Below, one piece after another: positions 1 through 64,000 of a stretch of DNA of 64,000 nucleotides (positions are counted from its first letter, which is position 1; every line of letters begins with the position of its first letter). The position numbers were made by a program, and so were the translations under genes. Origin of the DNA: Blastococcus sp. TML/M2B (GTDB lineage Bacteria > Actinomycetota > Actinomycetes > Mycobacteriales > Geodermatophilaceae); the NCBI RefSeq assembly GCF_016612865.1, contig NZ_JAENZZ010000001.1, positions 1,488,001-1,552,000 on the forward strand, given 5' to 3'. The notes beneath the pieces were generated by a model. The model saw only the letters and a list, made by a program, of their open reading frames with translations, was not told where the DNA came from and searched no databases.

Positions 1-707
1 ATGGCCACGCCCAGCTGGAGCGGGCGCTGCACGGTGTACCCGGCGCTCTTGTAGCGGGCCACGGTGAGGGCGCCCTCGGCGCCGGGCAGGCCGCCGGCGG
101 CGCGCAGCAGGTCGAGGTACTGGCCGGCGGTGACCTCGGTGCGCATGGTGTCCCAGACCGCGCGGGCGCGGCTGAGCGCGCTCTCGGAGATGCCCGAGCA
201 GCGCAGCAGCTCGTCGGACCAGACCAGGGCCAGGTCGCCGACGAGGATCGCCGCGCCGGTGCCGAACAGGTCGCCGTCGCCGCGGAGCGTGTGGTCGGCG
301 TGCCGGGAGGCGAAGCCGATGTGGGTCGCGGGGCGGCCGCGGCGGGTGGTCGCGCCGTCCATGACGTCGTCGTGGACCAGGGCGCTGGCGTGCACGAACT
401 CGAGCGCGGAGACGGCGCGCAGCACGGCGTCCTCGTCTTCGGCGGCACCCGGGCCGGTGTCGCGCGCCCCGCGCCAGCCCCAGTAGGCGAACGACGGCCG
501 CAGCCGCTTCCCGCCGGAGGCCAGGGCGGCGACCTCGTCGACCAGCGGGATGAGCGAGCCGTCCATGCCGGCGAGCGTCGTGCGCTGGCGCTCGAGGAAC
601 TCGGTGAGCGACGCGGTGACCGCGGCGTTGAGCCGGTCGAGCTCCGCGGCGGCGGGGGACGGCGTCCTGTGGGCGGTGGCCGTCCCGTGCGGGGTACCGA
701 GGGTCAC
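1..707 (-). CDS. Polyprenyl diphosphate synthase, 3' end cut off by window edge
   Basis: This is an all-trans polyprenyl (probably geranylgeranyl-type) diphosphate synthase, which condenses isopentenyl diphosphate onto allylic diphosphates. The reading frame is open from the GTG at 707 to the window edge, giving about 235 residues of a family that usually has 330-370, so the C-terminal third with the second Asp-rich motif is missing. GGKRLRP lies near residues 65-71 and the first Asp-rich motif DDVMD at about 113-117, followed by RRGRPATH. A -10-like GATACT lies six bases upstream of the GTG, which suggests a leaderless transcript. The gene diverges from metF. Carotenoid genes a few kb away make a GGPP supply role attractive, but chain length cannot be read from this part. 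The family call is secure; product length is inference. Confidence 0.88.
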
Positions 708-871
708 CCGCCCAGTATCGCCCCAGGCCCCCGGACGGGCTGGTCCGGCGAGGGTGGGGGAGGTGCTGCCGTGCATGGGGGTCCGCCTTCCCGGGTCGTC
801 CGCTCCTGCCTTCTTCACCGCTCCGGGTGCTCCTGGATGCGGTCCCGGCCCACAAATCCCCGCGGGCTCCG

Positions 872-877
872 TACCCT
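872..877 (+). promoter_or_regulatory. Candidate -10 element of metF (TACCCT)
   Basis: TACCCT fits the actinobacterial TANNNT -10 and lies eight bases before the metF GTG, so transcription would begin at or next to the start codon. The same arrangement recurs before other genes in the window. No convincing -35 is seen. Confidence 0.4.
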
Positions 878-885
878 CGTGCACC

Positions 886-1797
886 GTGACCCAGACCGTG
901 CGTGAGCTGCTGGCCTCGGAGCGGCCGACGTGGTCCTTCGAGTTCTTCCCGCCGAAGACGCCCGAGGCCGAGCCGCAGCTGTGGACGGCGCTGCGCGAGC
1001 TGGAGCGGCTGCGGCCCTCGTTCGTGTCGGTGACCTACGGCGCGGGCGGCTCCACCCGCGAGGGCACGGTGTCGGTGACCGAGCGGATCGCCACCGAGAC
1101 GACCATGACGCCGATGGCGCACCTCACCGCCGTCGACCACAGCATCGCCGAGCTGCGGCACGTGATCAGCCGGCTGGCCGCGGCCGGGGTGCGCAACATC
1201 ATCGCGCTGCGCGGCGACCCGCCCGGCGCGGACCCGCAGGCCGAGTGGGTGGCCCACCCCGAGGGGCTGAACTACGCCGCCGAGCTGGTCGAGCTGATCA
1301 GGTCGATGGGCGACTTCTCCGTCGGCGTCGCCGCCTTTCCCGAGCGGCACCCGCGCTCCCCGGACTTCGACACCGACGTGGACATGTTCGTGGCCAAGTG
1401 CCGGGCCGGGGCGGACTTCGCGATCACCCAGATGTTCTTCCGCGCCGAGGACTACCTGCGCATGCGCGACCGGGTCACCGACCGCGGCTGCGACGTGCCG
1501 ATCGTCGCCGGCGTCATGCCGGTGACCAACGCCAAGCAGATCAAGCGGATCGTGCAGCTCTCCGGCCAGGCGTTCCCGGCCGACCTCGCCGAGCGGTTCG
1601 AGGCGCTGGACGGCGACCGGCCCGAGGACAAGGCCGCGGTGCGGGCCTTCGGGGTCGAGGTGGCCACCGAGCTGTGCCGCACGCTGCTGGACGAGGGCGT
1701 GCCCGGCATCCACTTCATCACCATGAACCGGTCGACGGCGACGCGGGACGTCTACACCAACCTGGTCGGCGCCCCCGCCGTCACGACGGCGGGCTGA
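886..1797 (+). CDS. metF: 5,10-methylenetetrahydrofolate reductase
   Basis: The enzyme reduces 5,10-methylene-THF to 5-methyl-THF with a flavin, supplying methyl groups for methionine synthesis. The 303-residue product is the usual length of bacterial Met[10 protein letters not shown] near residues 17-25, [23 protein letters not shown] and the FPERHP segment are typical of the TIM-barrel family. The open frame extends upstream to 550, but the similarity begins at VTQTVRELL, so I choose the GTG at 886, which also has a -10-like TACCCT just before it. The tail overlaps the convergent gene at 1781-2422 by 17 bases. The neighbouring polyprenyl synthase and MTHFR-type gene recall the Rv2172c-Rv2173 pair of Mycobacterium tuberculosis. 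Confidence 0.93.
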
Positions 1798-2422
1798 CCC
1801 GGTCGTCGACGGCCGCCGCGGCCCGCGCGGCGGCCCGGCGCAGGCCCTCCCGCTCGGCGGCGTAGCCACCGGCGACGCCGACCACGGGGATGTTGGACAG
1901 CGCCCGGTGGTGCAGCCGGCCCTTCGGCCGGGCGTCGAGGGCGTCGTCGATGCGGCTCAGCAGCCGGGACACCCGCCACAGCGTGCGCACCGGGCCGAGC
2001 ACGCCCCGGCGCTCGTCGCGGGAGCCGAAGGCCTCGCCCCGGTAGGTGCCGCGGGCGTGCACGAGCATCGGCTCGACCGCCTCGGGGGTGAGGTCGCGGT
2101 CGAGCAGGACCCGGGAGAGCAGGGAGACGCGCGCGGCGGGGTCGGTGACGCCGTGCTCGCCGGCGACGCCGAGGACGACGAGCGACTGCACCGCCGTCCC
2201 CACCGTGTTCTGCAGCGGCAGCAGGTCGGCGAGCTTGCCGGCGAACCGCGGCGCGGCGGAGACGACCGCGGCGACCCGCGAGACACGGTCGGCCCACCAC
2301 TGGTCCCGCTCGGCCTGCGGCAGGGCGGGCGGGCGGCCGAGCCGCGTGGCCAGCGGGGTGGCCAGGCGGTCGACCCGGCGGAGGACGTCGACGACGACGG
2401 CGTCGCTGATGGGGGCAGCCAT
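1781..2422 (-). CDS. Hypothetical protein, about 213 residues
   Basis: I do not recognise this family with certainty. The predicted protein is helical, without a signal peptide or clear membrane helix. It contains a C-terminal stretch [17 protein letters not shown] that resembles the Gly-rich segment of EcsC-like proteins, and an Arg/Asp-rich middle. The frame is open up to 2455, but the ATG at 2422 (MAAPISDAV) is the most natural start; the upstream Shine-Dalgarno is weak. It converges on metF with a 17-base overlap and diverges from the CDP-alcohol phosphotransferase. The full-length frame with actinobacterial codon use argues for a real gene. Function unknown. Confidence 0.6.
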
Positions 2423-2478
2423 GCAGGTGCCCTGCCCAGCACGGGCCCGGCGCACGCGTGCGGTGCACCACGGCGCCC

Positions 2479-2484
2479 TACTGT
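2479..2484 (+). promoter_or_regulatory. Candidate -10 element (TACTGT)
   Basis: TACTGT lies 33 bases before the ATG at 2518 and is followed by the Shine-Dalgarno GGGGAGG, so it would give a short leader of about 27 bases. It fits TANNNT; no -35 is obvious. Confidence 0.35.
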
Positions 2485-2517
2485 TCCGGGAGGAACCGTG
2501 GCGCGGGGAGGTGCGGG

Positions 2518-3222
2518 ATGCTCAGCCGGGACGAGTACCTGGCCGCGTGGTCGCGCTGGCACGGCGGCAGCGACACCTCCGCCCCACTGGTGCGGGGCTG
2601 GCTGACCCTCGCGCACACCCTGGCCCGGCCGCTGGCGTGGATGCACCCGGCGGTGGCCACGGCCGCGGGGCTCGTCGTCGCGGCGGCCGCCGTCGGGCCC
2701 GCCGCGGCGGGTGGCGGCTGGCTGATCGCCGCCGGCCTGCTGGTGGGGCTGTCCGGCCTGCTGGACAGCCTGGACGGCGCGCTCGCGATCGGCGCGGGCC
2801 GGGCCTCGCAGCGGGGCTACGTGCTCGACTCGGTGGTGGACCGGCTCACCGAGGTCGCCTACGCCCTCGCCCTGTGGGTCGCGGGGGCGCCGGGCTGGCT
2901 CGCGGTCGTGTTCGGCGCGCTGTGCTGGCTGCCGGACTACGTGCGGGCCCGCGCCGGGCAGGCGGGCGTGGACCGGACCGGCCCCATCTCGCTGTGGGAG
3001 CGGCCCACCCGCGTCCTCATGGCCGGCTTCACCCTCGGCGGCGCGGGGGTCGTCTCCGGCCTCGAGGTGCAGGGCGTCGCGGGCGACGTCGTCACGGTGA
3101 CCGCCGGGGCGGCCGTGGGGGCGCTGCTCGGTGCGCTGGCGACGCTGCAGCTGGGCTGGTGGCTGCGCTCGGAACTGGCCGGGCCGGACGCCGGCACCCC
3201 GGTCGCACCGGAGGCCCGGTAG
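2518..3222 (+). CDS. CDP-alcohol phosphatidyltransferase family membrane protein
   Basis: The family transfers a phosphatidyl group from CDP-diacylglycerol to an alcohol at the membrane. The 234-residue product has about six hydrophobic helices. The signature is visible at residues 83-108: D83, D86-G87, A90, G100, D104 and D108, in the canonical spacing. The Arg that normally follows A90 is Ile here (ALAIGAG), so activity or substrate may differ from phosphatidylinositol phosphate synthases. I choose the ATG at 2518 rather than the upstream open frame because GGGGAGG precedes it and MLSRDEYLAAW begins the conserved part. It stands alone between the unknown gene and the PfkB kinase. Family is clear; the alcohol is not known. 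Confidence 0.85.
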   Translation: MLSRDEYLAAWSRWHGGSDTSAPLVRGWLTLAHTLARPLAWMHPAVATAAGLVVAAAAVGPAAAGGGWLIAAGLLVGLSGLLDSLDGALAIGAGRASQRGYVLDSVVDRLTEVAYALALWVAGAPGWLAVVFGALCWLPDYVRARAGQAGVDRTGPISLWERPTRVLMAGFTLGGAGVVSGLEVQGVAGDVVTVTAGAAVGALLGALATLQLGWWLRSELAGPDAGTPVAPEAR

Positions 3223-3370
3223 CGGAGGCAGGCACCTCGTGCCCCCGGGGGAGGGGTGCGCCGCCTACTGTGTGCGTGCTCGTCCCGTCCCGTTCGCCTC
3301 TCCGTCACCCAGGCCCGCTCGCGAGCCGGGCGCCCGCGCCCCTCCGGAGCCACACCCCCAGGAGCAGCAC

Positions 3371-4348
3371 GTGCCCGTCGTCGTCACCGGATCGATCGCC
3401 ACCGACCACCTCATGACCTTCCCCGGGAAGTTCACCGAGCAGTTCGTCGAGGGCCAGATGGCCAACGTCTCGCTGTCCTTCCTGGTGGACGACCTCGTCC
3501 AGCACCGCGGTGGCGCCGGCGCGAACATGGCGTACGGCCTGGGCCTGCTCGGTCTCTCCCCGGTGCTCGTCGGCGCGGTCGGCAGCGACTTCGCCGACTA
3601 CGAGGCCTGGCTGAGCCGGCACGGCGTCGACACCGCGGGCGTGCACTGGTCCGAGCTCAAGCACACCGCGCGCTTCGTCTGCACGACCGACGCCGCGAAC
3701 AACCAGATCGCGTCCTTCTACTCGGGCGCCATGAGCGAGGCCTCGCAGATCGAGCTGGCGCCGGTCGCCGCCCGGGTCGGCGCCCCCGACCTCGTCGTCG
3801 TGGGCCCGAACGACCCCACGGCGATGGTCCGCCACACCGAGGAGTGCCGGACCCGCGGCTACGCCTTCGCCGCCGACCCCAGCCAGCAGCTGGCCTGGGC
3901 CGACGGCGCGATGATCCGCGAGCTGGTCGACGGCGCCGACCTGCTGTTCACCAACGAGTACGAGTCCCACCTGCTCCAGCAGAAGACCGGCTGGGACGCC
4001 GACGAGGTGCTGGCGCGGGTCGGCACCTGGGTGACCACCCGCTCGAAGGACGGCGTCCTCGTGCGCCAGGCCGACGCCGAGCCGATCGAGGTCATCGCCG
4101 TCCCGGAGACCAAGCCGGTCGAGCCGACCGGTGGCGGTGACGCGCTGCGCGCCGGGTTCATCGCCGGGCGCATGTGGGGTCTGAGCCTGGAGCGGGCGAC
4201 CCAGCTGGGCTCGGCCGTCGCCACCGCGGCGGTCGAGGTCGTCGGCACCCAGGAGTACGCCCTGCCGCGGGAGAGCTTCCTCGGCCGGTTCGCCGAGGCG
4301 TTCGGCGACGAGGCGGCCGCGGAGATCGCCGCGCACCTGCCGGCCTGA
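3371..4348 (+). CDS. PfkB-family sugar/adenosine kinase (AdoK-like)
   Basis: A 325-residue ribokinase-fold kinase that most resembles mycobacterial adenosine kinase (Rv2202c, 324 residues), which phosphorylates adenosine to AMP in purine salvage. The N-terminal VVVTGSIATDHLM, the HRGGAGANMAYGLG substrate loop and the C-terminal signature PTGGGDALRAGF near residues 252-263 are present; the catalytic base is the Asp of GGGD. The usual GAGD reads GGGD, which keeps the anion-hole glycines. The start is the GTG at 3371, preceded by AGGAGC; the frame upstream is non-conserved. A TACTGT about 100 bases upstream could be its -10. Carbohydrate kinase specificity other than adenosine cannot be excluded. 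Confidence 0.87.
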   Translation: MPVVVTGSIATDHLMTFPGKFTEQFVEGQMANVSLSFLVDDLVQHRGGAGANMAYGLGLLGLSPVLVGAVGSDFADYEAWLSRHGVDTAGVHWSELKHTARFVCTTDAANNQIASFYSGAMSEASQIELAPVAARVGAPDLVVVGPNDPTAMVRHTEECRTRGYAFAADPSQQLAWADGAMIRELVDGADLLFTNEYESHLLQQKTGWDADEVLARVGTWVTTRSKDGVLVRQADAEPIEVIAVPETKPVEPTGGGDALRAGFIAGRMWGLSLERATQLGSAVATAAVEVVGTQEYALPRESFLGRFAEAFGDEAAAEIAAHLPA

Positions 4349-4354
4349 CCGGCC

Positions 4355-4915
4355 TCAGCGGACGGGGGCGTACGCCGCGTACGTGACCCCGTTGCCGAAG
4401 CGCTGCGCGTCCAGCAGGCGCAGCCGCGGCAGCTCGTGGCCGTCGGGGAACAGCCGCCGGCCGCGGCCCTGGACCGCGGGGTAGGTGAACAGCCGGTACT
4501 CGTCGACCAGCCCGGCGGCGATCAGCGCGTGGGTGAGCGTGATGCTGCCGGTGACGACGACGTCCTGGCCGGGCTGCTCCTTGAGCTCCCGGACGGCCGC
4601 GACCGGATCCCCGGTCAGGACCGTCGTCGGCTCCCATCCGGGCTCGGTCAGGGTCGAGGAGACGACGTACTTCGCGACCTGGTCGAGGTACGCGGTGATG
4701 CCGGTCGGGTCCTCCGTCTGCAGCGGCCAGTAGCCGCGGAAGTCCTCGAAGGTCCGCCGGCCCAGCAGCAGGGCGTCGGCGGTCTCGTCCTGCCGGCGCA
4801 TCTCGCTGAGCTGGTCGGCGCCGTCACCGGCGCCCGCCTGCGGGTCGAACCAGTCGCCGATCATCTCGATCGACCCGTCGAGCGTCATGTTCTGCGTGAC
4901 AGCGAGCGTCCGCAC
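4355..4915 (-). CDS. Dihydrofolate reductase-like (RibD C-terminal domain) protein
   Basis: A 186-residue member of the YyaP/RibD_C reductase family, which shares the dihydrofolate reductase fold and binds NADPH. MRTLAVTQNMTLDGSI at the N-terminus, LLLGRRTFEDFRGYW, VVVTGSITLTHAL and LVDEYRLFTYPAVQGRGRRLF are typical. The usual role in actinobacteria is undefined; it is not the essential folA and not a riboflavin gene by context. The start GTG at 4915 has GGAGGAG eight bases upstream. It converges on the adenosine-kinase-like gene with six bases between, and no terminator hairpin is visible there. Confidence 0.88.
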   Translation of the reverse strand: MRTLAVTQNMTLDGSIEMIGDWFDPQAGAGDGADQLSEMRRQDETADALLLGRRTFEDFRGYWPLQTEDPTGITAYLDQVAKYVVSSTLTEPGWEPTTVLTGDPVAAVRELKEQPGQDVVVTGSITLTHALIAAGLVDEYRLFTYPAVQGRGRRLFPDGHELPRLRLLDAQRFGNGVTYAAYAPVR

Positions 4916-4984
4916 GGTGGGCTCCTCCGGTCGGGGTGGGGCGGTCGGAGGTAGGACCGCGGCGGACGCCGGAACCGAGCGGTC

Positions 4985-5644
4985 CTACTCGCCGCCGCGG
5001 AGCCGCTCGCCGATGCCCGGGTCGGCCGACCAGGTCCGGAACGGGATGCGCCGGATCTCCTTGACCTCGCCGATCGTGGACCACTCGTTGCCGCCGAGGC
5101 GGGCCAGCGGGCGCAGGTGCTCGATGCGCGGCCGGCCGTCGCGCACGGCCTCGGCCCAGACGCTGATGTGCCGGACGCGGCCGAACACCACGGTGCTGTC
5201 ACCCAGCCGCACGGTGCCGTGCAGCACGCACTCGATGGAGACCGGGGAGTCGGCGACGCGCAGCGCGCCCACCGTCTCGGCCGGCTCCAGCCGCACTCCG
5301 GTGTGCTCGGCCTCGCTGTGGTCCGGCGGGAAGTCGGTGGCGGTGGCGTTGACCTGCTCGAACAGCGCCTCGGGGGTGAGGTTGACGGTGAACTCGCCGG
5401 TCGCCTCCGCGTTGCGCAGCGAGTCCTTGCGGCCCACCGAGGTGAACTGCACGACGGGCGGGTCGACGCAGGCGACCGTGTAGAACGAGTGCGGCGCCAG
5501 GTTGTGCACACCGGTCGCCGAGCGGGTGCACACCCACGCGATCGGCCGGGGGACGACGACGGAGTTGAGCACCCGGTAGAAGGCGCCGGTGTCCATCGCG
5601 TCGGGGTCGAAGTGGACGCGGTCGTGCGCTGCCGGGTCGGTCAC
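4985..5644 (-). CDS. Flavin reductase family protein (FMN-binding split barrel)
   Basis: A 219-residue protein of the flavin reductase / split-barrel flavoprotein family. The segment VVPRPIAWVCTRSATGVHNLAPHSFYTVACVDPPVVQF is the classic FMN-binding N-terminal half, and DSLRNAEATGEFTVNL and SIECVLHGTVRLGDSTVVFGRV complete the barrel. The start GTG at 5644 overlaps the stop of the glycosyltransferase gene by four bases (GTGA), so it is the last gene of the carotenoid operon. In that place it may regenerate reduced flavin or act on a carotenoid or unrelated substrate; that is inference. The substrate is unknown. Confidence 0.87.
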   Translation of the reverse strand: MTDPAAHDRVHFDPDAMDTGAFYRVLNSVVVPRPIAWVCTRSATGVHNLAPHSFYTVACVDPPVVQFTSVGRKDSLRNAEATGEFTVNLTPEALFEQVNATATDFPPDHSEAEHTGVRLEPAETVGALRVADSPVSIECVLHGTVRLGDSTVVFGRVRHISVWAEAVRDGRPRIEHLRPLARLGGNEWSTIGEVKEIRRIPFRTWSADPGIGERLRGGE

Positions 5645-6810
5645 CGGACCATCCTCGTCGCACCGCCGCCGTCCGGCGCGGGGGCACGGCCGTCCGGCGC
5701 GGGCGGCCCGGCGTCGACCGCGCGGCCCCGCCAGCGCAGCGTGCCGCGCCGGTGCCCGAGGACCGATCGCACCATCAGCACGTCGAGGGCGAGGACCGAG
5801 ACGGGGTGGGCCAGCGCGTCGGGCCACACCCGCCCGCCGGTCGCCGCGGCGCTGACCGCCCGGCCGGCCACCCCGGCCGCGTACCCGGCCAGCCCGGCGC
5901 GGGAGCCGCGCAGCGCCGCAGCCGCGGGCAGCACCCAGATCGCGGTGAGCGCCCCGGCCGTGGCCAGGCCCGCGGCCGGCGAGCCGCCGACCGAGGCCCA
6001 CAGCGACTTGGCGTAGCCCTCCCGGACGCCGGCCCAGCCGTCGTACATCCGGCAGACCGCCAGCGTCGACCCGTCGACGACGGCGCCGCGCCCGCCGGTG
6101 GCCTTGACCGCGCGCAACAGCGCGACGTCCTCGATCACCTCCCCGCGCACCGCGGCGTGCCCGCCGGCCCGGTCGTACGCGGCCCGGCGCACGACGAGAA
6201 ACTGGCCGTTGGCCGCGGCCAGCGAGGGTCGCGGCGAGCGCTCGGCCAGCCGCAGCGGCAGGAAGGTCGCCCACAGCCACTGCTGGAGCGGCTGGACCAG
6301 CCGCTCCGCCGCACTGCCCGCCAGCTGGCGCGGCCAGGGGGAGACCAGGTCCAGCTCCGCGTCGTCCAGGACGGCGACCGCGGCGGCCACGGCGTCGGGC
6401 ATCAGCCGCACGTCCGCGTCCAGGAAGACGAGGACGTCGGCGTCGCCGGCGGCTGCCGCGCCCTGGGCGCACGCGTTCGGCTTGCCGAGCCAGCCCGGAC
6501 CCGGCGCGCGGGCGGGAACCGACCGGACGCGCGGATCGGGGTGCCCGGCGACCAGGGCGGCGGTGCCGTCGGTCGAGCCGTCGTCGACCACGACCACCCG
6601 CAGGTCGGGCACGCCGCGCTGGTCGAGGGCGGCGGCCAGGCAGTCGAGGACGTGCGCCGCCTCGTCGCGGACCGGCAGGACCACGGCGACCGAGCGCCGC
6701 ACCGACGGTGGAGCGGCCGGCGGGCGGCGCAGCAGCGCCGTGTTCACGGCCGCGTGCACCGCACCGGCGGCGCTGAGCCCGGCCAGCGCGCGCAGCAGCC
6801 GGCCGCTCAC
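5641..6810 (-). CDS. GT2 glycosyltransferase, CruG-like (carotenoid glycosyltransferase candidate)
   Basis: A 389-residue family 2 glycosyltransferase. VAVVLPVRDE, VVVVDDGSTDGT near residues 73-83 and the metal-binding DAD at 131-133 in VLVFLDADVRL are visible, with a likely membrane segment at the N-terminus and hydrophobic helices after about residue 290. The start GTG at 6810 overlaps the upstream hydratase stop by four bases. In cyanobacteria and relatives CruF and the GT2 enzyme CruG act in sequence to hydrate and glycosylate the psi end of acyclic carotenoids, and this gene directly follows a CruF-like gene. The glycosyltransferase call is firm; carotenoid substrate is inferred from neighbours. 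Confidence 0.85.
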   Translation of the reverse strand: MSGRLLRALAGLSAAGAVHAAVNTALLRRPPAAPPSVRRSVAVVLPVRDEAAHVLDCLAAALDQRGVPDLRVVVVDDGSTDGTAALVAGHPDPRVRSVPARAPGPGWLGKPNACAQGAAAAGDADVLVFLDADVRLMPDAVAAAVAVLDDAELDLVSPWPRQLAGSAAERLVQPLQQWLWATFLPLRLAERSPRPSLAAANGQFLVVRRAAYDRAGGHAAVRGEVIEDVALLRAVKATGGRGAVVDGSTLAVCRMYDGWAGVREGYAKSLWASVGGSPAAGLATAGALTAIWVLPAAAALRGSRAGLAGYAAGVAGRAVSAAATGGRVWPDALAHPVSVLALDVLMVRSVLGHRRGTLRWRGRAVDAGPPAPDGRAPAPDGGGATRMVR

Positions 6811-7649
6811 CGCCGGCGGGACCGCTGGACGGCGAGGACGGCGAGCACCGCCGCGCCCAGCCCGGCGCCCCAGGCCGCGGACCCGGGCAGCCCCAGCCAG
6901 CCGGCGTGCGCGAGCGCGCCGCCGAGGGTCATCCAGGCCAGCGCGAGCAGCGGCGCGGCGTCGCCGACCGCAGGGGGAGCCGCGGTGCGCTCGACCAGCA
7001 GGTCGAGCAGCGCCATGAGCACCAGCCCGGCCAGCAGCCAGCCGGCCAGGTTGGTCAGGGGGACCGTGTCGATGCCGGGCAGCCCGGGGTCGGGGTGCGC
7101 CCAGGTCCAGTAGCCGGCGTCCACCATCTGCGGGTCCAGCACGACGTCCCAGGCGGCGAAGATCGCGGCCGCCCAGGCGATCCGCGCGGGCCTGCGCCGC
7201 GTCGCGCGCACGGGACGGGCCAGCCGCCCGGCCAGCAGCCAGCTCGGCCAGGCCATCATCAGCCAGGCCAGGGGCACCAGGAACGGGACGCCGAGCAGCG
7301 TCGGGCCGAGCACGGAGCTGTAGGTCCAGCTGCCGTACGGGAAGCCGGTGGCCAGTCCCAGCGACTCGAAGGCGATGGAGACGAGGAGGACGAGCGCCAG
7401 GACGCCGAGGCCGGTGCGGGGCCCTCGGCTCAGCCACGCGTGGGTGACCGAGAGCGTCCCGCCCAGCAGCACGATCGCCCAGCTGACCGCGTCGCGGGCA
7501 CCGCCGTCGGTGAGCGGGTAGGCGATCGCCGTCGCCACCAGGGCGAGCGCGAGCGCGAGGGGCACGGCCCGGCGGGCGCCGGTGCCGTGCAGCAGCGGGA
7601 CCTCGGCGTCCGGGCTCGCGGCCGGTGCCGGAGCCGTCCCCGTGGTCAC
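6807..7649 (-). CDS. CruF-like carotenoid 1,2-hydratase
   Basis: A 280-residue integral membrane protein of the CruF / bisanhydrobacterioruberin hydratase family, which adds water across the terminal C-1,2 double bond of acyclic carotenoids. Typical pieces are AFESLGLATGFPYGSWTY, AWLMMAWPSW, AAWDVVLDPQMVDAGYW and the repeated hydrophobic helices (about seven). The start GTG at 7649 overlaps the desaturase stop by four bases, and the gene in turn overlaps the glycosyltransferase by four. It lies exactly where a hydratase would be expected between desaturase and glycosyltransferase. Product stereochemistry and whether the carotenoid is C40 or C50 cannot be told. Confidence 0.85.
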   Translation of the reverse strand: MTTGTAPAPAASPDAEVPLLHGTGARRAVPLALALALVATAIAYPLTDGGARDAVSWAIVLLGGTLSVTHAWLSRGPRTGLGVLALVLLVSIAFESLGLATGFPYGSWTYSSVLGPTLLGVPFLVPLAWLMMAWPSWLLAGRLARPVRATRRRPARIAWAAAIFAAWDVVLDPQMVDAGYWTWAHPDPGLPGIDTVPLTNLAGWLLAGLVLMALLDLLVERTAAPPAVGDAAPLLALAWMTLGGALAHAGWLGLPGSAAWGAGLGAAVLAVLAVQRSRRR

Positions 7650-9313
7650 GTGCGACCCCGGGCGCGGCCGGCGAGCCGGCGCACGGCACGCCCGGCCGCC
7701 GCGCGGGCGAGCGCCGGCCGCGACCGGTCGCCGAGCACCACGCGGGCCGCGCTGCGGCCGGAGTTGCCGGACACGCCGCCGCCCGGGTGGGTGGAGGCGC
7801 CGGCCAGGTACAGCCCGGTCAGGCCGGGCACGCGGTAGCCCGACAGGGCAGGCGTGGGTCGGAAGCCGAACATGCTCGCCAGGCCCATCTCCACGTGCAT
7901 CACGTTGCCACGGGGCAGGGACAGCTCCCGCTCGAGCGCGAGCGGCGTCTGGACGTACAGCCGCTGCACCGAGTCGGCGAAGCCCGGGGCGAAGCGGTCG
8001 ACCGCCTCGACCAGGCGCCGGGCCTCGGTCTCGGCCATGGCGTCCCAGTCCGCGCCGTCGGCCAGGGCGTAGGGGTACCACTGGCCCCACAGCGTCACGA
8101 CGTGCTGCCCGGGTGGTGCGAGCGTCTCGTCGCTCGCCGAGAACGACATGGCCAGGGGCACCGGCTCGCGCGGCACCCGGCCGGCGCCCCAGTCGCCGTG
8201 CGCGGCGGCCAGGTGCGCGCGGTCGGTGCACAGCAGTTGCAGTCCCTGCAACGACTCGTCGGGCGTGGCGCCCGGATAGCTGGGCGGGGCGCTGGTGAGG
8301 GCGCGCACCACCAGGCCGAACCCGTTGCCGACCGGCGGGTCGGCGGCCGCGAGCGCGGGGGGTGCGTCCGCGCCGGCGAGCCGCCGGGTGACGCCGACGT
8401 GGCAGGCGGCGACGACGGCGCCGGCGTGGATCCGCCGTCCGGACTCCGTCTCGACGCCGGTGACCCGCGGGCCGGTGCCGTCGTCGTCCACGAGCAGGCG
8501 CGCGGCGCCGTCCCCGAGCACGACCCGGCCGCCGTCGGACTCGATCCGCCGGCGCAGCGCCTCGGTCAGCCCGCCGGAGCCGCCGACCGGGTGGCCGGGC
8601 GGCACGTCGTGCAGCAGCGCCACCCAGCCGACCATCGCGGCGGTGCCGGGCTCGGACATCGGCGGGCCGGACTGCGCGCCGAACCAGGCCAGCGCCGCCT
8701 TGAGCCGCTCGCTGCGGAACCAGCGGTCCAGCAGCGCGTCACCCGAGCCGAGGAAGTCGACGGCGAGGTCGCCGCCCGGGGTGCGCTCACGGCCCTCGCG
8801 CGGCGCACCGAGCGGCCAGAACGAGCGGACCAGCCCGCCGGCGCTGGGCCGCCGCCCGAAGGACGCGACGACGGCGCGGCTGCGCGGACCCCACACCCCG
8901 ACGAACTCGCGGTAGGCCGTGGCGTCCTCCTCGCCACAGGCCGCGGCGATCGAGGCGCAGGTGGCGTCGAGGTCGACGGAGAAGACCAGGGGCCGTCCGT
9001 CGGGGCCCTCGTCGCCGGGCGCCGGGGCCGGGGCGAACCCCCACGGGTCGCAGTCGATGTAGCGCAGGCCGGAGGCGGCGAGGTCCAGCTCCTCGACGAT
9101 CCCGCTGTGCCGGATGATCACGTGCGCGCTCGAGCCGCGGTCGACGCGGACACCGGGCCAGCGCTCGACGGTCGAGACGGCGCCGCCCAGGACGTCGTCG
9201 GACTCGACGACCTCGACGGAGAGGCCGGCGCGGGCCAGGTAGGCGGCCGCGACCAGGCCGTTGTGGCCGGAGCCGATCACGACGACGTCGACGGCGGTGT
9301 CGGGGGAGCTCAC
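7646..9313 (-). CDS. Phytoene desaturase-like FAD-dependent oxidoreductase
   Basis: A 555-residue CrtI-superfamily amine-oxidase-fold flavoenzyme. The FAD-binding motif VVVIGSGHNGLVAAAYLARAG is at residues 9-29, followed by GGAVST; the C-terminal signature LYLAGASTHPGGGVSGNSG near residue 515 is characteristic of desaturases. The N-terminal GSGHNGL form is also found in the PYROXD2-like branch, so the precise reaction is open: a CrtD/CrtI-type desaturation of a carotenoid is suggested by the following CruF- and CruG-like genes. The start GTG at 9313 is one base after the stop of the acetyltransferase gene. No phytoene synthase is in the window. Confidence 0.85.
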   Translation of the reverse strand: MSSPDTAVDVVVIGSGHNGLVAAAYLARAGLSVEVVESDDVLGGAVSTVERWPGVRVDRGSSAHVIIRHSGIVEELDLAASGLRYIDCDPWGFAPAPAPGDEGPDGRPLVFSVDLDATCASIAAACGEEDATAYREFVGVWGPRSRAVVASFGRRPSAGGLVRSFWPLGAPREGRERTPGGDLAVDFLGSGDALLDRWFRSERLKAALAWFGAQSGPPMSEPGTAAMVGWVALLHDVPPGHPVGGSGGLTEALRRRIESDGGRVVLGDGAARLLVDDDGTGPRVTGVETESGRRIHAGAVVAACHVGVTRRLAGADAPPALAAADPPVGNGFGLVVRALTSAPPSYPGATPDESLQGLQLLCTDRAHLAAAHGDWGAGRVPREPVPLAMSFSASDETLAPPGQHVVTLWGQWYPYALADGADWDAMAETEARRLVEAVDRFAPGFADSVQRLYVQTPLALERELSLPRGNVMHVEMGLASMFGFRPTPALSGYRVPGLTGLYLAGASTHPGGGVSGNSGRSAARVVLGDRSRPALARAAAGRAVRRLAGRARGRT

Positions 9314-9314
9314 C

Positions 9315-9905
9315 TCAGGTGTTCGCCGCGGCCGGGTCCTGCGGATGCAGGGGGAGCTCGGCACCGAGGATCGCGAACGGGCGGGGGTCGCCGGGGAAGT
9401 GGTAGCCGCGGGCCAGGTCGACGAAGCCGTCGGCGTGGTACAGCCGGAACGCCTTGGTGTCGGCGTCGGGGGTGGACAGCAGCGCCACCGGATGGGGCAG
9501 GTCGGCGACGAGGGCGTGCAGCAGCTGCCTGCCGAGCCCGCGGCTCTGCGCGTCGGGGTGGACGTGCAGCTCGCAGACCTCGAACGCGCCGGGCATCCAG
9601 CGCTTCGCCGTCCGCCGGTCCAGGGCGGCACGCACCTGGTCGTGCCACCACTGGCCGGGCGCGATCTCGTAGCCGTAGCCGAAGCCGACCAGCTGCTCGG
9701 CGTCGTCGTCCGTGGCGGCGAAGGCGCCGACGGCCCGGAAGCCGGGGCGGTCGGTGTGCTGGATCGCATAGCCGTAGCGGCCCGCGACGACCGCGGAGTC
9801 GTAGCCCATGGCCAGGCCGTAGATGGCGAGCGCCTCGTGCATGTGGTCGCGGAACCACGGGATCGGCAGCTCGGCGATCCGGGTGCCGGGCCTGGTGTTC
9901 GTCAC
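9315..9905 (-). CDS. GNAT family N-acetyltransferase
   Basis: A 196-residue acetyltransferase. The acetyl-CoA binding motif is at CELHVHPDAQSRGLGRQLL, near residues 121-139, and the following ALLSTPDADTKAFRLYHADGF is the usual motif B region. Start GTG at 9905 lies in the four-base overlap GTGA with the preceding YbaK-like gene once that gene's frameshift is corrected. The desaturase gene follows after one base, so it is probably transcribed with the carotenoid genes although no biochemical link is known. Substrate unknown. Confidence 0.85.
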   Translation of the reverse strand: MTNTRPGTRIAELPIPWFRDHMHEALAIYGLAMGYDSAVVAGRYGYAIQHTDRPGFRAVGAFAATDDDAEQLVGFGYGYEIAPGQWWHDQVRAALDRRTAKRWMPGAFEVCELHVHPDAQSRGLGRQLLHALVADLPHPVALLSTPDADTKAFRLYHADGFVDLARGYHFPGDPRPFAILGAELPLHPQDPAAANT

Positions 9906-10448
9906 GTGCCGACCGCCTCCGCGACGTCGTGGGGACGGGGTGCGTCGCCCGCTCCGGGGCCGGCCGGGCCGTCCCCGACCTCGGCGGGTGCGCCGTCGGT
10001 GAGCCGGAGCAGCTCCTCGTAGGTGGCTGGGGAAGACCGTCGCCGGGTGGCCGGCCGCGGCCCACACCTGCTCGTGGCGGGCCAGCTCGACGTCGACGAG
10101 GGTGCCGATCGGCTCCGGGTGGCCGACCGGGGCGACGCCGCCGATGGGCTGGCCGGTCACCTCGCGGACGAACTCGGCGGGGGCGCGCCGGACCTCGGGG
10201 ACGCCGAGGAGCTCGGCGACCTTCGCCTCGTCGACCCGGTGCGCGCCGCTGGTCAGGACGAGCACCGGCTGGCCGACGGCGACGAAGACCAGGCTGTTGG
10301 CGATCGCGCCGACCGGGACGCCGAGCTCGGCGGCCGCCGCGGCGGCGGTGCGGACCTCGGCGGGCAGCACGCGCACCTCGCCGGGCGCGCCCGCCTCGTG
10401 GAGCAGGCGGGCGACCTCGACGGCCCGGGGGTGCGCGGCGGAGGTCAT
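9902..10448 (-). CDS. YbaK/EbsC-type aminoacyl-tRNA deacylase, frameshifted
   Basis: A YbaK-fold protein that probably clears mischarged tRNA in trans. MTSAAHPRAVEVARLL, GAIANSLVFVAVGQPVLVLTSGAHRVDEAKVAEL and VGHPEPIGTLVDVEL are typical. The frame from the ATG at 10448 runs intact to ATVFP and then leaves the family pattern; dropping one of the four bases at 10025-10028 restores TYEELLRLTDG and a stop at 9902-9904. That restored stop overlaps the next start as GTGA, the junction seen throughout this operon, so an extra base is the best explanation. The corrected product has 181 residues. It would be the first gene of the minus-strand operon. Confidence 0.78.
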
Positions 10449-10704
10449 GGCGATGATCCTGCCACCGGCGACGTGTCGGCGCGCCGGGCCGTCGCCCGGG
10501 TGCTCGCCGGAGCGCCTGCGGACGGGGTGACGGGCTCGTGACCTGCGGAAACCGTCGTACCCCGCCCTCACCGTGCAGGGGTGCGGGATCGGGCGCATGC
10601 CTGCCACGACCTCTACTGCCTGTGCCGGCGTCACCACCGGAGCAAGACCTTCGCCCGCGGGTGCTCCGGATCCGCAACGCTGCTGAGGAGGCGTGCGCGT
10701 CGTC
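10449..10704. other. Intergenic region between ybaK-like gene and SOS cassette
   Basis: The 403 bases from 10449 to 10851 hold no gene that I can support. The left part must contain the promoter of the minus-strand YbaK operon, for which I see no clear -10. The right part holds the SOS promoter listed separately. Short frames here lack family similarity. Confidence 0.5.
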
Positions 10705-10733
10705 TTGACGGCGCCTGCGGGCTCCGGTCTACT
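10705..10733 (+). promoter_or_regulatory. Promoter of the dnaE2 cassette (TTGACG-N17-TCTACT)
   Basis: TTGACG at 10705-10710 and TCTACT at 10728-10733 are separated by exactly 17 bases, a good sigma-70-type promoter. Transcription would begin near 10740, immediately before the LexA box, and leave a leader of about 110 bases before the first gene. Confidence 0.55.
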
Positions 10734-10741
10734 GGACGTGT

Positions 10742-10757
10742 TCGAACACGCGTTCGA
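10742..10757. promoter_or_regulatory. LexA SOS box (perfect palindrome)
   Basis: TCGAACACGCGTTCGA is a perfect match to the actinobacterial LexA operator TCGAAC-N4-GTTCGA. It sits just downstream of the -10 of the promoter at 10705-10733, so bound LexA would cover the transcription start and repress DUF6504, the HEPN gene and dnaE2 until DNA damage. Confidence 0.88.
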
Positions 10758-10851
10758 ACGAAGAGTTCATCCGCTGCCCGCACCGGTCCCCGGCCTTCCC
10801 CACGGGGTGGTGCGGACGGTCGGGGGTGCCGGAGACGTGGGGAGTCTGTCA

Positions 10852-11172
10852 ATGAGCCGGGTGCTCGGTGAGGCCGTCGAACGGGTCGGCGAAGAGGTGC
10901 AGGTGGAGCGGGGCGCCCTCGGTCCGGTGCAGTTCTGGCGCGGGCAGTCCCGGTACCTGGTGGGGGAGCTGCTCGACTCGTGGATGGAGACCGCGCCGTG
11001 GTGGCGACGCGACGCCGGTGGTGGCGCGTCGGCCGACCTGGTCGCCCCGCGCGAGGTCTGGCGGGTGGAGGCGGTGCGCGCCGGCCGCTCGCGGACGGAC
11101 TTCGCCGGCGTGTTCGACCTGTCCTGGGACGCCGCGGCGAACCGCTGGTGGCTCGTCCGGGTGCACGACTGA
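10852..11172 (+). CDS. DUF6504 family protein
   Basis: A 106-residue protein of the DUF6504 family that occurs in actinobacteria next to translesion polymerases. VQVERGALGPVQFWRGQSRYLVGELLDSW and WRVEAVRAGRSRTDFAGVFDLSWD with the terminal WWLVRVHD are its conserved parts. The frame is open upstream, but the ATG at 10852 (MSRVLGEAVERV) follows the SOS promoter and begins the conserved region. The stop overlaps the next start by one base (TGATG). It is the first gene under the LexA box, so it should be damage-induced. Molecular function is not known to me; a role with DnaE2 in mutagenic repair is inference. Confidence 0.8.
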   Translation: MSRVLGEAVERVGEEVQVERGALGPVQFWRGQSRYLVGELLDSWMETAPWWRRDAGGGASADLVAPREVWRVEAVRAGRSRTDFAGVFDLSWDAAANRWWLVRVHD

Positions 11173-11664
11173 TGGGCGCGCGACCCCTCATGGCCGACCA
11201 GCTGCCCCTGCCCCCGGCGCTGCCCGCCGCCGCCGTCACCCTGCTGGACCAGGCGCGCCGCGGGCTGGTCGAGGCCGCCGCGAGCACCGACGTCCGGCAG
11301 CGCTACGCCACCGCGCACCTCGGCGCGCTGCGGGCCGCGGCCGCCGTGCTCGCCGCCCGCACCCGCCCGGAGTCCGGGCGGCGCCGGCCGCGCAGCGCCT
11401 GGGTGCTGCTCGAGCAGGTCGCCCCCGAGTTGGGGGAGTGGGCCGCCTTCTTCGCCGCGGGCGCGGCGAAGCGGGCCGCCGCCGAGGCGGGGCTCTCCTC
11501 CGCGGTCACCGACCGGGAGGCCGACGACCCTCGTCCGCGACGTCGGCACCTTCCTCTCGGTCGTGGAGAACTGCCTCGGGGTGGCGGCCGGACGCACCTA
11601 CCCGCGGCCGCGGGTCGTCGGTGGCACCGCCGCCGAGTCCACCTCGTCCACGTCGCAGCGGTGA
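11172..11664 (+). CDS. SAV_6107-family HEPN-domain protein, frameshifted
   Basis: A small all-helical protein of the SAV_6107 HEPN family found beside dnaE2 in many actinobacteria. LLDQARRGLVEAAASTDVRQRYATAHLGALRAAAAVL is the HEPN-like helical pair. The frame from the ATG at 11172 is intact to about 11528; an extra C in the run 11528-11530 breaks it. Reading past it gives LVRDVGTFLSVVENCL and a TGA at 11662-11664 that overlaps the dnaE2 start by four bases, as expected. The corrected product has 163 residues. Whether it is a ribonuclease like other HEPN proteins cannot be told; I see no clear R-x4-6-H motif. Confidence 0.75.
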
Positions 11665-14600
11665 CCGACCCCTTCGTCCACCTGCACGTCGCGTCGGGCT
11701 ACTCCATGCGGTTCGGGGCCAACCACCCCGCCGACCTGGTGGCGCGCGCCGCCGAGCACGGGATGGGCGCCCTGGCCCTCACCGACCGGGACGGGCTCTA
11801 CGGGTCGGTCAAGTTCGCCCTGGCCTGCCGCTCCGCCGGGATCCGCCCGATCTTCGGGGTCGACCTCGCCGTCGCCCCGGCGCTCGACACCACCGCACCC
11901 CCGGCGCTCGCCCGCGCCCTCGGCGGCGCGGGATCCGGCGCCCGCCCGCCCCGGCTGCACCCCGGCGGCCCGGCGGGCACCCGCCGGGCACCGGCCCGGG
12001 GTGGCGCGGCCGTCGACGCCCGGCTGCCGCGCACCACCTTCCTCGCCCGGGACGGCGCCGGCTGGGCGTCGCTGTGCCGGCTCACCAGCAGCACCCACCT
12101 GCGCGGCACCCGGGGCGAGCCGGTCAGCTCGCTGGCCACGGCCGCCGAGCACGCCACCGGGCTGACCGCGCTGCTCGGTCCCGACTCCGCGGTGGGCCGG
12201 GCGCTGGTCGCCGGTCGCGCCGACCTGGCCGCCGCGCAGCTGGACACCTGGCGGGCGGTGTTCGGCGCGCACCTGGTCCTGGAGGTCGTGCACCACCGCG
12301 GCCGGGGGGACCGGCAGCGGGCCCAGGCGATGCTCCGGTTCGCCGCCGAGCACGACGTGCCGGTCGTGCTCAGCAACGCCGTCCGGTACGTCGACGCCCT
12401 GGACGCGCCGACCGCGGACGTCCTCGACGCCGCCCGCCGACTGGTGCCGCTGGACCTGCGGCACGTCGACCGGCGCACCGCCGAGGGCTACCTGAAGTCG
12501 GGCAAGGAGATGGCGCAGGTCGCCGAGGACCTCGTCGGCCCCGACCGGGACGCCGCCCTGCGGCTGCTCGAGCGCACCGCGCGGCTGGCCGAGCAGTGCG
12601 CCGTCGACGTCCGCGACGACCTCGGCATCGGCAGCGTCCGCTACCCCGAGCTGGACGTCGTCACCACGCCCACCGAGCGGGGGCTGACCTCCTCGCAGGT
12701 ACTGCGGGCGCGCTGCGAGGCCGGGCTGGGCCGCCGCGGGGTGGCGCCGTCGGAACGGGTGCGTGCCCGCCTCGACGAGGAGCTGGCGGTGATCGACCAG
12801 CTCGGCTACCCCTCCTACTTCCTCACCGTCGCCGACGTGGTCGACCTCATCAAGAGCTTGAGGGTTCGGGCCGCCGCGCGGGGCTCGGGCGCCGGCAGCC
12901 TGGTCACCTACCTGCTCGGCATCTCCGACGTCGACCCGATCCGCTACGGCCTGCTGATGGAGCGGTTCCTCTCGCCGCTGCGCCACCAGCTGCCCGACAT
13001 CGACATCGACGTGGAGTCCGCCCGGCGGATGGAGGTCTACGACGCCGTCCTCGACCGCTTCGGCGCCGACCGGGTCAGCTGCATCTCGATGATGGACACC
13101 TACCGGGTGCGGCACGCGATCCGCGACGTCGGCGCCGCGCTGAGCCTGCCGCAGGCCGAGATCGACGCCGTCGCCAAGGCCTTCCCGCACATCCGGGCCA
13201 ACCAGGTGCACGCCGCGCTGCGCGACCTGCCCGAGCTGCGGGCCAGCCGGTACGGCTCCAAGCGCGCCGGCGGCTCGGGCGACCTCGACCTGCTGTTCGA
13301 CCTGGTCGCCCGGCTCGACGGGCTGCCCCGGCACATCGCGCTGCACCCCTGCGGCGTGCTGCTCTCCGATGCCACCCTGCTCGACCGCACGCCCGTCGAG
13401 AGCAGCTACCTGGGCTACCCGATGAGCCAGTTCGACAAGGACGACGTCGAGGAGCTCGGGCTGCTCAAGCTCGACCTGCTCGGCATCCGGATGCAGTCGG
13501 CGATCGCGCACGCCCTCGACGAGGTCGCCCGGGTCGACGGCGAGACCGTCGACATCGACGCCGTCCCGCGGGACGACCCGACGACCTTCGAGCTGATCCG
13601 CAGCACCCGCACGCTCGGCATGTTCCAGATCGAGTCGCCGGGCCAGCGCGAGCTGGTCGGCAAGTTCGGGCCGCAGACCTTCGAGGACATCATCATCGAC
13701 ATCTCGCTGTTCCGGCCCGGGCCGGTGAAGAGCGACATGGTCACCCCGTTCCTCCTGGCCCGGAACGGCTGGCGGGACGCCGAGTACCCGCACCCCGACC
13801 TCGAGTTCGCCCTCGCCGAGACCGCCGGCGTGGTGGTCTTCCACGAGCAGGTGCTGCAGGTCGTCGCGCGGATGACCGGCTGCTCGCTGGCCGAGGCCGA
13901 CGAGGTGCGCCGGGCACTGGGGGAGAAGGACGCCCACGCCGAGGTGCGGGCCTGGTTCATGCCCCGGGTGCTGGACGCCGGCTACCCGGAAGCGGTCGCC
14001 GAGCAGGTCTGGCAGGTCCTGGTGGCCTTCGGGTCCTTCGGCTTCTGCAAGGCGCACGCGGCGGCGTTCGCCCTGCCCACCTACCAGTCGGCCTGGCTCA
14101 AGACCCACCACACCGCGGCGTTCCTCGCCGGCGTGCTCACCCACGACCCCGGCATGTACCCGAAGCGGCTGATCCTCGACGACGCCCGCAACTTCGGCAT
14201 CCGGGTGCTCGGCCTCGACGTCAACGCCTCGGGGGCGACCTACCGGGTCGAGCGCGTGGCAGCCGAGCAGGCGCCGGAAGAGGGGGGTGACGAAACCCCC
14301 GCCGAGGGTCGCCGCCGCCCCGGGTGGATGCCGCCGGCGATGCAGGACCCCTCGCGGTACGGCATCCGGCTCGCGCTGGCCGACGTGAAGGGCATCTCCG
14401 ACGACGAGGTGGCCCGCGTGGTCGCCGGGCAGCCGTACCGCTCGCTGAGCGACTTCTGGTCCCGGGCGTCGGTGTCCCGCCCGGTGGTGGAGCGGCTCGT
14501 GCTCGCCGGGGGGTTCGACTCGCTCTACGGGGTTCGGCGTGCGCGACCGCGAGTCCCGCCGGCCGGCGCACCGCCGCCGGCAGCTGACCCGCCGCGACCT

Positions 14601-15501
14601 GCTGCTGCAGATCGGTGAGCTCGACCGGTGGAGCCGCAGCGGGGCGCGGGCGAGCTCGGCCGGGCAGCTGAGCCTGGACCTGCTCGGGCTGGAGGGGGAC
14701 GGCGCGGGCGGGGACGGGCAGGAGGCGCTGTTCCCGCTCGACGACGTCACCGGGCAGGAGGGCCTCGGCACGGAGGCGCCCAGCGGGTCGGGCGCCGGTC
14801 CGGGCTGGGCGGAGGGCAGCGGGCTGCCGGAGTTCACCGACGCCGAGCTGGTCCGCGCCGAGCTCGAGGTGCTCGGCCTGGACGCCAGCCGGCACGTCGT
14901 CGACTTCTACAAGCCGTTCCTCGCCGCGCTCGGGGCGGTGCCGGCCGACGACCTGCTCGGCTGCCGCAGCGGCTCGGAGCTGCTGGTCGCCGGGGTGAAG
15001 GTGGCCACCCAGACCCCGCCGATCCGGTCGGGCCGGCGGGTGGTCTTCGTGACCCTCGACGACGGCACAGGGTGCACCGATTCCACCTTCTTCGAGGACG
15101 CCCAGGGGCCCTACGCCGCGACGGTCTTCCACTCGTGGCTACTGGTGATCCGCGGCGTGCTGCGCCGGACCGGAGCACGGGGGGTCTCGCTGCGGGCGAC
15201 CGGGGCGTGGGAGCTGCCGGCGCTGCACGAGGCGTGGGAGACCGGTGGGCTGGACGCCGTGCGCGAGCTGATGGCGACGCCGGGGGAGTACACCGAGCAG
15301 GCCATCGCCGGAGCGGCGGCGTCGCACGGGCCGCGGCCGGTCGTGGTGCGCCCGGTGCTGGTGCACCCCACCGGCTTCCGCATGTCGCCCTACGCCGACA
15401 TCAAGCCCGCCGGCGACGACGCCGGGACGGCCGCCCGGCGCGCGGCGGCCGGTCCGCCCCGCAAGCTCTGGCACTCCAGCCCGGGCAGCTCGGGGCACTG
15501 A
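11661..15501 (+). CDS. dnaE2: Error-prone DNA polymerase DnaE2 (ImuC), frameshifted
   Basis: The damage-inducible C-family polymerase that carries out mutagenic translesion synthesis. Domains in order: PHP domain from HLHVASGYS near residue 7 with ALTDRDGLYG; the palm with ARGSGAGSLVTYLLG and catalytic PDIDIDVES near residue 445; the fingers region with FCKAHAAAFALPTYQSAWLK; and a C-terminal OB fold (VVFVTLDDGTGCTDSTFFED). An extra G in the run 14529-14532 shifts the frame; dropping it turns YGVRRAR into YGFGVRDRE and joins the C-terminal 320 residues. The corrected product has 1,279 residues, long for the family, with a Pro/Arg-rich insert around residues 90-125. Start GTG at 11661 overlaps the HEPN gene by four bases. 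No imuA' or imuB lies beside it. Confidence 0.9.
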
Positions 15502-15514
15502 GCAGGATGGGGGC

Positions 15515-16117
15515 ATGAGCCGTGACCTGCGCATCTGCTTCGTCGGCGACTCCTTCGTGGCCGGCGTCGGTGACCCCGAGCACCTCGGCTGGGCCGGCCG
15601 GCTCGCCCGGAGCAGCGCGCACGGCGGCACCCCGCTCACCGGGTACGTGCTCGGGGTCCGGCGGCAGACCACCGCCGAGGTCGCCGGCCGCTGGGCCGCC
15701 GAGTGCCGGGTCCGGCTCGAGGGCGGCGCGTGGGAGTCGCGGGTCGTGCTCTCCACGGGCGTCAACGACACCACCGAGGAGGACGGCGCACTCCGGTTGG
15801 CGCCGCAGCGGTCGGTCGCGGCGCTCGGGGGGATGCTCGCCGACGCGGCCGGGGCCGGGTGGCCGGTGCTGGTGGTCGGCCCGCCGGCCGTCGCCGACGA
15901 CGCCCAGAACCAGCGGATCGCGGTCCTCGACGACCACTTCGCGCGCGTCTGCGCCGAGCACGGGGTCCCGTACGTCCCCGTCGCCGCCGTGCTGGCCGCC
16001 GACCCGGTCTGGACGGCGGAGGTCGCCGCGGGGGACGGGGCGCACCCCGGGGCGGCCGGCTACGCCCTGCTCGCCGACCTCGTCCGGCCGCACTGGCAGC
16101 GCTGGCTCGCCGGCTGA
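15515..16117 (+). CDS. SGNH/GDSL-family hydrolase
   Basis: A 200-residue SGNH hydrolase (lipase/esterase family), cytoplasmic as there is no signal peptide. Block I with the nucleophile is FVGDSFVAGVGD at residues 9-20, block III is GVND near residue 81, and block V with Asp and His is GDGAHPGAAGY near residue 171-181. It starts 13 bases after dnaE2 with an ATG; a -10-like CAGGAT lies just upstream, so it may have its own leaderless promoter as well as read-through. A strong hairpin follows its stop. Substrate unknown. Confidence 0.88.
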   Translation: MSRDLRICFVGDSFVAGVGDPEHLGWAGRLARSSAHGGTPLTGYVLGVRRQTTAEVAGRWAAECRVRLEGGAWESRVVLSTGVNDTTEEDGALRLAPQRSVAALGGMLADAAGAGWPVLVVGPPAVADDAQNQRIAVLDDHFARVCAEHGVPYVPVAAVLAADPVWTAEVAAGDGAHPGAAGYALLADLVRPHWQRWLAG

Positions 16118-16146
16118 CCGGACGCCGGGAGCACCCCGGCGTCCGG
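16118..16146. terminator. Bidirectional terminator hairpin
   Basis: A perfect 12-base-pair stem CCGGACGCCGGG / CCCGGCGTCCGG with loop AGCAC begins directly after the SGNH hydrolase stop and lies between two convergent genes, so it can serve both. No T tract, as usual in very GC-rich genomes. Confidence 0.75.
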
Positions 16147-16154
16147 CCGGGGGC

Positions 16155-16355
16155 TCAGCCCTCGCTGTCCTCGCCGTCGGTGGCGTCCTCGACCTCGCGC
16201 TCGGCGTCGTCCACACCCTCCTCGATGTTCTGCTCCACGTCGTCGTCGACCACGTCGGACCCGCAGGCCACGGTCGTGAGGGAGGCGGCGGTGATCGCGA
16301 ACGCGGCGGCCGTCGTCCGGAGCAGGCGGCGGCGGGGGCGGGTGGTCGTGGTCAT
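16155..16355 (-). CDS. Small acidic lipoprotein
   Basis: A 66-residue predicted lipoprotein. After RPRRRLLRTT a hydrophobic helix AAAFAITAASLTTVAC ends in a lipobox-like TVAC, so the mature protein would be anchored by Cys32 or so and consists of a very acidic tail rich in Asp and Glu (DVVDDDVEQNIEEGVDDAER). The ATG at 16355 is preceded by GAGGAG. No family is recognised. It converges on the SGNH hydrolase across the shared hairpin. Maturation would need the lspA product, which is also in this window. Confidence 0.72.
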   Translation of the reverse strand: MTTTTRPRRRLLRTTAAAFAITAASLTTVACGSDVVDDDVEQNIEEGVDDAEREVEDATDGEDSEG

Positions 16356-16437
16356 GGCGGCTCCTCGGTGCGTGAGCGGGAACGGTCCCCGGAGACCTGC
16401 CCGCGACCCGGGCACCGGCAAACGACCCGCAGGTCGC

Positions 16438-16851
16438 TCAGCGCGGCGGGAGCAGGTGCACCAGCCCCGCGTCGGTCGGCCGGAAGCCGCACGCGTCCAG
16501 GTAGAACGGCCGCAGCTCCGGCCGGAAGTCGACGTGCAGCCACTCGCAGCCGGCCGACCGGGCCCGCGCGACCGCCTCCCGCACCACCAGCGCGCCGATC
16601 CCCGTCCGCTGCCGGTCGCCCCGGGTCTTCGTGTCGAGCAGGAACGCGTGGTCGCCGCCGTCCCACGCGACGTTGACGAACCCGACCAGCAGCGTTCCCG
16701 ACCGCGCCGTCACCCAGCCCAGGCTGAACGGGCGGATCCGGTCCCACCAGCCGGGCACCGGGTCGCCGCCGTGCGACCGGATGAGCTCTCCCAGCTCCTC
16801 GTCGGGCAGCGGCGCCCGCCAGGCGAGCACGACGTCGGGAGCCCCGGGCAT
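16438..16851 (-). CDS. GNAT family N-acetyltransferase
   Basis: A 137-residue acetyltransferase with WVTARSGTLLVGFVNVAWDGGDHAFLLDT, the CoA-binding region TRGDRQRTGIGALVVREAVARARSAGC and the C-terminal FYLDACGFRPTDAGLVHL. The acetyl-CoA loop reads RQRTGIG, a normal variant of R/Q-x-x-G-x-G. The ATG at 16851 has a TACCGT six bases upstream on the minus strand, which suggests a leaderless transcript. Substrate unknown. Confidence 0.85.
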   Translation of the reverse strand: MPGAPDVVLAWRAPLPDEELGELIRSHGGDPVPGWWDRIRPFSLGWVTARSGTLLVGFVNVAWDGGDHAFLLDTKTRGDRQRTGIGALVVREAVARARSAGCEWLHVDFRPELRPFYLDACGFRPTDAGLVHLLPPR

Positions 16852-16973
16852 GACGGCACGGTAGGGGCGGCCGCGCGCCGGCGCCGCTGCTTTCCCGGCC
16901 CACCGATGAGTCGCCTGCCGCCCGCCGGTCCACCCTCCCGACAGCGATCCCCGGGCCAGAGAGGACCCATCCC

Positions 16974-17462
16974 ATGCCGAAGCAGATCCCGTGCCTGTGG
17001 TTCGACGGGCAGGCCGAGGCCGCCGCCCAGCTCTACACCTCGCTCTTCCCGAACTCCGGCATCGGCCCGATCACCCGCTACGGGCCCGACATGCCGCCGC
17101 CGATGAAGGAGGGCGACGTCATGACCGTCGAGTTCACCCTCGACGGCCAGCAGTACACCGGCCTCAACGGCGGGCCGCAGTTCCCCTTCACCGAGGCGAT
17201 CTCCTTCCAGATCCTGTGCGCCGACCAGGAGGAGACCGACCACTACTGGTACGGCCTGATCGAGGGCGGCGGGGAGGAGAGCCAGTGCGGCTGGCTGAAG
17301 GACCGCTTCGGCGTCTCCTGGCAGGTCATCCCCACCGAACTCCTGGAGCTCACCGGCGACCCCGACCCCGCGCGGGCGCAGCGGGCCACCCAGGCGATGC
17401 TGCAGATGCGCCGCATCGACGTCGCCGAGCTCCGCCGGGCCGCCGACAGCACCGACGGCTGA
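16974..17462 (+). CDS. VOC / PhnB-like protein (glyoxalase fold)
   Basis: A 162-residue VOC superfamily protein of the PhnB or '3-demethylubiquinone methyltransferase-like' branch. The N-terminal PCLWFDGQAEAAAQLYTSLFPNSGI, GDVMTVEFTLDGQQYTGLNGGPQFPFTEAISFQILC and CGWLKDRFGVSWQVIP are diagnostic. Despite the database name, no SAM site is present. A Shine-Dalgarno AGAGAGGA lies upstream of the ATG. It precedes a methyltransferase gene by 36 bases, but that gene has its own -10. Role unknown; many homologues are small-molecule or resistance-related binders. Confidence 0.88.
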   Translation: MPKQIPCLWFDGQAEAAAQLYTSLFPNSGIGPITRYGPDMPPPMKEGDVMTVEFTLDGQQYTGLNGGPQFPFTEAISFQILCADQEETDHYWYGLIEGGGEESQCGWLKDRFGVSWQVIPTELLELTGDPDPARAQRATQAMLQMRRIDVAELRRAADSTDG

Positions 17463-17498
17463 CCGCGGGCGTGGCGTCGCGCCACTAGGCTCCGGACC

Positions 17499-18251
17499 GT
17501 GCCGACCCCGTCCGCTCCGTCGCCCGCCGAGCAGCTCCCCCCGCGGAGCGCAGCGGTCTGGGCGGCCCTGGACCCGGTGATCGGCGCGGGCGCGGCGCTC
17601 CGCGTGCTCGACGTCGGCGGCGGCAGCGGCATCTTCGCCGTCCCGCTCGCCCTGCTCGGACACGACGTCACCGTCGTCGACCCCAGCGCCGACGCGCTGG
17701 CCACGCTCGCCCGCCGCGCGGCCACGGCCGGCGTCGGCGACCGGGTCCGCGGCGTCCAGGGCGACGGCGACCAGCTCGGCGAGGTGCTCGCCACGCTGCC
17801 GTCGGACGGCGGCGGCTACGACCTCGCCCTCTGCCACTCGGTGCTGGAGGTCGTCGACGACCCCGCCGGCACCCTCCGCGAGATCGCCGGCGCGCTGCGC
17901 CCCGGCGGCCAGGTGAGCGTCGCCGCGGCCAACCGCGCCGGCGCGGTCCTCGCCCGGGCCGTCGCCGGCCACCCCGTCGAGGCCCGCGCGCTGCTCGAGG
18001 ACCGCGACCCCGCGGCCGCCCGCCGCACCCCGGCCCGTCGCCGGTTCACCCCCGCCGACCTCCTGGCTCTCGTCGAGGGCGCCGGCCTGCGCCCCGGTCC
18101 CTGGCGCGGTGTCTCCGTCGTCGCCGACCTGCTCGACGCCACTTCCGGCGCCGACCCCGACGCCGTCCGCGCCCTCGAGCTGGCCCTGGCCGGCACCTCG
18201 CCCTACCGCGAGGTCGCCACCGGGCTGCACGTCCTGGCCGCGCACCCCTGA
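17499..18251 (+). CDS. SAM-dependent methyltransferase, class I
   Basis: A 250-residue class I methyltransferase. Motif I is LDVGGGSGIFAVPLALLGH near residues 38-56 with the acidic end of strand 2 in VTVVDPS; LALCHSVLEVVDDP is the motif IV region and LRPGGQVSVAA motif V-VI. The GTG start at 17499 lies seven bases after TAGGCT, a leaderless arrangement. The substrate is not identifiable. The next gene follows after 25 bases on the same strand and could be cotranscribed. Confidence 0.85.
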   Translation: MPTPSAPSPAEQLPPRSAAVWAALDPVIGAGAALRVLDVGGGSGIFAVPLALLGHDVTVVDPSADALATLARRAATAGVGDRVRGVQGDGDQLGEVLATLPSDGGGYDLALCHSVLEVVDDPAGTLREIAGALRPGGQVSVAAANRAGAVLARAVAGHPVEARALLEDRDPAAARRTPARRRFTPADLLALVEGAGLRPGPWRGVSVVADLLDATSGADPDAVRALELALAGTSPYREVATGLHVLAAHP

Positions 18252-18276
18252 CGCCGCACACGCGCCGCCGAACCCG

Positions 18277-19449
18277 ATGACCCCGCTGCCCCCGGACCTG
18301 GCCCGCCCCGACTACGGCACCGCGACCCTCGCCGACGTCCTCCCCGGCGTCGCCGCGGCGCTCGGCGTCCCCGTTCGGCGCGGCGACCTGCCCGCCGACC
18401 CGCTCGGCCTCACCGCCGCCCTCGCGGGGGCCCGGCGGGTGGCCGTGCTGCTCGTCGACGGCCTCGGGGCCGACCTGATCCGGCGGCACGCCGACCTCGC
18501 ACCCGTGCTCGCCGCCCTGGCCACCCCCGCCGGCGACCTCACCGCGCCCTGCCCGAGCACCACCCCGGTCAGCCTCACCACCCTGGGCACCGGCCTGCCG
18601 CCCGGCGGGCACGGCGTCCTCGGCTTCGTCACCGACGTGCCGGGGGAGGACCGCGCCCTCGACCACACGAAGTGGCGCGACGACCCGGACCCCGACACCT
18701 GGGCGCCGCAGCTGACCGTCTTCGCGCAGGCGGCAGCGGCCGGCGTCCCCGCGACCGTCGTCGCCCCGTACGCCTACACGGGCAGCGGCCTGAGCCGGGC
18801 GGCCTACCGCGGCGCCACCTACACCGGCACCGTCGGCGCCGGTGACCTCGCAGCGCTGGTCCTGCGCGCGCTGCACGCCACGCCGCGCGCCCTCGTCTAC
18901 GGCTACTTCCCCGACCTCGACCTCACCGGCCACGTCCGCGGCGTCGACTCCGGCAGCTGGCGGGCGCAGCTCCAGCTGGTCGACCGGATGGTCGAGCAGG
19001 TGGTGGCCGGGCTCCCCGGCGACGCCGCGCTGCTCGTCACCGCCGACCACGGCATGCTCGATGTCCCCGCCGGCACCCGGTTCGACCTCGATGCCGCACC
19101 GGAGCTGGACGACGGCGTCCGGCTATTGGCCGGTGAACCCCGCGCGCGGTACGTGCACGCCGTCCCCGGTGCCGCGGCCGACGTGCTGGACCGGTGGCGC
19201 GCGGTCCTCGGCGAGCGGGCGTGGGTCGTCTCCCGCGACGAGGCCGTGGCCAGCGGCGTGTTCGGCGCCGTCGACCCCGGCGTGGCCGCCCGCATCGGCG
19301 ACGTCGTGGCGCTGGCGCGCGGCACCTGGGCGCTGACCACCCCGGAGCGCGAACCCGGCCCCAGCAGGCTGGCCGCGTACCACGGCTCGCTCACCGCGAC
19401 CGAGCTCGCCATCCCGCTGCTCGTCGCGCCGGGCGGGTCACTCGGCTGA
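18277..19449 (+). CDS. Alkaline phosphatase / nucleotide pyrophosphatase superfamily protein
   Basis: A 390-residue phosphodiesterase-superfamily protein. VAVLLVDGLGADL provides the first metal Asp, CPSTTPVSLTTLGTGLPPGGHGVLG the nucleophile Thr region, and LVTADHGML the late metal-binding Asp-His. There is no signal peptide, so it is probably cytoplasmic. The ATG at 18277 follows the methyltransferase stop by 25 bases. Its last 12 bases overlap the end of the convergent AraC gene. The substrate is unknown; actinobacterial relatives are described only as type I phosphodiesterase/nucleotide pyrophosphatase. Confidence 0.86.
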   Translation: MTPLPPDLARPDYGTATLADVLPGVAAALGVPVRRGDLPADPLGLTAALAGARRVAVLLVDGLGADLIRRHADLAPVLAALATPAGDLTAPCPSTTPVSLTTLGTGLPPGGHGVLGFVTDVPGEDRALDHTKWRDDPDPDTWAPQLTVFAQAAAAGVPATVVAPYAYTGSGLSRAAYRGATYTGTVGAGDLAALVLRALHATPRALVYGYFPDLDLTGHVRGVDSGSWRAQLQLVDRMVEQVVAGLPGDAALLVTADHGMLDVPAGTRFDLDAAPELDDGVRLLAGEPRARYVHAVPGAAADVLDRWRAVLGERAWVVSRDEAVASGVFGAVDPGVAARIGDVVALARGTWALTTPEREPGPSRLAAYHGSLTATELAIPLLVAPGGSLG

Positions 19450-20418
19450 CCCGGCCGGCTCCGCGCCCCGGCGGGCCGACTCCCGCTGCCACTCCCGGGG
19501 CGTGAGCCCGTAGGCCTGCCGGAACCGGCGGGCGAAGTGGCTGGCGTCGGCGAACCCGCAGGCGCGTGCGACCGCCGCGATGGAGCGGTGCCGTCCCGAT
19601 CGGGACACCAGCTGGGCGCGGGCGCGTTCCAGCCGCTCGGCGATCAGCCACTGCTCCAGGTGCAACCCGGCCCCGGCGAACTCCGAGTAGAGCCGGCGCA
19701 GCGAGACGTTGTGCGCCGCCGCCAGCCGCTGCGGGCCGAGGTCGGGCTCGGTGAGGTGCGCACGGGCGTAGGTGGTCAGCCGGGTCAGCAGCGTCTCCTC
19801 CCGGACGGCGCGGGCGTACCGCTCGTCCCCGGCCGCGGAGACCAGCAGCGCACGCACCAGCTCGACGGTCGCCCTGCCCAGCGACGCCGCGCCCGGGTCG
19901 GCCGCGAGTGGCTCGGCGGCCGCGGCCAGCCGTTCCAGGTGGTCGCGCACCAGGTCGTGCAGCGGGCTCGCGCGCAGCCGCGGCGCCCCGCGGCGCACCA
20001 CGTCCGGCGGCAGCGCGAGCAGGTCGTAGGGGACCTGGAAGGCCCGCGAGCCGCCGGACTCCTCCCACGAGAACTCGTAGGGCGCGGTCAGGTCGCTGAC
20101 CATCAGCTGCCGCGGCGGCACCAGGGCCTGCACGTCGAACTGGCCGAACCGGCCGACGCCGGCCGCCTGCACGGCGAGCGCGACCACCGGCGGGCTCTCC
20201 ACCCGCAGGTGCCGAGGGGTGCGCACGAGCCGGAAGCCCGACGCGTCGGTGGTGAACAGGTTCGCGGCGCCGAAGTGCCACAGGTGCATGCGCGAGTGCA
20301 CGCGCTCGTCGGGCCCGAGGTGCTCGATCCGGCACGGGACCGAGGCCTGGTCGAACGCCGCGCGGAAGGCGTCGACGCGGTGCTCGGGAGCGACGGCGTC
20401 GGTGTCCAGCAGCTGCAT
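19438..20418 (-). CDS. AraC-family transcriptional regulator (AraC-binding-like N-domain)
   Basis: A 326-residue regulator with an AraC-binding-like domain (residues 1-200, including HFGAANLFTTDASGFRLVRTPRHL) and two C-terminal helix-turn-helix motifs: LGPQRLAAAHNVSLRRLYSEFAG and SIAAVARACGFADASHFARRFRQAYGLTPREWQ, the AraC signature. GGAGGAG precedes the ATG at 20418. It is divergently transcribed from an alpha/beta hydrolase gene across 198 bases, so it may control that gene and the MBL-fold gene behind it, but no operator repeat is clear. Effector unknown. Confidence 0.9.
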   Translation of the reverse strand: MQLLDTDAVAPEHRVDAFRAAFDQASVPCRIEHLGPDERVHSRMHLWHFGAANLFTTDASGFRLVRTPRHLRVESPPVVALAVQAAGVGRFGQFDVQALVPPRQLMVSDLTAPYEFSWEESGGSRAFQVPYDLLALPPDVVRRGAPRLRASPLHDLVRDHLERLAAAAEPLAADPGAASLGRATVELVRALLVSAAGDERYARAVREETLLTRLTTYARAHLTEPDLGPQRLAAAHNVSLRRLYSEFAGAGLHLEQWLIAERLERARAQLVSRSGRHRSIAAVARACGFADASHFARRFRQAYGLTPREWQRESARRGAEPAGSAE

Positions 20419-20616
20419 CGGCTCCTCCGGCGGAGCGGGACGTGCGGCACCTCCGTGCGGGCGCGTCCAGGGTGGCAGAGCGCTGCCGCACGGGGAACCG
20501 GCCCGGGCGCGCGGCCGGCGTGCACGCAGGAGCCGGAGCCGTGCACGCAGGGCCGATCGGGCCGCCCCGCGCGGTGCCAGGCTCCCCGACACGTCCGCCG
20601 ACCGAGGAGCCGACCC

Positions 20617-21486
20617 GTGACCGACATCCCCGCGCCCCGCTCGTCCGCCCCCGGCCCGCCCGCCGGCGGTCCCGACACGATCGTGCTCGTGCACGGCTTC
20701 TGGGTGACGCCCCGGAGCTGGGAGCACTGGAAGGCCCGCTACGAGGCGGCGGGCTACCGCGTGCTGACCCCGGCCTACCCGGGCTTCGAGGTCGAGGTCG
20801 AGGCGCTCAACGCCGACCCGACCCCGATCGCGGAACTCACCCTGCCCGCGGTCATGGCCCGCCTCGAGGAGGTGGTCGGCGGCCTGGAGCAGCCGCCGAT
20901 CCTCATCGGCCACTCCGCCGGAGGCACGCTCGTCCAGCTGCTGCTCGACCGCGGGTACGGCGCGGTCGGCGTCGTGCTCAACTCGGCTCCCACCGAGGGC
21001 GTGCGCGTCCACCCGCTGTCCCAGCTGCGCGCGACCTTCACGGCGTTCAAGAACCCGGCCAACCGGCACCGCGCCGTCCCGCTCACCTACGAGCAGTGGC
21101 ACTACGCGTTCACGAACACCTTCGACGAGCCGGAGTCCCGCGCGCTCTACGAGCGGTACGCGATCCCCGCCTCCGGCCGGATCCTCTGGAGCACGGTGCT
21201 CGCGGACTTCATGCCCGGCCCCCAGGACGCCGCCGTCGACTACCGCAACCCCGACCGCCCGCCGCTGCTGTTCATCTCCGGCGGGGAGGACCACATCATG
21301 CCGCCGAGCGTGCAGCGGTCGAACGTCGAGCACTACGACGACGCGCTGCTCACCGAGCACGAGGAGTACCCCGGCTACGCCCACCTGCTGCCCGCGCAGG
21401 CGGGCTGGGAGGCGATCGCCGACCACGCCCTCGCCTGGGCCCAGCGGCACGCGACCACCCCGCGGCGGGCGGGCGCCCGGCCGTGA
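20617..21486 (+). CDS. Alpha/beta hydrolase
   Basis: A 289-residue alpha/beta hydrolase. VLVHGFWVTPRSWEHW forms the oxyanion region, the nucleophile elbow is GHSAGG near residue 98, FISGGEDHIMPP carries the acid, and GYAHLLP the catalytic His. GAGGAG lies before the GTG at 20617. It diverges from the AraC regulator and its stop overlaps the following MBL gene as GTGA, so the two hydrolases are cotranscribed. Relatives are annotated as esterases or haloperoxidase-like hydrolases; substrate unknown. Confidence 0.88.
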   Translation: MTDIPAPRSSAPGPPAGGPDTIVLVHGFWVTPRSWEHWKARYEAAGYRVLTPAYPGFEVEVEALNADPTPIAELTLPAVMARLEEVVGGLEQPPILIGHSAGGTLVQLLLDRGYGAVGVVLNSAPTEGVRVHPLSQLRATFTAFKNPANRHRAVPLTYEQWHYAFTNTFDEPESRALYERYAIPASGRILWSTVLADFMPGPQDAAVDYRNPDRPPLLFISGGEDHIMPPSVQRSNVEHYDDALLTEHEEYPGYAHLLPAQAGWEAIADHALAWAQRHATTPRRAGARP

Positions 21487-22277
21487 AGGGCGTGCGGCTC
21501 ACCCACGTCGGCGGGCCCACCGTCCTGATCGAGACCGGCGGCTGGCGGCTGCTGGTCGATCCCACCTTCGACGCCCCCGGCCGCAGGTACGCCTTCGGCT
21601 GGGGGACGTCCTCCCGGAAGGTGGCGGGGCCGGCCCTCCCGGTCGAGCAGGTCCTCCCCGTCGACGCCGTCCTGCTCAGCCACGACCACCACGCCGACAA
21701 CCTCGACGACGCGGGCCGGGCGCTGCTGCCCTCGGCGGGCGCCGTCCTCACCACCCGGCCGGGCGCCGCCCGGCTGGGGAACGGCGCCCGCGGGCTGCAC
21801 CCCTGGGAGACCACCGAGCTCGAGGCGCCCGGCCGGCCGGCCCTGCGGGTCACCGCGACACCGGCCCGGCACGGCCCGCCGCTCAGCCGCCCGGTCGCCG
21901 GGCACGTCATCGGCTTCGCGCTGGAGTGGCCCGGCCAGGAGGACGGCGTGCTGTGGATCTCCGGCGACACCGTGCTGTTCGGCGGCGTCCGGGCCGTCGT
22001 CGACCGGCTGCGGATCGACACCGCCCTGCTGCACCTGGGCGGCGTCCGCTTCCCGGTGACCGGCCCGCTCCGTTACTCCATGACCGCCCGCCAGGCGGTC
22101 GAGCTGGTGGCCCGGGGCGGGCTGCGGACCGTCGTCCCGGTGCACTACGAGGGCTGGTCGCACTTCCGCCAGGGCCGGGACGCCGTCGAGCGGGAGCTGG
22201 CGACCGCGCCGGCCGACGTGCGCGAGCGCGTCCGCTGGCTGCCGCTCGGGCGACCGGTCGAGCTGGTCAGCGGCTGA
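21483..22277 (+). CDS. MBL-fold metallo-hydrolase (UlaG-like)
   Basis: A 264-residue metallo-beta-lactamase-fold protein of the UlaG-like branch. The motif LLSHDHHADNLDD near residues 62-74 supplies the metal ligands, with further ligands in TPARHGPP, WISGDTVLF and VPVHYEGWSHF. The GTG start overlaps the preceding hydrolase stop by four bases, and its end overlaps the convergent ferredoxin-like gene by 11 bases. The reaction is not known; the pair with an alpha/beta hydrolase suggests sequential action on one compound, which is inference. Confidence 0.88.
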   Translation: MKGVRLTHVGGPTVLIETGGWRLLVDPTFDAPGRRYAFGWGTSSRKVAGPALPVEQVLPVDAVLLSHDHHADNLDDAGRALLPSAGAVLTTRPGAARLGNGARGLHPWETTELEAPGRPALRVTATPARHGPPLSRPVAGHVIGFALEWPGQEDGVLWISGDTVLFGGVRAVVDRLRIDTALLHLGGVRFPVTGPLRYSMTARQAVELVARGGLRTVVPVHYEGWSHFRQGRDAVERELATAPADVRERVRWLPLGRPVELVSG

Positions 22278-23184
22278 CCGACACCCGGTGCCAGGTGCGC
22301 ACCCGGCCCGGCCGGACCGCCGAGCAGGTCAGCGGCACCGCCTCGCCCGACGGGCGGCTCTCCACGACGACGGTGACCGTCCCGGCCGGGCCGGCCAGCG
22401 CCACCTCCCACCGCTCGGTGCCCGCCGCCGGATCGGGCAGCCGGGTGGCGCCCAGCGGGGCCAGGTCGTCGACGCCCAGCAGACCGAGCTCCTCCCGCGC
22501 GCCGTGCTGCGCGGCCTGCACGGGTGCGGCCAGGCCGGCCCGCCCGCGCAGCCACGCCAGCGCCACCTCGCCCTGCTCGTGCGCGGCCACCAGCAGCCCG
22601 CCGTCGCCGGGCACCTGCCCGTAGTAGAAGCCGTGGGGGAGGACGACGACGTTCGCGGCGAACCGGTCCCCGCCCAGGTGGCTGCACTCCCACACGTCCG
22701 CGGCGGGCATCGCGCGCGCCAGGGGCCGGCCGCGGAGCGCGCAGCACGCGTCGTGCCCGCCGTGCGTGCAGACCAGGTAGGTGGGCAGCGACGCCGGCTC
22801 GCCCACCGACCCGTCCCAGGGGGCGGTGAGCAGGTCGGCGTCCGACGTCCGCACCGACCACCACAGGCCCTCGCGGCCCGGGCGGCTGTCGGCGTACGCC
22901 CAGCGGCCGCCGGCGTCGGCCAGCCGATCGCCCGGGCGGCGCACCAGCAGGACGCGGACGTCCTCCCGCCGGGCCCGCTCCGCCAGCAGCGGGGCCACCT
23001 GCGCGTCGAAGCGGGACTGCAGCAGCGCGTCGCGCCCCCACGGTCCGGGCTGCTCCACCAGCAGCCACCGCTGCACGGGGGAGGCAGTGGCGATACCGGA
23101 GTCGCCCCGCGCCAGCGCCTGCACCGAGCAGCGCGCGGCGTCCAGCCGGCCGGGCGGGCGCGGCGGGAGGTCGGTGGCGGTCAC
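22267..23184 (-). CDS. Sucrase/ferredoxin-like protein (thioredoxin-like [2Fe-2S] family)
   Basis: A 305-residue member of the sucrase/ferredoxin-like family, which has a thioredoxin-like ferredoxin fold. The conserved Cys pairs are in LVCTHGGHDACCALRG near residue 135-150 and in WECSHLGGDRFAANVVVLPHGFYYG around 167-191. An [2Fe-2S] cluster and an electron-transfer role are likely from the family. The GTG at 23184 overlaps the stop of the cupin oxygenase gene by four bases, so it is the third gene of the GGAD-repeat operon and a natural candidate electron donor to that Fe(II) enzyme; that link is inference. Confidence 0.85.
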   Translation of the reverse strand: MTATDLPPRPPGRLDAARCSVQALARGDSGIATASPVQRWLLVEQPGPWGRDALLQSRFDAQVAPLLAERARREDVRVLLVRRPGDRLADAGGRWAYADSRPGREGLWWSVRTSDADLLTAPWDGSVGEPASLPTYLVCTHGGHDACCALRGRPLARAMPAADVWECSHLGGDRFAANVVVLPHGFYYGQVPGDGGLLVAAHEQGEVALAWLRGRAGLAAPVQAAQHGAREELGLLGVDDLAPLGATRLPDPAAGTERWEVALAGPAGTVTVVVESRPSGEAVPLTCSAVRPGRVRTWHRVSVSR

Positions 23185-24455
23185 GACCCGGGGACGGCGT
23201 CCGGGACGACCGCGACCGACTCGGTGACCAGCCGGCGGGCCAGGGTGATCCGGTCCTCGGGCGCCAGCCCGGGCAGGTCGCCCACCTTCAGCTCGCCGAC
23301 GGCGAGCAGTTCGGTCAGCGCGTCGCGCACCGAGCTCGGGAAGGTGTGCGTGCGCCGGCCGCCCACCAGCGTCACCCGGCCGTCGTCGCCGTCGCGCAGC
23401 GCGCAGCGCAGCCGCGGGCGCAGCCGGAGGACGGTGTCGGCGGTGAGCGCGGCCGCGGCGGTCGCCTGGGCCAGCGGGGCGACCGGCTCGGGCCGCACCT
23501 GCGCCCAGGTCCGGGCGCGCAGCTGCTCGGCGATCTCGTCGGGGTCCACCCGGCCCAGCCACTCCTGCAGCCCGGCGATCACCGTGGCGACGTGGTCGCG
23601 GATCGAGTCGGGGCGGGCGAGGTCCACCCCCAGCGGCAGCGAGCCGCGCAGCGCCGGGTCCTCGGCGGCCAGCGAGCGGAGCAGGTCCAGCGCCGCCTCG
23701 GCGGCGCCCCAGCGGGTGACGGAGTGCACGCCGATGGTCAGGTGCGCGCTGATCTCGCCGAGCGCGGTGGCCGAGTGCAGGAAGCCGCGGGGGAGGTAGA
23801 GGACGTCGCCCGGCTCGAGGACGGCATCGACGACCGGCTCGCGGGTGGCCGCGGCGGCGACGTCCTCGCGGCGGTCGGTCCACACCTGGGTGCGCAGCGG
23901 GTCGCGCAGCACCGGCTCGTGGATGGTCCAGTGCTTCTGGCCGGCCACCTGCAGCACGAAGACGTCGTGCACGTCGTAGTGCGGGTCGAACCCGCGCGAG
24001 GACGGCGGGGTGACGTAGGCGTTCACCTGGGTGGGGTGGCCCAGGTCGGCGGCGAGCTGGTCGGCGAACTCGATCAGCGGCGGCCACAGCCGGTGCAGGC
24101 CCTGCAGGACCACGGTGCTGCCCTCGGCGAACAGTCGCAGCACCGCGTCCGAGCTGACCTGGTCGGCGACCTCGGCACCGGCGCCTCCGGAGGTGGTGAA
24201 GCGCTTCGGGTCGACCACCTGCCCGTCCTTGGCGATGCGCAGGAACGGGGTGCGCAGCCCGCGGCGGGAGAGCAGCTCGTCGACCGCGGCCAGGTCGAGC
24301 AGGTCGGTGAAGGTGTTGCCGGTGTCCGCCGCGCGGGTCAGCAGCGGGTGCCGGCCCCAGTGCTCACGCGCGAAGACCTCCGGCTCGGTGTTCGTGCACC
24401 GCCGCAGGGCCGGGCGGAGCGGCTGCTCCGCCCGGCCCTGCGGGGCGGGGTCCAC
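23181..24455 (-). CDS. JmjC/ROX-type cupin oxygenase
   Basis: A 424-residue cupin of the ribosomal-oxygenase (ROX, YcfD/MINA53/NO66-like) branch of Fe(II)/2-oxoglutarate oxygenases. The iron-binding H-x-D is in FDPHYDVHDVFVLQVAG near residue 150-166 and the distal His in YLPRGFLHSATAL near residue 225; QKHWTIHEP follows as in YcfD. A C-terminal winged-helix-like part of about 180 residues completes the family layout. ROX enzymes hydroxylate Arg or His in ribosomal proteins; related FIH hydroxylates Asn, Asp and His in repeats. The frame is open far upstream, but the GTG at 24455 begins two bases after the stop of the GGAD-repeat gene. Its substrate may be that repeat protein; unproven. Confidence 0.83.
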   Translation of the reverse strand: MDPAPQGRAEQPLRPALRRCTNTEPEVFAREHWGRHPLLTRAADTGNTFTDLLDLAAVDELLSRRGLRTPFLRIAKDGQVVDPKRFTTSGGAGAEVADQVSSDAVLRLFAEGSTVVLQGLHRLWPPLIEFADQLAADLGHPTQVNAYVTPPSSRGFDPHYDVHDVFVLQVAGQKHWTIHEPVLRDPLRTQVWTDRREDVAAAATREPVVDAVLEPGDVLYLPRGFLHSATALGEISAHLTIGVHSVTRWGAAEAALDLLRSLAAEDPALRGSLPLGVDLARPDSIRDHVATVIAGLQEWLGRVDPDEIAEQLRARTWAQVRPEPVAPLAQATAAAALTADTVLRLRPRLRCALRDGDDGRVTLVGGRRTHTFPSSVRDALTELLAVGELKVGDLPGLAPEDRITLARRLVTESVAVVPDAVPGS

Positions 24456-24457
24456 GC

Positions 24458-24724
24458 TCAGGCCGAACCGTCCGCGCCGCCGTCGGCGCCACCGTCCGCG
24501 CCGCCATCGGCACCGCCGTCCGCGCCGCCATCGGCGCCGCCGTCGGCACCGCCGTCCGCGCCGCCATCGGCACCACCGTCCGCGCCGCCGTCGTGACCGC
24601 CCGGGGTGCCGGCCGCGCCGTGGTCGGCCGCGCCCGCGCTGCCGTCGGCCGGGCCGTGCGCGCCGCTGTCCGCGCCGCCGTCGGCACCGCCGTCGCCGCT
24701 GGTCATCTCGTCGTCCAGAGCCAT
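24458..24724 (-). CDS. 88-residue GGAD-repeat protein, possible modified-peptide precursor
   Basis: An 88-residue protein starting MALDDEMTSGDGG and ending in ten exact GGAD units and GSA. A first region of about 45 residues holds degenerate GGAD copies (DGGADGGADSGAHGPADG) and three His, at 23, 35 and 44. There is no Cys, Lys, Arg, Phe, Tyr, Trp, Ile, Val, Asn or Gln. The ATG at 24724 has GGAGGAG seven bases upstream, and the cupin oxygenase gene begins two bases after its stop, with the ferredoxin-like gene overlapping next. I know no family. The design (short acidic leader-like part, repetitive core, adjacent oxygenase and redox protein) suggests a ribosomally made, modified peptide or a repetitive substrate protein. 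That it is translated is supported by the start signal and tight coupling. Confidence 0.7.
   Translation of the reverse strand: MALDDEMTSGDGGADGGADSGAHGPADGSAGAADHGAAGTPGGHDGGADGGADGGADGGADGGADGGADGGADGGADGGADGGADGSA
24470..24592 (-). repeat. Tandem 12-bp repeats encoding GGAD
   Basis: Ten uninterrupted 12-base units in phase with the reading frame encode GGAD, plus a leading Asp codon. Within the units the Ala codon alternates between GCC and GCG and the Asp codon is GAC or GAT in a partly alternating way, so much of the array has a 24-base period, indicating growth by duplication of two-unit blocks. Confidence 0.9.
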
Positions 24725-24929
24725 GGGCTCCTCCGCTCGTCTCGGGTCGGGCCGCCGGACGGCGGCTCTCCAGGGCTGTCCTACCTCCCGCATCCTGGCC
24801 CCACACCTGGTGTCCCACCAGCGGGGACCGCGCCTCCGTCACAGCCCCCGTCGCGGCCCCCTCCCCAGCCCGCATCACGACTGGGACACGGACCCGCGCC
24901 GCGGCCGCGCCCACGGCCGTCCGGGCCGA

Positions 24930-24935
24930 TAGTGT
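24930..24935 (+). promoter_or_regulatory. Candidate -10 element of dinB (TAGTGT)
   Basis: TAGTGT fits TANNNT and would start transcription near 24942, just before the LexA box at 24947, leaving a short leader of about 37 bases that contains the box and the Shine-Dalgarno. Confidence 0.45.
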
Positions 24936-24946
24936 CTCCCCAGGGA

Positions 24947-24962
24947 TCGAACACGTGTTCGA
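24947..24962. promoter_or_regulatory. LexA SOS box upstream of dinB (perfect palindrome)
   Basis: TCGAACACGTGTTCGA is a full match to TCGAAC-N4-GTTCGA and is palindromic over all 16 bases. It lies 16 bases before the dinB GTG, directly after the candidate transcription start, so LexA would block initiation. Confidence 0.88.
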
Positions 24963-24978
24963 CAGGAGAGGGGGCGGC

Positions 24979-26229
24979 GTGACCGGGCGGGCGGAGGGGT
25001 GCACCGTGCTGCACGTCGACATGGACGCGTTCTTCGCCAGCGTCGAGGTCCGGCGCCACCCGGAGCTGGCCGGCACCCCGGTGATCGTCGGCGGGGCGGG
25101 CAACCGCGGGGTGGTCACCTCGGCCACGTACGAGGCGCGGCGGTACGGCGTGCACGCCGCCATGCCCACCGCCCGCGCGCTGCGGCTGTGCCCCACGGCG
25201 ACCGTGCTCCCCGGCGACCTGGCGCTCTACGGCGAGGTGTCCCGCTCGGTGATGGCGCTGTTCCGCTCGATCACCCCGCTGGTGGAGCCGCTCAGCATGG
25301 ACGAGGCATTCCTCGACGTCTCCGGGTCCGGCCGGCGGCTGGGCGACGCCGCGGAGATCGGGGAGTACCTGCGCGCCCGCGTCTTCGACGAGCAGGGGAT
25401 CACCTGCTCGGTCGGCGTGGCGAGCAGCAAGTTCGTCGCCAAGCTCGCCTCCACCTCCGCCAAGCCCGACGGGATGCGGATCGTCCGGCCGGCCGAGGTC
25501 ATGGACTTCCTGCACCCGCTGCCGGTCGGCGCGCTGTGGGGCGTGGGCCCCAAGACCGAGGAGCAGCTGCTGCGGCTCGGGCTGAAGACCGTCGGCGACC
25601 TCGCGCACGTCCCGGCCCGGACGCTGCAGCGGGCGCTGGGCCCGGCCGCGGGCGGCCACCTGCACGAGCTGGCCTGGGGGCGCGACCCGCGCCGGGTGGT
25701 CCCGGACGAGCCGGAGAAGTCGACCGGCCACGAGGAGACCTTCGGTACCGACGTCGACGACCCGGCGGTCATCCACCGCGAGCTGCTGCTGCTCGCCGAG
25801 CGGACGGCGGGCCGGCTGCGGTCGGGCGGCTGGCTGGCCCGCACGGTGAGCATCAAGGTGCGCTTCGCCGACTTCGCCACGATCACCCGCAGCCGCACCC
25901 TCGACGTCCCGACCGACGTCGGGCAGGAGCTCTACGACACCGCCCGAGCGCTGTTCGACGCGCTGGGCCTCGAGCGGGCCCGCATCCGGCTGGTCGGCGT
26001 GCGCGCGGAGCGGCTGGTGGAGGCCGGGTCGGCACCCCAGCAGCTGGAGCTCGGCGCCCGCGAGCACGGCCGGCGCGACGCCGAGCTCGCCGCCGACCGC
26101 GCCGCCCGCCGGTTCGGCGCGGGAGCCGTCCGACCGGCCACCCTGCTGCACCGCGACGGTCGCCCGGGACGGTCGGGAGGGGCCGCTGCGACCCGCCCGC
26201 GACCCCCCGCGCGATACCCGGAGGGGTGA
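24979..26229 (+). CDS. dinB: DNA polymerase IV (Y family)
   Basis: A 416-residue Y-family translesion polymerase. The palm begins at LHVDMDAFFASVE with catalytic Asp14, and the second acidic pair is in PLSMDEAFLDVSG (Asp-Glu near residues 110-111). YEARRYGVHAAMP (fingers), CSVGVASSKFVAKLAS (palm) and the helix-hairpin-helix WGVGPKTEEQLLRLGLKTVGDLA (thumb) follow, then the little-finger domain. The start is the GTG at 24979 behind AGGAGAGGGG. The perfect LexA box upstream shows SOS control; in M. tuberculosis the dinB genes are not reported to be LexA-controlled, so this differs. It diverges from the GGAD-repeat gene across 254 bases with no other feature. Confidence 0.93.
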   Translation: MTGRAEGCTVLHVDMDAFFASVEVRRHPELAGTPVIVGGAGNRGVVTSATYEARRYGVHAAMPTARALRLCPTATVLPGDLALYGEVSRSVMALFRSITPLVEPLSMDEAFLDVSGSGRRLGDAAEIGEYLRARVFDEQGITCSVGVASSKFVAKLASTSAKPDGMRIVRPAEVMDFLHPLPVGALWGVGPKTEEQLLRLGLKTVGDLAHVPARTLQRALGPAAGGHLHELAWGRDPRRVVPDEPEKSTGHEETFGTDVDDPAVIHRELLLLAERTAGRLRSGGWLARTVSIKVRFADFATITRSRTLDVPTDVGQELYDTARALFDALGLERARIRLVGVRAERLVEAGSAPQQLELGAREHGRRDAELAADRAARRFGAGAVRPATLLHRDGRPGRSGGAAATRPRPPARYPEG

Positions 26230-26290
26230 CCACCGGCACATCGTCCACGGCTCGCCGTAAGGTCACCTTTCGCGCCCCGCAAAGGGCTCG

Positions 26291-26296
26291 TATCCT
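26291..26296 (+). promoter_or_regulatory. Candidate -10 element of the DUF3040 gene (TATCCT)
   Basis: TATCCT preceded by TTTCGC at 17-base spacing (26268-26273) forms a plausible promoter. Transcription near 26303 would give a leader of about 50 bases ending in the Shine-Dalgarno TGGAGG before the GTG at 26356. Confidence 0.4.
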
Positions 26297-26355
26297 CGAT
26301 GTCACCGTCGGCGGGAGCCACCGACGGCCCTGGCTCCGCCCACCTGGAGGTCGAC

Positions 26356-26766
26356 GTGCCGCTCTCCGAACACGAGCAGCGTCTGCTGGAGCAGATCGAG
26401 CGCGCCCTCGTCGACGACGATCCGAAGTTCGCCTCGTCGGTCCGCACCGGCGACCGCCGGCTGAAGGCCCGGCGCCGGCTGCAGATCGGCGCCGGTCTCG
26501 TCGTCGTCGGCTTCGCCGTCCTGGTCGGCGGCGCGGTCGCCGACTCGGTGATCCTGGGGGTGATCGGCTTCCTCATCGCCTTCGGCGGTGCCGCGCTGGC
26601 CGTCCTCCACTACAAGGCCGCCACCGGCGCCGTGGAGGCCGGGCCCGCCCCGGCCGGCGGTCGCGGTCCCGCCGGCCCCGCCCGGGCCGGTCGCGGCAGC
26701 CGCCCCGGCCGCCCGCCGCTGAAGAACCGGCTCGAGGAGCGGTTCCGCCGCCGCTACGACCAGTAG
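26356..26766 (+). CDS. DUF3040 domain membrane protein
   Basis: A 136-residue actinobacterial membrane protein of the DUF3040 family (M. tuberculosis Rv2169c is a relative, located near the same dcw cluster). The conserved N-terminus is VPLSEHEQRLLEQIERALVDDDPKFASSVR; two hydrophobic helices follow (about residues 46-65 and 66-88), then an Arg/Gly-rich tail ending ERFRRRYD. I choose the GTG at 26356 because it begins the conserved PLSEHEQ, with TGGAGG upstream, although an in-frame ATG exists at 26299. It converges on the transglutaminase gene with three bases between. Function unknown. Confidence 0.87.
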   Translation: MPLSEHEQRLLEQIERALVDDDPKFASSVRTGDRRLKARRRLQIGAGLVVVGFAVLVGGAVADSVILGVIGFLIAFGGAALAVLHYKAATGAVEAGPAPAGGRGPAGPARAGRGSRPGRPPLKNRLEERFRRRYDQ

Positions 26767-26769
26767 CCC

Positions 26770-29109
26770 TCAGCTTCCCGCACCTCCCGTCCGCAGCCGC
26801 CGCCCTCCGGGGCGGCGGCTGCGGCGCATCTCGGGCAGCCCACATGCCCATGCGGGCAGCCCCGCCCGCACCGCAGCCGGCAGCGAGGCGGGCCACGCGG
26901 TCGCCCGCAGCCGGGTCCGGCGGTCGACGCCCGCGCGCAGCTCCCGCCGGGCGGTGCGCAGCGCCTCGGCCAGCCCGTCCTCGGGGGCGGCGGCCGGCGG
27001 GCCGTAGCCGGCCAGCTCCTCGGCCCGCGCCAGCCGGCCGATCGCCGCGGCGCCTTCGGGCCCGGTCCGCCCGCCGAGCGCGGCGCCGGCCTCGCGGGGG
27101 GTCCAGGCGGGATCCCGGGCGATGCCGAGGTCGTCGGCGGTGGCCGTCAGCTCGTCCCACAGCGCCTGCGGCTCACCGGTCGCCAGGCGCCGGCGGCGCT
27201 GGAGCAGCCGGACACCGGCCGGCGCCGCCGCGGCCCCGACCAGCAGCAGGACCAGGCCTGACCGCACCGGCCACGGGTTCTCCGCGGCCGCGGGGGCGGC
27301 GTCGGGCACGGCGCCGTCGTCCGGGCCACCCCCGGGCACCAGCGGGTTGAGCGGGTCCAGCAGCAGCAGCTCGGGCGGGATCTCCGGCGCCAGCTCGGGG
27401 GCCTGCTCGGGCAGGTCCTCGGTCGCCACCCGCGGTGCCCACGGCAGGTCGGCCCGGCGGCTGACGTCGATCGGCGTGGGGTCGAACGGCACCCAGCCCA
27501 GGTCGACGAAGAAGACCTCCACCCAGGCGTGCGCGTCGTCGGTGGTGATCAGCCGGCTGCCGTCCTCCTGAGCGGTGCCCGGCGTGTAGCCCAGCGCCAC
27601 CCGGGCCGGCATGCCGGCGGCGCGCACCATGACGGCCATCGCCCCGGCGTACTGCTCGCAGTAGCCCTGCCGCTCGGCGAGGAAGTCGACCAGGTCGTCG
27701 CCGCTGGTGCCCGGGGCGGTGGAGAGGTCGTACTCGAAGCCGTTGGCGCGGTCGGTGAGGAAGTCCAGGATCGCCCGCACGCGCGCGTAACCGCCCTCCA
27801 CCCCGTCGACCAGCCGACGCACCTCGGCGGTCACCCGGGGGTCCAGGTCGGGCAGCTGGGTGAAGCGCACCAGTTCTGGGTGGCCCGGTGGGAGGGGCGG
27901 CGCGGCCTGCAGCTGCTCCGGCGAGGGCCGCACCTCCGACGCGGTCACCTCGTAGCGCCGGCCGCGGCTCGAGACGTCCGCGCCGACGACGGTGTCGGTG
28001 ACCGGGTCGAAGCGCCAGCCGTTCTCCCCGCCGGCGATGGACACCGCCTGCGGCGCGACGGGCACCGGCAGGAAGCGGTCGTCGTGCCCGACCGCCTCGA
28101 TCGTGGCGGTGACCGGCCGCCCGGACTGCGGGTAGTGGCCGGTCGGCAGCTGCGCGTTCAGCGGCAGCTGGGTCTGCGGCTCGGTCAGCGTCCAGCCGCC
28201 CTCGGTGTCGTACCGGTCGATGGTGACCGCGCGCAGGTAGCCGGGGTCGGGCACCGGTGTCTCCAGCCGGAGCAGGTCGATGGGGTCGTTGCGGGTCAGC
28301 TCGCCGGCCATCTCGGCGACCGGGTCCAGCGCCGTCCCGGTGGACCCCCCGCCCGTGCCGCCGTTGAGCGTCCCCTCGGCGAGGGTGGGCAGCGTCCCGC
28401 CGAGCAGGACCGCGACGAGCACCGCGACCCCGCCGATGCGTGCGGCCGTGCTCCCGCCGGCGCTGCGCGGCCCGCTGACCCGGCGGCCGGCGTCGAGCCG
28501 GCCGGCCTGGTCGGACCACAGCAGCAGCCCGAACCCGGCCGCGGGGCCCACGACGGGCACCAGGCCGATGTCGCCGCCGAGGGTGAACACCGGGACGCCG
28601 GCCAGGGTGAGCAGGGCCAGGCCGGCGAGCGCGCCCCGCCGGGTGACGGCGAGCAGGTCGACCAGGACCGCGACCAGCCCCACGACGCCGACGACGAGGG
28701 CGGTGAGCGAGGCGACCGGCAGCGCGGGCGCCACCTGCTCGCGGATCTCCTCCACCCCGTCGCGCAGGACGGGCAGGAGTGCCTCGACGCCGGCGCGGGT
28801 GGGGAGGAGGCCGCCGACGTCGGTGGAGCGGCGGACCAGGTGGGCGGTCAGGGCGGCGAGCTGGGCGAGCGGGACCACGGCGGTGCCGAGCACGGCGAGC
28901 ACGCGGGGGACCGGCCGGTCCGGGAAGGCGCGGGCGGCGAGCGCCGCCCCGGCGCCGCGCAGCACCAGCCCGGTGACCAGGACGACGAGGACGGCGTCGA
29001 CCACCGGGCGCAGCCAGGTGCCCGACGAGAGGACGGGGGAGAGCGCGAGTGCCCCGAGCAGCGTGGCGGCCGCCGCGACCAGCGACGCGCGCAGCTCCGC
29101 GGCCCTCAC
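26770..29109 (-). CDS. Transglutaminase-like membrane protein (TgpA-type)
   Basis: A 779-residue protein with an N-terminal block of about seven membrane helices, a large extracytoplasmic transglutaminase-like domain and one C-terminal membrane helix before an Arg-rich tail. The catalytic triad is visible: Cys in RQGYCEQYAGAMAVM, His in TTDDAHAWVEVFF and Asp in VPFDPTPID. The DUF4129-like C-terminal segment (TATADDLGIARDPAWTPREAGAAL) is typical. GTG at 29109 overlaps the DUF58 stop by four bases. It forms the MoxR-DUF58-transglutaminase operon widespread in actinobacteria, beside the dcw cluster, which suggests envelope-related proteolysis or cross-linking; target unknown. Confidence 0.88.
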   Translation of the reverse strand: MRAAELRASLVAAAATLLGALALSPVLSSGTWLRPVVDAVLVVLVTGLVLRGAGAALAARAFPDRPVPRVLAVLGTAVVPLAQLAALTAHLVRRSTDVGGLLPTRAGVEALLPVLRDGVEEIREQVAPALPVASLTALVVGVVGLVAVLVDLLAVTRRGALAGLALLTLAGVPVFTLGGDIGLVPVVGPAAGFGLLLWSDQAGRLDAGRRVSGPRSAGGSTAARIGGVAVLVAVLLGGTLPTLAEGTLNGGTGGGSTGTALDPVAEMAGELTRNDPIDLLRLETPVPDPGYLRAVTIDRYDTEGGWTLTEPQTQLPLNAQLPTGHYPQSGRPVTATIEAVGHDDRFLPVPVAPQAVSIAGGENGWRFDPVTDTVVGADVSSRGRRYEVTASEVRPSPEQLQAAPPLPPGHPELVRFTQLPDLDPRVTAEVRRLVDGVEGGYARVRAILDFLTDRANGFEYDLSTAPGTSGDDLVDFLAERQGYCEQYAGAMAVMVRAAGMPARVALGYTPGTAQEDGSRLITTDDAHAWVEVFFVDLGWVPFDPTPIDVSRRADLPWAPRVATEDLPEQAPELAPEIPPELLLLDPLNPLVPGGGPDDGAVPDAAPAAAENPWPVRSGLVLLLVGAAAAPAGVRLLQRRRRLATGEPQALWDELTATADDLGIARDPAWTPREAGAALGGRTGPEGAAAIGRLARAEELAGYGPPAAAPEDGLAEALRTARRELRAGVDRRTRLRATAWPASLPAAVRAGLPAWACGLPEMRRSRRPGGRRLRTGGAGS
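26791..26824. terminator. Hairpin at the transglutaminase 3' end, likely bidirectional terminator
   Basis: A perfect 14-base-pair stem CCGCAGCCGCCGCC / GGCGGCGGCTGCGG with loop CTCCGG lies between the convergent DUF3040 and transglutaminase genes, but inside the last 20 codons of the latter (its Arg-rich C-terminus). It would terminate DUF3040 transcripts cleanly. Confidence 0.6.
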
Positions 29110-30426
29110 CGGACCGCCCCGGCCACCGGCCGGCCGGACAGCGCGGCCCAGACGACGGCGACGGGGTCGCCCGCGCGGGCCACGGCCACCTGCCAGCCGG
29201 CGGCGCGCAGCCGGTCGGCGGACTCGTCGCGCTGGTCGGCCAGCGCGGTGCCCGCGGCCGAGCCACCGCGGCGGTGCCCGCGGACGGCGGGCAGGAAGCT
29301 GCCCAGGTCGAGCAGCACGGCCGCGCGCGGCGCCGGCCCCGGCAGGGCGCGGACCAGCTCCGCGACGTCGTCGGGGCCCAGCGCCCCGAGCAGGCAGACG
29401 ACCTGACCGTCGCCACCGATGCGGTGCAGCACCTCGAGGCCGGGGCGGAGGTCGGTGCGCGGGGAGGGCAGCAGCGTGCCCAGCCGGTCGAGCAGCCCCT
29501 CGGCCGCGGCGCCGGACGGACCGGCGCGGGAGGCGCCCGGTGCCGGCCAGCTCGCCGTCCTCGGTGACGACCCGGACCTCGTGGCCGCGCCGGCCCAGGC
29601 CGACGGCGATGCTGGCCGCCGCCTCGACCGCCCACTCCAGGCTGTCGGCGGGATCGGGGTCGTGCTGGCCGGCGATGAGGTGCGCGGGCCGGCGGGCGTC
29701 GAGCAGCACCGTGGTCCGCGCCCGCCAGGGCCGCTCCTCGAGGCGGACCTTCAGCTCGCCGGTCCGGGCGGTCGCCCGCCAGTGGACCTTCCGCAGGTCG
29801 TCGCCGCGGCGGTACTCCCGGATGCTCACGTCGTCCTCGCCGTGCACGGCGATCGCCCGGCGGGCGCCCTCGCCGCCGTGGCCGTCCAGCGTGCCCGCCG
29901 GGCTCAGCGGCTGCACCCGGGGGACGACGAGCAGCGGCGCGGTGCCGGTGCCGGCGTTGCTGCGCTCCACCAGGCCGAAGGGGTCGACGACCCGCGACCG
30001 CAGCGGGCCCAGGGCGTGGTGCCCGCGGCGGCGTGGCACGAGCGCGTAGCGCAGCTCGGTCGGGCGCCCGGAGCCCAGCCGGCTCACGGCGAAACGCGGC
30101 TCGGGACCCAGGGCGGGCGGCAGGTGCTCGGTGAGCAGCCAGGTGGCCCCGGGACGGCGGCCGGCGCTGGTCAGCGCGAGGGTGACCTCGGTGCCCTCCC
30201 CGCGGCGCACCCGCGCCGGCACCGCGGCCCGCTCGACCGACGGCCGGAACCGCTCCCGGGCGACGACCAGCGCGGAGACGAGGGGGAGGACGAGGACGAA
30301 GACGGCCAGCTGCACCACGGCCTGCTCGCCCATGGAGGCGCCCGCGGCCAGCAGCACCGCCCCGGCCGCGAGCAGCACCCACCCGCGCCGCGTCAGCGCG
30401 GTCCGCGGTCGGCCCGGCCCCGGCAC
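29106..30426 (-). CDS. DUF58 domain protein, frameshifted
   Basis: A DUF58 protein of the MoxR-linked type: two N-terminal membrane helices (WVLLAAGAVLLAAGASMGEQAVVQLAVFVLVLPLVSALV), a beta-rich region and the signature SIREYRRGDDLRKVHWRATARTGELKVR near residues 195-222. An extra base in the run 29536-29538 breaks the frame after GELAGTG; dropping it restores ASRAGPSGAAAEGLLDRL and the VWA-like remainder to a stop at 29106-29108, which overlaps the next start as GTGA. The corrected product has 439 residues, a normal length. It acts presumably as a partner of the MoxR ATPase in an envelope-associated chaperone system. Confidence 0.83.
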
Positions 30427-30431
30427 CGCCG

Positions 30432-31415
30432 TCAGCGCCCGCGGGGGACCGGCAGCGTGGCGACCAGCTCGGCCACCACGTGCTCCGCGGTGCGCCCGCC
30501 CCCGGCCGACTCCGGCGCCAGCAGCAGCCGGTGGGCCAGCACGGGGACGGCGAGCGCCTTCACGTCGTCGGCGAGCACCATGTCGCGGCCGGCCAGGGCC
30601 GCCGCGGCGCGGGCGGCGCGCAGCAGCTGCAGGCCCGCCCGGGGGGAGGCGCCCAGCCGCAGCGCGGGGGAGCGGCGGGTGCCCTCGACCAGGTCGACGA
30701 CGTAGCGGCGCACCGCCTCGGACACGTGCAGCCGGCCGACCGCCGCGATGAGGTCGCGCACCGAGGCGGCGTCGGCCACCGGCTGGAGGTCGGCCAGGGG
30801 ATCGGTGGTCGCGCGGTCGTCGAGCATCGCCAGCTCGGCGGTCCGGTCGGGGTAGCCCATCGACACCCGGGTGGTGAAGCGGTCGCGCTGGGCCTCCGGG
30901 AGGGGGTAGGTGCCCTCCATCTCCAGCGGGTTCTGCGTCGCCATGACCAGGAACGGGCGGGCCAGCTCGTAGCTGACGCCGTCCACCGTCACCTGGCGCT
31001 CTTCCATGCACTCCAGCAGCGCCGACTGCGTCTTGGGGGAGGCCCGGTTGATCTCGTCGGCCACGACCACGTTGGCGAAGATCGCGCCGGGCTTGAACTC
31101 GAACTCGCGCGACTCCTGGTCGTAGACGGCCACGCCGGTGACGTCGCTGGGCAGCAGGTCGGGCGTGAACTGGATGCGCCGGACGGTCGCGTCGACCGAG
31201 GCGGCCAGCGCCTTGGCCAGCGTGGTCTTGCCGACGCCGGGCACGTCCTCGATCAGCAGGTGGCCCTCGGCGAGCAGCGTCACCAGCGCCAGGCGGACGA
31301 CGGCGTCCTTGCCCTGGACCACGCGGCCGATGTTCGCGGCGATCCGGCCGGCCTCCGCGGCGACGTCGACGGGTGGACCGGTCAGCCCACCGGGGGTGCG
31401 TGTCGCCTCCGTCAC
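30432..31415 (-). CDS. MoxR-family AAA+ ATPase
   Basis: A 327-residue AAA+ ATPase of the MoxR family, which assembles or remodels partner proteins with VWA or DUF58 domains. Walker A is EDVPGVGKTTLAKAL, Walker B VVADEINRASPKTQSALLECMEE, and sensor 1 VMATQNPLEMEGTYPLPEAQ with the arginine finger region RDRFTTRV. Two in-frame GTG codons compete; I choose 31415 because TACCGT lies seven bases upstream on the minus strand, the spacing seen at other leaderless starts here (the alternative, 31424, overlaps that element). The gene diverges from mraZ and is followed by DUF58 and transglutaminase genes five bases apart or overlapping. Confidence 0.9.
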   Translation of the reverse strand: MTEATRTPGGLTGPPVDVAAEAGRIAANIGRVVQGKDAVVRLALVTLLAEGHLLIEDVPGVGKTTLAKALAASVDATVRRIQFTPDLLPSDVTGVAVYDQESREFEFKPGAIFANVVVADEINRASPKTQSALLECMEERQVTVDGVSYELARPFLVMATQNPLEMEGTYPLPEAQRDRFTTRVSMGYPDRTAELAMLDDRATTDPLADLQPVADAASVRDLIAAVGRLHVSEAVRRYVVDLVEGTRRSPALRLGASPRAGLQLLRAARAAAALAGRDMVLADDVKALAVPVLAHRLLLAPESAGGGRTAEHVVAELVATLPVPRGR

Positions 31416-31530
31416 CCGCCCCACGGTACGTGGCAGGCGCCTGGTCGGAGGGGTGCGCGCGGCCCCCGGGCGCCGGGGGCGGCCCGGACCGGGCGGCGCG
31501 GTGGGGAGGTGGACCGCGACACGGCGTTGA

Positions 31531-31575
31531 GTGGTGTCCAGTGGGGGCCAGTGGGTTACTGTGTCGCCTGGTGGG
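31531..31575 (+). promoter_or_regulatory. MraZ operator: 10-bp-phased GTGG repeats
   Basis: GTGGT, GTGGG, GTGGG, GTGTC and GTGGG begin at 31531, 31541, 31551, 31561 and 31571, exactly ten bases apart, with another GTGGG in phase at 31501. Known MraZ operators in Escherichia coli and mollicutes are TGGG- or GTGG-containing repeats at about ten-base spacing upstream of mraZ. The array ends 64 bases before the mraZ start, so autorepression of the dcw cluster is likely. Confidence 0.7.
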
Positions 31576-31638
31576 GAGGCAGGGACTGCTCAGGGGTCGC
31601 TGCGGAGCCGGTGGAGGACAGATGCGGGGGGTGAGCCG

Positions 31639-32073
31639 GTGTTCGTCGGCAGCTATCCCCTGCGCCTCGACGAGAAGGGCCGGCTCGCGCTGCCGGTCCG
31701 CTTCCGCGACCAGGTGGCCGACGGCATGGTGATCAAGAAGGGCCAGGAGCGCTGCGTCTACGGCCTCACCATGGCCCGCGTCGCCGAGCAGAGCGCCGCG
31801 ATGGCCGCCATGGCGCCCTCCGACACCGCCCGGGCGCGCATGGCCGCCCGCATGAGCTTCGGGTCGATGGTCGAGATCGAGCCGGACAAGACCGGCCGCA
31901 TCACCATCCCGGCGAGCCTCCGCGAGTACGCCGGGCTGGACCGCGACGTCGTCGTCGTCGGCGTGGACACCCGCTTCGAGATCTGGGACGCCGGCAACTG
32001 GGAGGCCTACGTGGCCGAGCTGGAAGCCGCCTACGCCGACATGGAGAGCGAGGGGATGCCGACGCTGTCGTGA
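31639..32073 (+). CDS. mraZ: Transcriptional regulator MraZ
   Basis: A 144-residue MraZ with two AbrB-like SpoVT domains: VFVGSYPLRLDEKGRLALPVRFRD and VEIEPDKTGRITIPASLREYAG, each with the conserved D-x-K/T-G-R-x-x-x-P core. The protein forms ring oligomers and represses its own dcw promoter. The frame is open upstream to 31531, but the GTG at 31639 (VFVGSY) is the standard start. It is the first gene of the cell wall and division cluster. Operator-like repeats lie both upstream and, inverted, downstream of it. A 342-base gap then separates it from rsmH, larger than usual. Confidence 0.93.
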   Translation: MFVGSYPLRLDEKGRLALPVRFRDQVADGMVIKKGQERCVYGLTMARVAEQSAAMAAMAPSDTARARMAARMSFGSMVEIEPDKTGRITIPASLREYAGLDRDVVVVGVDTRFEIWDAGNWEAYVAELEAAYADMESEGMPTLS

Positions 32074-32084
32074 TCCCAGGTCGC

Positions 32085-32399
32085 CCCACCCGCCCCCACC
32101 CGGGCCCCGGGAACCCGTTCGAGCCGCCTTCCCCGCGGCTCGACCGGACCAGGCCCCAGCCGCCTTCCCCGCTGCTGGGTCCACGCCCCGAGGACCGACC
32201 GGGCCGGCAGGTGCGCCCGGCCCCGCCCTCCCCGGCGGGCCGGCACCGGTGACCACCCGGCCCCGCGGGGCACCACCTGACGCTCTTCCCCGACGCCAGG
32301 CGGCGCCCCGCGGGGGACGGACCCCCTCCCCGGACCGGTTCCGCGGACGACCTGCACCCACCCGCCCCACCGCGCCCCACGATCCCCACCGCGCCCCAC
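32085..32399 (-). promoter_or_regulatory. CCCAC arrays (inverted GTGGG) in the mraZ-rsmH gap
   Basis: The 342 bases between mraZ and rsmH hold no supported gene and are strongly C-rich on the plus strand. CCCAC occurs at 32085 and 32095, and again at 32357, 32366, 32376, 32385 and 32395, spaced 9-10 bases, the last array ending 16 bases before the rsmH start. On the minus strand these are GTGGG cores with the phasing of the mraZ operator. An AGCCGCCTTCCCCGC direct repeat occurs near 32115 and 32158. Regulatory function is inference. Confidence 0.4.
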
Positions 32400-32415
32400 C
32401 GAGAGGCAGTCGACG

Positions 32416-33411
32416 ATGAGCAGCACCGGACCTGCCGAGGCGCCGGACGCGCCGCGGCCGCCGGTGCACGTGCCCGTCCTCCTCGACCGGATCACCGAGC
32501 TGCTCGCCCCGGCCTGTGCCGCCCCCGGCGCCGTGCTCGTCGACATGACCCTGGGCCTGGCCGGCCACTCGCTGGCCCTCCTTGACGCCCACCCCGGCCT
32601 GCGCCTCATCGGCCTGGACCGCGACCCCGACGCCCGCGCCGAGGCCGCCCGCCGCATCGCCGCCGCCGGCCACACCGACCGGGTCACCCTGGTCCCCGCC
32701 GTCTTCGACGAGCTGCCCGACGTCCTCGACCGCCTCGGCGTCCCCGAGGTGCAGGCGGTCCTGTTCGACCTCGGCGTCTCCTCGCTGCAGCTGGACCGCC
32801 CCGACCGCGGCTTCAGCTACTCCGCCGACGCCCCGCTGGACATGCGGATGAACCCCGAGCGCGGGCGCACCGCCGCCGAGATCGTCAACACCTACCCGGC
32901 CAAGGAGCTGGCGCGGGTGCTCCGGGTCTACGGCGAGGAGCGCTTCGCCTCCCGCATCGCCGCCGCGATCGAGCGCGAGCGCGCCCGCGAGCCCTTCACC
33001 TCCACCGCGCGGCTGGCCGACCTCGTCCGCGACGCCATCCCCGCGGCCACCCGGCGGACCGGCGGCCACCCGGCCAAGCGGACCTTCCAGGCGCTGCGCA
33101 TCGAGGTCAACGACGAGCTCGGCGTGCTCGAGCGCGCGCTGCCGGCCGCGATCGAGGCGCTCGCCGTCGGCGGGCGGATCGCGGTCATCACCTTCCACTC
33201 CCTCGAGGACCGCATCGTCAAGCAGACCCTCGCCGAGGGCGCCACCGACCACACCCCGCACGGCATGCCCGTGCCCCTGCCGGAGCACGGCCCCGTGCTC
33301 CGGCTCCTGACCCGTGGCGGCGAGGCCGCCACCGACGACGAGGTCGCCGCGAACTCGCGTGCGGCCTCCGCCCGCGTCCGCGCGGCCGAGCGCATCCGGA
33401 GGGCGGCATGA
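32416..33411 (+). CDS. rsmH: 16S rRNA (cytosine(1402)-N(4))-methyltransferase
   Basis: RsmH (MraW) methylates N4 of C1402 in the 16S decoding centre. The 331-residue product has [28 protein letters not shown] as the SAM motif I (usual GxGGHS reads GLAGHS), [27 protein letters not shown] and [18 protein letters not shown], all family signatures. ATG at 32416 follows GAGAGGCA. The stop overlaps ftsL as ATGA. It probably has its own promoter in the long upstream gap. Confidence 0.95.
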
Positions 33412-33923
33412 GCAGCCGAGCCACTGCCCGCGTCCCCAGCGCCCGGGTGCCCGCCGCGCCGAGGACCTCGCCCTCGCGCCCCGTGCCCCGGACGGCGCCG
33501 CGCACCGCCCGCCCCCAGCTGAGCGTGGTCGCCCCGCCGGCGCCGCGCGCCCGCCGCCGCCCGCGCACGGCGCTGCGGCACCGGCGCGCGCCGTTCGTGC
33601 TGCTCGTCGTGGCCCTGCTGGCCGGCACCACCCTCGGCCTGCTGGTGCTCAACACCGCGATCGCCGTCGACTCCCTGGAGGCCACCCGGCTGCGCGCCGA
33701 CAACGCCGCGCGGGCGCAGGAGGTCGCGCTCCTCCAGCAGCAGGTCATCGCCGGCGGCACCTCGGCCGCCATCGCCACGGCCGCCGTCGCCGCCGGGCTG
33801 GTCCCCGCCGGACCGGCCGCCTACCTGGTGCTCGACGCCGACGGCTCGGCCGTGCTCCGCGGGGAGCCGGCGCCCGCCGAGGCGCCCGAGCCGCCGGTGG
33901 AGACCCCCGCGGGCGGTAACTGA
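33408..33923 (+). CDS. ftsL: Cell division protein FtsL-like
   Basis: A 171-residue bitopic protein: about 60 residues of basic, Pro/Arg-rich cytoplasmic tail, one membrane helix ([23 protein letters not shown], near residues 63-85), then a short coiled-coil-like segment ([28 protein letters not shown]) and an acidic/Pro tail. This layout and its place between rsmH and ftsI identify FtsL, the septal scaffold that works with FtsQ and FtsB (DivIC) to activate FtsWI. Sequence conservation is low, as usual. ATG overlaps the rsmH stop by four bases. Confidence 0.85.
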
Positions 33924-33925
33924 CC

Positions 33926-35777
33926 GTGGCGGGCACCGTCCGCGGCCCCGGGACGGGACCGCGCAGCGGCGGCCGCCCGGCGCCGCGCAGCGGTCCGGGG
34001 GCCTTCACCTCCCGGCGTGCACCGGGCAGCCGGCGCAGCGGGGGAGCGGGGCTCTCGCTCGCCCAGCGGATGAGCCGCAACCGGATCGGGCTGGGTTTGC
34101 TGGTCCTGCTGCTCGTCGTCGTGGTGGGCCGGCTGGCCGTCGTCCAGGGCATCGACGGCGCGCGCTACGCCAACGCCGCCGCCCAGGACCGGCTGCGCAC
34201 CTACCCGATCGCCGCCATCCGCGGCGAGATCACCGACCGCGAGGGCCGGCCGTTCGCCTACACCGCCGACGCCTCCACGATCGCCGCCGATCCCACCGTC
34301 GTCACCGACCCGGCCCGGGCCGCGCTGGCGCTCACCACGCTGCTCGACGTCCCGGTCGCCGAGCTCACCGAGAAGCTCGCGGGGGAGGGGCGCTACCAGC
34401 TGCTGGCCGAGGGGGTTCCCCCCGAGACCGCCGACGCCGTCCGGGAACTGGGGCTGGCCGGCATCGTGATCACCGACGCCCCGGAGCGGCGCTACCCGGC
34501 CGGTGCGGTCGGCGGGCAGGTCGTCGGCCTTCGTCGGCCGCGACGGCACCGGCCTGGCGGGCATCGAGCAGACCTTCGAGGACGAGCTCGCCGGCACGCC
34601 GGGCACCCGCCGGCTCGAGGTGGGCAGCGGCGGCAACCCCATCCCCTCCCGCGGCATCGACGAGTCGGTGCCCGCCACCGACGGCAGCGACGTCGCGCTG
34701 ACCATCGACCAGGACCTGCAGTACGTCACCGAGCAGCGGCTCGCCGAGGCCTGCGCCGACGGTTTCACCACCCGCGCCTCGGCCGTGGTGCTCGACGTGC
34801 GCACCGGCGAGGTCGCCGCCATGGGCTCCTGCCCCGGCTACGACCCCGGACGGCCTGGTGAGACCCCTGACCGGCTGGGCAACCCGGTGGTCTCCGACGT
34901 CTTCGAGCCCGGCTCGGTCATGAAGGCCGTCACGCTGGCCGCCGCGATCGAGGAGGGCGAGGCGACGCCGGAGGAGTTCCTGACCGTCGACGGCCACATC
35001 CAGGCCGGCAACCGGCGGGTCACCGACGCGCACGACCACGCGCCCATCGACTGGTCCGTCACCGGCATCCTCGCCAAGTCCAGCAACGTCGGCACGATCA
35101 TGCTCGCCCGCGAGGTCGGCGACGAGGTGCTCGAGCGCTACCTCCGGGCCTTCGGCATCGGCAGCCGCACCGGCATCGAGCTGCCCGGCGAGAGCAGGGG
35201 CATCTTCCAGGGCTCCGACGAGTGGAGCGAGATCCAGGCCGCCAACATCGCCATCGGGCAGGGCGTCTCGGTGACCGCGCTGCAGATGGCCTCGGTCTAC
35301 CAGGCGATCGCCAACGACGGCGTCCGCATCGAGCCGCGCATCGTCCGGTCGGTCACCTCGCCCGACGGCCACGTCGAGCAGGCGGAGCGGCCCCAGGGCA
35401 CCCGGGTGATCAGCGAGGACACCGCCGACGCGATGGCCTACATGCTCGAGGCGGTCGTGGGCCCCGGCGGCACCGCGCCGCTGGGCCAGATCGAGGGCTT
35501 CCGCGTCGCCGGCAAGACCGGCACCGCGCAGCGGGCCAACCCCGAGTGCGGCTGCTACGAGGGCGGCGGCTACTTCACCACCTTCGTCGGCTTCGCCCCC
35601 GCCGACGACCCGCAGTACGTGGTCGCGGTCGACCTGGAGCGGCCGACCAGCTCCGCCGAGGGCGGCCAGGTGGCCGCGCCGGTGTTCCGCGACATCCTCC
35701 GGTACGCGCTGACCGCCGACGGCGTCGTCCCCTCGGGCACGCCGCGCCCGGACTTCCAGCTCACCCGCGACCGCTGA
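33926..35777 (+). CDS. ftsI: Septal penicillin-binding protein FtsI (PBP3), frameshifted
   Basis: The class B transpeptidase that cross-links septal peptidoglycan with FtsW. After a basic cytoplasmic tail a membrane helix (IGLGLLVLLLVVVVGRLAVVQ) leads to the dimerisation domain (AAIRGEITDREGRPFAY) and the transpeptidase domain with S-x-x-K in FEPGSVMKAVTLA, S-x-N in KSSNVGT and KTG in VAGKTGTAQ. An extra C at 34528-34529 breaks the frame after GGQVVG; dropping it gives FVGRDGTGLAGIEQTFED and the complete protein of 616 residues. Since ftsI is essential and the rest is fully conserved, this is almost certainly a sequence error. GTG at 33926 is two bases after ftsL. Confidence 0.9.
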
Positions 35778-35873
35778 CCGGGCGCAGCGCTCCGCCCTCC
35801 CGCCCGCACACCCCCGGGGCGATCCCGCCACGTCGGCGGGGCGCGGTGGCACGAGGAGGAGGACCGGCGCCGG

Positions 35874-35879
35874 TAGATT
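35874..35879 (+). promoter_or_regulatory. Candidate -10 element of murE (TAGATT)
   Basis: TAGATT lies eight bases before the murE GTG in the 110-base ftsI-murE gap. It would give an internal, leaderless promoter so that murE and the genes behind it can be transcribed separately from the mraZ promoter. Confidence 0.45.
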
Positions 35880-35887
35880 GGAGCCCC

Positions 35888-37450
35888 GTGACCCCGACCG
35901 ACGGCGGGTCGGCGCCCCCGCCCGCGGGCAGCCGCCCGCGCGCACCGCGCCCCGTGCCGCTGCCCGAGCTCGCCGATCTCCTCGGCCGGCCGGTCGCCGG
36001 CGACCCGGAGGTGACCGTCTCCGGCCTCACCCTCGCCTCCGGCGACGTCCGCCCCGGGGACCTCTACGCCGCGCTGCCCGGCGCCCGCACGCACGGCGTC
36101 CGCTACGTCGCGCAGGCCGTCGAGCGCGGTGCCGTCGCCGTCCTCACCGACCCCACCGGGCGCGCCGACGCGGTCGCGACCGGCCTGCCCGTGTGCGTCG
36201 TCGAGGACCCCCGCGGCGTGCTCGGCGAGGTGGCCGACCGCGTCTACGACCGGCCCAGCGAGCGGCTGCAGGTCATCGGCATCACCGGCACCAACGGCAA
36301 GACGACGACGGCCTACCTGGTGGAGGCCGGGCTGGCCGCCGCCGGCCGGGCCACCGGGCTCATCGGCACTGTGCAGACCCGCACGCGGACCGCCGACGGC
36401 GCCACCACCGCGATCCCCAGCGAGCGCACCACTCCCGAGGCGCCGGCCGTGCACGCCCTCCTCGCCGCCATGGCCGAGTCCGGCGTCGCCACCGTGGTCA
36501 TGGAGGTCTCCAGCCACGCGCTGGTGCTCGGCCGCGTCGGTGCCGTCCGCTTCGCCGCCGCCGGGTTCACCAACCTGGGGCGCGACCACCTGGACTTCCA
36601 CGGCGACCTCGAGGAGTACTTCCGCGCGAAGGCGCTGCTCTTCGACGGCCGCGCGGCCGCCGAGGTCGTCGACGTCGACGACGAGCACGGCCGCCGGCTG
36701 CTCGACCGCCCCGGCCGGCCCCGCCCGGTCACCGTCTCCACCGAGGGCGCGGACGCCGACTGGCGGGCGACCGACGTCGCCGCCGCGCCCGAGGGCGGTT
36801 CCACCTTCACCCTGCACGGCCCCGGCGGGCTGCGCCGCGACGCCCGGGTCCGGCTGCCCGGCCGGTTCAACGTGGCCAACGCGCTGCTCGCCGTCGCGCT
36901 GCTCGACGCCGTCGGGGTGCCGGTCGACGCCGCGCTCGACGGCATCGCCGCGACCGTCGTCCCCGGCCGGATGGAGCCGGTCGAGGCCGGCCAGCCCTTC
37001 GTCGCCGCCGTCGACTACGCGCACACCCCCGACGCCGTCAGCACCGCCCTCGCGGCGCTGCGGACGGCGACGACCGGCCGGCTGATCACCGTGCTCGGCT
37101 GCGGCGGCGACCGCGATACGGGCAAGCGCGCGGGCATGGGCGCGGCCGCGGCTGCGGGCAGCGACGTCCTCGTGGTGACCGACGACAACCCCCGCTCCGA
37201 GGACCCGGCCGCCATCCGTGCCGCGATGCTGGCCGGCGTGCTCGAGGTGCCGGCGCACCGCCGCGCCGAGGTGCACGAGGTCGGCGACCGCCGCGCGGCG
37301 ATCGCGACCGCGGTGTCGCTGGCCCGCCCGGGGGACACCGTGCTGGTGGCCGGCAAGGGCCACGAGACCGGCCAGGAGGTCGCGGGCACCGTGCACCCCT
37401 TCGACGACCGCGCCGTGCTGCGCGAGGTCCTGGCGGAGGTGCGCCGGTGA
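35888..37450 (+). CDS. murE: UDP-N-acetylmuramoyl-L-alanyl-D-glutamate--2,6-diaminopimelate ligase
   Basis: MurE adds the third residue of the peptide stem. The 520-residue protein has the ATP loop GITGTNGKTTTAYL near residues 132-145, EVSSHALVLGRV, TNLGRDHLDFHGDLEEY and the specificity motif DDNPRSEDPAAI near residue 434; DNPR marks meso-diaminopimelate as substrate, so the wall is mDAP type. The open frame extends far upstream inside ftsI, but the GTG at 35888 with its -10-like TAGATT and the start of conserved PLPELADLL support this start. Its stop overlaps murF as GTGA. Confidence 0.94.
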   Translation: MTPTDGGSAPPPAGSRPRAPRPVPLPELADLLGRPVAGDPEVTVSGLTLASGDVRPGDLYAALPGARTHGVRYVAQAVERGAVAVLTDPTGRADAVATGLPVCVVEDPRGVLGEVADRVYDRPSERLQVIGITGTNGKTTTAYLVEAGLAAAGRATGLIGTVQTRTRTADGATTAIPSERTTPEAPAVHALLAAMAESGVATVVMEVSSHALVLGRVGAVRFAAAGFTNLGRDHLDFHGDLEEYFRAKALLFDGRAAAEVVDVDDEHGRRLLDRPGRPRPVTVSTEGADADWRATDVAAAPEGGSTFTLHGPGGLRRDARVRLPGRFNVANALLAVALLDAVGVPVDAALDGIAATVVPGRMEPVEAGQPFVAAVDYAHTPDAVSTALAALRTATTGRLITVLGCGGDRDTGKRAGMGAAAAAGSDVLVVTDDNPRSEDPAAIRAAMLAGVLEVPAHRRAEVHEVGDRRAAIATAVSLARPGDTVLVAGKGHETGQEVAGTVHPFDDRAVLREVLAEVRR

Positions 37451-38844
37451 TCGCGCTGACCCTGGCGGAGGTCGCCGCCCTCGCCGGTGGCGAGCTCGCC
37501 GGCGACCCGGACGCCGCGGTCACCGGCGCGGTGACCCTGGACTCGCGCACCGTCGCCCCCGGCGACCTGTTCGTCGCCGTCGCCGGTGAGCGGGTGGACG
37601 GGCACGACTACCTCGGTGCGGCCGCCGCGGCCGGTGCCGCCGGCGCGCTGTGCACCCGGCCCGACCCGGCGCTGCCGTGCGTCCTCGTCGACGACCCGGT
37701 GGCCGCCCTCGGCCGGCTGGCCGCCGGCGTGCACGCCCGGCTCGCCGCGGCCGGTGGGCTCACCACGATCGGCCTGACCGGCTCGTCGGGGAAGACCTCG
37801 ACCAAGGACCTGCTCGGCCAGGTGCTGGCGACGGCGGGGGAGACGGTCAGCCCGCCCGGCTCGTACAACAACGACATCGGCATGCCGCTCACCGTGCTCG
37901 GCGCCGACGAGGGCACCCGGTACCTGGTGCTCGAGATGGGCGCCCGCGGCCCCGGGCACATCGCCCGGCTGTGCGCCGTCGCCCGGCCCGACATCGGCAT
38001 CGTGCTCAACGTGGGCTCCGCGCACCTCGGCGAGTTCGGCAGCGCGGAGGTCATCGCGCAGGCCAAGGGCGAGCTGGTGGAGGCGCTGCCCGAGAGCGGG
38101 ACCGCCGTCCTCAACGCCGACGACGCCCGCGTGCTCGGCATGGCGCCGCGCACCCGCGCGCGCGTGGTCACCACCGGGCGGGCCGCGACCGCCGACGTCC
38201 GCGCCGTCGACGTGGCCCTCGACGACTCCGCCCGCGGCCGGTTCACCCTCGTCGCCGGCGGCGAGGAGCACCCCGTCGCCCTGCGCGTCGTCGGCGAGCA
38301 CCAGGTCGCCAACGCGCTGTCCGCCGCCGCGGCCGCGCTGGCCGCCGGGATGGCCCCGGCCGCCGTCGCCGCCGCGCTGTCCGAGGCCGGGCCGCGCAGC
38401 CGCTGGCGCATGGAGGTCACCCGCCGCCCCGACGGCGTCACCGTCGTCAACGACGCCTACAACGCCAACCCCGAGTCGATGCGGGCCGCGCTCGCCGCGG
38501 TGGCCGGGATGCCGGCCACGCGGCGCATCGCGGTGCTCGGCGCCATGGCCGAGCTCGGGCCCGGCGCGGCGGCCGAGCACGAGCGGCTGGGGCGCGACGC
38601 CGCGGCCGCCGGGATCGATCTCGTCGTGGCCGTCGGCCCCGATGCGGTAGGCATAGCCGACGGTGCGGCCGCAGCCGGGCGTCGTCCAGGAGAGGAGTCG
38701 GTGCTCGTGCCGGACCGGGCCGCTGCCCGCCAGCTCGTGTCGGAGGTGCTGCGCCCCGGGGACGTCGTCCTCGTCAAGGCCAGCCGGTCCTTCGGCCTGG
38801 AGCTGCTCGCCGCCGATCTGCTCGACGAGGGGGCGAACGGATGA
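37447..38844 (+). CDS. murF: UDP-N-acetylmuramoyl-tripeptide--D-alanyl-D-alanine ligase
   Basis: MurF adds D-Ala-D-Ala to complete UDP-MurNAc-pentapeptide. The 465-residue product has DSRTVAPGDLFVAVAGERVDGHDYL at the N-terminus, the ATP loop GLTGSSGKTSTKDLL near residue 109-123, PPGSYNNDIGMPLTVL and VVNDAYNANPESMRAAL, all diagnostic. GTG at 37447 overlaps the murE stop and the end overlaps mraY as ATGA, so translation of these genes is coupled. Confidence 0.95.
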   Translation: MIALTLAEVAALAGGELAGDPDAAVTGAVTLDSRTVAPGDLFVAVAGERVDGHDYLGAAAAAGAAGALCTRPDPALPCVLVDDPVAALGRLAAGVHARLAAAGGLTTIGLTGSSGKTSTKDLLGQVLATAGETVSPPGSYNNDIGMPLTVLGADEGTRYLVLEMGARGPGHIARLCAVARPDIGIVLNVGSAHLGEFGSAEVIAQAKGELVEALPESGTAVLNADDARVLGMAPRTRARVVTTGRAATADVRAVDVALDDSARGRFTLVAGGEEHPVALRVVGEHQVANALSAAAAALAAGMAPAAVAAALSEAGPRSRWRMEVTRRPDGVTVVNDAYNANPESMRAALAAVAGMPATRRIAVLGAMAELGPGAAAEHERLGRDAAAAGIDLVVAVGPDAVGIADGAAAAGRRPGEESVLVPDRAAARQLVSEVLRPGDVVLVKASRSFGLELLAADLLDEGANG

Positions 38845-39917
38845 GGAGCGTCCTCATCGCCGCAGGCGTCGGCCTGATCCTGTCCATCCTGCTGACCCCG
38901 CTGGCCATCCGCGCCTTCCGGCGGCAGGGCCTGGGCCAGGAGATCCGCGACGACGGCCCCGAGAGCCACCTGTCCAAGAAGGGCACGCCCACGATGGGCG
39001 GCACGGTGATCGTCGGCGCGACCGTCGTCGGTTACCTGGTCGCGCACCTGGCGTTCATCGGCAACGCCGGCTGGGGCTTCAGCGCCACCGGCATCCTGCT
39101 GCTGTTCCTCATGGTCGGCATGGGCACCGTCGGCTTCCTCGACGACTACCTCAAGATCCGGCACCGCCGCAGCCTCGGGCTGAACAAGACCGCCAAGCTG
39201 GTCGGGCAGCTGCTGGTCGGCGTCACGTTCGCGGTGCTGGCGATCAACTTCCCGAGCAACGGGCTGACGCCGGCCTCCACCGTCGTCTCCTACGTGCGCG
39301 ACATCGAGCCGCTCACCCTGGGCTCGATCGGCTTCGTGATCCTGGCCTACCTGTTCATCGCCGGGTTCTCCAACGCGGTGAACCTGACCGACGGGCTCGA
39401 CGGGCTCGCGGCCGGCTCCTCGGCGATGGTGCTGGCCTCCTACATCGTCATCTCCTTCTGGCAGTTCACCCACGACTGCGCCAGCGAGCTCATCGAGGGC
39501 TGCTACCAGGTGCGCGACCCGCTGGACATCACGCTGGTCGCGGCCTCGGCCATGGGCGCCTGCCTGGGCTTCCTGTGGTGGAACACCAGCCCGGCGCGCA
39601 TCTTCATGGGCGACACCGGCTCGCTGGCCCTCGGCGGGCTGATCGCCGGGCTGGCGATCGTCACCCGCACCGAGCTGCTGCTCGTCGTGCTCGGCGGCCT
39701 GTTCGTCGCCGTCACGCTCTCGGTGGTCATCCAGGTCGCCTTCTTCCGGGCCACCCGCCGCCGGGTGTTCCGGATGGCGCCGCTGCACCACCACTTCGAG
39801 CTCGCCGGCTGGACGGAGAACACCGTCATCGTCCGGTTCTGGCTGGTCACCGGGATGGCCGTCGCGTTCGGCCTCGGGCTGTTCTACGCGGACTGGCTCT
39901 CCTTCGTGGGGCTGTGA
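38841..39917 (+). CDS. mraY: Phospho-N-acetylmuramoyl-pentapeptide-transferase
   Basis: MraY moves phospho-MurNAc-pentapeptide onto undecaprenyl phosphate, making lipid I at the membrane. The 358-residue protein has about ten membrane helices and the signatures KKGTPTMGG, GFLDDYLKIRHRRSLGL (Asp-Asp of the active site), NAVNLTDGLDGLAAG, FMGDTGSLALGG and the terminal APLHHHFELAGW. ATG overlaps murF as ATGA and the stop overlaps murD as TGATG. Confidence 0.96.
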   Translation: MRSVLIAAGVGLILSILLTPLAIRAFRRQGLGQEIRDDGPESHLSKKGTPTMGGTVIVGATVVGYLVAHLAFIGNAGWGFSATGILLLFLMVGMGTVGFLDDYLKIRHRRSLGLNKTAKLVGQLLVGVTFAVLAINFPSNGLTPASTVVSYVRDIEPLTLGSIGFVILAYLFIAGFSNAVNLTDGLDGLAAGSSAMVLASYIVISFWQFTHDCASELIEGCYQVRDPLDITLVAASAMGACLGFLWWNTSPARIFMGDTGSLALGGLIAGLAIVTRTELLLVVLGGLFVAVTLSVVIQVAFFRATRRRVFRMAPLHHHFELAGWTENTVIVRFWLVTGMAVAFGLGLFYADWLSFVGL

Positions 39918-41335
39918 TGGAACTCGGCTCGGCCCGCGTGCTCGTCGCCGGGCTCGGCGTCTCCGGGGTCGCGGCGGCCCGCGTGCTGCTGGAGCTGGGC
40001 GCGACGGTGCAGCTCACCGACGCCCAGGAGCGCCCGGTCGTCGCCGAGCTCACCGCGGCCGGCGCAACCTGGCTGGGCGACGCCGCCGCCGTCCCCGAGG
40101 GCACCGACCTCGTCGTCACCTCGCCGGGCTGGCGCCCGGACTCCCCGCTGCTCGCCGACGCCGCCCGCCGCGGGGTCGAGGTCGTGGGGGAGCCGGAGCT
40201 GGCCTGGCGGCTGCGCATCGCCGGGCCGGACGGCGTCCCCGCGCCGTGGCTCGCGGTCACCGGCACCAACGGCAAGACGACGACGGTCACCATGCTCGAG
40301 GCGATCCTGCTGGCCGCCGGCCGCCGCGCGGTGGCCGCCGGCAACGTGGGGCGGCCGCTGGTCGAGGTGGTCACCGCCCGCGACCCCGACGGGACGCCCA
40401 CCTTCGACGCGATCGCCGTCGAGCTGTCCAGCTTCCAGCTGCACTGGTCCTCGACCCTGGCACCGGCCGCCGCCGCGGTGCTCAACGTGGCCGACGACCA
40501 CACCGACTGGCACGGCTCCTTCGCCGCCTACCGCGACGCCAAGGCCCGCATCCTCGAGCGCTCGCCGGTCGCCGTCGCCGACGCCGGGGACCCGGTCGCC
40601 GCGTCGCTCGCGGCGGCGCACCCGCACCCGGTCACGGTCACCCTCGGCGAACCGGCGCCCGGCCAGCTCGGCGTGCGCGAGGGGGCGCTGGTCGACCGGG
40701 CGTTCGCCGCCGACCCGGCGGGGGAGGTGCTGCTGGAAGCGGGTCTGCTGCAGGTGCCCGGCCCGCACAACACGGTGAACGCCCTGGCCGCCGCGGCGCT
40801 CGCGCGGGCGGCCGGCGTTCCTGCCGAGGTCGTCGGCCGCGGGCTGGCCGGCTTCCGCGGCGGCGCCCACCGCAACGTGCTCGTGGCCACCGTCGACGGC
40901 GTCGACTGGGTCGACGACAGCAAGGCCACCAACCCGCACGCCGCCGGCGCCTCGCTGGCCTCCTACCCGCGCGTGGTGTGGATCGCCGGCGGGCTGCTCA
41001 AGGGCGCCGACGTCGACCCGCTGGTCGCCGCCGTCGCGCCGCGGCTGGCCGGTGTGGTCCTCCTGGGCCGCGATCGGGACCGGATCGCCGCCTCCCTGGC
41101 GCGACACGCCCCGACGGTCCCCGTCGTCACGGTCCCCAGCGGCGACGATGGCGGGATGGATGGGACGGGTGTGACGGCCGAGGCGACGACGGCGCGCGTG
41201 GTGGCGGCCGCGCGCGGGCTCGCGCGCCCCGGCGACACCGTGCTGCTCGCCCCCGCGGCGGCGTCCATGGACGTCTACCGCGACTACGCGCACCGGGGCA
41301 CCGCCTTCGCCGCCGCGGTCCGGGCGCTGGGCTGA
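39917..41335 (+). CDS. murD: UDP-N-acetylmuramoylalanine--D-glutamate ligase
   Basis: MurD adds D-glutamate to UDP-MurNAc-L-Ala. The 472-residue product begins with an N-terminal Rossmann-like domain (RVLVAGLGVSGVAAARVL), has the ATP loop AVTGTNGKTTTVTML near residue 113-127, ELSSFQLHWS, LNVADDHTDWHG and WVDDSKATNPHAA. The ATG at 39917 overlaps the mraY stop by one base. ftsW follows after four bases. Confidence 0.95.
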   Translation: MELGSARVLVAGLGVSGVAAARVLLELGATVQLTDAQERPVVAELTAAGATWLGDAAAVPEGTDLVVTSPGWRPDSPLLADAARRGVEVVGEPELAWRLRIAGPDGVPAPWLAVTGTNGKTTTVTMLEAILLAAGRRAVAAGNVGRPLVEVVTARDPDGTPTFDAIAVELSSFQLHWSSTLAPAAAAVLNVADDHTDWHGSFAAYRDAKARILERSPVAVADAGDPVAASLAAAHPHPVTVTLGEPAPGQLGVREGALVDRAFAADPAGEVLLEAGLLQVPGPHNTVNALAAAALARAAGVPAEVVGRGLAGFRGGAHRNVLVATVDGVDWVDDSKATNPHAAGASLASYPRVVWIAGGLLKGADVDPLVAAVAPRLAGVVLLGRDRDRIAASLARHAPTVPVVTVPSGDDGGMDGTGVTAEATTARVVAAARGLARPGDTVLLAPAAASMDVYRDYAHRGTAFAAAVRALG

Positions 41336-41339
41336 CCCC

Positions 41340-42830
41340 GTGACGACGACGCAGACCCGTCCGCGTCCTCCCCGGTCCGCGCGCGAGGAGCGCGTGCGGC
41401 CGCCGGCCCGCCGCTGGGCGGCCCCCGCCTGGATGGACGGGCCGATGACCAGCTGCCACCTGGTGCTGGGCGCGGCCGGCCTGCTGCTGCTCATCGGGCT
41501 GGTCATGGTCTTCTCCGCCTCCTCGATCGAGGCGGCGCTGGCGCAGGAGGCGGCCTGGGCACCCGGCGTCCAGCAGCTGGTCTGGGCGGGCCTGGGCCTG
41601 ACCGCGATGCTGGTCACGATGCGGCTGCCGGTCGGGCTGATCCGCCGCTGGTCGCCGTTCGCGCTGGTCGCCGTCGCCGTGCTGCTGCTCCTGGTGCTCG
41701 TGCCCGGCATCGGCGTCCGCCTCAACGGCGCGCGGCAGTGGATCGACCTGGGCTTCACGCTCTTCCAGCCCTCGGAGCTGGCCAAGATCGTGCTCGCCCT
41801 CTGGGGCGCGCACGTCCTGGCGCTGCGCGAGCGCTACCTGACGACGACGTCGCTGCTGGTCCCGGTCCTGCCGGTGTTCGGCGTGCTCTCGCTGCTGATC
41901 ATCGCCGAGCCGGACTTCGGCGGGGTCGTGAGCCTCGGGCTGGTGCTCGTCGGGCTGCTGTGGGCCGGCGGGATGCCGCTGCGCTGGTTCGGCGCGTTCG
42001 CCGCGGTCGGGGCGCTGCTGATCGCGCTGCTCGTGGCGGTGGCGCCCTACCGGATGGACCGCATCACCGCGTTCATGGACCCCTTCGCCGACCCGACCGA
42101 CACCGGGTTCCAGGCCATCCGCGGCTTCTACGCGCTGGCCAGCGGCGGCTGGTCCGGCGTGGGCCTGGGCAACAGCGCGATGAAGTGGAACATCCTCCCG
42201 GAGGCGGAGTCGGACTACATCTTCGCGATCATCGGCGAGGAGCTGGGCTTCCTGGGCTGCCTGGTGGTCGTCACCCTCTACGGGGTGCTGGCCTACGCCG
42301 GCTTCCGCATCGCCAAGCGGGCGGCCGACCGGTTCGTGCAGCTCGCCAGCGTCGCGATCACCGTGTGGCTGGTCGGCCAGGCCACCATGAACATGGGCTA
42401 CGTGGTCGGCCTCCTCCCCGTGACCGGCGTGACGCTCCCGCTGATCTCCGCGGGCGGCACGTCGCTCATCCTCACCCTCGCCGTGATCGGCCTGCTCGCG
42501 CGCTTCGCCTGCACCGAGCCCGCGGCCGTCGAGGCCCTCCGCGCGCGGGACCGCGGCCGGCTCTCCCGGCTGCTGCTCCCCGCCCCCTCGGCCGCCGTCG
42601 AGCCGGTCCGCCCCCGCCGCCGTCCCGAGGACCAGGACGCGCAGCGCCCGGTGGTCGGCAGCGGGCGCACCGTCGTGCCCGCCCGCGCCCCGGTCCGCCG
42701 GGAGCGGCCGGTCCGCACCCCGGCTGCGCCGCGGCAGGCCGCGCCGCGGCAGGCCGCGCCGCGGCAGGGCGGAGCCCGCGCCTCGGCGCCGCGGCCGGCG
42801 CCCGACCGCCGGTCCGGGGGGCCCCGGTGA
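41340..42830 (+). CDS. ftsW: Septal peptidoglycan polymerase FtsW (SEDS family)
   Basis: FtsW is the septal glycosyltransferase of the SEDS family, partner of FtsI. The 496-residue protein has about ten membrane helices. [72 protein letters not shown] and ISAGGTSLI are SEDS signatures; the catalytic Asp region is [13 protein letters not shown] cytoplasmic C-terminal tail of about 100 residues is basic and Pro/Arg-rich and carries three APRQA/G repeats. GTG at 41340; the stop overlaps murG as GTGA. Confidence 0.95.
42726..42770 (+). repeat. Three 15-bp tandem repeats in the ftsW tail
   Basis: Three in-frame units of GCGCCGCGGCAGGCC (last copy ends GGC) encode [10 protein letters not shown] and APRQG in the disordered cytoplasmic tail of FtsW. 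Slippage here would change tail length only. Confidence 0.85.
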
Positions 42831-43951
42831 GCGGCGCGTCCCGACCGCTGTCCGTCGTCCTCGCCGGCGGTGGCACCGGCGGCCACATCGAGCCGATGCT
42901 CGCCCTCGCCGACGCGCTGCGCCGCACCCCGGCCGCGGCCGACGGCGGGCTGCGGATCACCTGCCTGGGCACCGCCCGCGGCATGGAGACCCGGCTGGTC
43001 CCCGCCCGCGGTTACGACCTGCGGCTGATCCCGCCGGTGCCCCTGCCGCGCAAGCCCACCGTCGACCTGCTGCGCGTGCCCGGGCGGGTGCGGCGCGCGG
43101 TCGCCGAGACCCGCGCGCTGCTCGACGAAGTCGGTGCCGACGTCGTCGTCGGCTTCGGCGGCTACGTCGCGCTCCCGGCCTACCTGGCGGCGCGGCGGGC
43201 CGGCGTCCCGGTCGTGGTGCACGAGCAGAACGCGCTCCCGGGGCTGGCCAACCGGATCGGCGCCCGGCTGGCCGCGCGGGTCGCCGTCACCACGCCGGGG
43301 ACGCCGCTGCACCGCGGCGAGCACGTGGGCATGCCGCTGCGCACCGCGATCTCCGCGCTGGACCGCGCCGCCCGACGCGCCGAGGCGCGCGAGACCTTCG
43401 GCCTGGATGCCGACCGGCCCACGCTGCTGGTGTTCGGCGGCTCGCAGGGCGCGGCCACGCTCAACCGGGCCGCGGTGGGTGCGGCCGACGCGCTGGCCGC
43501 GGCCGGCGTCCAGGTGCTGCACGCCCGCGGACCCAAGAACACCGACGTGGTGGTGTCGCCCCGCGGCGACGGCGCGCCGCCCTATGTCGTCGTCGACTAC
43601 CTGGAGCGCATGGACCTCGCCTACGCCGCCGCCGACCTCGCCCTGTGCCGGTCGGGCGCGGTGACCGTGGCCGAGCTCTCCGCCGTCGGGCTGCCCGGCG
43701 TCTTCGTGCCGCTGCCGATCGGCAACGGCGAGCAGCGGCGCAACGCCCTGCCCGTGGTCGAGGCCGGGGGAGGGCTGCTGGTGGAGGACGCCGAGCTGAC
43801 GCCGGCCTGGATCGCCGAGCACCTGGTGCCGCTGCTCACCGACCCGGACGCGCTGGCCGGCTACGCCCGGAACGCCGCCGCGGCGGGGGCGCCGGACGCC
43901 GACGAGACCCTGGCTGCGATCGTGCTCGACGTGGCCGGAGTCGAGCAGTGA
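42827..43951 (+). CDS. murG: Undecaprenyldiphospho-muramoylpentapeptide beta-N-acetylglucosaminyltransferase
   Basis: MurG adds GlcNAc to lipid I to form lipid II on the inner face of the membrane. The 374-residue GT-B enzyme has the N-terminal [19 protein letters not shown] near residues 11-29, [31 protein letters not shown] and the donor-binding [15 protein letters not shown], with [20 protein letters not shown] at 42827 overlaps ftsW; the stop overlaps murC, both as GTGA. Confidence 0.95.
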
Positions 43952-45420
43952 GCGCAGCGGACGTGGCGGCCTGGACCGGTGCGGTGCCCGCGCCGGCCGA
44001 GCTGGGGGCGGTGCACTTCGTCGGCATCGGCGGCGCCGGCATGAGCGGCATCGCCCGCATCCTGCTCGCCCGCGGCGTGCGGGTGTCGGGCAGCGACCGG
44101 CGGGACACCCCGACGCTGCTGGCCCTGCGCGCCCTGGGCGCGCGGGTCGAGCTCGGGCACGACGCCGCGCACCTGGGCGACGCCGACACCGTCGTGGTGT
44201 CCACCGCGATCCGGGACGACAACCCGGAGCTCGCCGGCGCGCGGGCCCGCGGGCTGCGGGTGCTGCCCCGGGCGGTCGCGCTGGCCTCGGTCATGGCCGG
44301 GCGGCGCAGCGTGGCGGTCGCCGGAACGCACGGCAAGACCTCGACCACCTCGATGCTCACCGTCGCCGTGCAGGCCTGCGGCGCGGACCCCTCCTTCGCC
44401 ATCGGCGGCACCCTCAACGAGTCCGGCTCAAACGCGCACGCGGGGGAGGGCGACATCTTCGTCGCCGAGGCCGACGAGAGCGACCGCTCGTTCCTGCTGC
44501 TCGCGCCGTTCGGCGGCATCGTCACCAACGTCGAGGCCGACCACCTGGACAACTACGGCGACCTCGCCGCGGTCGAGGCGGCCTTCGACCGGTTCCTGCA
44601 GACGATCGACCCGGCCGGCTTCCTCGTGCTCTGCGCCGACGATCCCGGGTCGGCGCGGCTGCGGGGCGTGCCCACGCCGGCCCGGGTGCGCACCTACGGT
44701 CGCGACGCCGACGCCGACCTGCGCCTGGACGACCTGCGGGTCGAGGGCGACGCCACCAGCTGGACCGCGGTGCTGGACGGCCGCGAGCTCGGCCGGGTGC
44801 GGATCCGCGTGCCGGGGGAGCACATGGCCCTCAACAGCGCCGCCGCGCTCCTGGCCGGCCTCGAGCTGGGACTGCCCGCCGAGGCGCTGATCGATGGCCT
44901 GGGCCGCTTCGGCGGGGTGGGCCGGCGGTTCGAGCTCAAGGGCGTCGTCGACGGCGTCCGGGTCTACGACGACTACGCCCACCACCCGACCGAGGTGCGC
45001 GCCCAGCTGCGTGCGGCCCGCGCGGTCGCGGGGGACGGCCGGCTGGTCGTGGCCTTCCAGCCGCACCTGTACAGCCGGACGCAGGAGTTCGCCGCCGGCT
45101 TCGGCGAGGCCCTCGGGCTGGCCGACGAGGTCGTCGTCATGGAGATCTACGGCGCCCGGGAGGACCCCGTCCCCGGGGTGACCGGCGCGCTGGTGGCCGA
45201 CGCCGTCCCGCTGCCGGCCGAGCGGGTGCTGTTCGAGCCGTCCTGGTCGGCGGCCGCCCCGGCGCTGGCCGCGCGGGCCCGCGCCGGCGACCTGGTCATG
45301 ACGATGGGCGCGGGCGACGTCTCGATGGTCGGGCCCGAGGTGCTCGAGGCGCTGACCGCCCGCGCGTCCGGACGGACCGGGGAGGACGGGGCGGGCGGGG
45401 CGACGGGCGCCCTCCGGTGA
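43948..45420 (+). CDS. murC: UDP-N-acetylmuramate--L-alanine ligase
   Basis: MurC attaches L-Ala to UDP-MurNAc, the first step of the peptide stem. The 490-residue protein has [20 protein letters not shown], the ATP loop [14 protein letters not shown] near residue 125-138, [30 protein letters not shown] and [16 protein letters not shown]. It overlaps murG before it and ftsQ behind it by four bases each. Confidence 0.95.
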
Positions 45421-46235
45421 GCCGGACCGGGACGACCACCAAGGACCGCGACGGCGGCTCGTCCCGGCGGCGCCCCGCCGAGCGGCGCACCGGCGCCTCG
45501 GTCACCTCGCTGCGCGACCGCCGCCGTGACCGCCGGCGCGGGCGGTCGGGACGGCGCCGCCGCGCGCTCCAGGCCGGGCTGGGCGTGCTCGTGCTCGGCC
45601 TCCTCGCGTGGGCGCTGTGGGCCGGCCCGCTGCTGGCGGTCCGCTCCGTGCAGGTGGACGGCACGACCACGCTGCCGGCCGAGCTGGTCCGCGAGACCGC
45701 GGGCATCGACGACGGCACGCCCCTGCTCCGGGTCGACGTCGACGCCGCCCGGGACGCCGTCGCCGAGCTGCCCCAGGTCGAGTCGGTCACGGTGAGCCGC
45801 GGCTGGCCCAGCCGCGTGGTCGTCACCGTCGTCGAGCGGACGCCGCTGGCCGTCGTCGGCGAGCCCGGCCGCCGGTCCCTGCTGGACGCGCGGGGGGTGC
45901 TCTTCGACACGGTCACCGGCGAGCCGCCCGCGGGCGTCGTGCCGCTCGCCGTGGCCGAGCCCGGCCCGGACGACCCCGCGACCACCGCGGCGCTCACCGC
46001 GATCGGTGCGCTCCCGGCCGGCATCCGCGAGCAGCTGGGTCTCGTCGAGGCGCCCGGGCCGGGCGCCCTCGTGCTGACGCTGACCGACGGCACCGTCGTC
46101 CGCTGGGGCGGCCCGGAGGAGTCCGAGGACAAGGCGCGGATCCTCGCGGCGCTGCTCGACGAGATCGACGCCGGCACCGTCGAGCCCGCCACCGAGCTGG
46201 ATCTCAGCGTCCCCGACGCCGTCGTCCTCCGGTAG
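45417..46235 (+). CDS. ftsQ: Cell division protein FtsQ
   Basis: A 272-residue bitopic septal protein. An Arg-rich cytoplasmic tail of about 50 residues precedes the membrane helix (LQAGLGVLVLGLLAWALWAGPLL); the POTRA domain starts at VRSVQVDGTTTLPAELVRETAGI and the FtsQ beta domain with RGWPSRVVVTVVERTPLAVV follows. FtsQ links FtsL/FtsB to the Z ring. GTG overlaps the murC stop. The dcw operon may end here, as 355 bases separate it from ftsZ. Confidence 0.92.
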   Translation: MSRTGTTTKDRDGGSSRRRPAERRTGASVTSLRDRRRDRRRGRSGRRRRALQAGLGVLVLGLLAWALWAGPLLAVRSVQVDGTTTLPAELVRETAGIDDGTPLLRVDVDAARDAVAELPQVESVTVSRGWPSRVVVTVVERTPLAVVGEPGRRSLLDARGVLFDTVTGEPPAGVVPLAVAEPGPDDPATTAALTAIGALPAGIREQLGLVEAPGPGALVLTLTDGTVVRWGGPEESEDKARILAALLDEIDAGTVEPATELDLSVPDAVVLR

Positions 46236-46590
46236 CGGTCGCGCACCGTCGCCACCCGTGTCCGCAGCGCGCGGACGGGCCCCGCGGGTCGACACGCCCA
46301 CCACCGCGACACGCCCGGAGGGCAAAACAAATGTCGCGGGTGTGATTCCCGGGGTCGGTGGGAGTCTGCACCCCGGCATGAGACGAATCCGGCGCGAGTC
46401 GTCACGGCCAGTGGTGAAGATGTGACCGGTGTGTCGCCAGTGGTCCGTGGCGTCCGGCCCTACCGACACGCCGAGCCGGAGCGGGTGCTTGTAGCGCCTC
46501 TCGGCCCGCACCTAGCTTCATCCCCGTCGACCGAGTTGACATAACTGTAAGGCTGAACTTGAGGATGAGGGTCCAGTTGGGGAGCGCCGC
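46236..46590 (+). other. ftsQ-ftsZ intergenic region with candidate ftsZ control elements
   Basis: No supported gene. A small hairpin (GTCCGC / GCGGAC, 46260-46276) follows ftsQ. An AT-richer tract lies at about 46324-46337. TAGCTT at 46513-46518 is a possible -10, and TTGACA at 46536-46541 a possible -35, though no good -10 lies 17 bases behind it. A nine-codon frame (46565-46594) overlaps the ftsZ start as ATGA. Multiple ftsZ promoters are usual in actinobacteria; which of these act is inference. Confidence 0.45.
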
Positions 46591-47877
46591 ATGACACCTC
46601 CGCACAACTATCTAGCGGTCATCAAGGTCGTCGGCATCGGCGGCGGCGGGGTGAACGCGGTCAACCGCATGATCGAAGTCGGCCTCAAGGGGGTCGAGTT
46701 CATCGCGATCAACACCGACGCGCAGGCGCTGCTGATGAGCGACGCCGACGTCAAGCTCGACGTCGGCCGGGAGCTCACGCGCGGGCTGGGGGCCGGTGCG
46801 CAGCCCGACGTGGGCCGCCAGGCCGCCGAGGACCACCGCGAGGAGATCGAGGAGGTCCTCAAGGGGGCCGACATGGTCTTCGTGACGGCCGGCGAGGGCG
46901 GTGGCACCGGAACCGGTGGCGCGCCCGTCGTGGCCTCCATCGCGCGCAAGCTCGGCGCCCTGACCATCGGCGTGGTCACCCGCCCGTTCGCCTTCGAGGG
47001 CAAGCGGCGCGCGGTGCAGGCCGAGTCGGGCATCGAGGAGCTGCGCAACGAGTGCGACACGCTCATCGTGATCCCGAACGACCGGCTGCTCCAGCTCGGC
47101 GACCGGAACGTCAGCGTCATGGACGCCTTCCGCACCGCCGACCAGGTGCTGCTCTCCGGTGTCCAGGGCATCACCGACCTGATCACCACGCCCGGCCTGA
47201 TCAACCTGGACTTCGCCGACGTCAAGTCGGTCATGTCCGGAGCGGGCTCGGCGCTCATGGGCATCGGCAGCGCCCGCGGGGACAACCGCGCGCTGCTCGC
47301 CGCCGAGCAGGCGATCGCCAGCCCGCTGCTGGAGGCCTCGATGGAGGGCGCCCACGGCGTGCTGCTGTCGATCTCGGGCGGGTCCGATCTGGGGCTGTTC
47401 GAGATCAACGAGGCCGCCTCGCTGGTCTCCGACGCCGCGCACCCGGACGCCAACATCATCTTCGGCGCCGTCATCGACGACGCCCTCGGTGACGAGGTCC
47501 GCGTCACGGTCATCGCGGCCGGCTTCGACAGCGGTAAGCCGAACGTGCGCAAGGACGGCGCGGCCGCCTCGGTGCCCGCCGGCCAGGCGCCCGGCGCGGT
47601 GCCCAGCGGTCTCTCGCCGCACCGCCGGCCGTCGATGACCCCGATGAACCCGGTGGCCGCCCCGGCGCCTCAGGGCTCGGGGGAGCGGCTCGCCCCGGCG
47701 CCGCAGGCGGCGGCCACCCCGGCCCGCCCGGCGACGCCGGCTGCCGCGCCGCAGCAGGGCGGCGGCATCACCGTGCCGCCGCTGCCGCCGATCCCGAGCG
47801 CGATCAACGGCCGCCGGCCGCTGTCGAACGAGGACTTCGAGGAGGAGCTCGACATCCCCGAGTTCCTCAAGCAGTAG
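46591..47877 (+). CDS. ftsZ: Cell division GTPase FtsZ
   Basis: The tubulin-like GTPase that polymerises into the Z ring. The 428-residue protein has [17 protein letters not shown] near residues 11-27, the tubulin signature [13 protein letters not shown] near 107-119, and the T7 loop region [12 protein letters not shown] Pro/Ala-rich linker of about 90 residues leads to the C-terminal peptide [10 protein letters not shown] that binds SepF. GGGGAG lies eight bases before the ATG. SepF, its actinobacterial membrane anchor, is encoded three genes downstream. Confidence 0.97.
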
Positions 47878-47925
47878 CCCACGAGCCGGGCGGGGACCCC
47901 TCCGCCCGGCCGTAAGGTCGACGCG

Positions 47926-48663
47926 ATGAGTACGAATCCGGCCGCCCCGTCCTCGGCACGACCCCGCAGGGTCGTCACCGATCGGCGGGGCGGCCGTTCG
48001 CTGCCGCCCTACGACTCGTTCAACCTCGGCGACCACGTCGGCGACGACCCGGCCGCGGTCGCGGCGAACCGGTCCCGCGTGGCCCGCGAGCTGGCCGTCG
48101 CCGAGGACCGGCTGGTCTGGATGGAGCAGGTGCACGGGGCGCGCGTCGCCGTCGTGGAGGGCCCGCAGGACGGCCCGCTGCCCGGCACCGACTCCGTCGT
48201 CACCGCCGTACCGGGGCTCGTCCTCTGCGTCCTGGTGGCCGACTGCGTTCCCGTGCTGCTCACCGACCCGGTCGCCGGGGTGGTCGCCGCCGTGCACGCG
48301 GGCCGCGAGGGCGTGCGCCGGGGGGTGCTGCCCGCCACCCTCTCGGCGATGGCGAGCCTGGGCGCCCGCGCCCGGCACGTCACCGCGCTGCTCGGCCCGG
48401 CGGTGTGCGGCGCCTGCTACGAGGTGCCCGAGGCGATGCAGGCCGAGGTCGCCGCCGTCACCCCCGCGGCCGCGGTGCGCACCCGGCGCGGCACCCCCGG
48501 GCTCGACCTGCGCGCGGGGCTGGCCGAGGTGCTGGGCCGGGCCGGCGTGACCGAGGTCGTGCACGACCCGCGCTGCACCGTCGAGGACCCCCAGCTGTTC
48601 TCCCACCGCCGCGAGGGCGTCACCGGGCGACAGGCCGGCCTGGTGTGGCTCGACCCGTCGTGA
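47926..48663 (+). CDS. pgeF: Polyphenol oxidase/laccase-domain protein PgeF (YfiH family)
   Basis: A 245-residue YfiH/DUF152 protein. In other bacteria PgeF edits UDP-MurNAc-L-Ser formed by MurC errors. Metal and active-site residues are visible in [12 protein letters not shown] (Cys), [12 protein letters not shown] (His) and [13 protein letters not shown], with [15 protein letters not shown]. The ATG at 47926 is seven bases behind TAAGGT, a leaderless arrangement, so it can be expressed apart from ftsZ. The stop overlaps yggS as GTGA, the usual actinobacterial order. Confidence 0.92.
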
Positions 48664-49367
48664 CCGGCCTCGGCGCGCACCTCGACGCGGTGCGGGCGCG
48701 GATCGACGCCGCCGCCCGGGCGGCCGGGCGGGATCCTGCCGCGGTCTCGCTGCTGGCCGTCAGCAAGACCCGGCCCGCGGCCGACGTGCGGGAGCTGGCC
48801 GCGCTCGGCCAGCTGGACTTCGGCGAGAACCGCGCGCAGGAGCTGATCGGCAAGGCCGGCGAGCTGGCCGACCTGCCGGTGCGGTGGCACTTCATCGGCC
48901 AGCTCCAGCGCAACAAGGCCGCCGCCGTGGCCCGGCTGGGCGCTGTCGTCCACTCGGTCGACCGCACGTCCCTCGCGCAGGCCCTGAGCCGGGCGGGGGA
49001 GGCCGCGCAGCGGCCGGTGGACCTCCTGCTCCAGGTGGACCTCGGCGGGCCGGAGGGGGAGCTGGGCGCCCGCGGGGGGGCGGCCCCGGACGACGTCCCC
49101 GGCCTGGCCGACGCCGTCGCCGAGCTACCGGGCGTGCGGCTGCGCGGGCTCATGGCGGTCGCCCCGCGCGGGGAGGAGCCGGGGCCCGCGTTCGCCCGGC
49201 TGGCCGCGCTCGCCGATCGCGTGCGTGCCGAGCACCCGGGCGCCGTCGAGCTCTCCGCGGGCATGAGCGGGGACCTGGAGGAGGCGGTCGCGGCGGGTGC
49301 CACGATCGTGCGTGTCGGAACCGCGTTGTTCGGCCGGCGGCCCCTAGCCTCGCCTCACGACACATGA
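48660..49367 (+). CDS. PLP homeostasis protein, YggS/PROSC family
   Basis: A 235-residue pyridoxal phosphate-binding TIM-barrel protein that keeps free PLP balanced. [21 protein letters not shown] contains the PLP lysine, then [31 protein letters not shown] and [28 protein letters not shown], the family signature. GTG at 48660 overlaps pgeF. It is part of the ftsZ-pgeF-yggS-sepF-yggT-divIVA order shared by actinobacteria and firmicutes. Confidence 0.93.
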
Positions 49368-49462
49368 GTCACACCAGTCCCAGGGGCCCCCGGAGCCCCG
49401 GAGTGGCTCCGTCGACGATCGTCGAAGGTGCATCTGAGCACGCTGGCAGAGGGGGAGGTCCG

Positions 49463-50162
49463 ATGGCTGGAGCCATGCGGAGGATGGGGATCTACCTGGG
49501 GCTCGTCGAGGACGACGACGCCCGCGGGTACGGCCGGTACGACGCCCGGCAGTCCGACCATCCCGACGCCGATCGCCGGTACTCGCGCTACGACGAGGAC
49601 CGGTACGACGACTACGACGGGGCCGACTACCCGGCCGGCTACGACGAGGACGAGCCGGTGCCCGCCGAGCCCGCCCCGGCGCGCGCCCCCGAGCCGCTCA
49701 GCGTGCGCCGGGTCGCCCCGGCCCGCCCGCTCGGGCTGGCGCCGTCGGCCGGCACCGGTGGCGGTGGCTCGCGGATCAGCGCCATGAGCAGCGGCCCCGT
49801 GGGCGCGGCCGGTCTCGCCGTCCGCGAGCCGGTGGCCGCCGTCGTCCCGGAGCCCGCTCCGGCGCCGGCCCCCGCGCCGCAGCCGTACCGGATCACCACG
49901 CTGCACCCGCGCACCTACAACGAGGCGCGCGTGATCGGCGAGCGGTTCCGCGACGGCATGCCGGTGATCATGAACCTCACCGAGATGGACGACGCCGACG
50001 CGAAGCGGCTCGTCGACTTCGCCGCGGGACCTGTCGTTCGGGCTGCGCGGTAGCATCGAGCGCGTCACGGCGAAGGTGTTCCTGCTGAGCCCGCAGAACG
50101 TCGACGTGACGGCCGAGGACAAGGCGCGGATCCGCGAGGGCGGGTTCTTCAACCAGTCCTGA
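49463..50162 (+). CDS. sepF: Cell division protein SepF, frameshifted
   Basis: SepF anchors FtsZ to the membrane. The N-terminal amphipathic segment [19 protein letters not shown], an acidic Tyr/Asp-rich then Pro/Ala-rich linker, and the core [34 protein letters not shown] are present. An extra C at 50030-50031 breaks the frame in the core; removing it gives [21 protein letters not shown] and the proper end EGGFFNQS. Corrected length is 232 residues. I choose the ATG at 49463 because [13 protein letters not shown] is the membrane-binding start and GGGGGAGG precedes it, although the frame opens earlier. Confidence 0.87.
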
Positions 50163-50230
50163 GGCAGGCGCGGCGCCCATCCGGGCGCCCATGACGGCGG
50201 CACCCCCGGGTGCCAGGACGAACGAGGACC

Positions 50231-50521
50231 GTGGCACTTCTCTGGTTGATCCTCTACGTGGTCCTGACCGTGTTCCTCGTGCTGCTGTTCGCGCGGTTCA
50301 TCGTCGACTGGGTGATGGTGCTGGCCCGCAGCTGGCGCCCCGCGGGTGCGGTGGCCGCCGGTCTGGAGCTCGTCTACAGCACCACCGACCCGCCGTTGAA
50401 GGCCGTGCGCCGCGTCATCCCGCCGCTCAACCTGGGGACGATCCGGCTGGACCTCGGCTTCATGGTGGTCCTGATCGCCGTGGTCATCCTCCGTGGCATC
50501 GTCGGGGGTCTGGCGCGCTAA
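50231..50521 (+). CDS. YggT family membrane protein
   Basis: A 96-residue protein with two membrane-helix regions (LLWLILYVVLTVFLVLLFARFIVDWVMVLARSW and LDLGFMVVLIAVVILRGIVGGL) joined by the conserved YSTTDPPLKAVRRVIPPLNLG. It is the YggT/YlmG family, found between sepF and divIVA, with roles proposed in envelope or chromosome organisation and osmotic stress; the actual function is unsettled. GTG at 50231 follows CGAGGACC. Confidence 0.92.
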   Translation: MALLWLILYVVLTVFLVLLFARFIVDWVMVLARSWRPAGAVAAGLELVYSTTDPPLKAVRRVIPPLNLGTIRLDLGFMVVLIAVVILRGIVGGLAR

Positions 50522-50620
50522 CGTGATCGACACTCCCCGGGCAACCGGACGGTCGATCCAGCGCGTCCCCCTCCGGTTGTCCGCAGCCCACTCGTCCCGC
50601 CGTACCTCTAAGGTGACCTG

Positions 50621-51346
50621 ATGCCACTCACGCCTGCCGACGTGCACAACGTCGTCTTCAAGAAGCCGCCCATCGGCAAGCGGGGCTACGACGAGGACGA
50701 GGTCGACGCCTTCCTCGACGTGGTGGAGGCCGAGCTGGCCCGCCTGATCGAGGAGAACAACGAGCTGCGCTCCGGCGCCGGCAGCCGCGTCCAGGCGCGC
50801 GCCGAGGAGCGCCCCGAGCCGGCCCCCGCCCCCGCGCCCGTCGCCGCCGCGCCCCCGGCGCAGCCGCAGCAGGACGACAGCGCCCGCGCGTCGCGGATGC
50901 TGGCGCTGGCCACCGAGACGGCCGACCGGTACGTCAACGAGGCCAAGACCCAGGCCGAGCAGATGCTCAGCGGCGCGAAGACCAACAGCGAGCGGCTCAT
51001 GACCGACGCGCGCGCCAAGAGCGAGCAGATGGTCACCGAGGCCAAGCACCGCGCCGACTCGATGATCGGCGACGCCCGCACCCGCGCGGAGACGCTGGAG
51101 CGCGAGGCCCGGGCCAAGGCCGCGGCCCTCGACCAGGACGCCGAGCGCCGGCACGTCGAGGCGATGGGCAGCCTCGAGGAGAAGCGCAGCAGCCTCGAGC
51201 GCAAGATCGAGGAGCTGCGCACCTTCGAGCGCGAGTACCGCACCCGGCTGCGCTCCTACCTCGAGTCGCACCTGCGCGACCTGGACAGCCGCGGCTCGGC
51301 GGAGCCGGCGTCCAACGCCCGGCAGAACCAGCACGCCGGCGCCTGA
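50621..51346 (+). CDS. divIVA: Polar growth and division protein DivIVA (Wag31)
   Basis: A 241-residue coiled-coil protein that binds curved membrane at the poles and directs apical growth in actinobacteria. The N-terminal domain [39 protein letters not shown] is diagnostic; a Pro/Ala linker precedes a long coiled coil (residues about 85-220). It is essential in mycobacteria. A -10-like TAAGGT lies six bases before the ATG, so the message may be leaderless and independent. A strong hairpin pair follows. Confidence 0.95.
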
Positions 51347-51351
51347 CCGAC

Positions 51352-51406
51352 CGCGCTCCGCGCGGAGCGCGCTGCAGGGCCCCCGGACCACCGTCCGGGG
51401 GCCCTG
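51352..51406 (+). terminator. Double hairpin terminator after divIVA
   Basis: A 20-base palindrome CGCGCTCCGCGCGGAGCGCG at 51352-51371 is followed by a perfect 14-bp stem CAGGGCCCCCGGAC / GTCCGGGGGCCCTG (51375-51388 and 51393-51406) with loop CACC. Together they end the ftsZ-divIVA transcription unit. Confidence 0.85.
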
Positions 51407-51472
51407 TGCCGTTCCCGGGGGCGGAGGGCGTCGTGAGCGCGCCGCTGGGGTCGTGCCCCTAGAGTTCGGGGC

Positions 51473-52078
51473 GTGATCATCGTGGCCGGCCTGTTGGTGC
51501 TCGGAGGTCTCGGACTCTTCGTGGGCGGCGTGCTCACCGGGATGACCGCGCTCTACTGGGCGTGCGTCGGGGTGTGCGTGCTGGCCGCGGTGCTGCTGTT
51601 CCTCGCCCGCCGGGGGATGGCCGCTCCTGCCGAGCCCGTCCCGGCTGCCCCCACCCCGCCCGCCCGTGCGGCGACGGAGCCGGCCCGGCGGCCGGCGACC
51701 ACCGAGGCCCCCACCGGCCGGCACGCGGGGAACGGCGCCGCCGCCGCGCCGCCCGCGGAGCCGGTCCTGCCGGCCACGCCGGCCGCACCGGTCTCCGCTC
51801 CGCCGCCGGCGTCGTCGTCGCAGCGCGCGGACGAGGGCGAGCCGCCGGTCGAGGAGGTGGAGGTCACCGACCTGCTGCTCGTCGTCGACCTGAAGGACGA
51901 GGTGCTCGTCGTCGACGAGCACCCGCGCTACCACGTGCCCGGCTGCGCCGCCCTGACCGGCCGGGAGGTCGTCCCGATCCCGGTGGACGAGGCCCGCGCC
52001 GACGGCTTCACGCCGTGCGGCACCTGCCGGCCCGACGCCACGCTCGCCGAGGGCGTCCGGGCCCGCAGGCGCGGCTGA
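51473..52078 (+). CDS. Membrane protein with C-terminal Ada-like Cys cluster
   Basis: A 201-residue protein. Two adjacent membrane helices occupy about residues 1-48, then a Pro/Ala-rich low-complexity linker of about 75 residues, an acidic stretch and a C-terminal module: LKDEVLVVDEHPRYHVPGCAAL followed by IPVDEARADGFTPCGTCRPD. The pattern H-x3-C, then about 25 residues, C-x2-C with a preceding EA-x3-G resembles the Ada-like zinc-binding motif found at the ends of nucleases and surface proteins. GTG at 51473 lies seven bases behind TAGAGT (leaderless). The stop directly abuts the stop of the convergent ileS. Function unknown. Confidence 0.75.
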   Translation: MIIVAGLLVLGGLGLFVGGVLTGMTALYWACVGVCVLAAVLLFLARRGMAAPAEPVPAAPTPPARAATEPARRPATTEAPTGRHAGNGAAAAPPAEPVLPATPAAPVSAPPPASSSQRADEGEPPVEEVEVTDLLLVVDLKDEVLVVDEHPRYHVPGCAALTGREVVPIPVDEARADGFTPCGTCRPDATLAEGVRARRRG

Positions 52079-55249
<3,171 letters not shown>

Positions 55250-55313
55250 GCCGCCATTCTCCCCGAACCGGCAAACGGGTTCGGGGCGGGCGTCCGCCGC
55301 GCCGCCCCGAACC
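55250..55313 (-). promoter_or_regulatory. ileS leader with mutually exclusive hairpins
   Basis: On the minus strand GGTTCGGGG (A, 55313-55305), CCCCGAACC (B, 55286-55278) and GGTTCGGGG again (C, 55269-55261) occur in order. B can pair perfectly, nine bases, with A or with C, but not both. C runs into GGGGAG, the likely Shine-Dalgarno of ileS, so B:C pairing would hide it and A:B pairing free it. Possible -10 CAGTGT at 55358-55353 puts all three in the leader. A DNA operator palindrome is the alternative. Confidence 0.45.
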
Positions 55314-55380
55314 GCGAGAGGGCGCGACACCGCCCCGACACGGGCGTACGCGACACTGCCCCCATGGGGGACGGCGGCCG

Positions 55381-56892
55381 GTGAGCACGACGGTCACGCT
55401 CGCGCTCGGGATCGGTGCCGTCGTCGTGCTCGTCGCGGCCGTCGCGCTGCGCCTCGCGGACCGGCTCGGCCTGCCCAGCCTGCTGCTCTACCTGGCCCTC
55501 GGCGTGGGGCTGGGGGAGAGCGGCCTGGGCATCCAGTTCGAGGACTTCGACCTGGCGGCCAACCTCAGCATCGCCGCGCTCGTGGTCATCCTGGCCGAGG
55601 GCGGGCTCACCACGCGGTGGGACGACATGCGCCGTGCCCTGGGGCCGGGGGTCACCCTGGCGACGGTCGGCGTGGGCGTCAGCGTCGTCGTCACCGCGTC
55701 GTTCGCCGTCTGGCTGCTCGACGTCGAGTGGGGGTTCGCCCTGCTGCTCGCCGCGGTCATCGGCTCGACCGACGCCGCCGCGGTGTTCGCCGTCCTCCGC
55801 CGGTTGCCGCTGCCGCGCCGGCTGGTGGCCGCCGTCGAGGCCGAGAGCGGGCTGAACGACGCGCCGGTGATCCTGCTGGCCGCGGCGCTGATCTCGCAGC
55901 TCAAAGGCGGTGAGACGCACGCCTGGTACGTCGTCGTCGGGGAGCTCGCCGTCGAGCTGGCCGGGGGTGCGCTCATCGGCCTGGCCGTCGGTTCCGGCGG
56001 CGGCTGGCTGCTGCGCCGCGTCGCGCTCCCCGTGGCCGGGCTCTACCCGCTGGCCACGCTCGCGATCTGTGTGCTCGCGTTCTCCGGCGCCAGCCTCGCC
56101 CACACCTCGGGGATCGTCGCGGTCTACCTCTGCGGCGTCGTCCTCGGCAACGTCCGCATGCCGCACCGGTCGGCCAGCATCGGCTTCGCGGAGGGCGCGG
56201 CGTCGCTGGCCCAGATCGGGTTGTTCGTGCTGCTCGGGCTGCTGGTCTCGCCGGGCCGGCTGCCCGACGCCGTGGTCCCGGCGCTGCTCGTCGGCGCCGC
56301 GCTGCTGCTGGTGGCCCGGCCGCTGTCGGTGCTCGCCAGCCTCGTCTGGTTCCGCTGGCCGCTGCGCCACCAGGCGTTCGTCTCGTGGGCCGGGCTGCGC
56401 GGCGCCGTGCCGATCGTGCTGGCCACCTTCCCGCTCACCGGCCGGGTCCCCGACGCCACGATGATCTTCGACACCGTGTTCGTCCTCGTCGTGGTGTTCA
56501 CGGTCGTGCAGGGCGGGCTCCTGCCCGCGGTCACCCGGCGGCTGGGCATCGCGGCTCCCGCCATCCCGCGCGACGTCGACGTGGAGTCCGCGCCGCTGGA
56601 CGAGCTCGACGCCGACCTGCTGCAGCTCACCGTCCAGGCCGGCTCCCGGCTCCAGGGCGTCTACCTGCCCGAGCTGCGGCTGCCCGAGGACGCCGCGGTG
56701 GTGCTCGTCGTGCGCGACGGGCGATCGTTCGTCCCGGACGAGCAGACCCGGCTCAGGCGAGGCGACCAGGCGCTCATCGTCACCGCCCGGCGCTCGCGTC
56801 GGGAGGCCGAACGGCGGCTGCGGGCGGTCAGCCGGGCCGGCCGGCTGGCGACCTGGCGCGGGGAGACCGGCGCCCCCACCGGCGCGGACTGA
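55381..56892 (+). CDS. CPA1-type cation/proton antiporter with TrkA-C domain
   Basis: A 503-residue Na+ or K+/H+ antiporter of the NhaP2-like branch. Twelve or so membrane helices cover residues 1-395; the core motif is GSTDAAAVFAVLR and AESGLNDAPVILL, and FVSWAGLRGAVPIVLA is typical. A cytoplasmic TrkA-C domain (about 410-485) suggests nucleotide or metabolite regulation. The GTG at 55381 shares a divergent region of 131 bases with ileS; GACACT/CAGTGT overlap there as opposed -10 elements. Ion specificity is not deducible. Confidence 0.9.
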   Translation: MSTTVTLALGIGAVVVLVAAVALRLADRLGLPSLLLYLALGVGLGESGLGIQFEDFDLAANLSIAALVVILAEGGLTTRWDDMRRALGPGVTLATVGVGVSVVVTASFAVWLLDVEWGFALLLAAVIGSTDAAAVFAVLRRLPLPRRLVAAVEAESGLNDAPVILLAAALISQLKGGETHAWYVVVGELAVELAGGALIGLAVGSGGGWLLRRVALPVAGLYPLATLAICVLAFSGASLAHTSGIVAVYLCGVVLGNVRMPHRSASIGFAEGAASLAQIGLFVLLGLLVSPGRLPDAVVPALLVGAALLLVARPLSVLASLVWFRWPLRHQAFVSWAGLRGAVPIVLATFPLTGRVPDATMIFDTVFVLVVVFTVVQGGLLPAVTRRLGIAAPAIPRDVDVESAPLDELDADLLQLTVQAGSRLQGVYLPELRLPEDAAVVLVVRDGRSFVPDEQTRLRRGDQALIVTARRSRREAERRLRAVSRAGRLATWRGETGAPTGAD

Positions 56893-56981
56893 GCCCTCGC
56901 TCCGCTCGGTGGGGCTGCGGGCCCTGCACCGGTCGTGCGAAGGTGGCGGCCCGGCCAGTGCTGCGACCGACGGAGTTCGCC

Positions 56982-58222
56982 ATGCGCTTCCTCTTCCGGC
57001 CCCCGGCCACCGAGGCGGCCGAGCTGCTCGGCCTGCCCTGGGACCGACCGCTCGAGGAGTGGGACGACAGCCTGCTGCTCGAGGTGCCGCAGCGCGGCAT
57101 CTCCCGGCACGTCGTGCGGTTCGTCGCCGCCGGCGGGCACGTCTACGCGCTCAAGGAGATCGCCGAGCGGCTGGCCCGGCACGAGTACGGGCTCCTGGCC
57201 CGCTTCGAGGAGGAGGGGCTGCCGGCGGTCAGCGTGCTGGGCATCTGCGTCGACCGCCCCCTCGACCAGCAGGCGATCCTGGTGACCCGCTACCTCGAGT
57301 ACTCGATGTCCTACCGGTGGCTGTTCTCCCGCCCGCCGGGGGACCACTCCGCCGAGCAGCTGCTCGACACGATGGTCGTGCTGCTCGTGCGGCTGCACCT
57401 GGCCGGCGTCTTCTGGGGCGACTGCTCCCTGTCGAACACGCTGTTCCGGCTGGACGCGGGCACGCTGGCCGCCTACCTGGTCGACGCCGAGACCGTCGAG
57501 CGCTACCCGTCGCTCACCCCGGGGCAGCGCCGCGGCACGACGTCGACCTGGCCCGCGAGCGGGTCGGCGCCGAGCTGCTCGACCTCCGCTACGGCGGGCT
57601 GCTGCCCGAGGGCATCGACCCCGTCGAGGTCGCCGACAGCCTGCCGCCGCGCTACGAGTCGCTGTGGGAGGAGGTCACCCGGGAGGAGACCTTCTCGCCC
57701 AACGAGCAGCAGTACCGCGTCGCCGAACGGCTCCGGCGGCTCAACGAGCTCGGCTTCGACGTCGGGGAGGTGGAGATCGTCACCTCGCCGGAGGGCGCCC
57801 GGCTGCGCGTGGAGACCCGGGTCTCCGAGCCCGGGCACAACCGGCGGGAGCTGTTCCGGCTCACCGGCCTGGAGGTGCAGGAGCGGCAGGCGCAGCGGCT
57901 GCTCAACGACGTCCGCGCCTACCGGGCGCACCTGGAGCAGCGCACCGGCGAGCCGGTGCCCGAGCCGACGGCGGCGCACCGCTGGCTGGCCGACGTCTAC
58001 CAGACGGTGATGGCCGCCATTCCGCCCGAGCTGGCCGGCCGGCTCGCCCCGGCGGAGATCTTCCACGAGGTGCTCACGCACCGCTGGCTGCTCTCCGAGC
58101 GGGCCGGCCGGGACGTCGGGACGGCGGAGGCGGCGCGCTCGTACGCGCAGAACGTCCTCCCGCGCACACCCCCCGAGGTCACCACACCGTCGGTCATCGC
58201 CGAGCGCGCGACCGGCCGCTGA
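56982..58222 (+). CDS. DUF4032 / LPS-kinase-like protein, frameshifted
   Basis: A protein-kinase-fold protein with a DUF4032 C-terminal domain, an actinobacterial family. RHVVRFVAAGGHVYALKEIAERLARHEYGLL carries the kinase Lys, GVFWGDCSLSNTLFRLD the catalytic loop and YLVDAETVE the metal-binding Asp. After LTPGQRR the frame is broken at about 57531-57535; adding one base restores HDVDLARERVGAELLDLRYGG and the DUF4032 part through EVTREETFSPNEQQYRVAERL to 58222. The corrected product has 413 residues. Substrate is unknown; small-molecule or envelope-glycan phosphorylation is conceivable. ATG at 56982. Confidence 0.8.
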
Positions 58223-58366
58223 GCGGCGCGTACGGCCGCCGCGCCGGGCGGGAACGGCATCGGTCACGGCGCGGTATCGGTTCGAATTGACAGCCCCTGT
58301 GGCCTGCACCACGCTCCGAGCACCCCTCTTGATCAGCTCGCGAGGCGCCAACGGAGGCGATGACCG

Positions 58367-59725
58367 ATGCCGAACGCTCCTGGCCGTTCCGGATCCCGGG
58401 GGCGCGCTCCCGCGCCTGCGAGGGCGGTGCCCCGATCAGGGCGACGAGGGATGGCCGGCGCCGCTGCGCTGCTGGTGGCGGCGGGCACCCTCGCCGCCTG
58501 CGGCGGCGACAGCGGCGGACCGCCGACCCTGACCTGGTACACCAACCCCGACGCCGGCGGGCAGGCCGAGATCGCGTCCCGGTGCACCGACGCCGCCGAG
58601 GGGCGCTACCGGATCAGCACCGCGGTCCTGCCGCGGGACGCGGCCGGGCAGCGCGAGCAGCTGGTCCGCCGCCTCGCCGCCTCGGACTCCTCGATCGACA
58701 TCATGAGCCTGGACCCGCCGTTCATCCCGGAGTTCGCCGAGGCCGACTTCCTCGCCCCGGTGCCCGACGACGTCGCCGAGCGGGTGACCGAGGGCGTCGT
58801 GCAGAGCGCCGTCGAGGGCTCGACCTGGCGGGACGAGCTGGTCGCCGTCCCGTTCTGGGCCAACACGCAGGTGCTCTGGTACCGCGCCTCGGTCGCCGAG
58901 GCCGCGGGGCTGGACATGAGCCAGCCGGTGACGTGGGACGACGTCATCCAGGCCGCCCAGGACCAGGACGTGCTGATCGGCGCGCAGGGGGCCCGGGCCG
59001 AGTCACTCACCGTGTGGTTCAACGCGCTCATCGAGTCCGCCGGCGGCTCGATCATCGACGAGAACGCCGACGCCCCCGAGGACATCACCCTGGGCCTGGA
59101 CACCGAGCCCGGGCGCCGCGCGGCGGAGGTCATGCGGGCGGTGGCCGACTCCGGCCAGGTCTCCTCGGCCTTCTCCACCGAGAACGAGGACGCCTCGGCC
59201 ACCGGGTTCGAGGGCGAGCGCGGCGGCTTCCAGGTCAACTACCCCTTCGTCTACGCCCGCGGTCAGGGTGCGGTGGAGGCGGGCAGCCTGGAGCAGTCGG
59301 TGGTCGACGACTACGCCGCCGCGGTCTACCCCCGCGTCGACGAGGACACCCCGGCCGCCCCGCCGTACGGCGGCATCAACCTCGGCATCGGCGCCTTCAG
59401 CGCGCACACCGACCTCGCCTTCGAGGCGGCCGAGTGCATCGTGAGCGAGGAGAACCAGGCGTACTACTTCGTGCACGACGGCAACCCGGCGTCGAAGGCC
59501 GCGGTCTTCGACGACCCGGACGTGCAGGAGGCGTTCCCGCAGGCCGACGTCATCCGGGAATCGCTCGAACTGGCCGCCCCGCGGCCGCAGACCCCGTACT
59601 ACAGCGAGGTCTCCGGCGGCATCCAGCGCGAGTACCACCCGCCGGCGTCGGTGGACCCGGAGTCCACCCCCGCGACGGCCACGGAGTTCATCACCGCCGT
59701 CCTGGCAGGAGAGCAGTTGCTATGA
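58367..59725 (+). CDS. LpqY-like substrate-binding lipoprotein of a sugar ABC importer
   Basis: A 452-residue extracytoplasmic binding protein (solute-binding family 1). The N-terminus is basic, then GMAGAAALLVAAGTLAACGG ends in a lipobox LAAC near residue 45. LTWYTNPDAGGQAEIASRC and VAVPFWANTQVLWYR are like mycobacterial LpqY, the trehalose receptor. Order LpqY-SugA-SugB-SugC with overlapping genes is the same as in M. tuberculosis, so trehalose (or a related disaccharide) is the best guess. GGAGG lies 10 bases upstream of the ATG at 58367; an out-of-frame ATG at 58360 is ignored. Last bases overlap SugA as ATGA. Confidence 0.88.
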   Translation: MPNAPGRSGSRGRAPAPARAVPRSGRRGMAGAAALLVAAGTLAACGGDSGGPPTLTWYTNPDAGGQAEIASRCTDAAEGRYRISTAVLPRDAAGQREQLVRRLAASDSSIDIMSLDPPFIPEFAEADFLAPVPDDVAERVTEGVVQSAVEGSTWRDELVAVPFWANTQVLWYRASVAEAAGLDMSQPVTWDDVIQAAQDQDVLIGAQGARAESLTVWFNALIESAGGSIIDENADAPEDITLGLDTEPGRRAAEVMRAVADSGQVSSAFSTENEDASATGFEGERGGFQVNYPFVYARGQGAVEAGSLEQSVVDDYAAAVYPRVDEDTPAAPPYGGINLGIGAFSAHTDLAFEAAECIVSEENQAYYFVHDGNPASKAAVFDDPDVQEAFPQADVIRESLELAAPRPQTPYYSEVSGGIQREYHPPASVDPESTPATATEFITAVLAGEQLL

Positions 59726-60684
59726 CGCAGACGACGATGCCCCCGACGGAGAAGACGCAGCCGGTCTCCGCCCCGCACGGCACGATCAGCGACCGGTCGA
59801 AGGCCGAGCGCAAGCTCGGCTGGCTGCTGGCCGGCCCGGCGTTCTTCGTGATGCTGGCCGTCACGGCCTACCCGATCCTGCAGGCCGCCTACGAGTCGCT
59901 GTTCTCCTACCGGCTCACCGACCCGGACAACCGGTCGTTCACCGGCCTGGACAACTACTGGGTGATCCTGACCGACAGCCTGTGGTGGAAGGCCCTGGGC
60001 GTGACGATGCTCATCACCGTCGTCACGGTGCTGGTCGAGCTGGTCCTCGGCTTCGCGCTGGCGATGGTGATGGCCAAGGCGCTGTCCTCGATCCGGCCGA
60101 TCATCCGGGCGGCCATCCTCATCCCGTACGCGGTGATCACCGTCGTCTCGGCGTTCGCCTGGCAGTTCGCCTTCGACATCAACACCGGGTTCGTGAACAG
60201 CTGGTTCGCCTGGCTGCCCGGCGTCTCCGCCGACACCGACTGGTTCGGCGGGACGGGCACCTCGCTGCTGGTGATCTGCCTGGCCGAGATCTGGAAGACC
60301 ACGCCGTTCATCTCGCTGCTGCTGCTCGCGGGCCTGGCCCAGGTGCCCGAGGTGCTGCAGGAGGCGGCGAAGGTCGACGGCGCGACCTGGTGGCAGCGGC
60401 TGTGGCGGGTGACGCTGCCGAACATGAAGGCGGCGATCATGGTCGCGCTGCTGTTCCGCACCCTGGACGCCTTCCGCGTCTTCGACACGATCTTCGTGAT
60501 GACCAACGGTGCCAACAGCACCGAGTCGGTGTCCTTCCTGGCCTACCGGCAGACCATCTCGCGGCTGGAGATCGGGCTGGGCTCGGCCGTCTCCGTGCTG
60601 CTCTTCCTGTCCGTGGTGCTGCTCGCCACGATGTTCATCAAGGCCTTCAAGGTCGACCTGGCCTCCGCGAGAGGGGAAGGCTGA
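59722..60684 (+). CDS. Sugar ABC transporter permease (SugA-like)
   Basis: A 320-residue MalF-type inner-membrane permease with six membrane helices. The EAA loop that contacts the ATPase is LQEAAKVDGATWWQRLWRVTLPNM. An N-terminal cytoplasmic tail of about 30 residues precedes LGWLLAGPAFFVMLAVTAYPILQ. ATG at 59722 overlaps the binding-protein gene by four bases and its end overlaps SugB by one (TGATG). It is most like SugA of the trehalose importer; related maltose permeases cannot be excluded. Confidence 0.92.
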   Translation: MTQTTMPPTEKTQPVSAPHGTISDRSKAERKLGWLLAGPAFFVMLAVTAYPILQAAYESLFSYRLTDPDNRSFTGLDNYWVILTDSLWWKALGVTMLITVVTVLVELVLGFALAMVMAKALSSIRPIIRAAILIPYAVITVVSAFAWQFAFDINTGFVNSWFAWLPGVSADTDWFGGTGTSLLVICLAEIWKTTPFISLLLLAGLAQVPEVLQEAAKVDGATWWQRLWRVTLPNMKAAIMVALLFRTLDAFRVFDTIFVMTNGANSTESVSFLAYRQTISRLEIGLGSAVSVLLFLSVVLLATMFIKAFKVDLASARGEG

Positions 60685-61519
60685 TGTCCCGCAAGGAGAA
60701 GACCTGGTGGTGGATCGGCGGGGCGGCGATCCTCGTCTACTGCCTGTTCCCGATCGCCTGGATCGTGTCGGTCTCGTTCAAGAAGCCGTCCGACCTGGCC
60801 AACAAGTCGTTCCTGCCCGACGGCGGGACCTGGGAGAACTACAAGGGCATCTTCACCGGCAGCGGCGGTGACCTGTTCCTGCCGGCGCTGCGCAACAGCT
60901 TCGGCATCTGCCTGATCGCCACCGCGATCTCCTGCCTGCTGGCGATGTTCGCCGCCTACGGCATCGCCCGGCTGGACTTCCCGGGCAAGAAGCTGATCCT
61001 CTCGACCGCGCTGGTCGTGGCGATCTTCCCGGGGTGATCTCGATCGTGACGCCGCTGTTCAACGTGTGGCGGCAGATCGGGCTCTACGACACCTGGCCCG
61101 GCCTGATCATCCCGTACCTGTCGCTGACCCTCCCGATCTCGATCTGGACGATGTCGGCGTTCTTCCGTGAGATCCCGTGGGAGATGGAGCAGGCGGCGCA
61201 GGTCGACGGCGCGACCACCTGGCAGGCGTTCCGCAAGGTGATCGTCCCGCTGGCGGCGCCCGGGGTGTTCACCACCGCGATCATCGCCTTCTTCATCGCC
61301 TGGAACGACTTCGTCTACGGCATCTCGCTGACCTCGACCAGCGCGGCCCGTCCGGTGCCCGCCGCACTGGGCCTGTTCTCCGGTGCCTCGCAGTTCGAGG
61401 ACCCGACCGGTGCGATCGCCGCGGCCGCCGTGGTCGTGACGATCCCCGTCGTCCTCCTGGTCCTGCTCTTCCAGCGGCGCATCGTCGCCGGCCTCACCAA
61501 CGGCGCGGTGAAGGGATGA
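60684..61519 (+). CDS. Sugar ABC transporter permease (SugB-like), frameshifted
   Basis: The MalG-type second permease. The frame from the ATG at 60684 runs through [26 protein letters not shown] and the first membrane helices to VVAIFPG, then meets a TGA at 61035-61037. One base is missing near the G run 61031-61034; adding it continues into [22 protein letters not shown] and the EAA loop [27 protein letters not shown], ending [15 protein letters not shown], as in mycobacterial SugB. The corrected product has about 278 residues. GAGGGGAAGG precedes the start. Confidence 0.87.
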
Positions 61520-61577
61520 CCCCCGCACCGGCGCCCCGGCTCACCCCCACCCCACCCACCCAGCGAGGGGACTCCTG

Positions 61578-62828
61578 ATGGCCTCGATCGAGATGAAGAA
61601 CATCGTCAAGCAGTACGGCGACGGGTTCCCCGCGGTGAACGACGTCAGCCTGGACATCGCCGACGGCGAGTTCATGATCCTGGTCGGGCCGTCGGGCTGC
61701 GGGAAGTCGACGCTGCTGCGGATGATCGTCGGCCTGGAGGACATCACCAGCGGCGACATGCTCATCGGCGGCAAGCGGGTCAACGACCTCGCGCCGCGGG
61801 ACCGGAACCTGTCGATGGTCTTCCAGAACTACGCCCTCTACCCGCACATGACGGTGTTCGAGAACATCGCCTTCCCGCTGCGGCTGGCCAAGATGCCCGA
61901 CGACGAGGTGCGCCGCCGCGTCACCGAGGCCTCCGACGTCCTGGAGCTCAAGGACCACCTCGAGCGCAAGCCGGCCAACCTCTCCGGTGGCCAGCGGCAG
62001 CGCGTGGCCATGGGCCGGGCCATCGTCCGGCAGGCCGAGGCGTTCCTCTTCGACGAGCCGCTGTCCAACCTCGACGCCAAGCTGCGCGGTCAGATGCGCA
62101 CCGAGATCTCGCGGCTGCAGCGCCGGCTGGGCATCACCACGGTCTACGTCACCCACGACCAGACCGAGGCCATGACCCTCGGCGACCGGGTCTGCGTCCT
62201 GCGCAAGGGCAAGATCCAGCAGGTCGCCTCCCCGCGGGAGCTCTACGAGCAGCCGGTCAACCTGTTCGTCGCCGGGTTCATCGGCTCGCCGCCGATGAAC
62301 TTCCTGCCGGCGACGCCGAAGGGCGACCGGCTGGAGACGCCGTTCGGCGAGATCGTGCTGGACGAGAAGCGGGCCGCCGCCGTCGCCGGCCACGAGCTGC
62401 TGCTGGTCGGCATCCGGCCGGAGTACTTCGAGGACGCCTCCCTGGTGGAGGAGGCCAAGCGGCCGCACGGCTCGGTCTTCACGGCCCGGGTCGACGTCAC
62501 CGAGTGGCTGGGCGACTCGCAGTTCGCCTACATCCCCTACGACGCGCCCGAGTCGATCCGGAAGCAGCTGCGCGACCTGTCCCGCGAGCTGGACTCCGAG
62601 GAGCTGCGCACCCAGGCGATCGTCTCGATCGACTCCACCAGCCGGATCCGCGAGGGCCGCGAGGCGGAGTTCTGGCTGGACACCCGCAAGGTGCACGTCT
62701 TCGACCCGGAGACGGGGGAGAACCTCACCCGCGACGCCGAGGCCGGTGCCGAGCTCACCCGCATGGCCACCCAGGACCGGGAGGAGCAGCAGGAGCACGC
62801 GCGCGGGGAGTCCATCGGGGCGGCCTGA
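61578..62828 (+). CDS. Sugar ABC transporter ATP-binding protein (SugC/MsmX-like)
   Basis: A 416-residue ATPase of the UgpC/MsmX/SugC type that powers the two permeases. Walker [12 protein letters not shown] near residues 38-48, Q loop [10 protein letters not shown], signature [15 protein letters not shown], Walker [16 protein letters not shown] loop [16 protein letters not shown]-terminal TOBE regulatory region follows (from about residue 240). ATG at 61578 has a GAGGGGA upstream; 58 bases separate it from SugB. The tail is acidic and Gln/Glu-rich. Confidence 0.93.
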
Positions 62829-62878
62829 GCGAGGGGCCGGCGGGGGCGGCGCAGCCGGGTGCCCGCGGACGGCGCGGC

Positions 62879-62884
62879 TATCGT
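62879..62884 (+). promoter_or_regulatory. Candidate -10 element of lspA (TATCGT)
   Basis: TATCGT lies seven bases before the lspA GTG and fits TANNNT; no Shine-Dalgarno is present, so the lspA message is probably leaderless. Confidence 0.45.
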
Positions 62885-62891
62885 CGTCGGC

Positions 62892-63479
62892 GTGACCGAG
62901 CAGCCCGACCCCGTCGGCGCCCCGGCGGCCCGCCCCCGCACGCGGCTGCTGCTGCTCCTGGCCGCGGCGGTGCTGCTGGTGGACCTCGCGACCAAGCTGG
63001 TCGTCGTCGCCACGGTGGAGCCCGGCGAGGACATCACCGTCCTCGACGGGGTGCTGTACCTGACCCACCTGCGCAACACCGGTGCGGCGTTCTCCTTCGC
63101 CGAGGGCTTCACCGTCGTGTTCACGCTGGTGGCGCTGGCGGTCGTCGCGGTCATCGTGCGCACCGCCCGGCGGCTGTTCTCCACCGGCTGGGCGGTGACC
63201 CTCGGGCTGGTGCTCGGCGGCGCGGTCGGCAACCTGGTCGACCGCGTCTTCCGCGACCCGGGCTTCCTGCGCGGGGGAGTCGTGGACTTCATCGCCGTCC
63301 TCGACCCCGACGGGCGGGCCTGGCCGGTCTTCAACGTCGCGGACTCCGCGATCGTCTGCGGCGGGGTGCTGGGCGCGGTCCTGGCGTTCCGCGGGATCGA
63401 CTTCGACGGCACCCGCGCCCACGCGGGGACGGCGGGCTCCACCGACCGGGACAGCCCGACCGTCACAATGGGGGAGTGA
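62892..63479 (+). CDS. lspA: Lipoprotein signal peptidase LspA
   Basis: The membrane aspartyl protease that cleaves prolipoproteins before the lipidated Cys. The 195-residue protein has four membrane helices. The catalytic Asps are in [12 protein letters not shown] near residue 117 and [12 protein letters not shown] near 149; [10 protein letters not shown] is also conserved. I choose the GTG at 62892 because it is seven bases behind TATCGT. The stop overlaps the pseudouridine synthase as GTGA, the usual lspA-rluD order. Its substrates include the two lipoproteins in this window. Confidence 0.93.
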
Positions 63480-64000
63480 CCAGCGCTCCCGGCTCTCCCG
63501 CGTCCGGGATCCACCGTGCCCTGCCCGTCCCCGACGGCCTCGAGGGGCAGCGGGTCGACCAGGCGCTGGCCCGCCTGTTCGGCCTGACCCGCAGCGTCGC
63601 GGCCGAGGTCGCCGACGCGGGGAACGTGCTGGTCGACGGCCGGGTCCGGGGCAAGGGCGACCGGGTCAGCGGGGGCAGCTGGCTCGAGGTCGAGCTGCCG
63701 CCACCCCCGGGCGAGCCGGTGGCGCCGCGGCCGGTGGAGGGCATGGCGATCCTGCACGACGACGACGACCTGGTCGTCGTCGACAAGCCCGTCGGGGTCG
63801 CCGCGCACCCGAGCCCCGGGTGGGACGGCCCGACCGTCATCGGCGGCCTCGCCGCCGCCGGCTACCGCGTCTCCACCTCCGGCGCCGCCGAGCGGCAGGG
63901 CGTCGTGCACCGCCTCGACGCCGCGACCACGGGCGTGATGGTCGTCGCCAAGAGCGAGCGCGCCTACACCGCCCTCAAGGCGGCGTTCAAGGAGCGCAGG
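63476..64000 (+). CDS. RluD-type pseudouridine synthase, 3' end cut off by window edge
   Basis: The first 175 residues of a large-subunit rRNA-type pseudouridine synthase. An S4 RNA-binding domain ([35 protein letters not shown]) is followed by the catalytic domain with [17 protein letters not shown] and [15 protein letters not shown], where the Asp is the catalytic residue. The frame is open to the last base of the window. GTG at 63476 overlaps lspA. The exact uridines cannot be read from sequence. Confidence 0.92.

What the first reader, a model, noticed from the sequence alone, without database searches (positions are those of the whole stretch)
22267..24724. GGAD-repeat protein + ROX-type oxygenase + ferredoxin-like protein operon: candidate undescribed modification system
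Seen: an 88-residue protein made only of small, acidic and His residues with ten perfect GGAD repeats is followed after two bases by a JmjC/ROX cupin with an intact H-x-D...H iron site, whose stop overlaps a sucrase/ferredoxin-like gene with conserved Cys pairs. Known: ROX and FIH enzymes hydroxylate His, Arg, Asn or Asp in proteins, FIH in repeats; ferredoxin-like proteins supply electrons. Inference: the oxygenase modifies the repeat protein, perhaps by beta-hydroxylating Asp in GGAD or the three His, giving a metal-binding or extracellular modified peptide. I do not know this combination from the literature.
Basis: partly seen in the sequence, partly recalled or inferred. Interest (0 to 1): 0.72.

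Follow-up and report, generated by a model that had tools for sequence, protein, structure and literature searches.

The report
Aspartate-repeat peptide with dedicated oxygenase
Many actinobacteria carry a small gene set that encodes a peptide of repeated glycine-glycine-alanine-aspartate next to its own oxygen-using enzyme and often a ferredoxin-like protein, which suggests an undescribed way of decorating a peptide many times over.

Summary
On the minus strand, an 88-aa peptide (ten consecutive GGAD units), a ROX/NO66-type JmjC oxygenase and a Suc_Fer-like (ferredoxin-type) protein form a tight operon. The repeat is coding sequence: all 83 pairwise differences among the ten units are at third codon positions. 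In named relatives, picked by oxygenase score alone, a repeat ORF lies directly upstream of the oxygenase in 74 of 74 loci with enough sequence (6 of 80 set aside); the same test passes 8 of 6,079 other ORFs. More distant homologues, including other classes of the phylum, have different but again Asp-rich peptides (12 of 13; 4 of 11,503 other ORFs over all sets). A strong stem-loop follows the peptide gene in most loci. Best explanation: a RiPP-like cassette in which the oxygenase hydroxylates the repeated Asp residues, helped by the ferredoxin-like protein. The pairing is strongly supported by genomics; chemistry and purpose are inferred. I found no description in the papers I could search, but two possibly relevant papers were not held.

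The parts
24458..24724 (-). GGAD-repeat peptide gene, 88 aa, leader MALDDEMTS, ten consecutive GGAD units, ends GSA
   Evidence: counterpart upstream of the oxygenase in 74 of 74 named loci with enough upstream sequence
24728..24734 (-). GGAGGAG, ribosome-binding-site-like sequence before the peptide ATG
   Evidence: read directly
24402..24443 (-). perfect 19-bp stem with 4-nt loop just after the peptide gene, inside the 5' end of the oxygenase ORF; proposed attenuator or mRNA stabiliser
   Evidence: -55.9 kcal/mol for 24395-24450, z -7.48, 0 of 200 shuffles as stable; the 90 nt after the peptide stop is in the most stable 10% of its locus in 56 of 74 named loci
23181..24455 (-). JmjC_2 / ROX-type oxygenase, 424 aa, GTG start
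22267..23184 (-). Suc_Fer-like (thioredoxin-like-ferredoxin type) protein, 305 aa, GTG start overlapping the oxygenase stop

Best explanation
A RiPP-like cassette. The small gene makes a precursor with a short acidic leader (about M-[AS]-[LI]-[DN]-D-D-[DE]-[IM]-T-[TS]) and a polymeric core of Asp spaced by small residues. The JmjC enzyme, an Fe(II)/2-oxoglutarate oxygenase of the ROX (NO66/MINA53/YcfD) type, is dedicated to this peptide and oxidises the repeated Asp residues, most simply by beta-hydroxylation at many sites. The Suc_Fer-like protein probably carries a [2Fe-2S] cluster and keeps the oxygenase iron reduced. A stem-loop after the peptide gene probably raises peptide over enzyme. 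Shown by sequence: operon, coding nature of the repeats, pairing across the phylum, intact iron site, stem-loop in most loci. Inferred: that the peptide is the substrate, that Asp is the site, that the change is hydroxylation, the role of the ferredoxin-like protein. Guess: the product is a poly-hydroxy-Asp metal-binding or protective peptide kept in or on the cell.
For: Repeat ORF (two or more [AST]DGG) directly upstream: 74 of 74 named loci (6 of 80 set aside for short upstream), 44 of 47 and 59 of 63 in two further sets that overlap in genomes; opposite strand at the same place 0; other ORFs of the named loci 8 of 6,079, none with more than 2 among the 8. Wider Asp-rich test: 74/74, 47/49, 60/62, and 12/13 in other classes of the phylum, against 4 of 11,503 other ORFs. 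Peptide type follows oxygenase clades on a tree of 76 chosen rows: 6 changes for 5 groups against a shuffled mean of 29.9. No orphan peptides seen: 17 of 17 followed-up genomes with three or more one-strand pattern hits and no high-scoring oxygenase had at most two hits together. dinB, the divergent neighbour, is found in 33 of 80 named loci, all in the Geodermatophilaceae block L052-L087, and in 0 of 44 others (4 of these with under 200 nt upstream), while the cassette stays together. His is missing from 23, Asn from 103 and Arg from 118 of 153 distinct cores. Iron ligands and K174 are invariant in 15 of 15; the best solved relatives are NO66 and MINA53. A different [2Fe-2S]-type family (FhuF_C) lies downstream of related oxygenases that follow another small Asp-containing peptide, in 4 of 8 loci.
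Against: No biochemical evidence. The presence of Asp in all 153 cores is partly built in, because the peptides were picked by a motif with D. Suc_Fer is not found in 15 of 80 named loci (one has only 134 nt downstream), among them all 11 Micromonospora, Paractinoplanes, Mangrovihabitans and Verrucosispora loci. No shared protease or exporter. L206 and L208 in the GGAD clade have a non-repeat peptide, and L162 (261.7 bits) shows none. 20 of 25 lower-scoring JmjC_2 loci lack an Asp-rich ORF by the same test. A suspected PqqD-like leader-binding domain was not supported. Gly or Ala could be the site instead; both are in every core.
Confidence: 0.62

Rival explanations
1. The oxygenase does act on the peptide but makes something other than beta-hydroxy-Asp: for example a cross-link, an oxidised Gly or Ala, or oxidative cleavage, with the Suc_Fer protein as an active redox partner rather than a helper.
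For: 2-oxoglutarate oxygenases in RiPP pathways are reported to do macrocyclisation (title of a reference) and backbone cleavage (title and start of abstract); Gly and Ala are in 153 of 153 cores.
Against: Distant peptides keep Asp but change the spacers (GGAD to DGTD, DADA, TDTD), which points to Asp. The best solved relatives are named hydroxylases.
Confidence: 0.2
2. The oxygenase is an ordinary ribosomal-protein hydroxylase and the repeat protein is a neighbour with its own job, such as an acidic disordered protectant or metal-binding protein.
For: The genome has only one JmjC_2 match, and the sequence family is that of ribosomal oxygenases.
Against: Pairing over the phylum while other neighbours change, agreement of peptide type with enzyme clade, and no orphan peptides found.
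Confidence: 0.1
3. The Asp repeats are a calcium-binding polymer of RTX-like kind and the oxygenase only tunes it.
For: Gly- and Asp-rich repeats.
Against: No Pfam or NCBIfam match at E up to 1, no hydrophobic residue in each unit as RTX nonapeptides have (recalled), no shared secretion genes.
Confidence: 0.06
4. The ORF is a low-complexity artefact of GC-rich DNA.
For: G, A and D have GC-rich codons and sees a 12-nt tandem repeat.
Against: 83 of 83 differences among units are third-position; similar leader and same place in relatives; 4 of 11,503 control ORFs.
Confidence: 0.01

Closest known systems
Ribosomal oxygenases (ROX): NO66/RIOX1, MINA53/RIOX2, YcfD/RoxA
   Same: Same sequence family over the catalytic domain (hmmsearch E 1e-32 to NO66, 2e-26 to MINA53, 3.2e-10 to the L16 arginine hydroxylase); HxD...H iron site and the Lys in GxK.
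   Different: Encoded with a dedicated Asp-repeat peptide and often a ferredoxin-like gene; substrate presumably the peptide.
JmjC enzymes inside RiPP pathways: BipG of biphenomycin
   Same: A JmjC-domain Fe(II)/2-oxoglutarate hydroxylase acting on a ribosomal precursor (PMC12707348, two passages seen; PMC12257519, two passages seen).
   Different: BipG is described as an ornithine hydroxylase in a cluster of many enzymes; here the JmjC enzyme is the only widely shared modifying enzyme besides the Suc_Fer protein, and the core is a long Asp repeat.
RiPP Asp beta-hydroxylation: MNIO PesHI; SmaO/SmaX
   Same: Asp beta-hydroxylation in a ribosomal peptide (PMC13060819 passages; SmaO/SmaX as described in PMC13097080 passages).
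   Different: PesHI is an MNIO, not a JmjC enzyme, and the reported site is one Asp; the SmaO paper was not held, so its enzyme family was not checked.
FIH (factor inhibiting HIF) and ankyrin repeats
   Same: A cupin-fold oxygenase that hydroxylates residues, Asp among them, in repeat proteins (recalled).
   Different: FIH acts on folded ankyrin repeats encoded elsewhere (recalled); here the repeat is low-complexity and its gene is in the same operon.
Thioredoxin-like ferredoxins Apd1/Aim32
   Same: Suc_Fer-like protein with C139-x8-C148, as in the published C-X8-C-X24-75-H-X-G-G-H motif (PMC11138216 passages).
   Different: 20 residues instead of 24-75 between second Cys and His in the window protein, and HxGG is followed by Asp (24 rows) or Cys (3 rows), not His, in 27 of 27 aligned rows.

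Membership tests
ROX / JmjC_2 oxygenase | JmjC_2 domain above the curated cut-off | tested here: met
   100.5 bits against a cut-off of 22
ROX / JmjC_2 oxygenase | HxD...H iron triad and conserved Lys for 2-oxoglutarate | tested here: met
   H159, D161, H227, K174 invariant in 15 of 15, aligned with NO66; the role of the Lys is recalled
ROX / JmjC_2 oxygenase | C-terminal winged helix as in NO66 | tested here: inconclusive
   one NO66 alignment runs through the C-terminus, another gives that part only 0.4 bits; structure prediction failed and was then switched off
ROX / JmjC_2 oxygenase | Hydroxylates a ribosomal protein | not testable with these tools
   needs biochemistry
RiPP | Short precursor gene next to its modifying enzyme | tested here: met
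   (position only)
RiPP | Conserved leader and variable, repeated core | tested here: met
   leader counts and core statistics for 153 distinct peptides; similar leaders outside the class
RiPP | Enzymatic modification of the core | not testable with these tools
   inferred only
RiPP | Protease or exporter in the cluster | tested here: not met
   only oxygenase, Suc_Fer and the repeat peptide are widely shared among 24 loci of different genera or lineages; so filed as RiPP-like, not as a RiPP
RiPP recognition element (PqqD-like) | Profile similarity of the oxygenase C-terminal domain to PqqD | tested here: not met
   hhalign probability 0.4% with 9 PqqD-type sequences; no Pfam match of the excised domain
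Thioredoxin-like ferredoxin (Apd1/Aim32 type) | C-X8-C-X24-75-H-X-G-G-H | tested here: not met
   C-X8-C and HxGG present; spacing 20 in the window protein; last place Asp or Cys in 27 of 27 rows. It is still over the Suc_Fer-like cut-off
RTX calcium-binding repeat | GGxGxDxUx nonapeptide with a hydrophobic residue | tested here: not met
   P0001 has no such residue in the repeats; motif recalled

The most novel reading that the evidence does not exclude
A phylum-wide, undescribed class of RiPP-like systems in which one ROX-type oxygenase, fed by a dedicated [2Fe-2S] protein, hydroxylates many Asp residues along a genetically encoded repeat, producing poly-beta-hydroxy-aspartate peptides that bind metal ions; core sequences differ between clades (GGAD, DGTD, DADA, TDTD) while Asp and the leader stay.
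Probability: 0.42. Interest if true: 0.88.

Novelty: new variant of a known kind. Interest (0 to 1): 0.77.

Why it matters
Bacterial JmjC_2 enzymes are usually thought of as ribosomal oxygenases (recalled). If this pairing is right, a large set of them in Actinomycetota is dedicated to an encoded polymer peptide. That would give many orphan oxygenases a testable substrate, offer multi-site modified peptides of encoded length, and give bacterial Suc_Fer ferredoxins, whose partners are mostly unknown to me, a natural role.

Tried and rejected
Low-complexity artefact: rejected. His as common target: rejected, missing from 23 of 153 cores. dinB as part of the system: rejected, found only in the Geodermatophilaceae block (one of those loci is labelled 'UNVERIFIED_ORG: Bacillus sp. 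AZ43'). The metallo-hydrolase query was in a wrong frame and its result is worthless. Two further shared ORF groups proved to be the repeat peptide itself (10 genera) and a mixture of antisense frames with dinB in the Geodermatophilaceae (14 genera). PqqD/RRE homology of the oxygenase C-terminus: not supported. Rfam match in 22200-25100: none. PHROGs: only unnamed families, for the oxygenase. Solved relatives of the Suc_Fer protein: best E 0.51, not credible. No fold search was made, since no model was obtained. Literature strings GGADGGAD (0 papers) and DGGADG, HDGGAD, ADGGAN, PADGGA (3 papers, unrelated by title). Topic searches, listings only and often a part of the papers found (14 of 14; 29: 20 of 31; 37: 20 of 116; 44: 20 of 433; 52: 15 of 35; 88: 10 of 16; 89: 29 of 29), showed no description of this cassette; two hits for 'Jumonji' were a species name (passages). 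A 2025 paper on 2-oxoglutarate dioxygenase macrocyclisation in RiPPs and the SmaO paper were not held and could overlap. The locus sets (named, call-12, class sample) overlap in genomes and were not added together for hits; the control ORFs were summed over these overlapping sets.
Full report
What is there. On the minus strand of the window lie three genes in tight order: an 88-aa peptide (24458-24724), a 424-aa JmjC_2 oxygenase (23181-24455; two bases after the peptide stop) and a 305-aa Suc_Fer-like protein (22267-23184; its GTG overlaps the oxygenase stop). Pfam gives JmjC_2 at 6.2e-29 and Suc_Fer-like at 2.1e-15; the peptide matches nothing in Pfam or NCBIfam at E up to 1. The genome has one JmjC_2 match and one Suc_Fer-like match, both here. 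A contig of one same-genus genome has the same length (353,413) and match place as a Blastococcus xanthinilyticus contig, so the window is most likely from Blastococcus (inference).

The repeat is a protein, not a DNA artefact. The ten GGAD units show 83 pairwise nucleotide differences, all at third codon positions. The peptide has 18 Asp, 1 Glu, 3 His, no Lys or Arg and no Cys.

Pairing with the oxygenase. The oxygenase was found in 48 of 60 relatives, in 133 of 394 genomes of a class sample at E <= 0.001 and, at E <= 1e-60, in 25 of 296 genomes of a phylum sample, 14 of these outside the class. The 80 named loci are the best-scoring of 575 relatives seen in a capped scan, chosen by oxygenase score alone. 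Where there was enough upstream sequence and a strong match, an ORF with at least two [AST]DGG ends beside the oxygenase start in 74 of 74 named loci (6 set aside), 44 of 47 loci of the set (1 set aside) and 59 of 63 of the class sample (2 set aside); at the same place on the opposite strand there were none, and 8 of 6,079 other ORFs of the named loci passed. These sets overlap in genomes. The misses are L044, L045, L203 and L212 with other Asp-rich peptides, L048 with one match but a visible repeat, and L206/L208 with a non-repeat peptide ending in GPTxEPGA. A wider test, a 40-residue stretch rich in Asp and small residues, gives 74/74, 47/49, 60/62 and, outside the class, 12/13 (L251 fails the rule although an Asp-rich ORF is visible; L252 had no upstream sequence), against 4 of 11,503 other ORFs in the same loci. 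Among 25 lower-scoring JmjC_2 loci only 5 pass, so the link is a property of this branch and not of JmjC_2 genes in general.

The cores change, Asp stays. In the window's clade the repeat is GGAD or units such as GEGPADGGANPGGHDGGADGSA. Outside it: DGTDGDATDTTDGD, DADSTDADADSTD, GDADQGDSDSTQVDPQGTDPAG, DGTDGDGTDGTDGDS, DADAADADASDADAS, TDTDTTDSTDTDTTD-like stretches. Leaders resemble each other (DDDDMTT, DEDITT, EDEDIVTTW). Over 153 distinct GGAD-type peptides from 178 loci, His is in 130 cores, Asn in 50 and Arg in 35. Asp is in all 153, but the peptides were picked by a motif with D, so that figure by itself is no evidence; what counts is that His, Asn and Arg can be missing and that the differing cores of other clades are Asp-rich too. 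Of 2,149 Asp in the cores, 1,643 follow Ala and 1,841 precede Gly. ROX and FIH enzymes act on Arg, His, Asn or Asp (recalled), which leaves Asp as the likely common target. On a maximum-likelihood tree of 76 rows that I chose, with labels given before the tree was built, the peptide labels need 6 changes for 5 groups, against a shuffled mean of 29.9; GGAD plus the two PELxGADL rows form one branch (100/95). Rows with long branches are unsure, and the group 'none seen' includes rows with other short ORFs (L046, L164, L165).

No orphan peptides seen. A pattern for DGGADGxA was searched in 388 genomes. Read by eye, the genomes with three or more hits on one strand were oxygenase carriers or 17 others; in those 17 the hits were scattered, two together at most. 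Peptides of other repeat types would be missed by this pattern.

The cassette is the unit. dinB is the divergent neighbour in 33 of 80 named loci, all within L052-L087 (Geodermatophilaceae, one labelled as an unverified Bacillus), and in 0 of 44 others, 4 of which have under 200 nt upstream. Among 24 loci from different genera or lineages the shared families are the oxygenase, the Suc_Fer protein (18 of 24) and the repeat peptide; the remaining large group was a mixture of antisense frames with dinB. Suc_Fer lies downstream in 65 of 80 named loci and on the same strand in 12 of 14 loci outside the class. It was not found in all 11 Micromonospora, Paractinoplanes, Mangrovihabitans and Verrucosispora loci, in L088, L096 and L115, nor in L067, which has only 134 nt downstream. 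In a group of more distant oxygenases preceded by a ~35-aa peptide (MDPxEVEVEDL...DGTDSSSDFI), a FhuF-type [2Fe-2S] protein follows in 4 of 8 loci, in one of them 2 kb away (the Pfam match is short, E 7.6e-6). Two unrelated Fe-S-type proteins beside related oxygenases suggest an electron supply; this is inference.

Enzyme. The best solved relatives by sequence are NO66 (1e-32) and MINA53 (2e-26), followed by others including bacterial ROX proteins. H159, D161, H227 and K174 are invariant in 15 of 15 aligned sequences. The Suc_Fer protein keeps C139-x8-C148 and H169-x-G-G, but the fourth ligand place is Asp or Cys in 27 of 27 rows where yeast Apd1/Aim32 have His (motif from PMC11138216, passages).

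Stem-loop. A perfect 19-bp stem (24402-24443) follows the peptide gene (z -7.48). The 90 nt after the peptide stop is among the most stable 5% of its own locus in 48 of 74 named loci and 10% in 56 of 74 (about 4 and 7 expected), with different stem sequences in different genera. This would suit a high ratio of precursor to enzyme; that role is inferred.

Mechanism and limits. The most likely working is multi-site Asp hydroxylation of a ribosomal precursor by a dedicated ROX-type oxygenase. That the peptide is the substrate I hold at about 0.85, that Asp is the site at about 0.7, that the product is beta-hydroxy-Asp at about 0.6. Nothing here shows chemistry, secretion or purpose. Bregman et al. 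(PMC12710340; abstract, passages and parts 1 and 2 of 3 of the reference list seen) note JmjC (PF08007) proteins fused to leader-binding domains in fish and algae, and bacterial homologues in RiPP-like contexts, without details of this cassette in the passages seen; my own profile test did not support such a domain here. JmjC hydroxylases in RiPP pathways exist (BipG, PMC12707348 passages), and RiPP Asp hydroxylation exists by other enzymes (PMC13060819 passages). So the parts are of known kinds and the combination is, as far as my searches go, undescribed.

Noticed in passing
L166, L167, L169, L171, L180, L217-L219: A second JmjC_2 clade is preceded by a conserved ~35-aa peptide MDPxEVEVEDLxEVTSRDxTAGGDxDGTDSSSDFI, with a FhuF_C [2Fe-2S]-type protein downstream in 4 of 8 loci.
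   Followed up: partly
L046:2562-10330: JmjC_2 fused to 2OG-FeII_Oxy_3, then a radical SAM protein and a TfuA-YcaO fusion, after an 88-aa precursor-like ORF ending in STGCISNPSGPSC: looks like a thioamide-type RiPP cluster with a ROX-like enzyme.
   Followed up: partly
L164:3116-6533: JmjC_2 gene followed by an ABC transporter, with an upstream short ORF ending in DPDPSDDCWIVCNPNYCY.
   Followed up: no
L206 and L208: Oxygenases of the GGAD clade whose upstream ORF has no repeat and ends DDPELxGADLxEDQ...GPTxEPGA.
   Followed up: no
window 24979-26229: dinB-like DNA polymerase IV gene, divergent from the operon; linked only in the Geodermatophilaceae block of the named loci.
   Followed up: yes
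L081: GGAD peptide with an insert LIDKVRDKVRDVIGGDK within the repeat.
   Followed up: no
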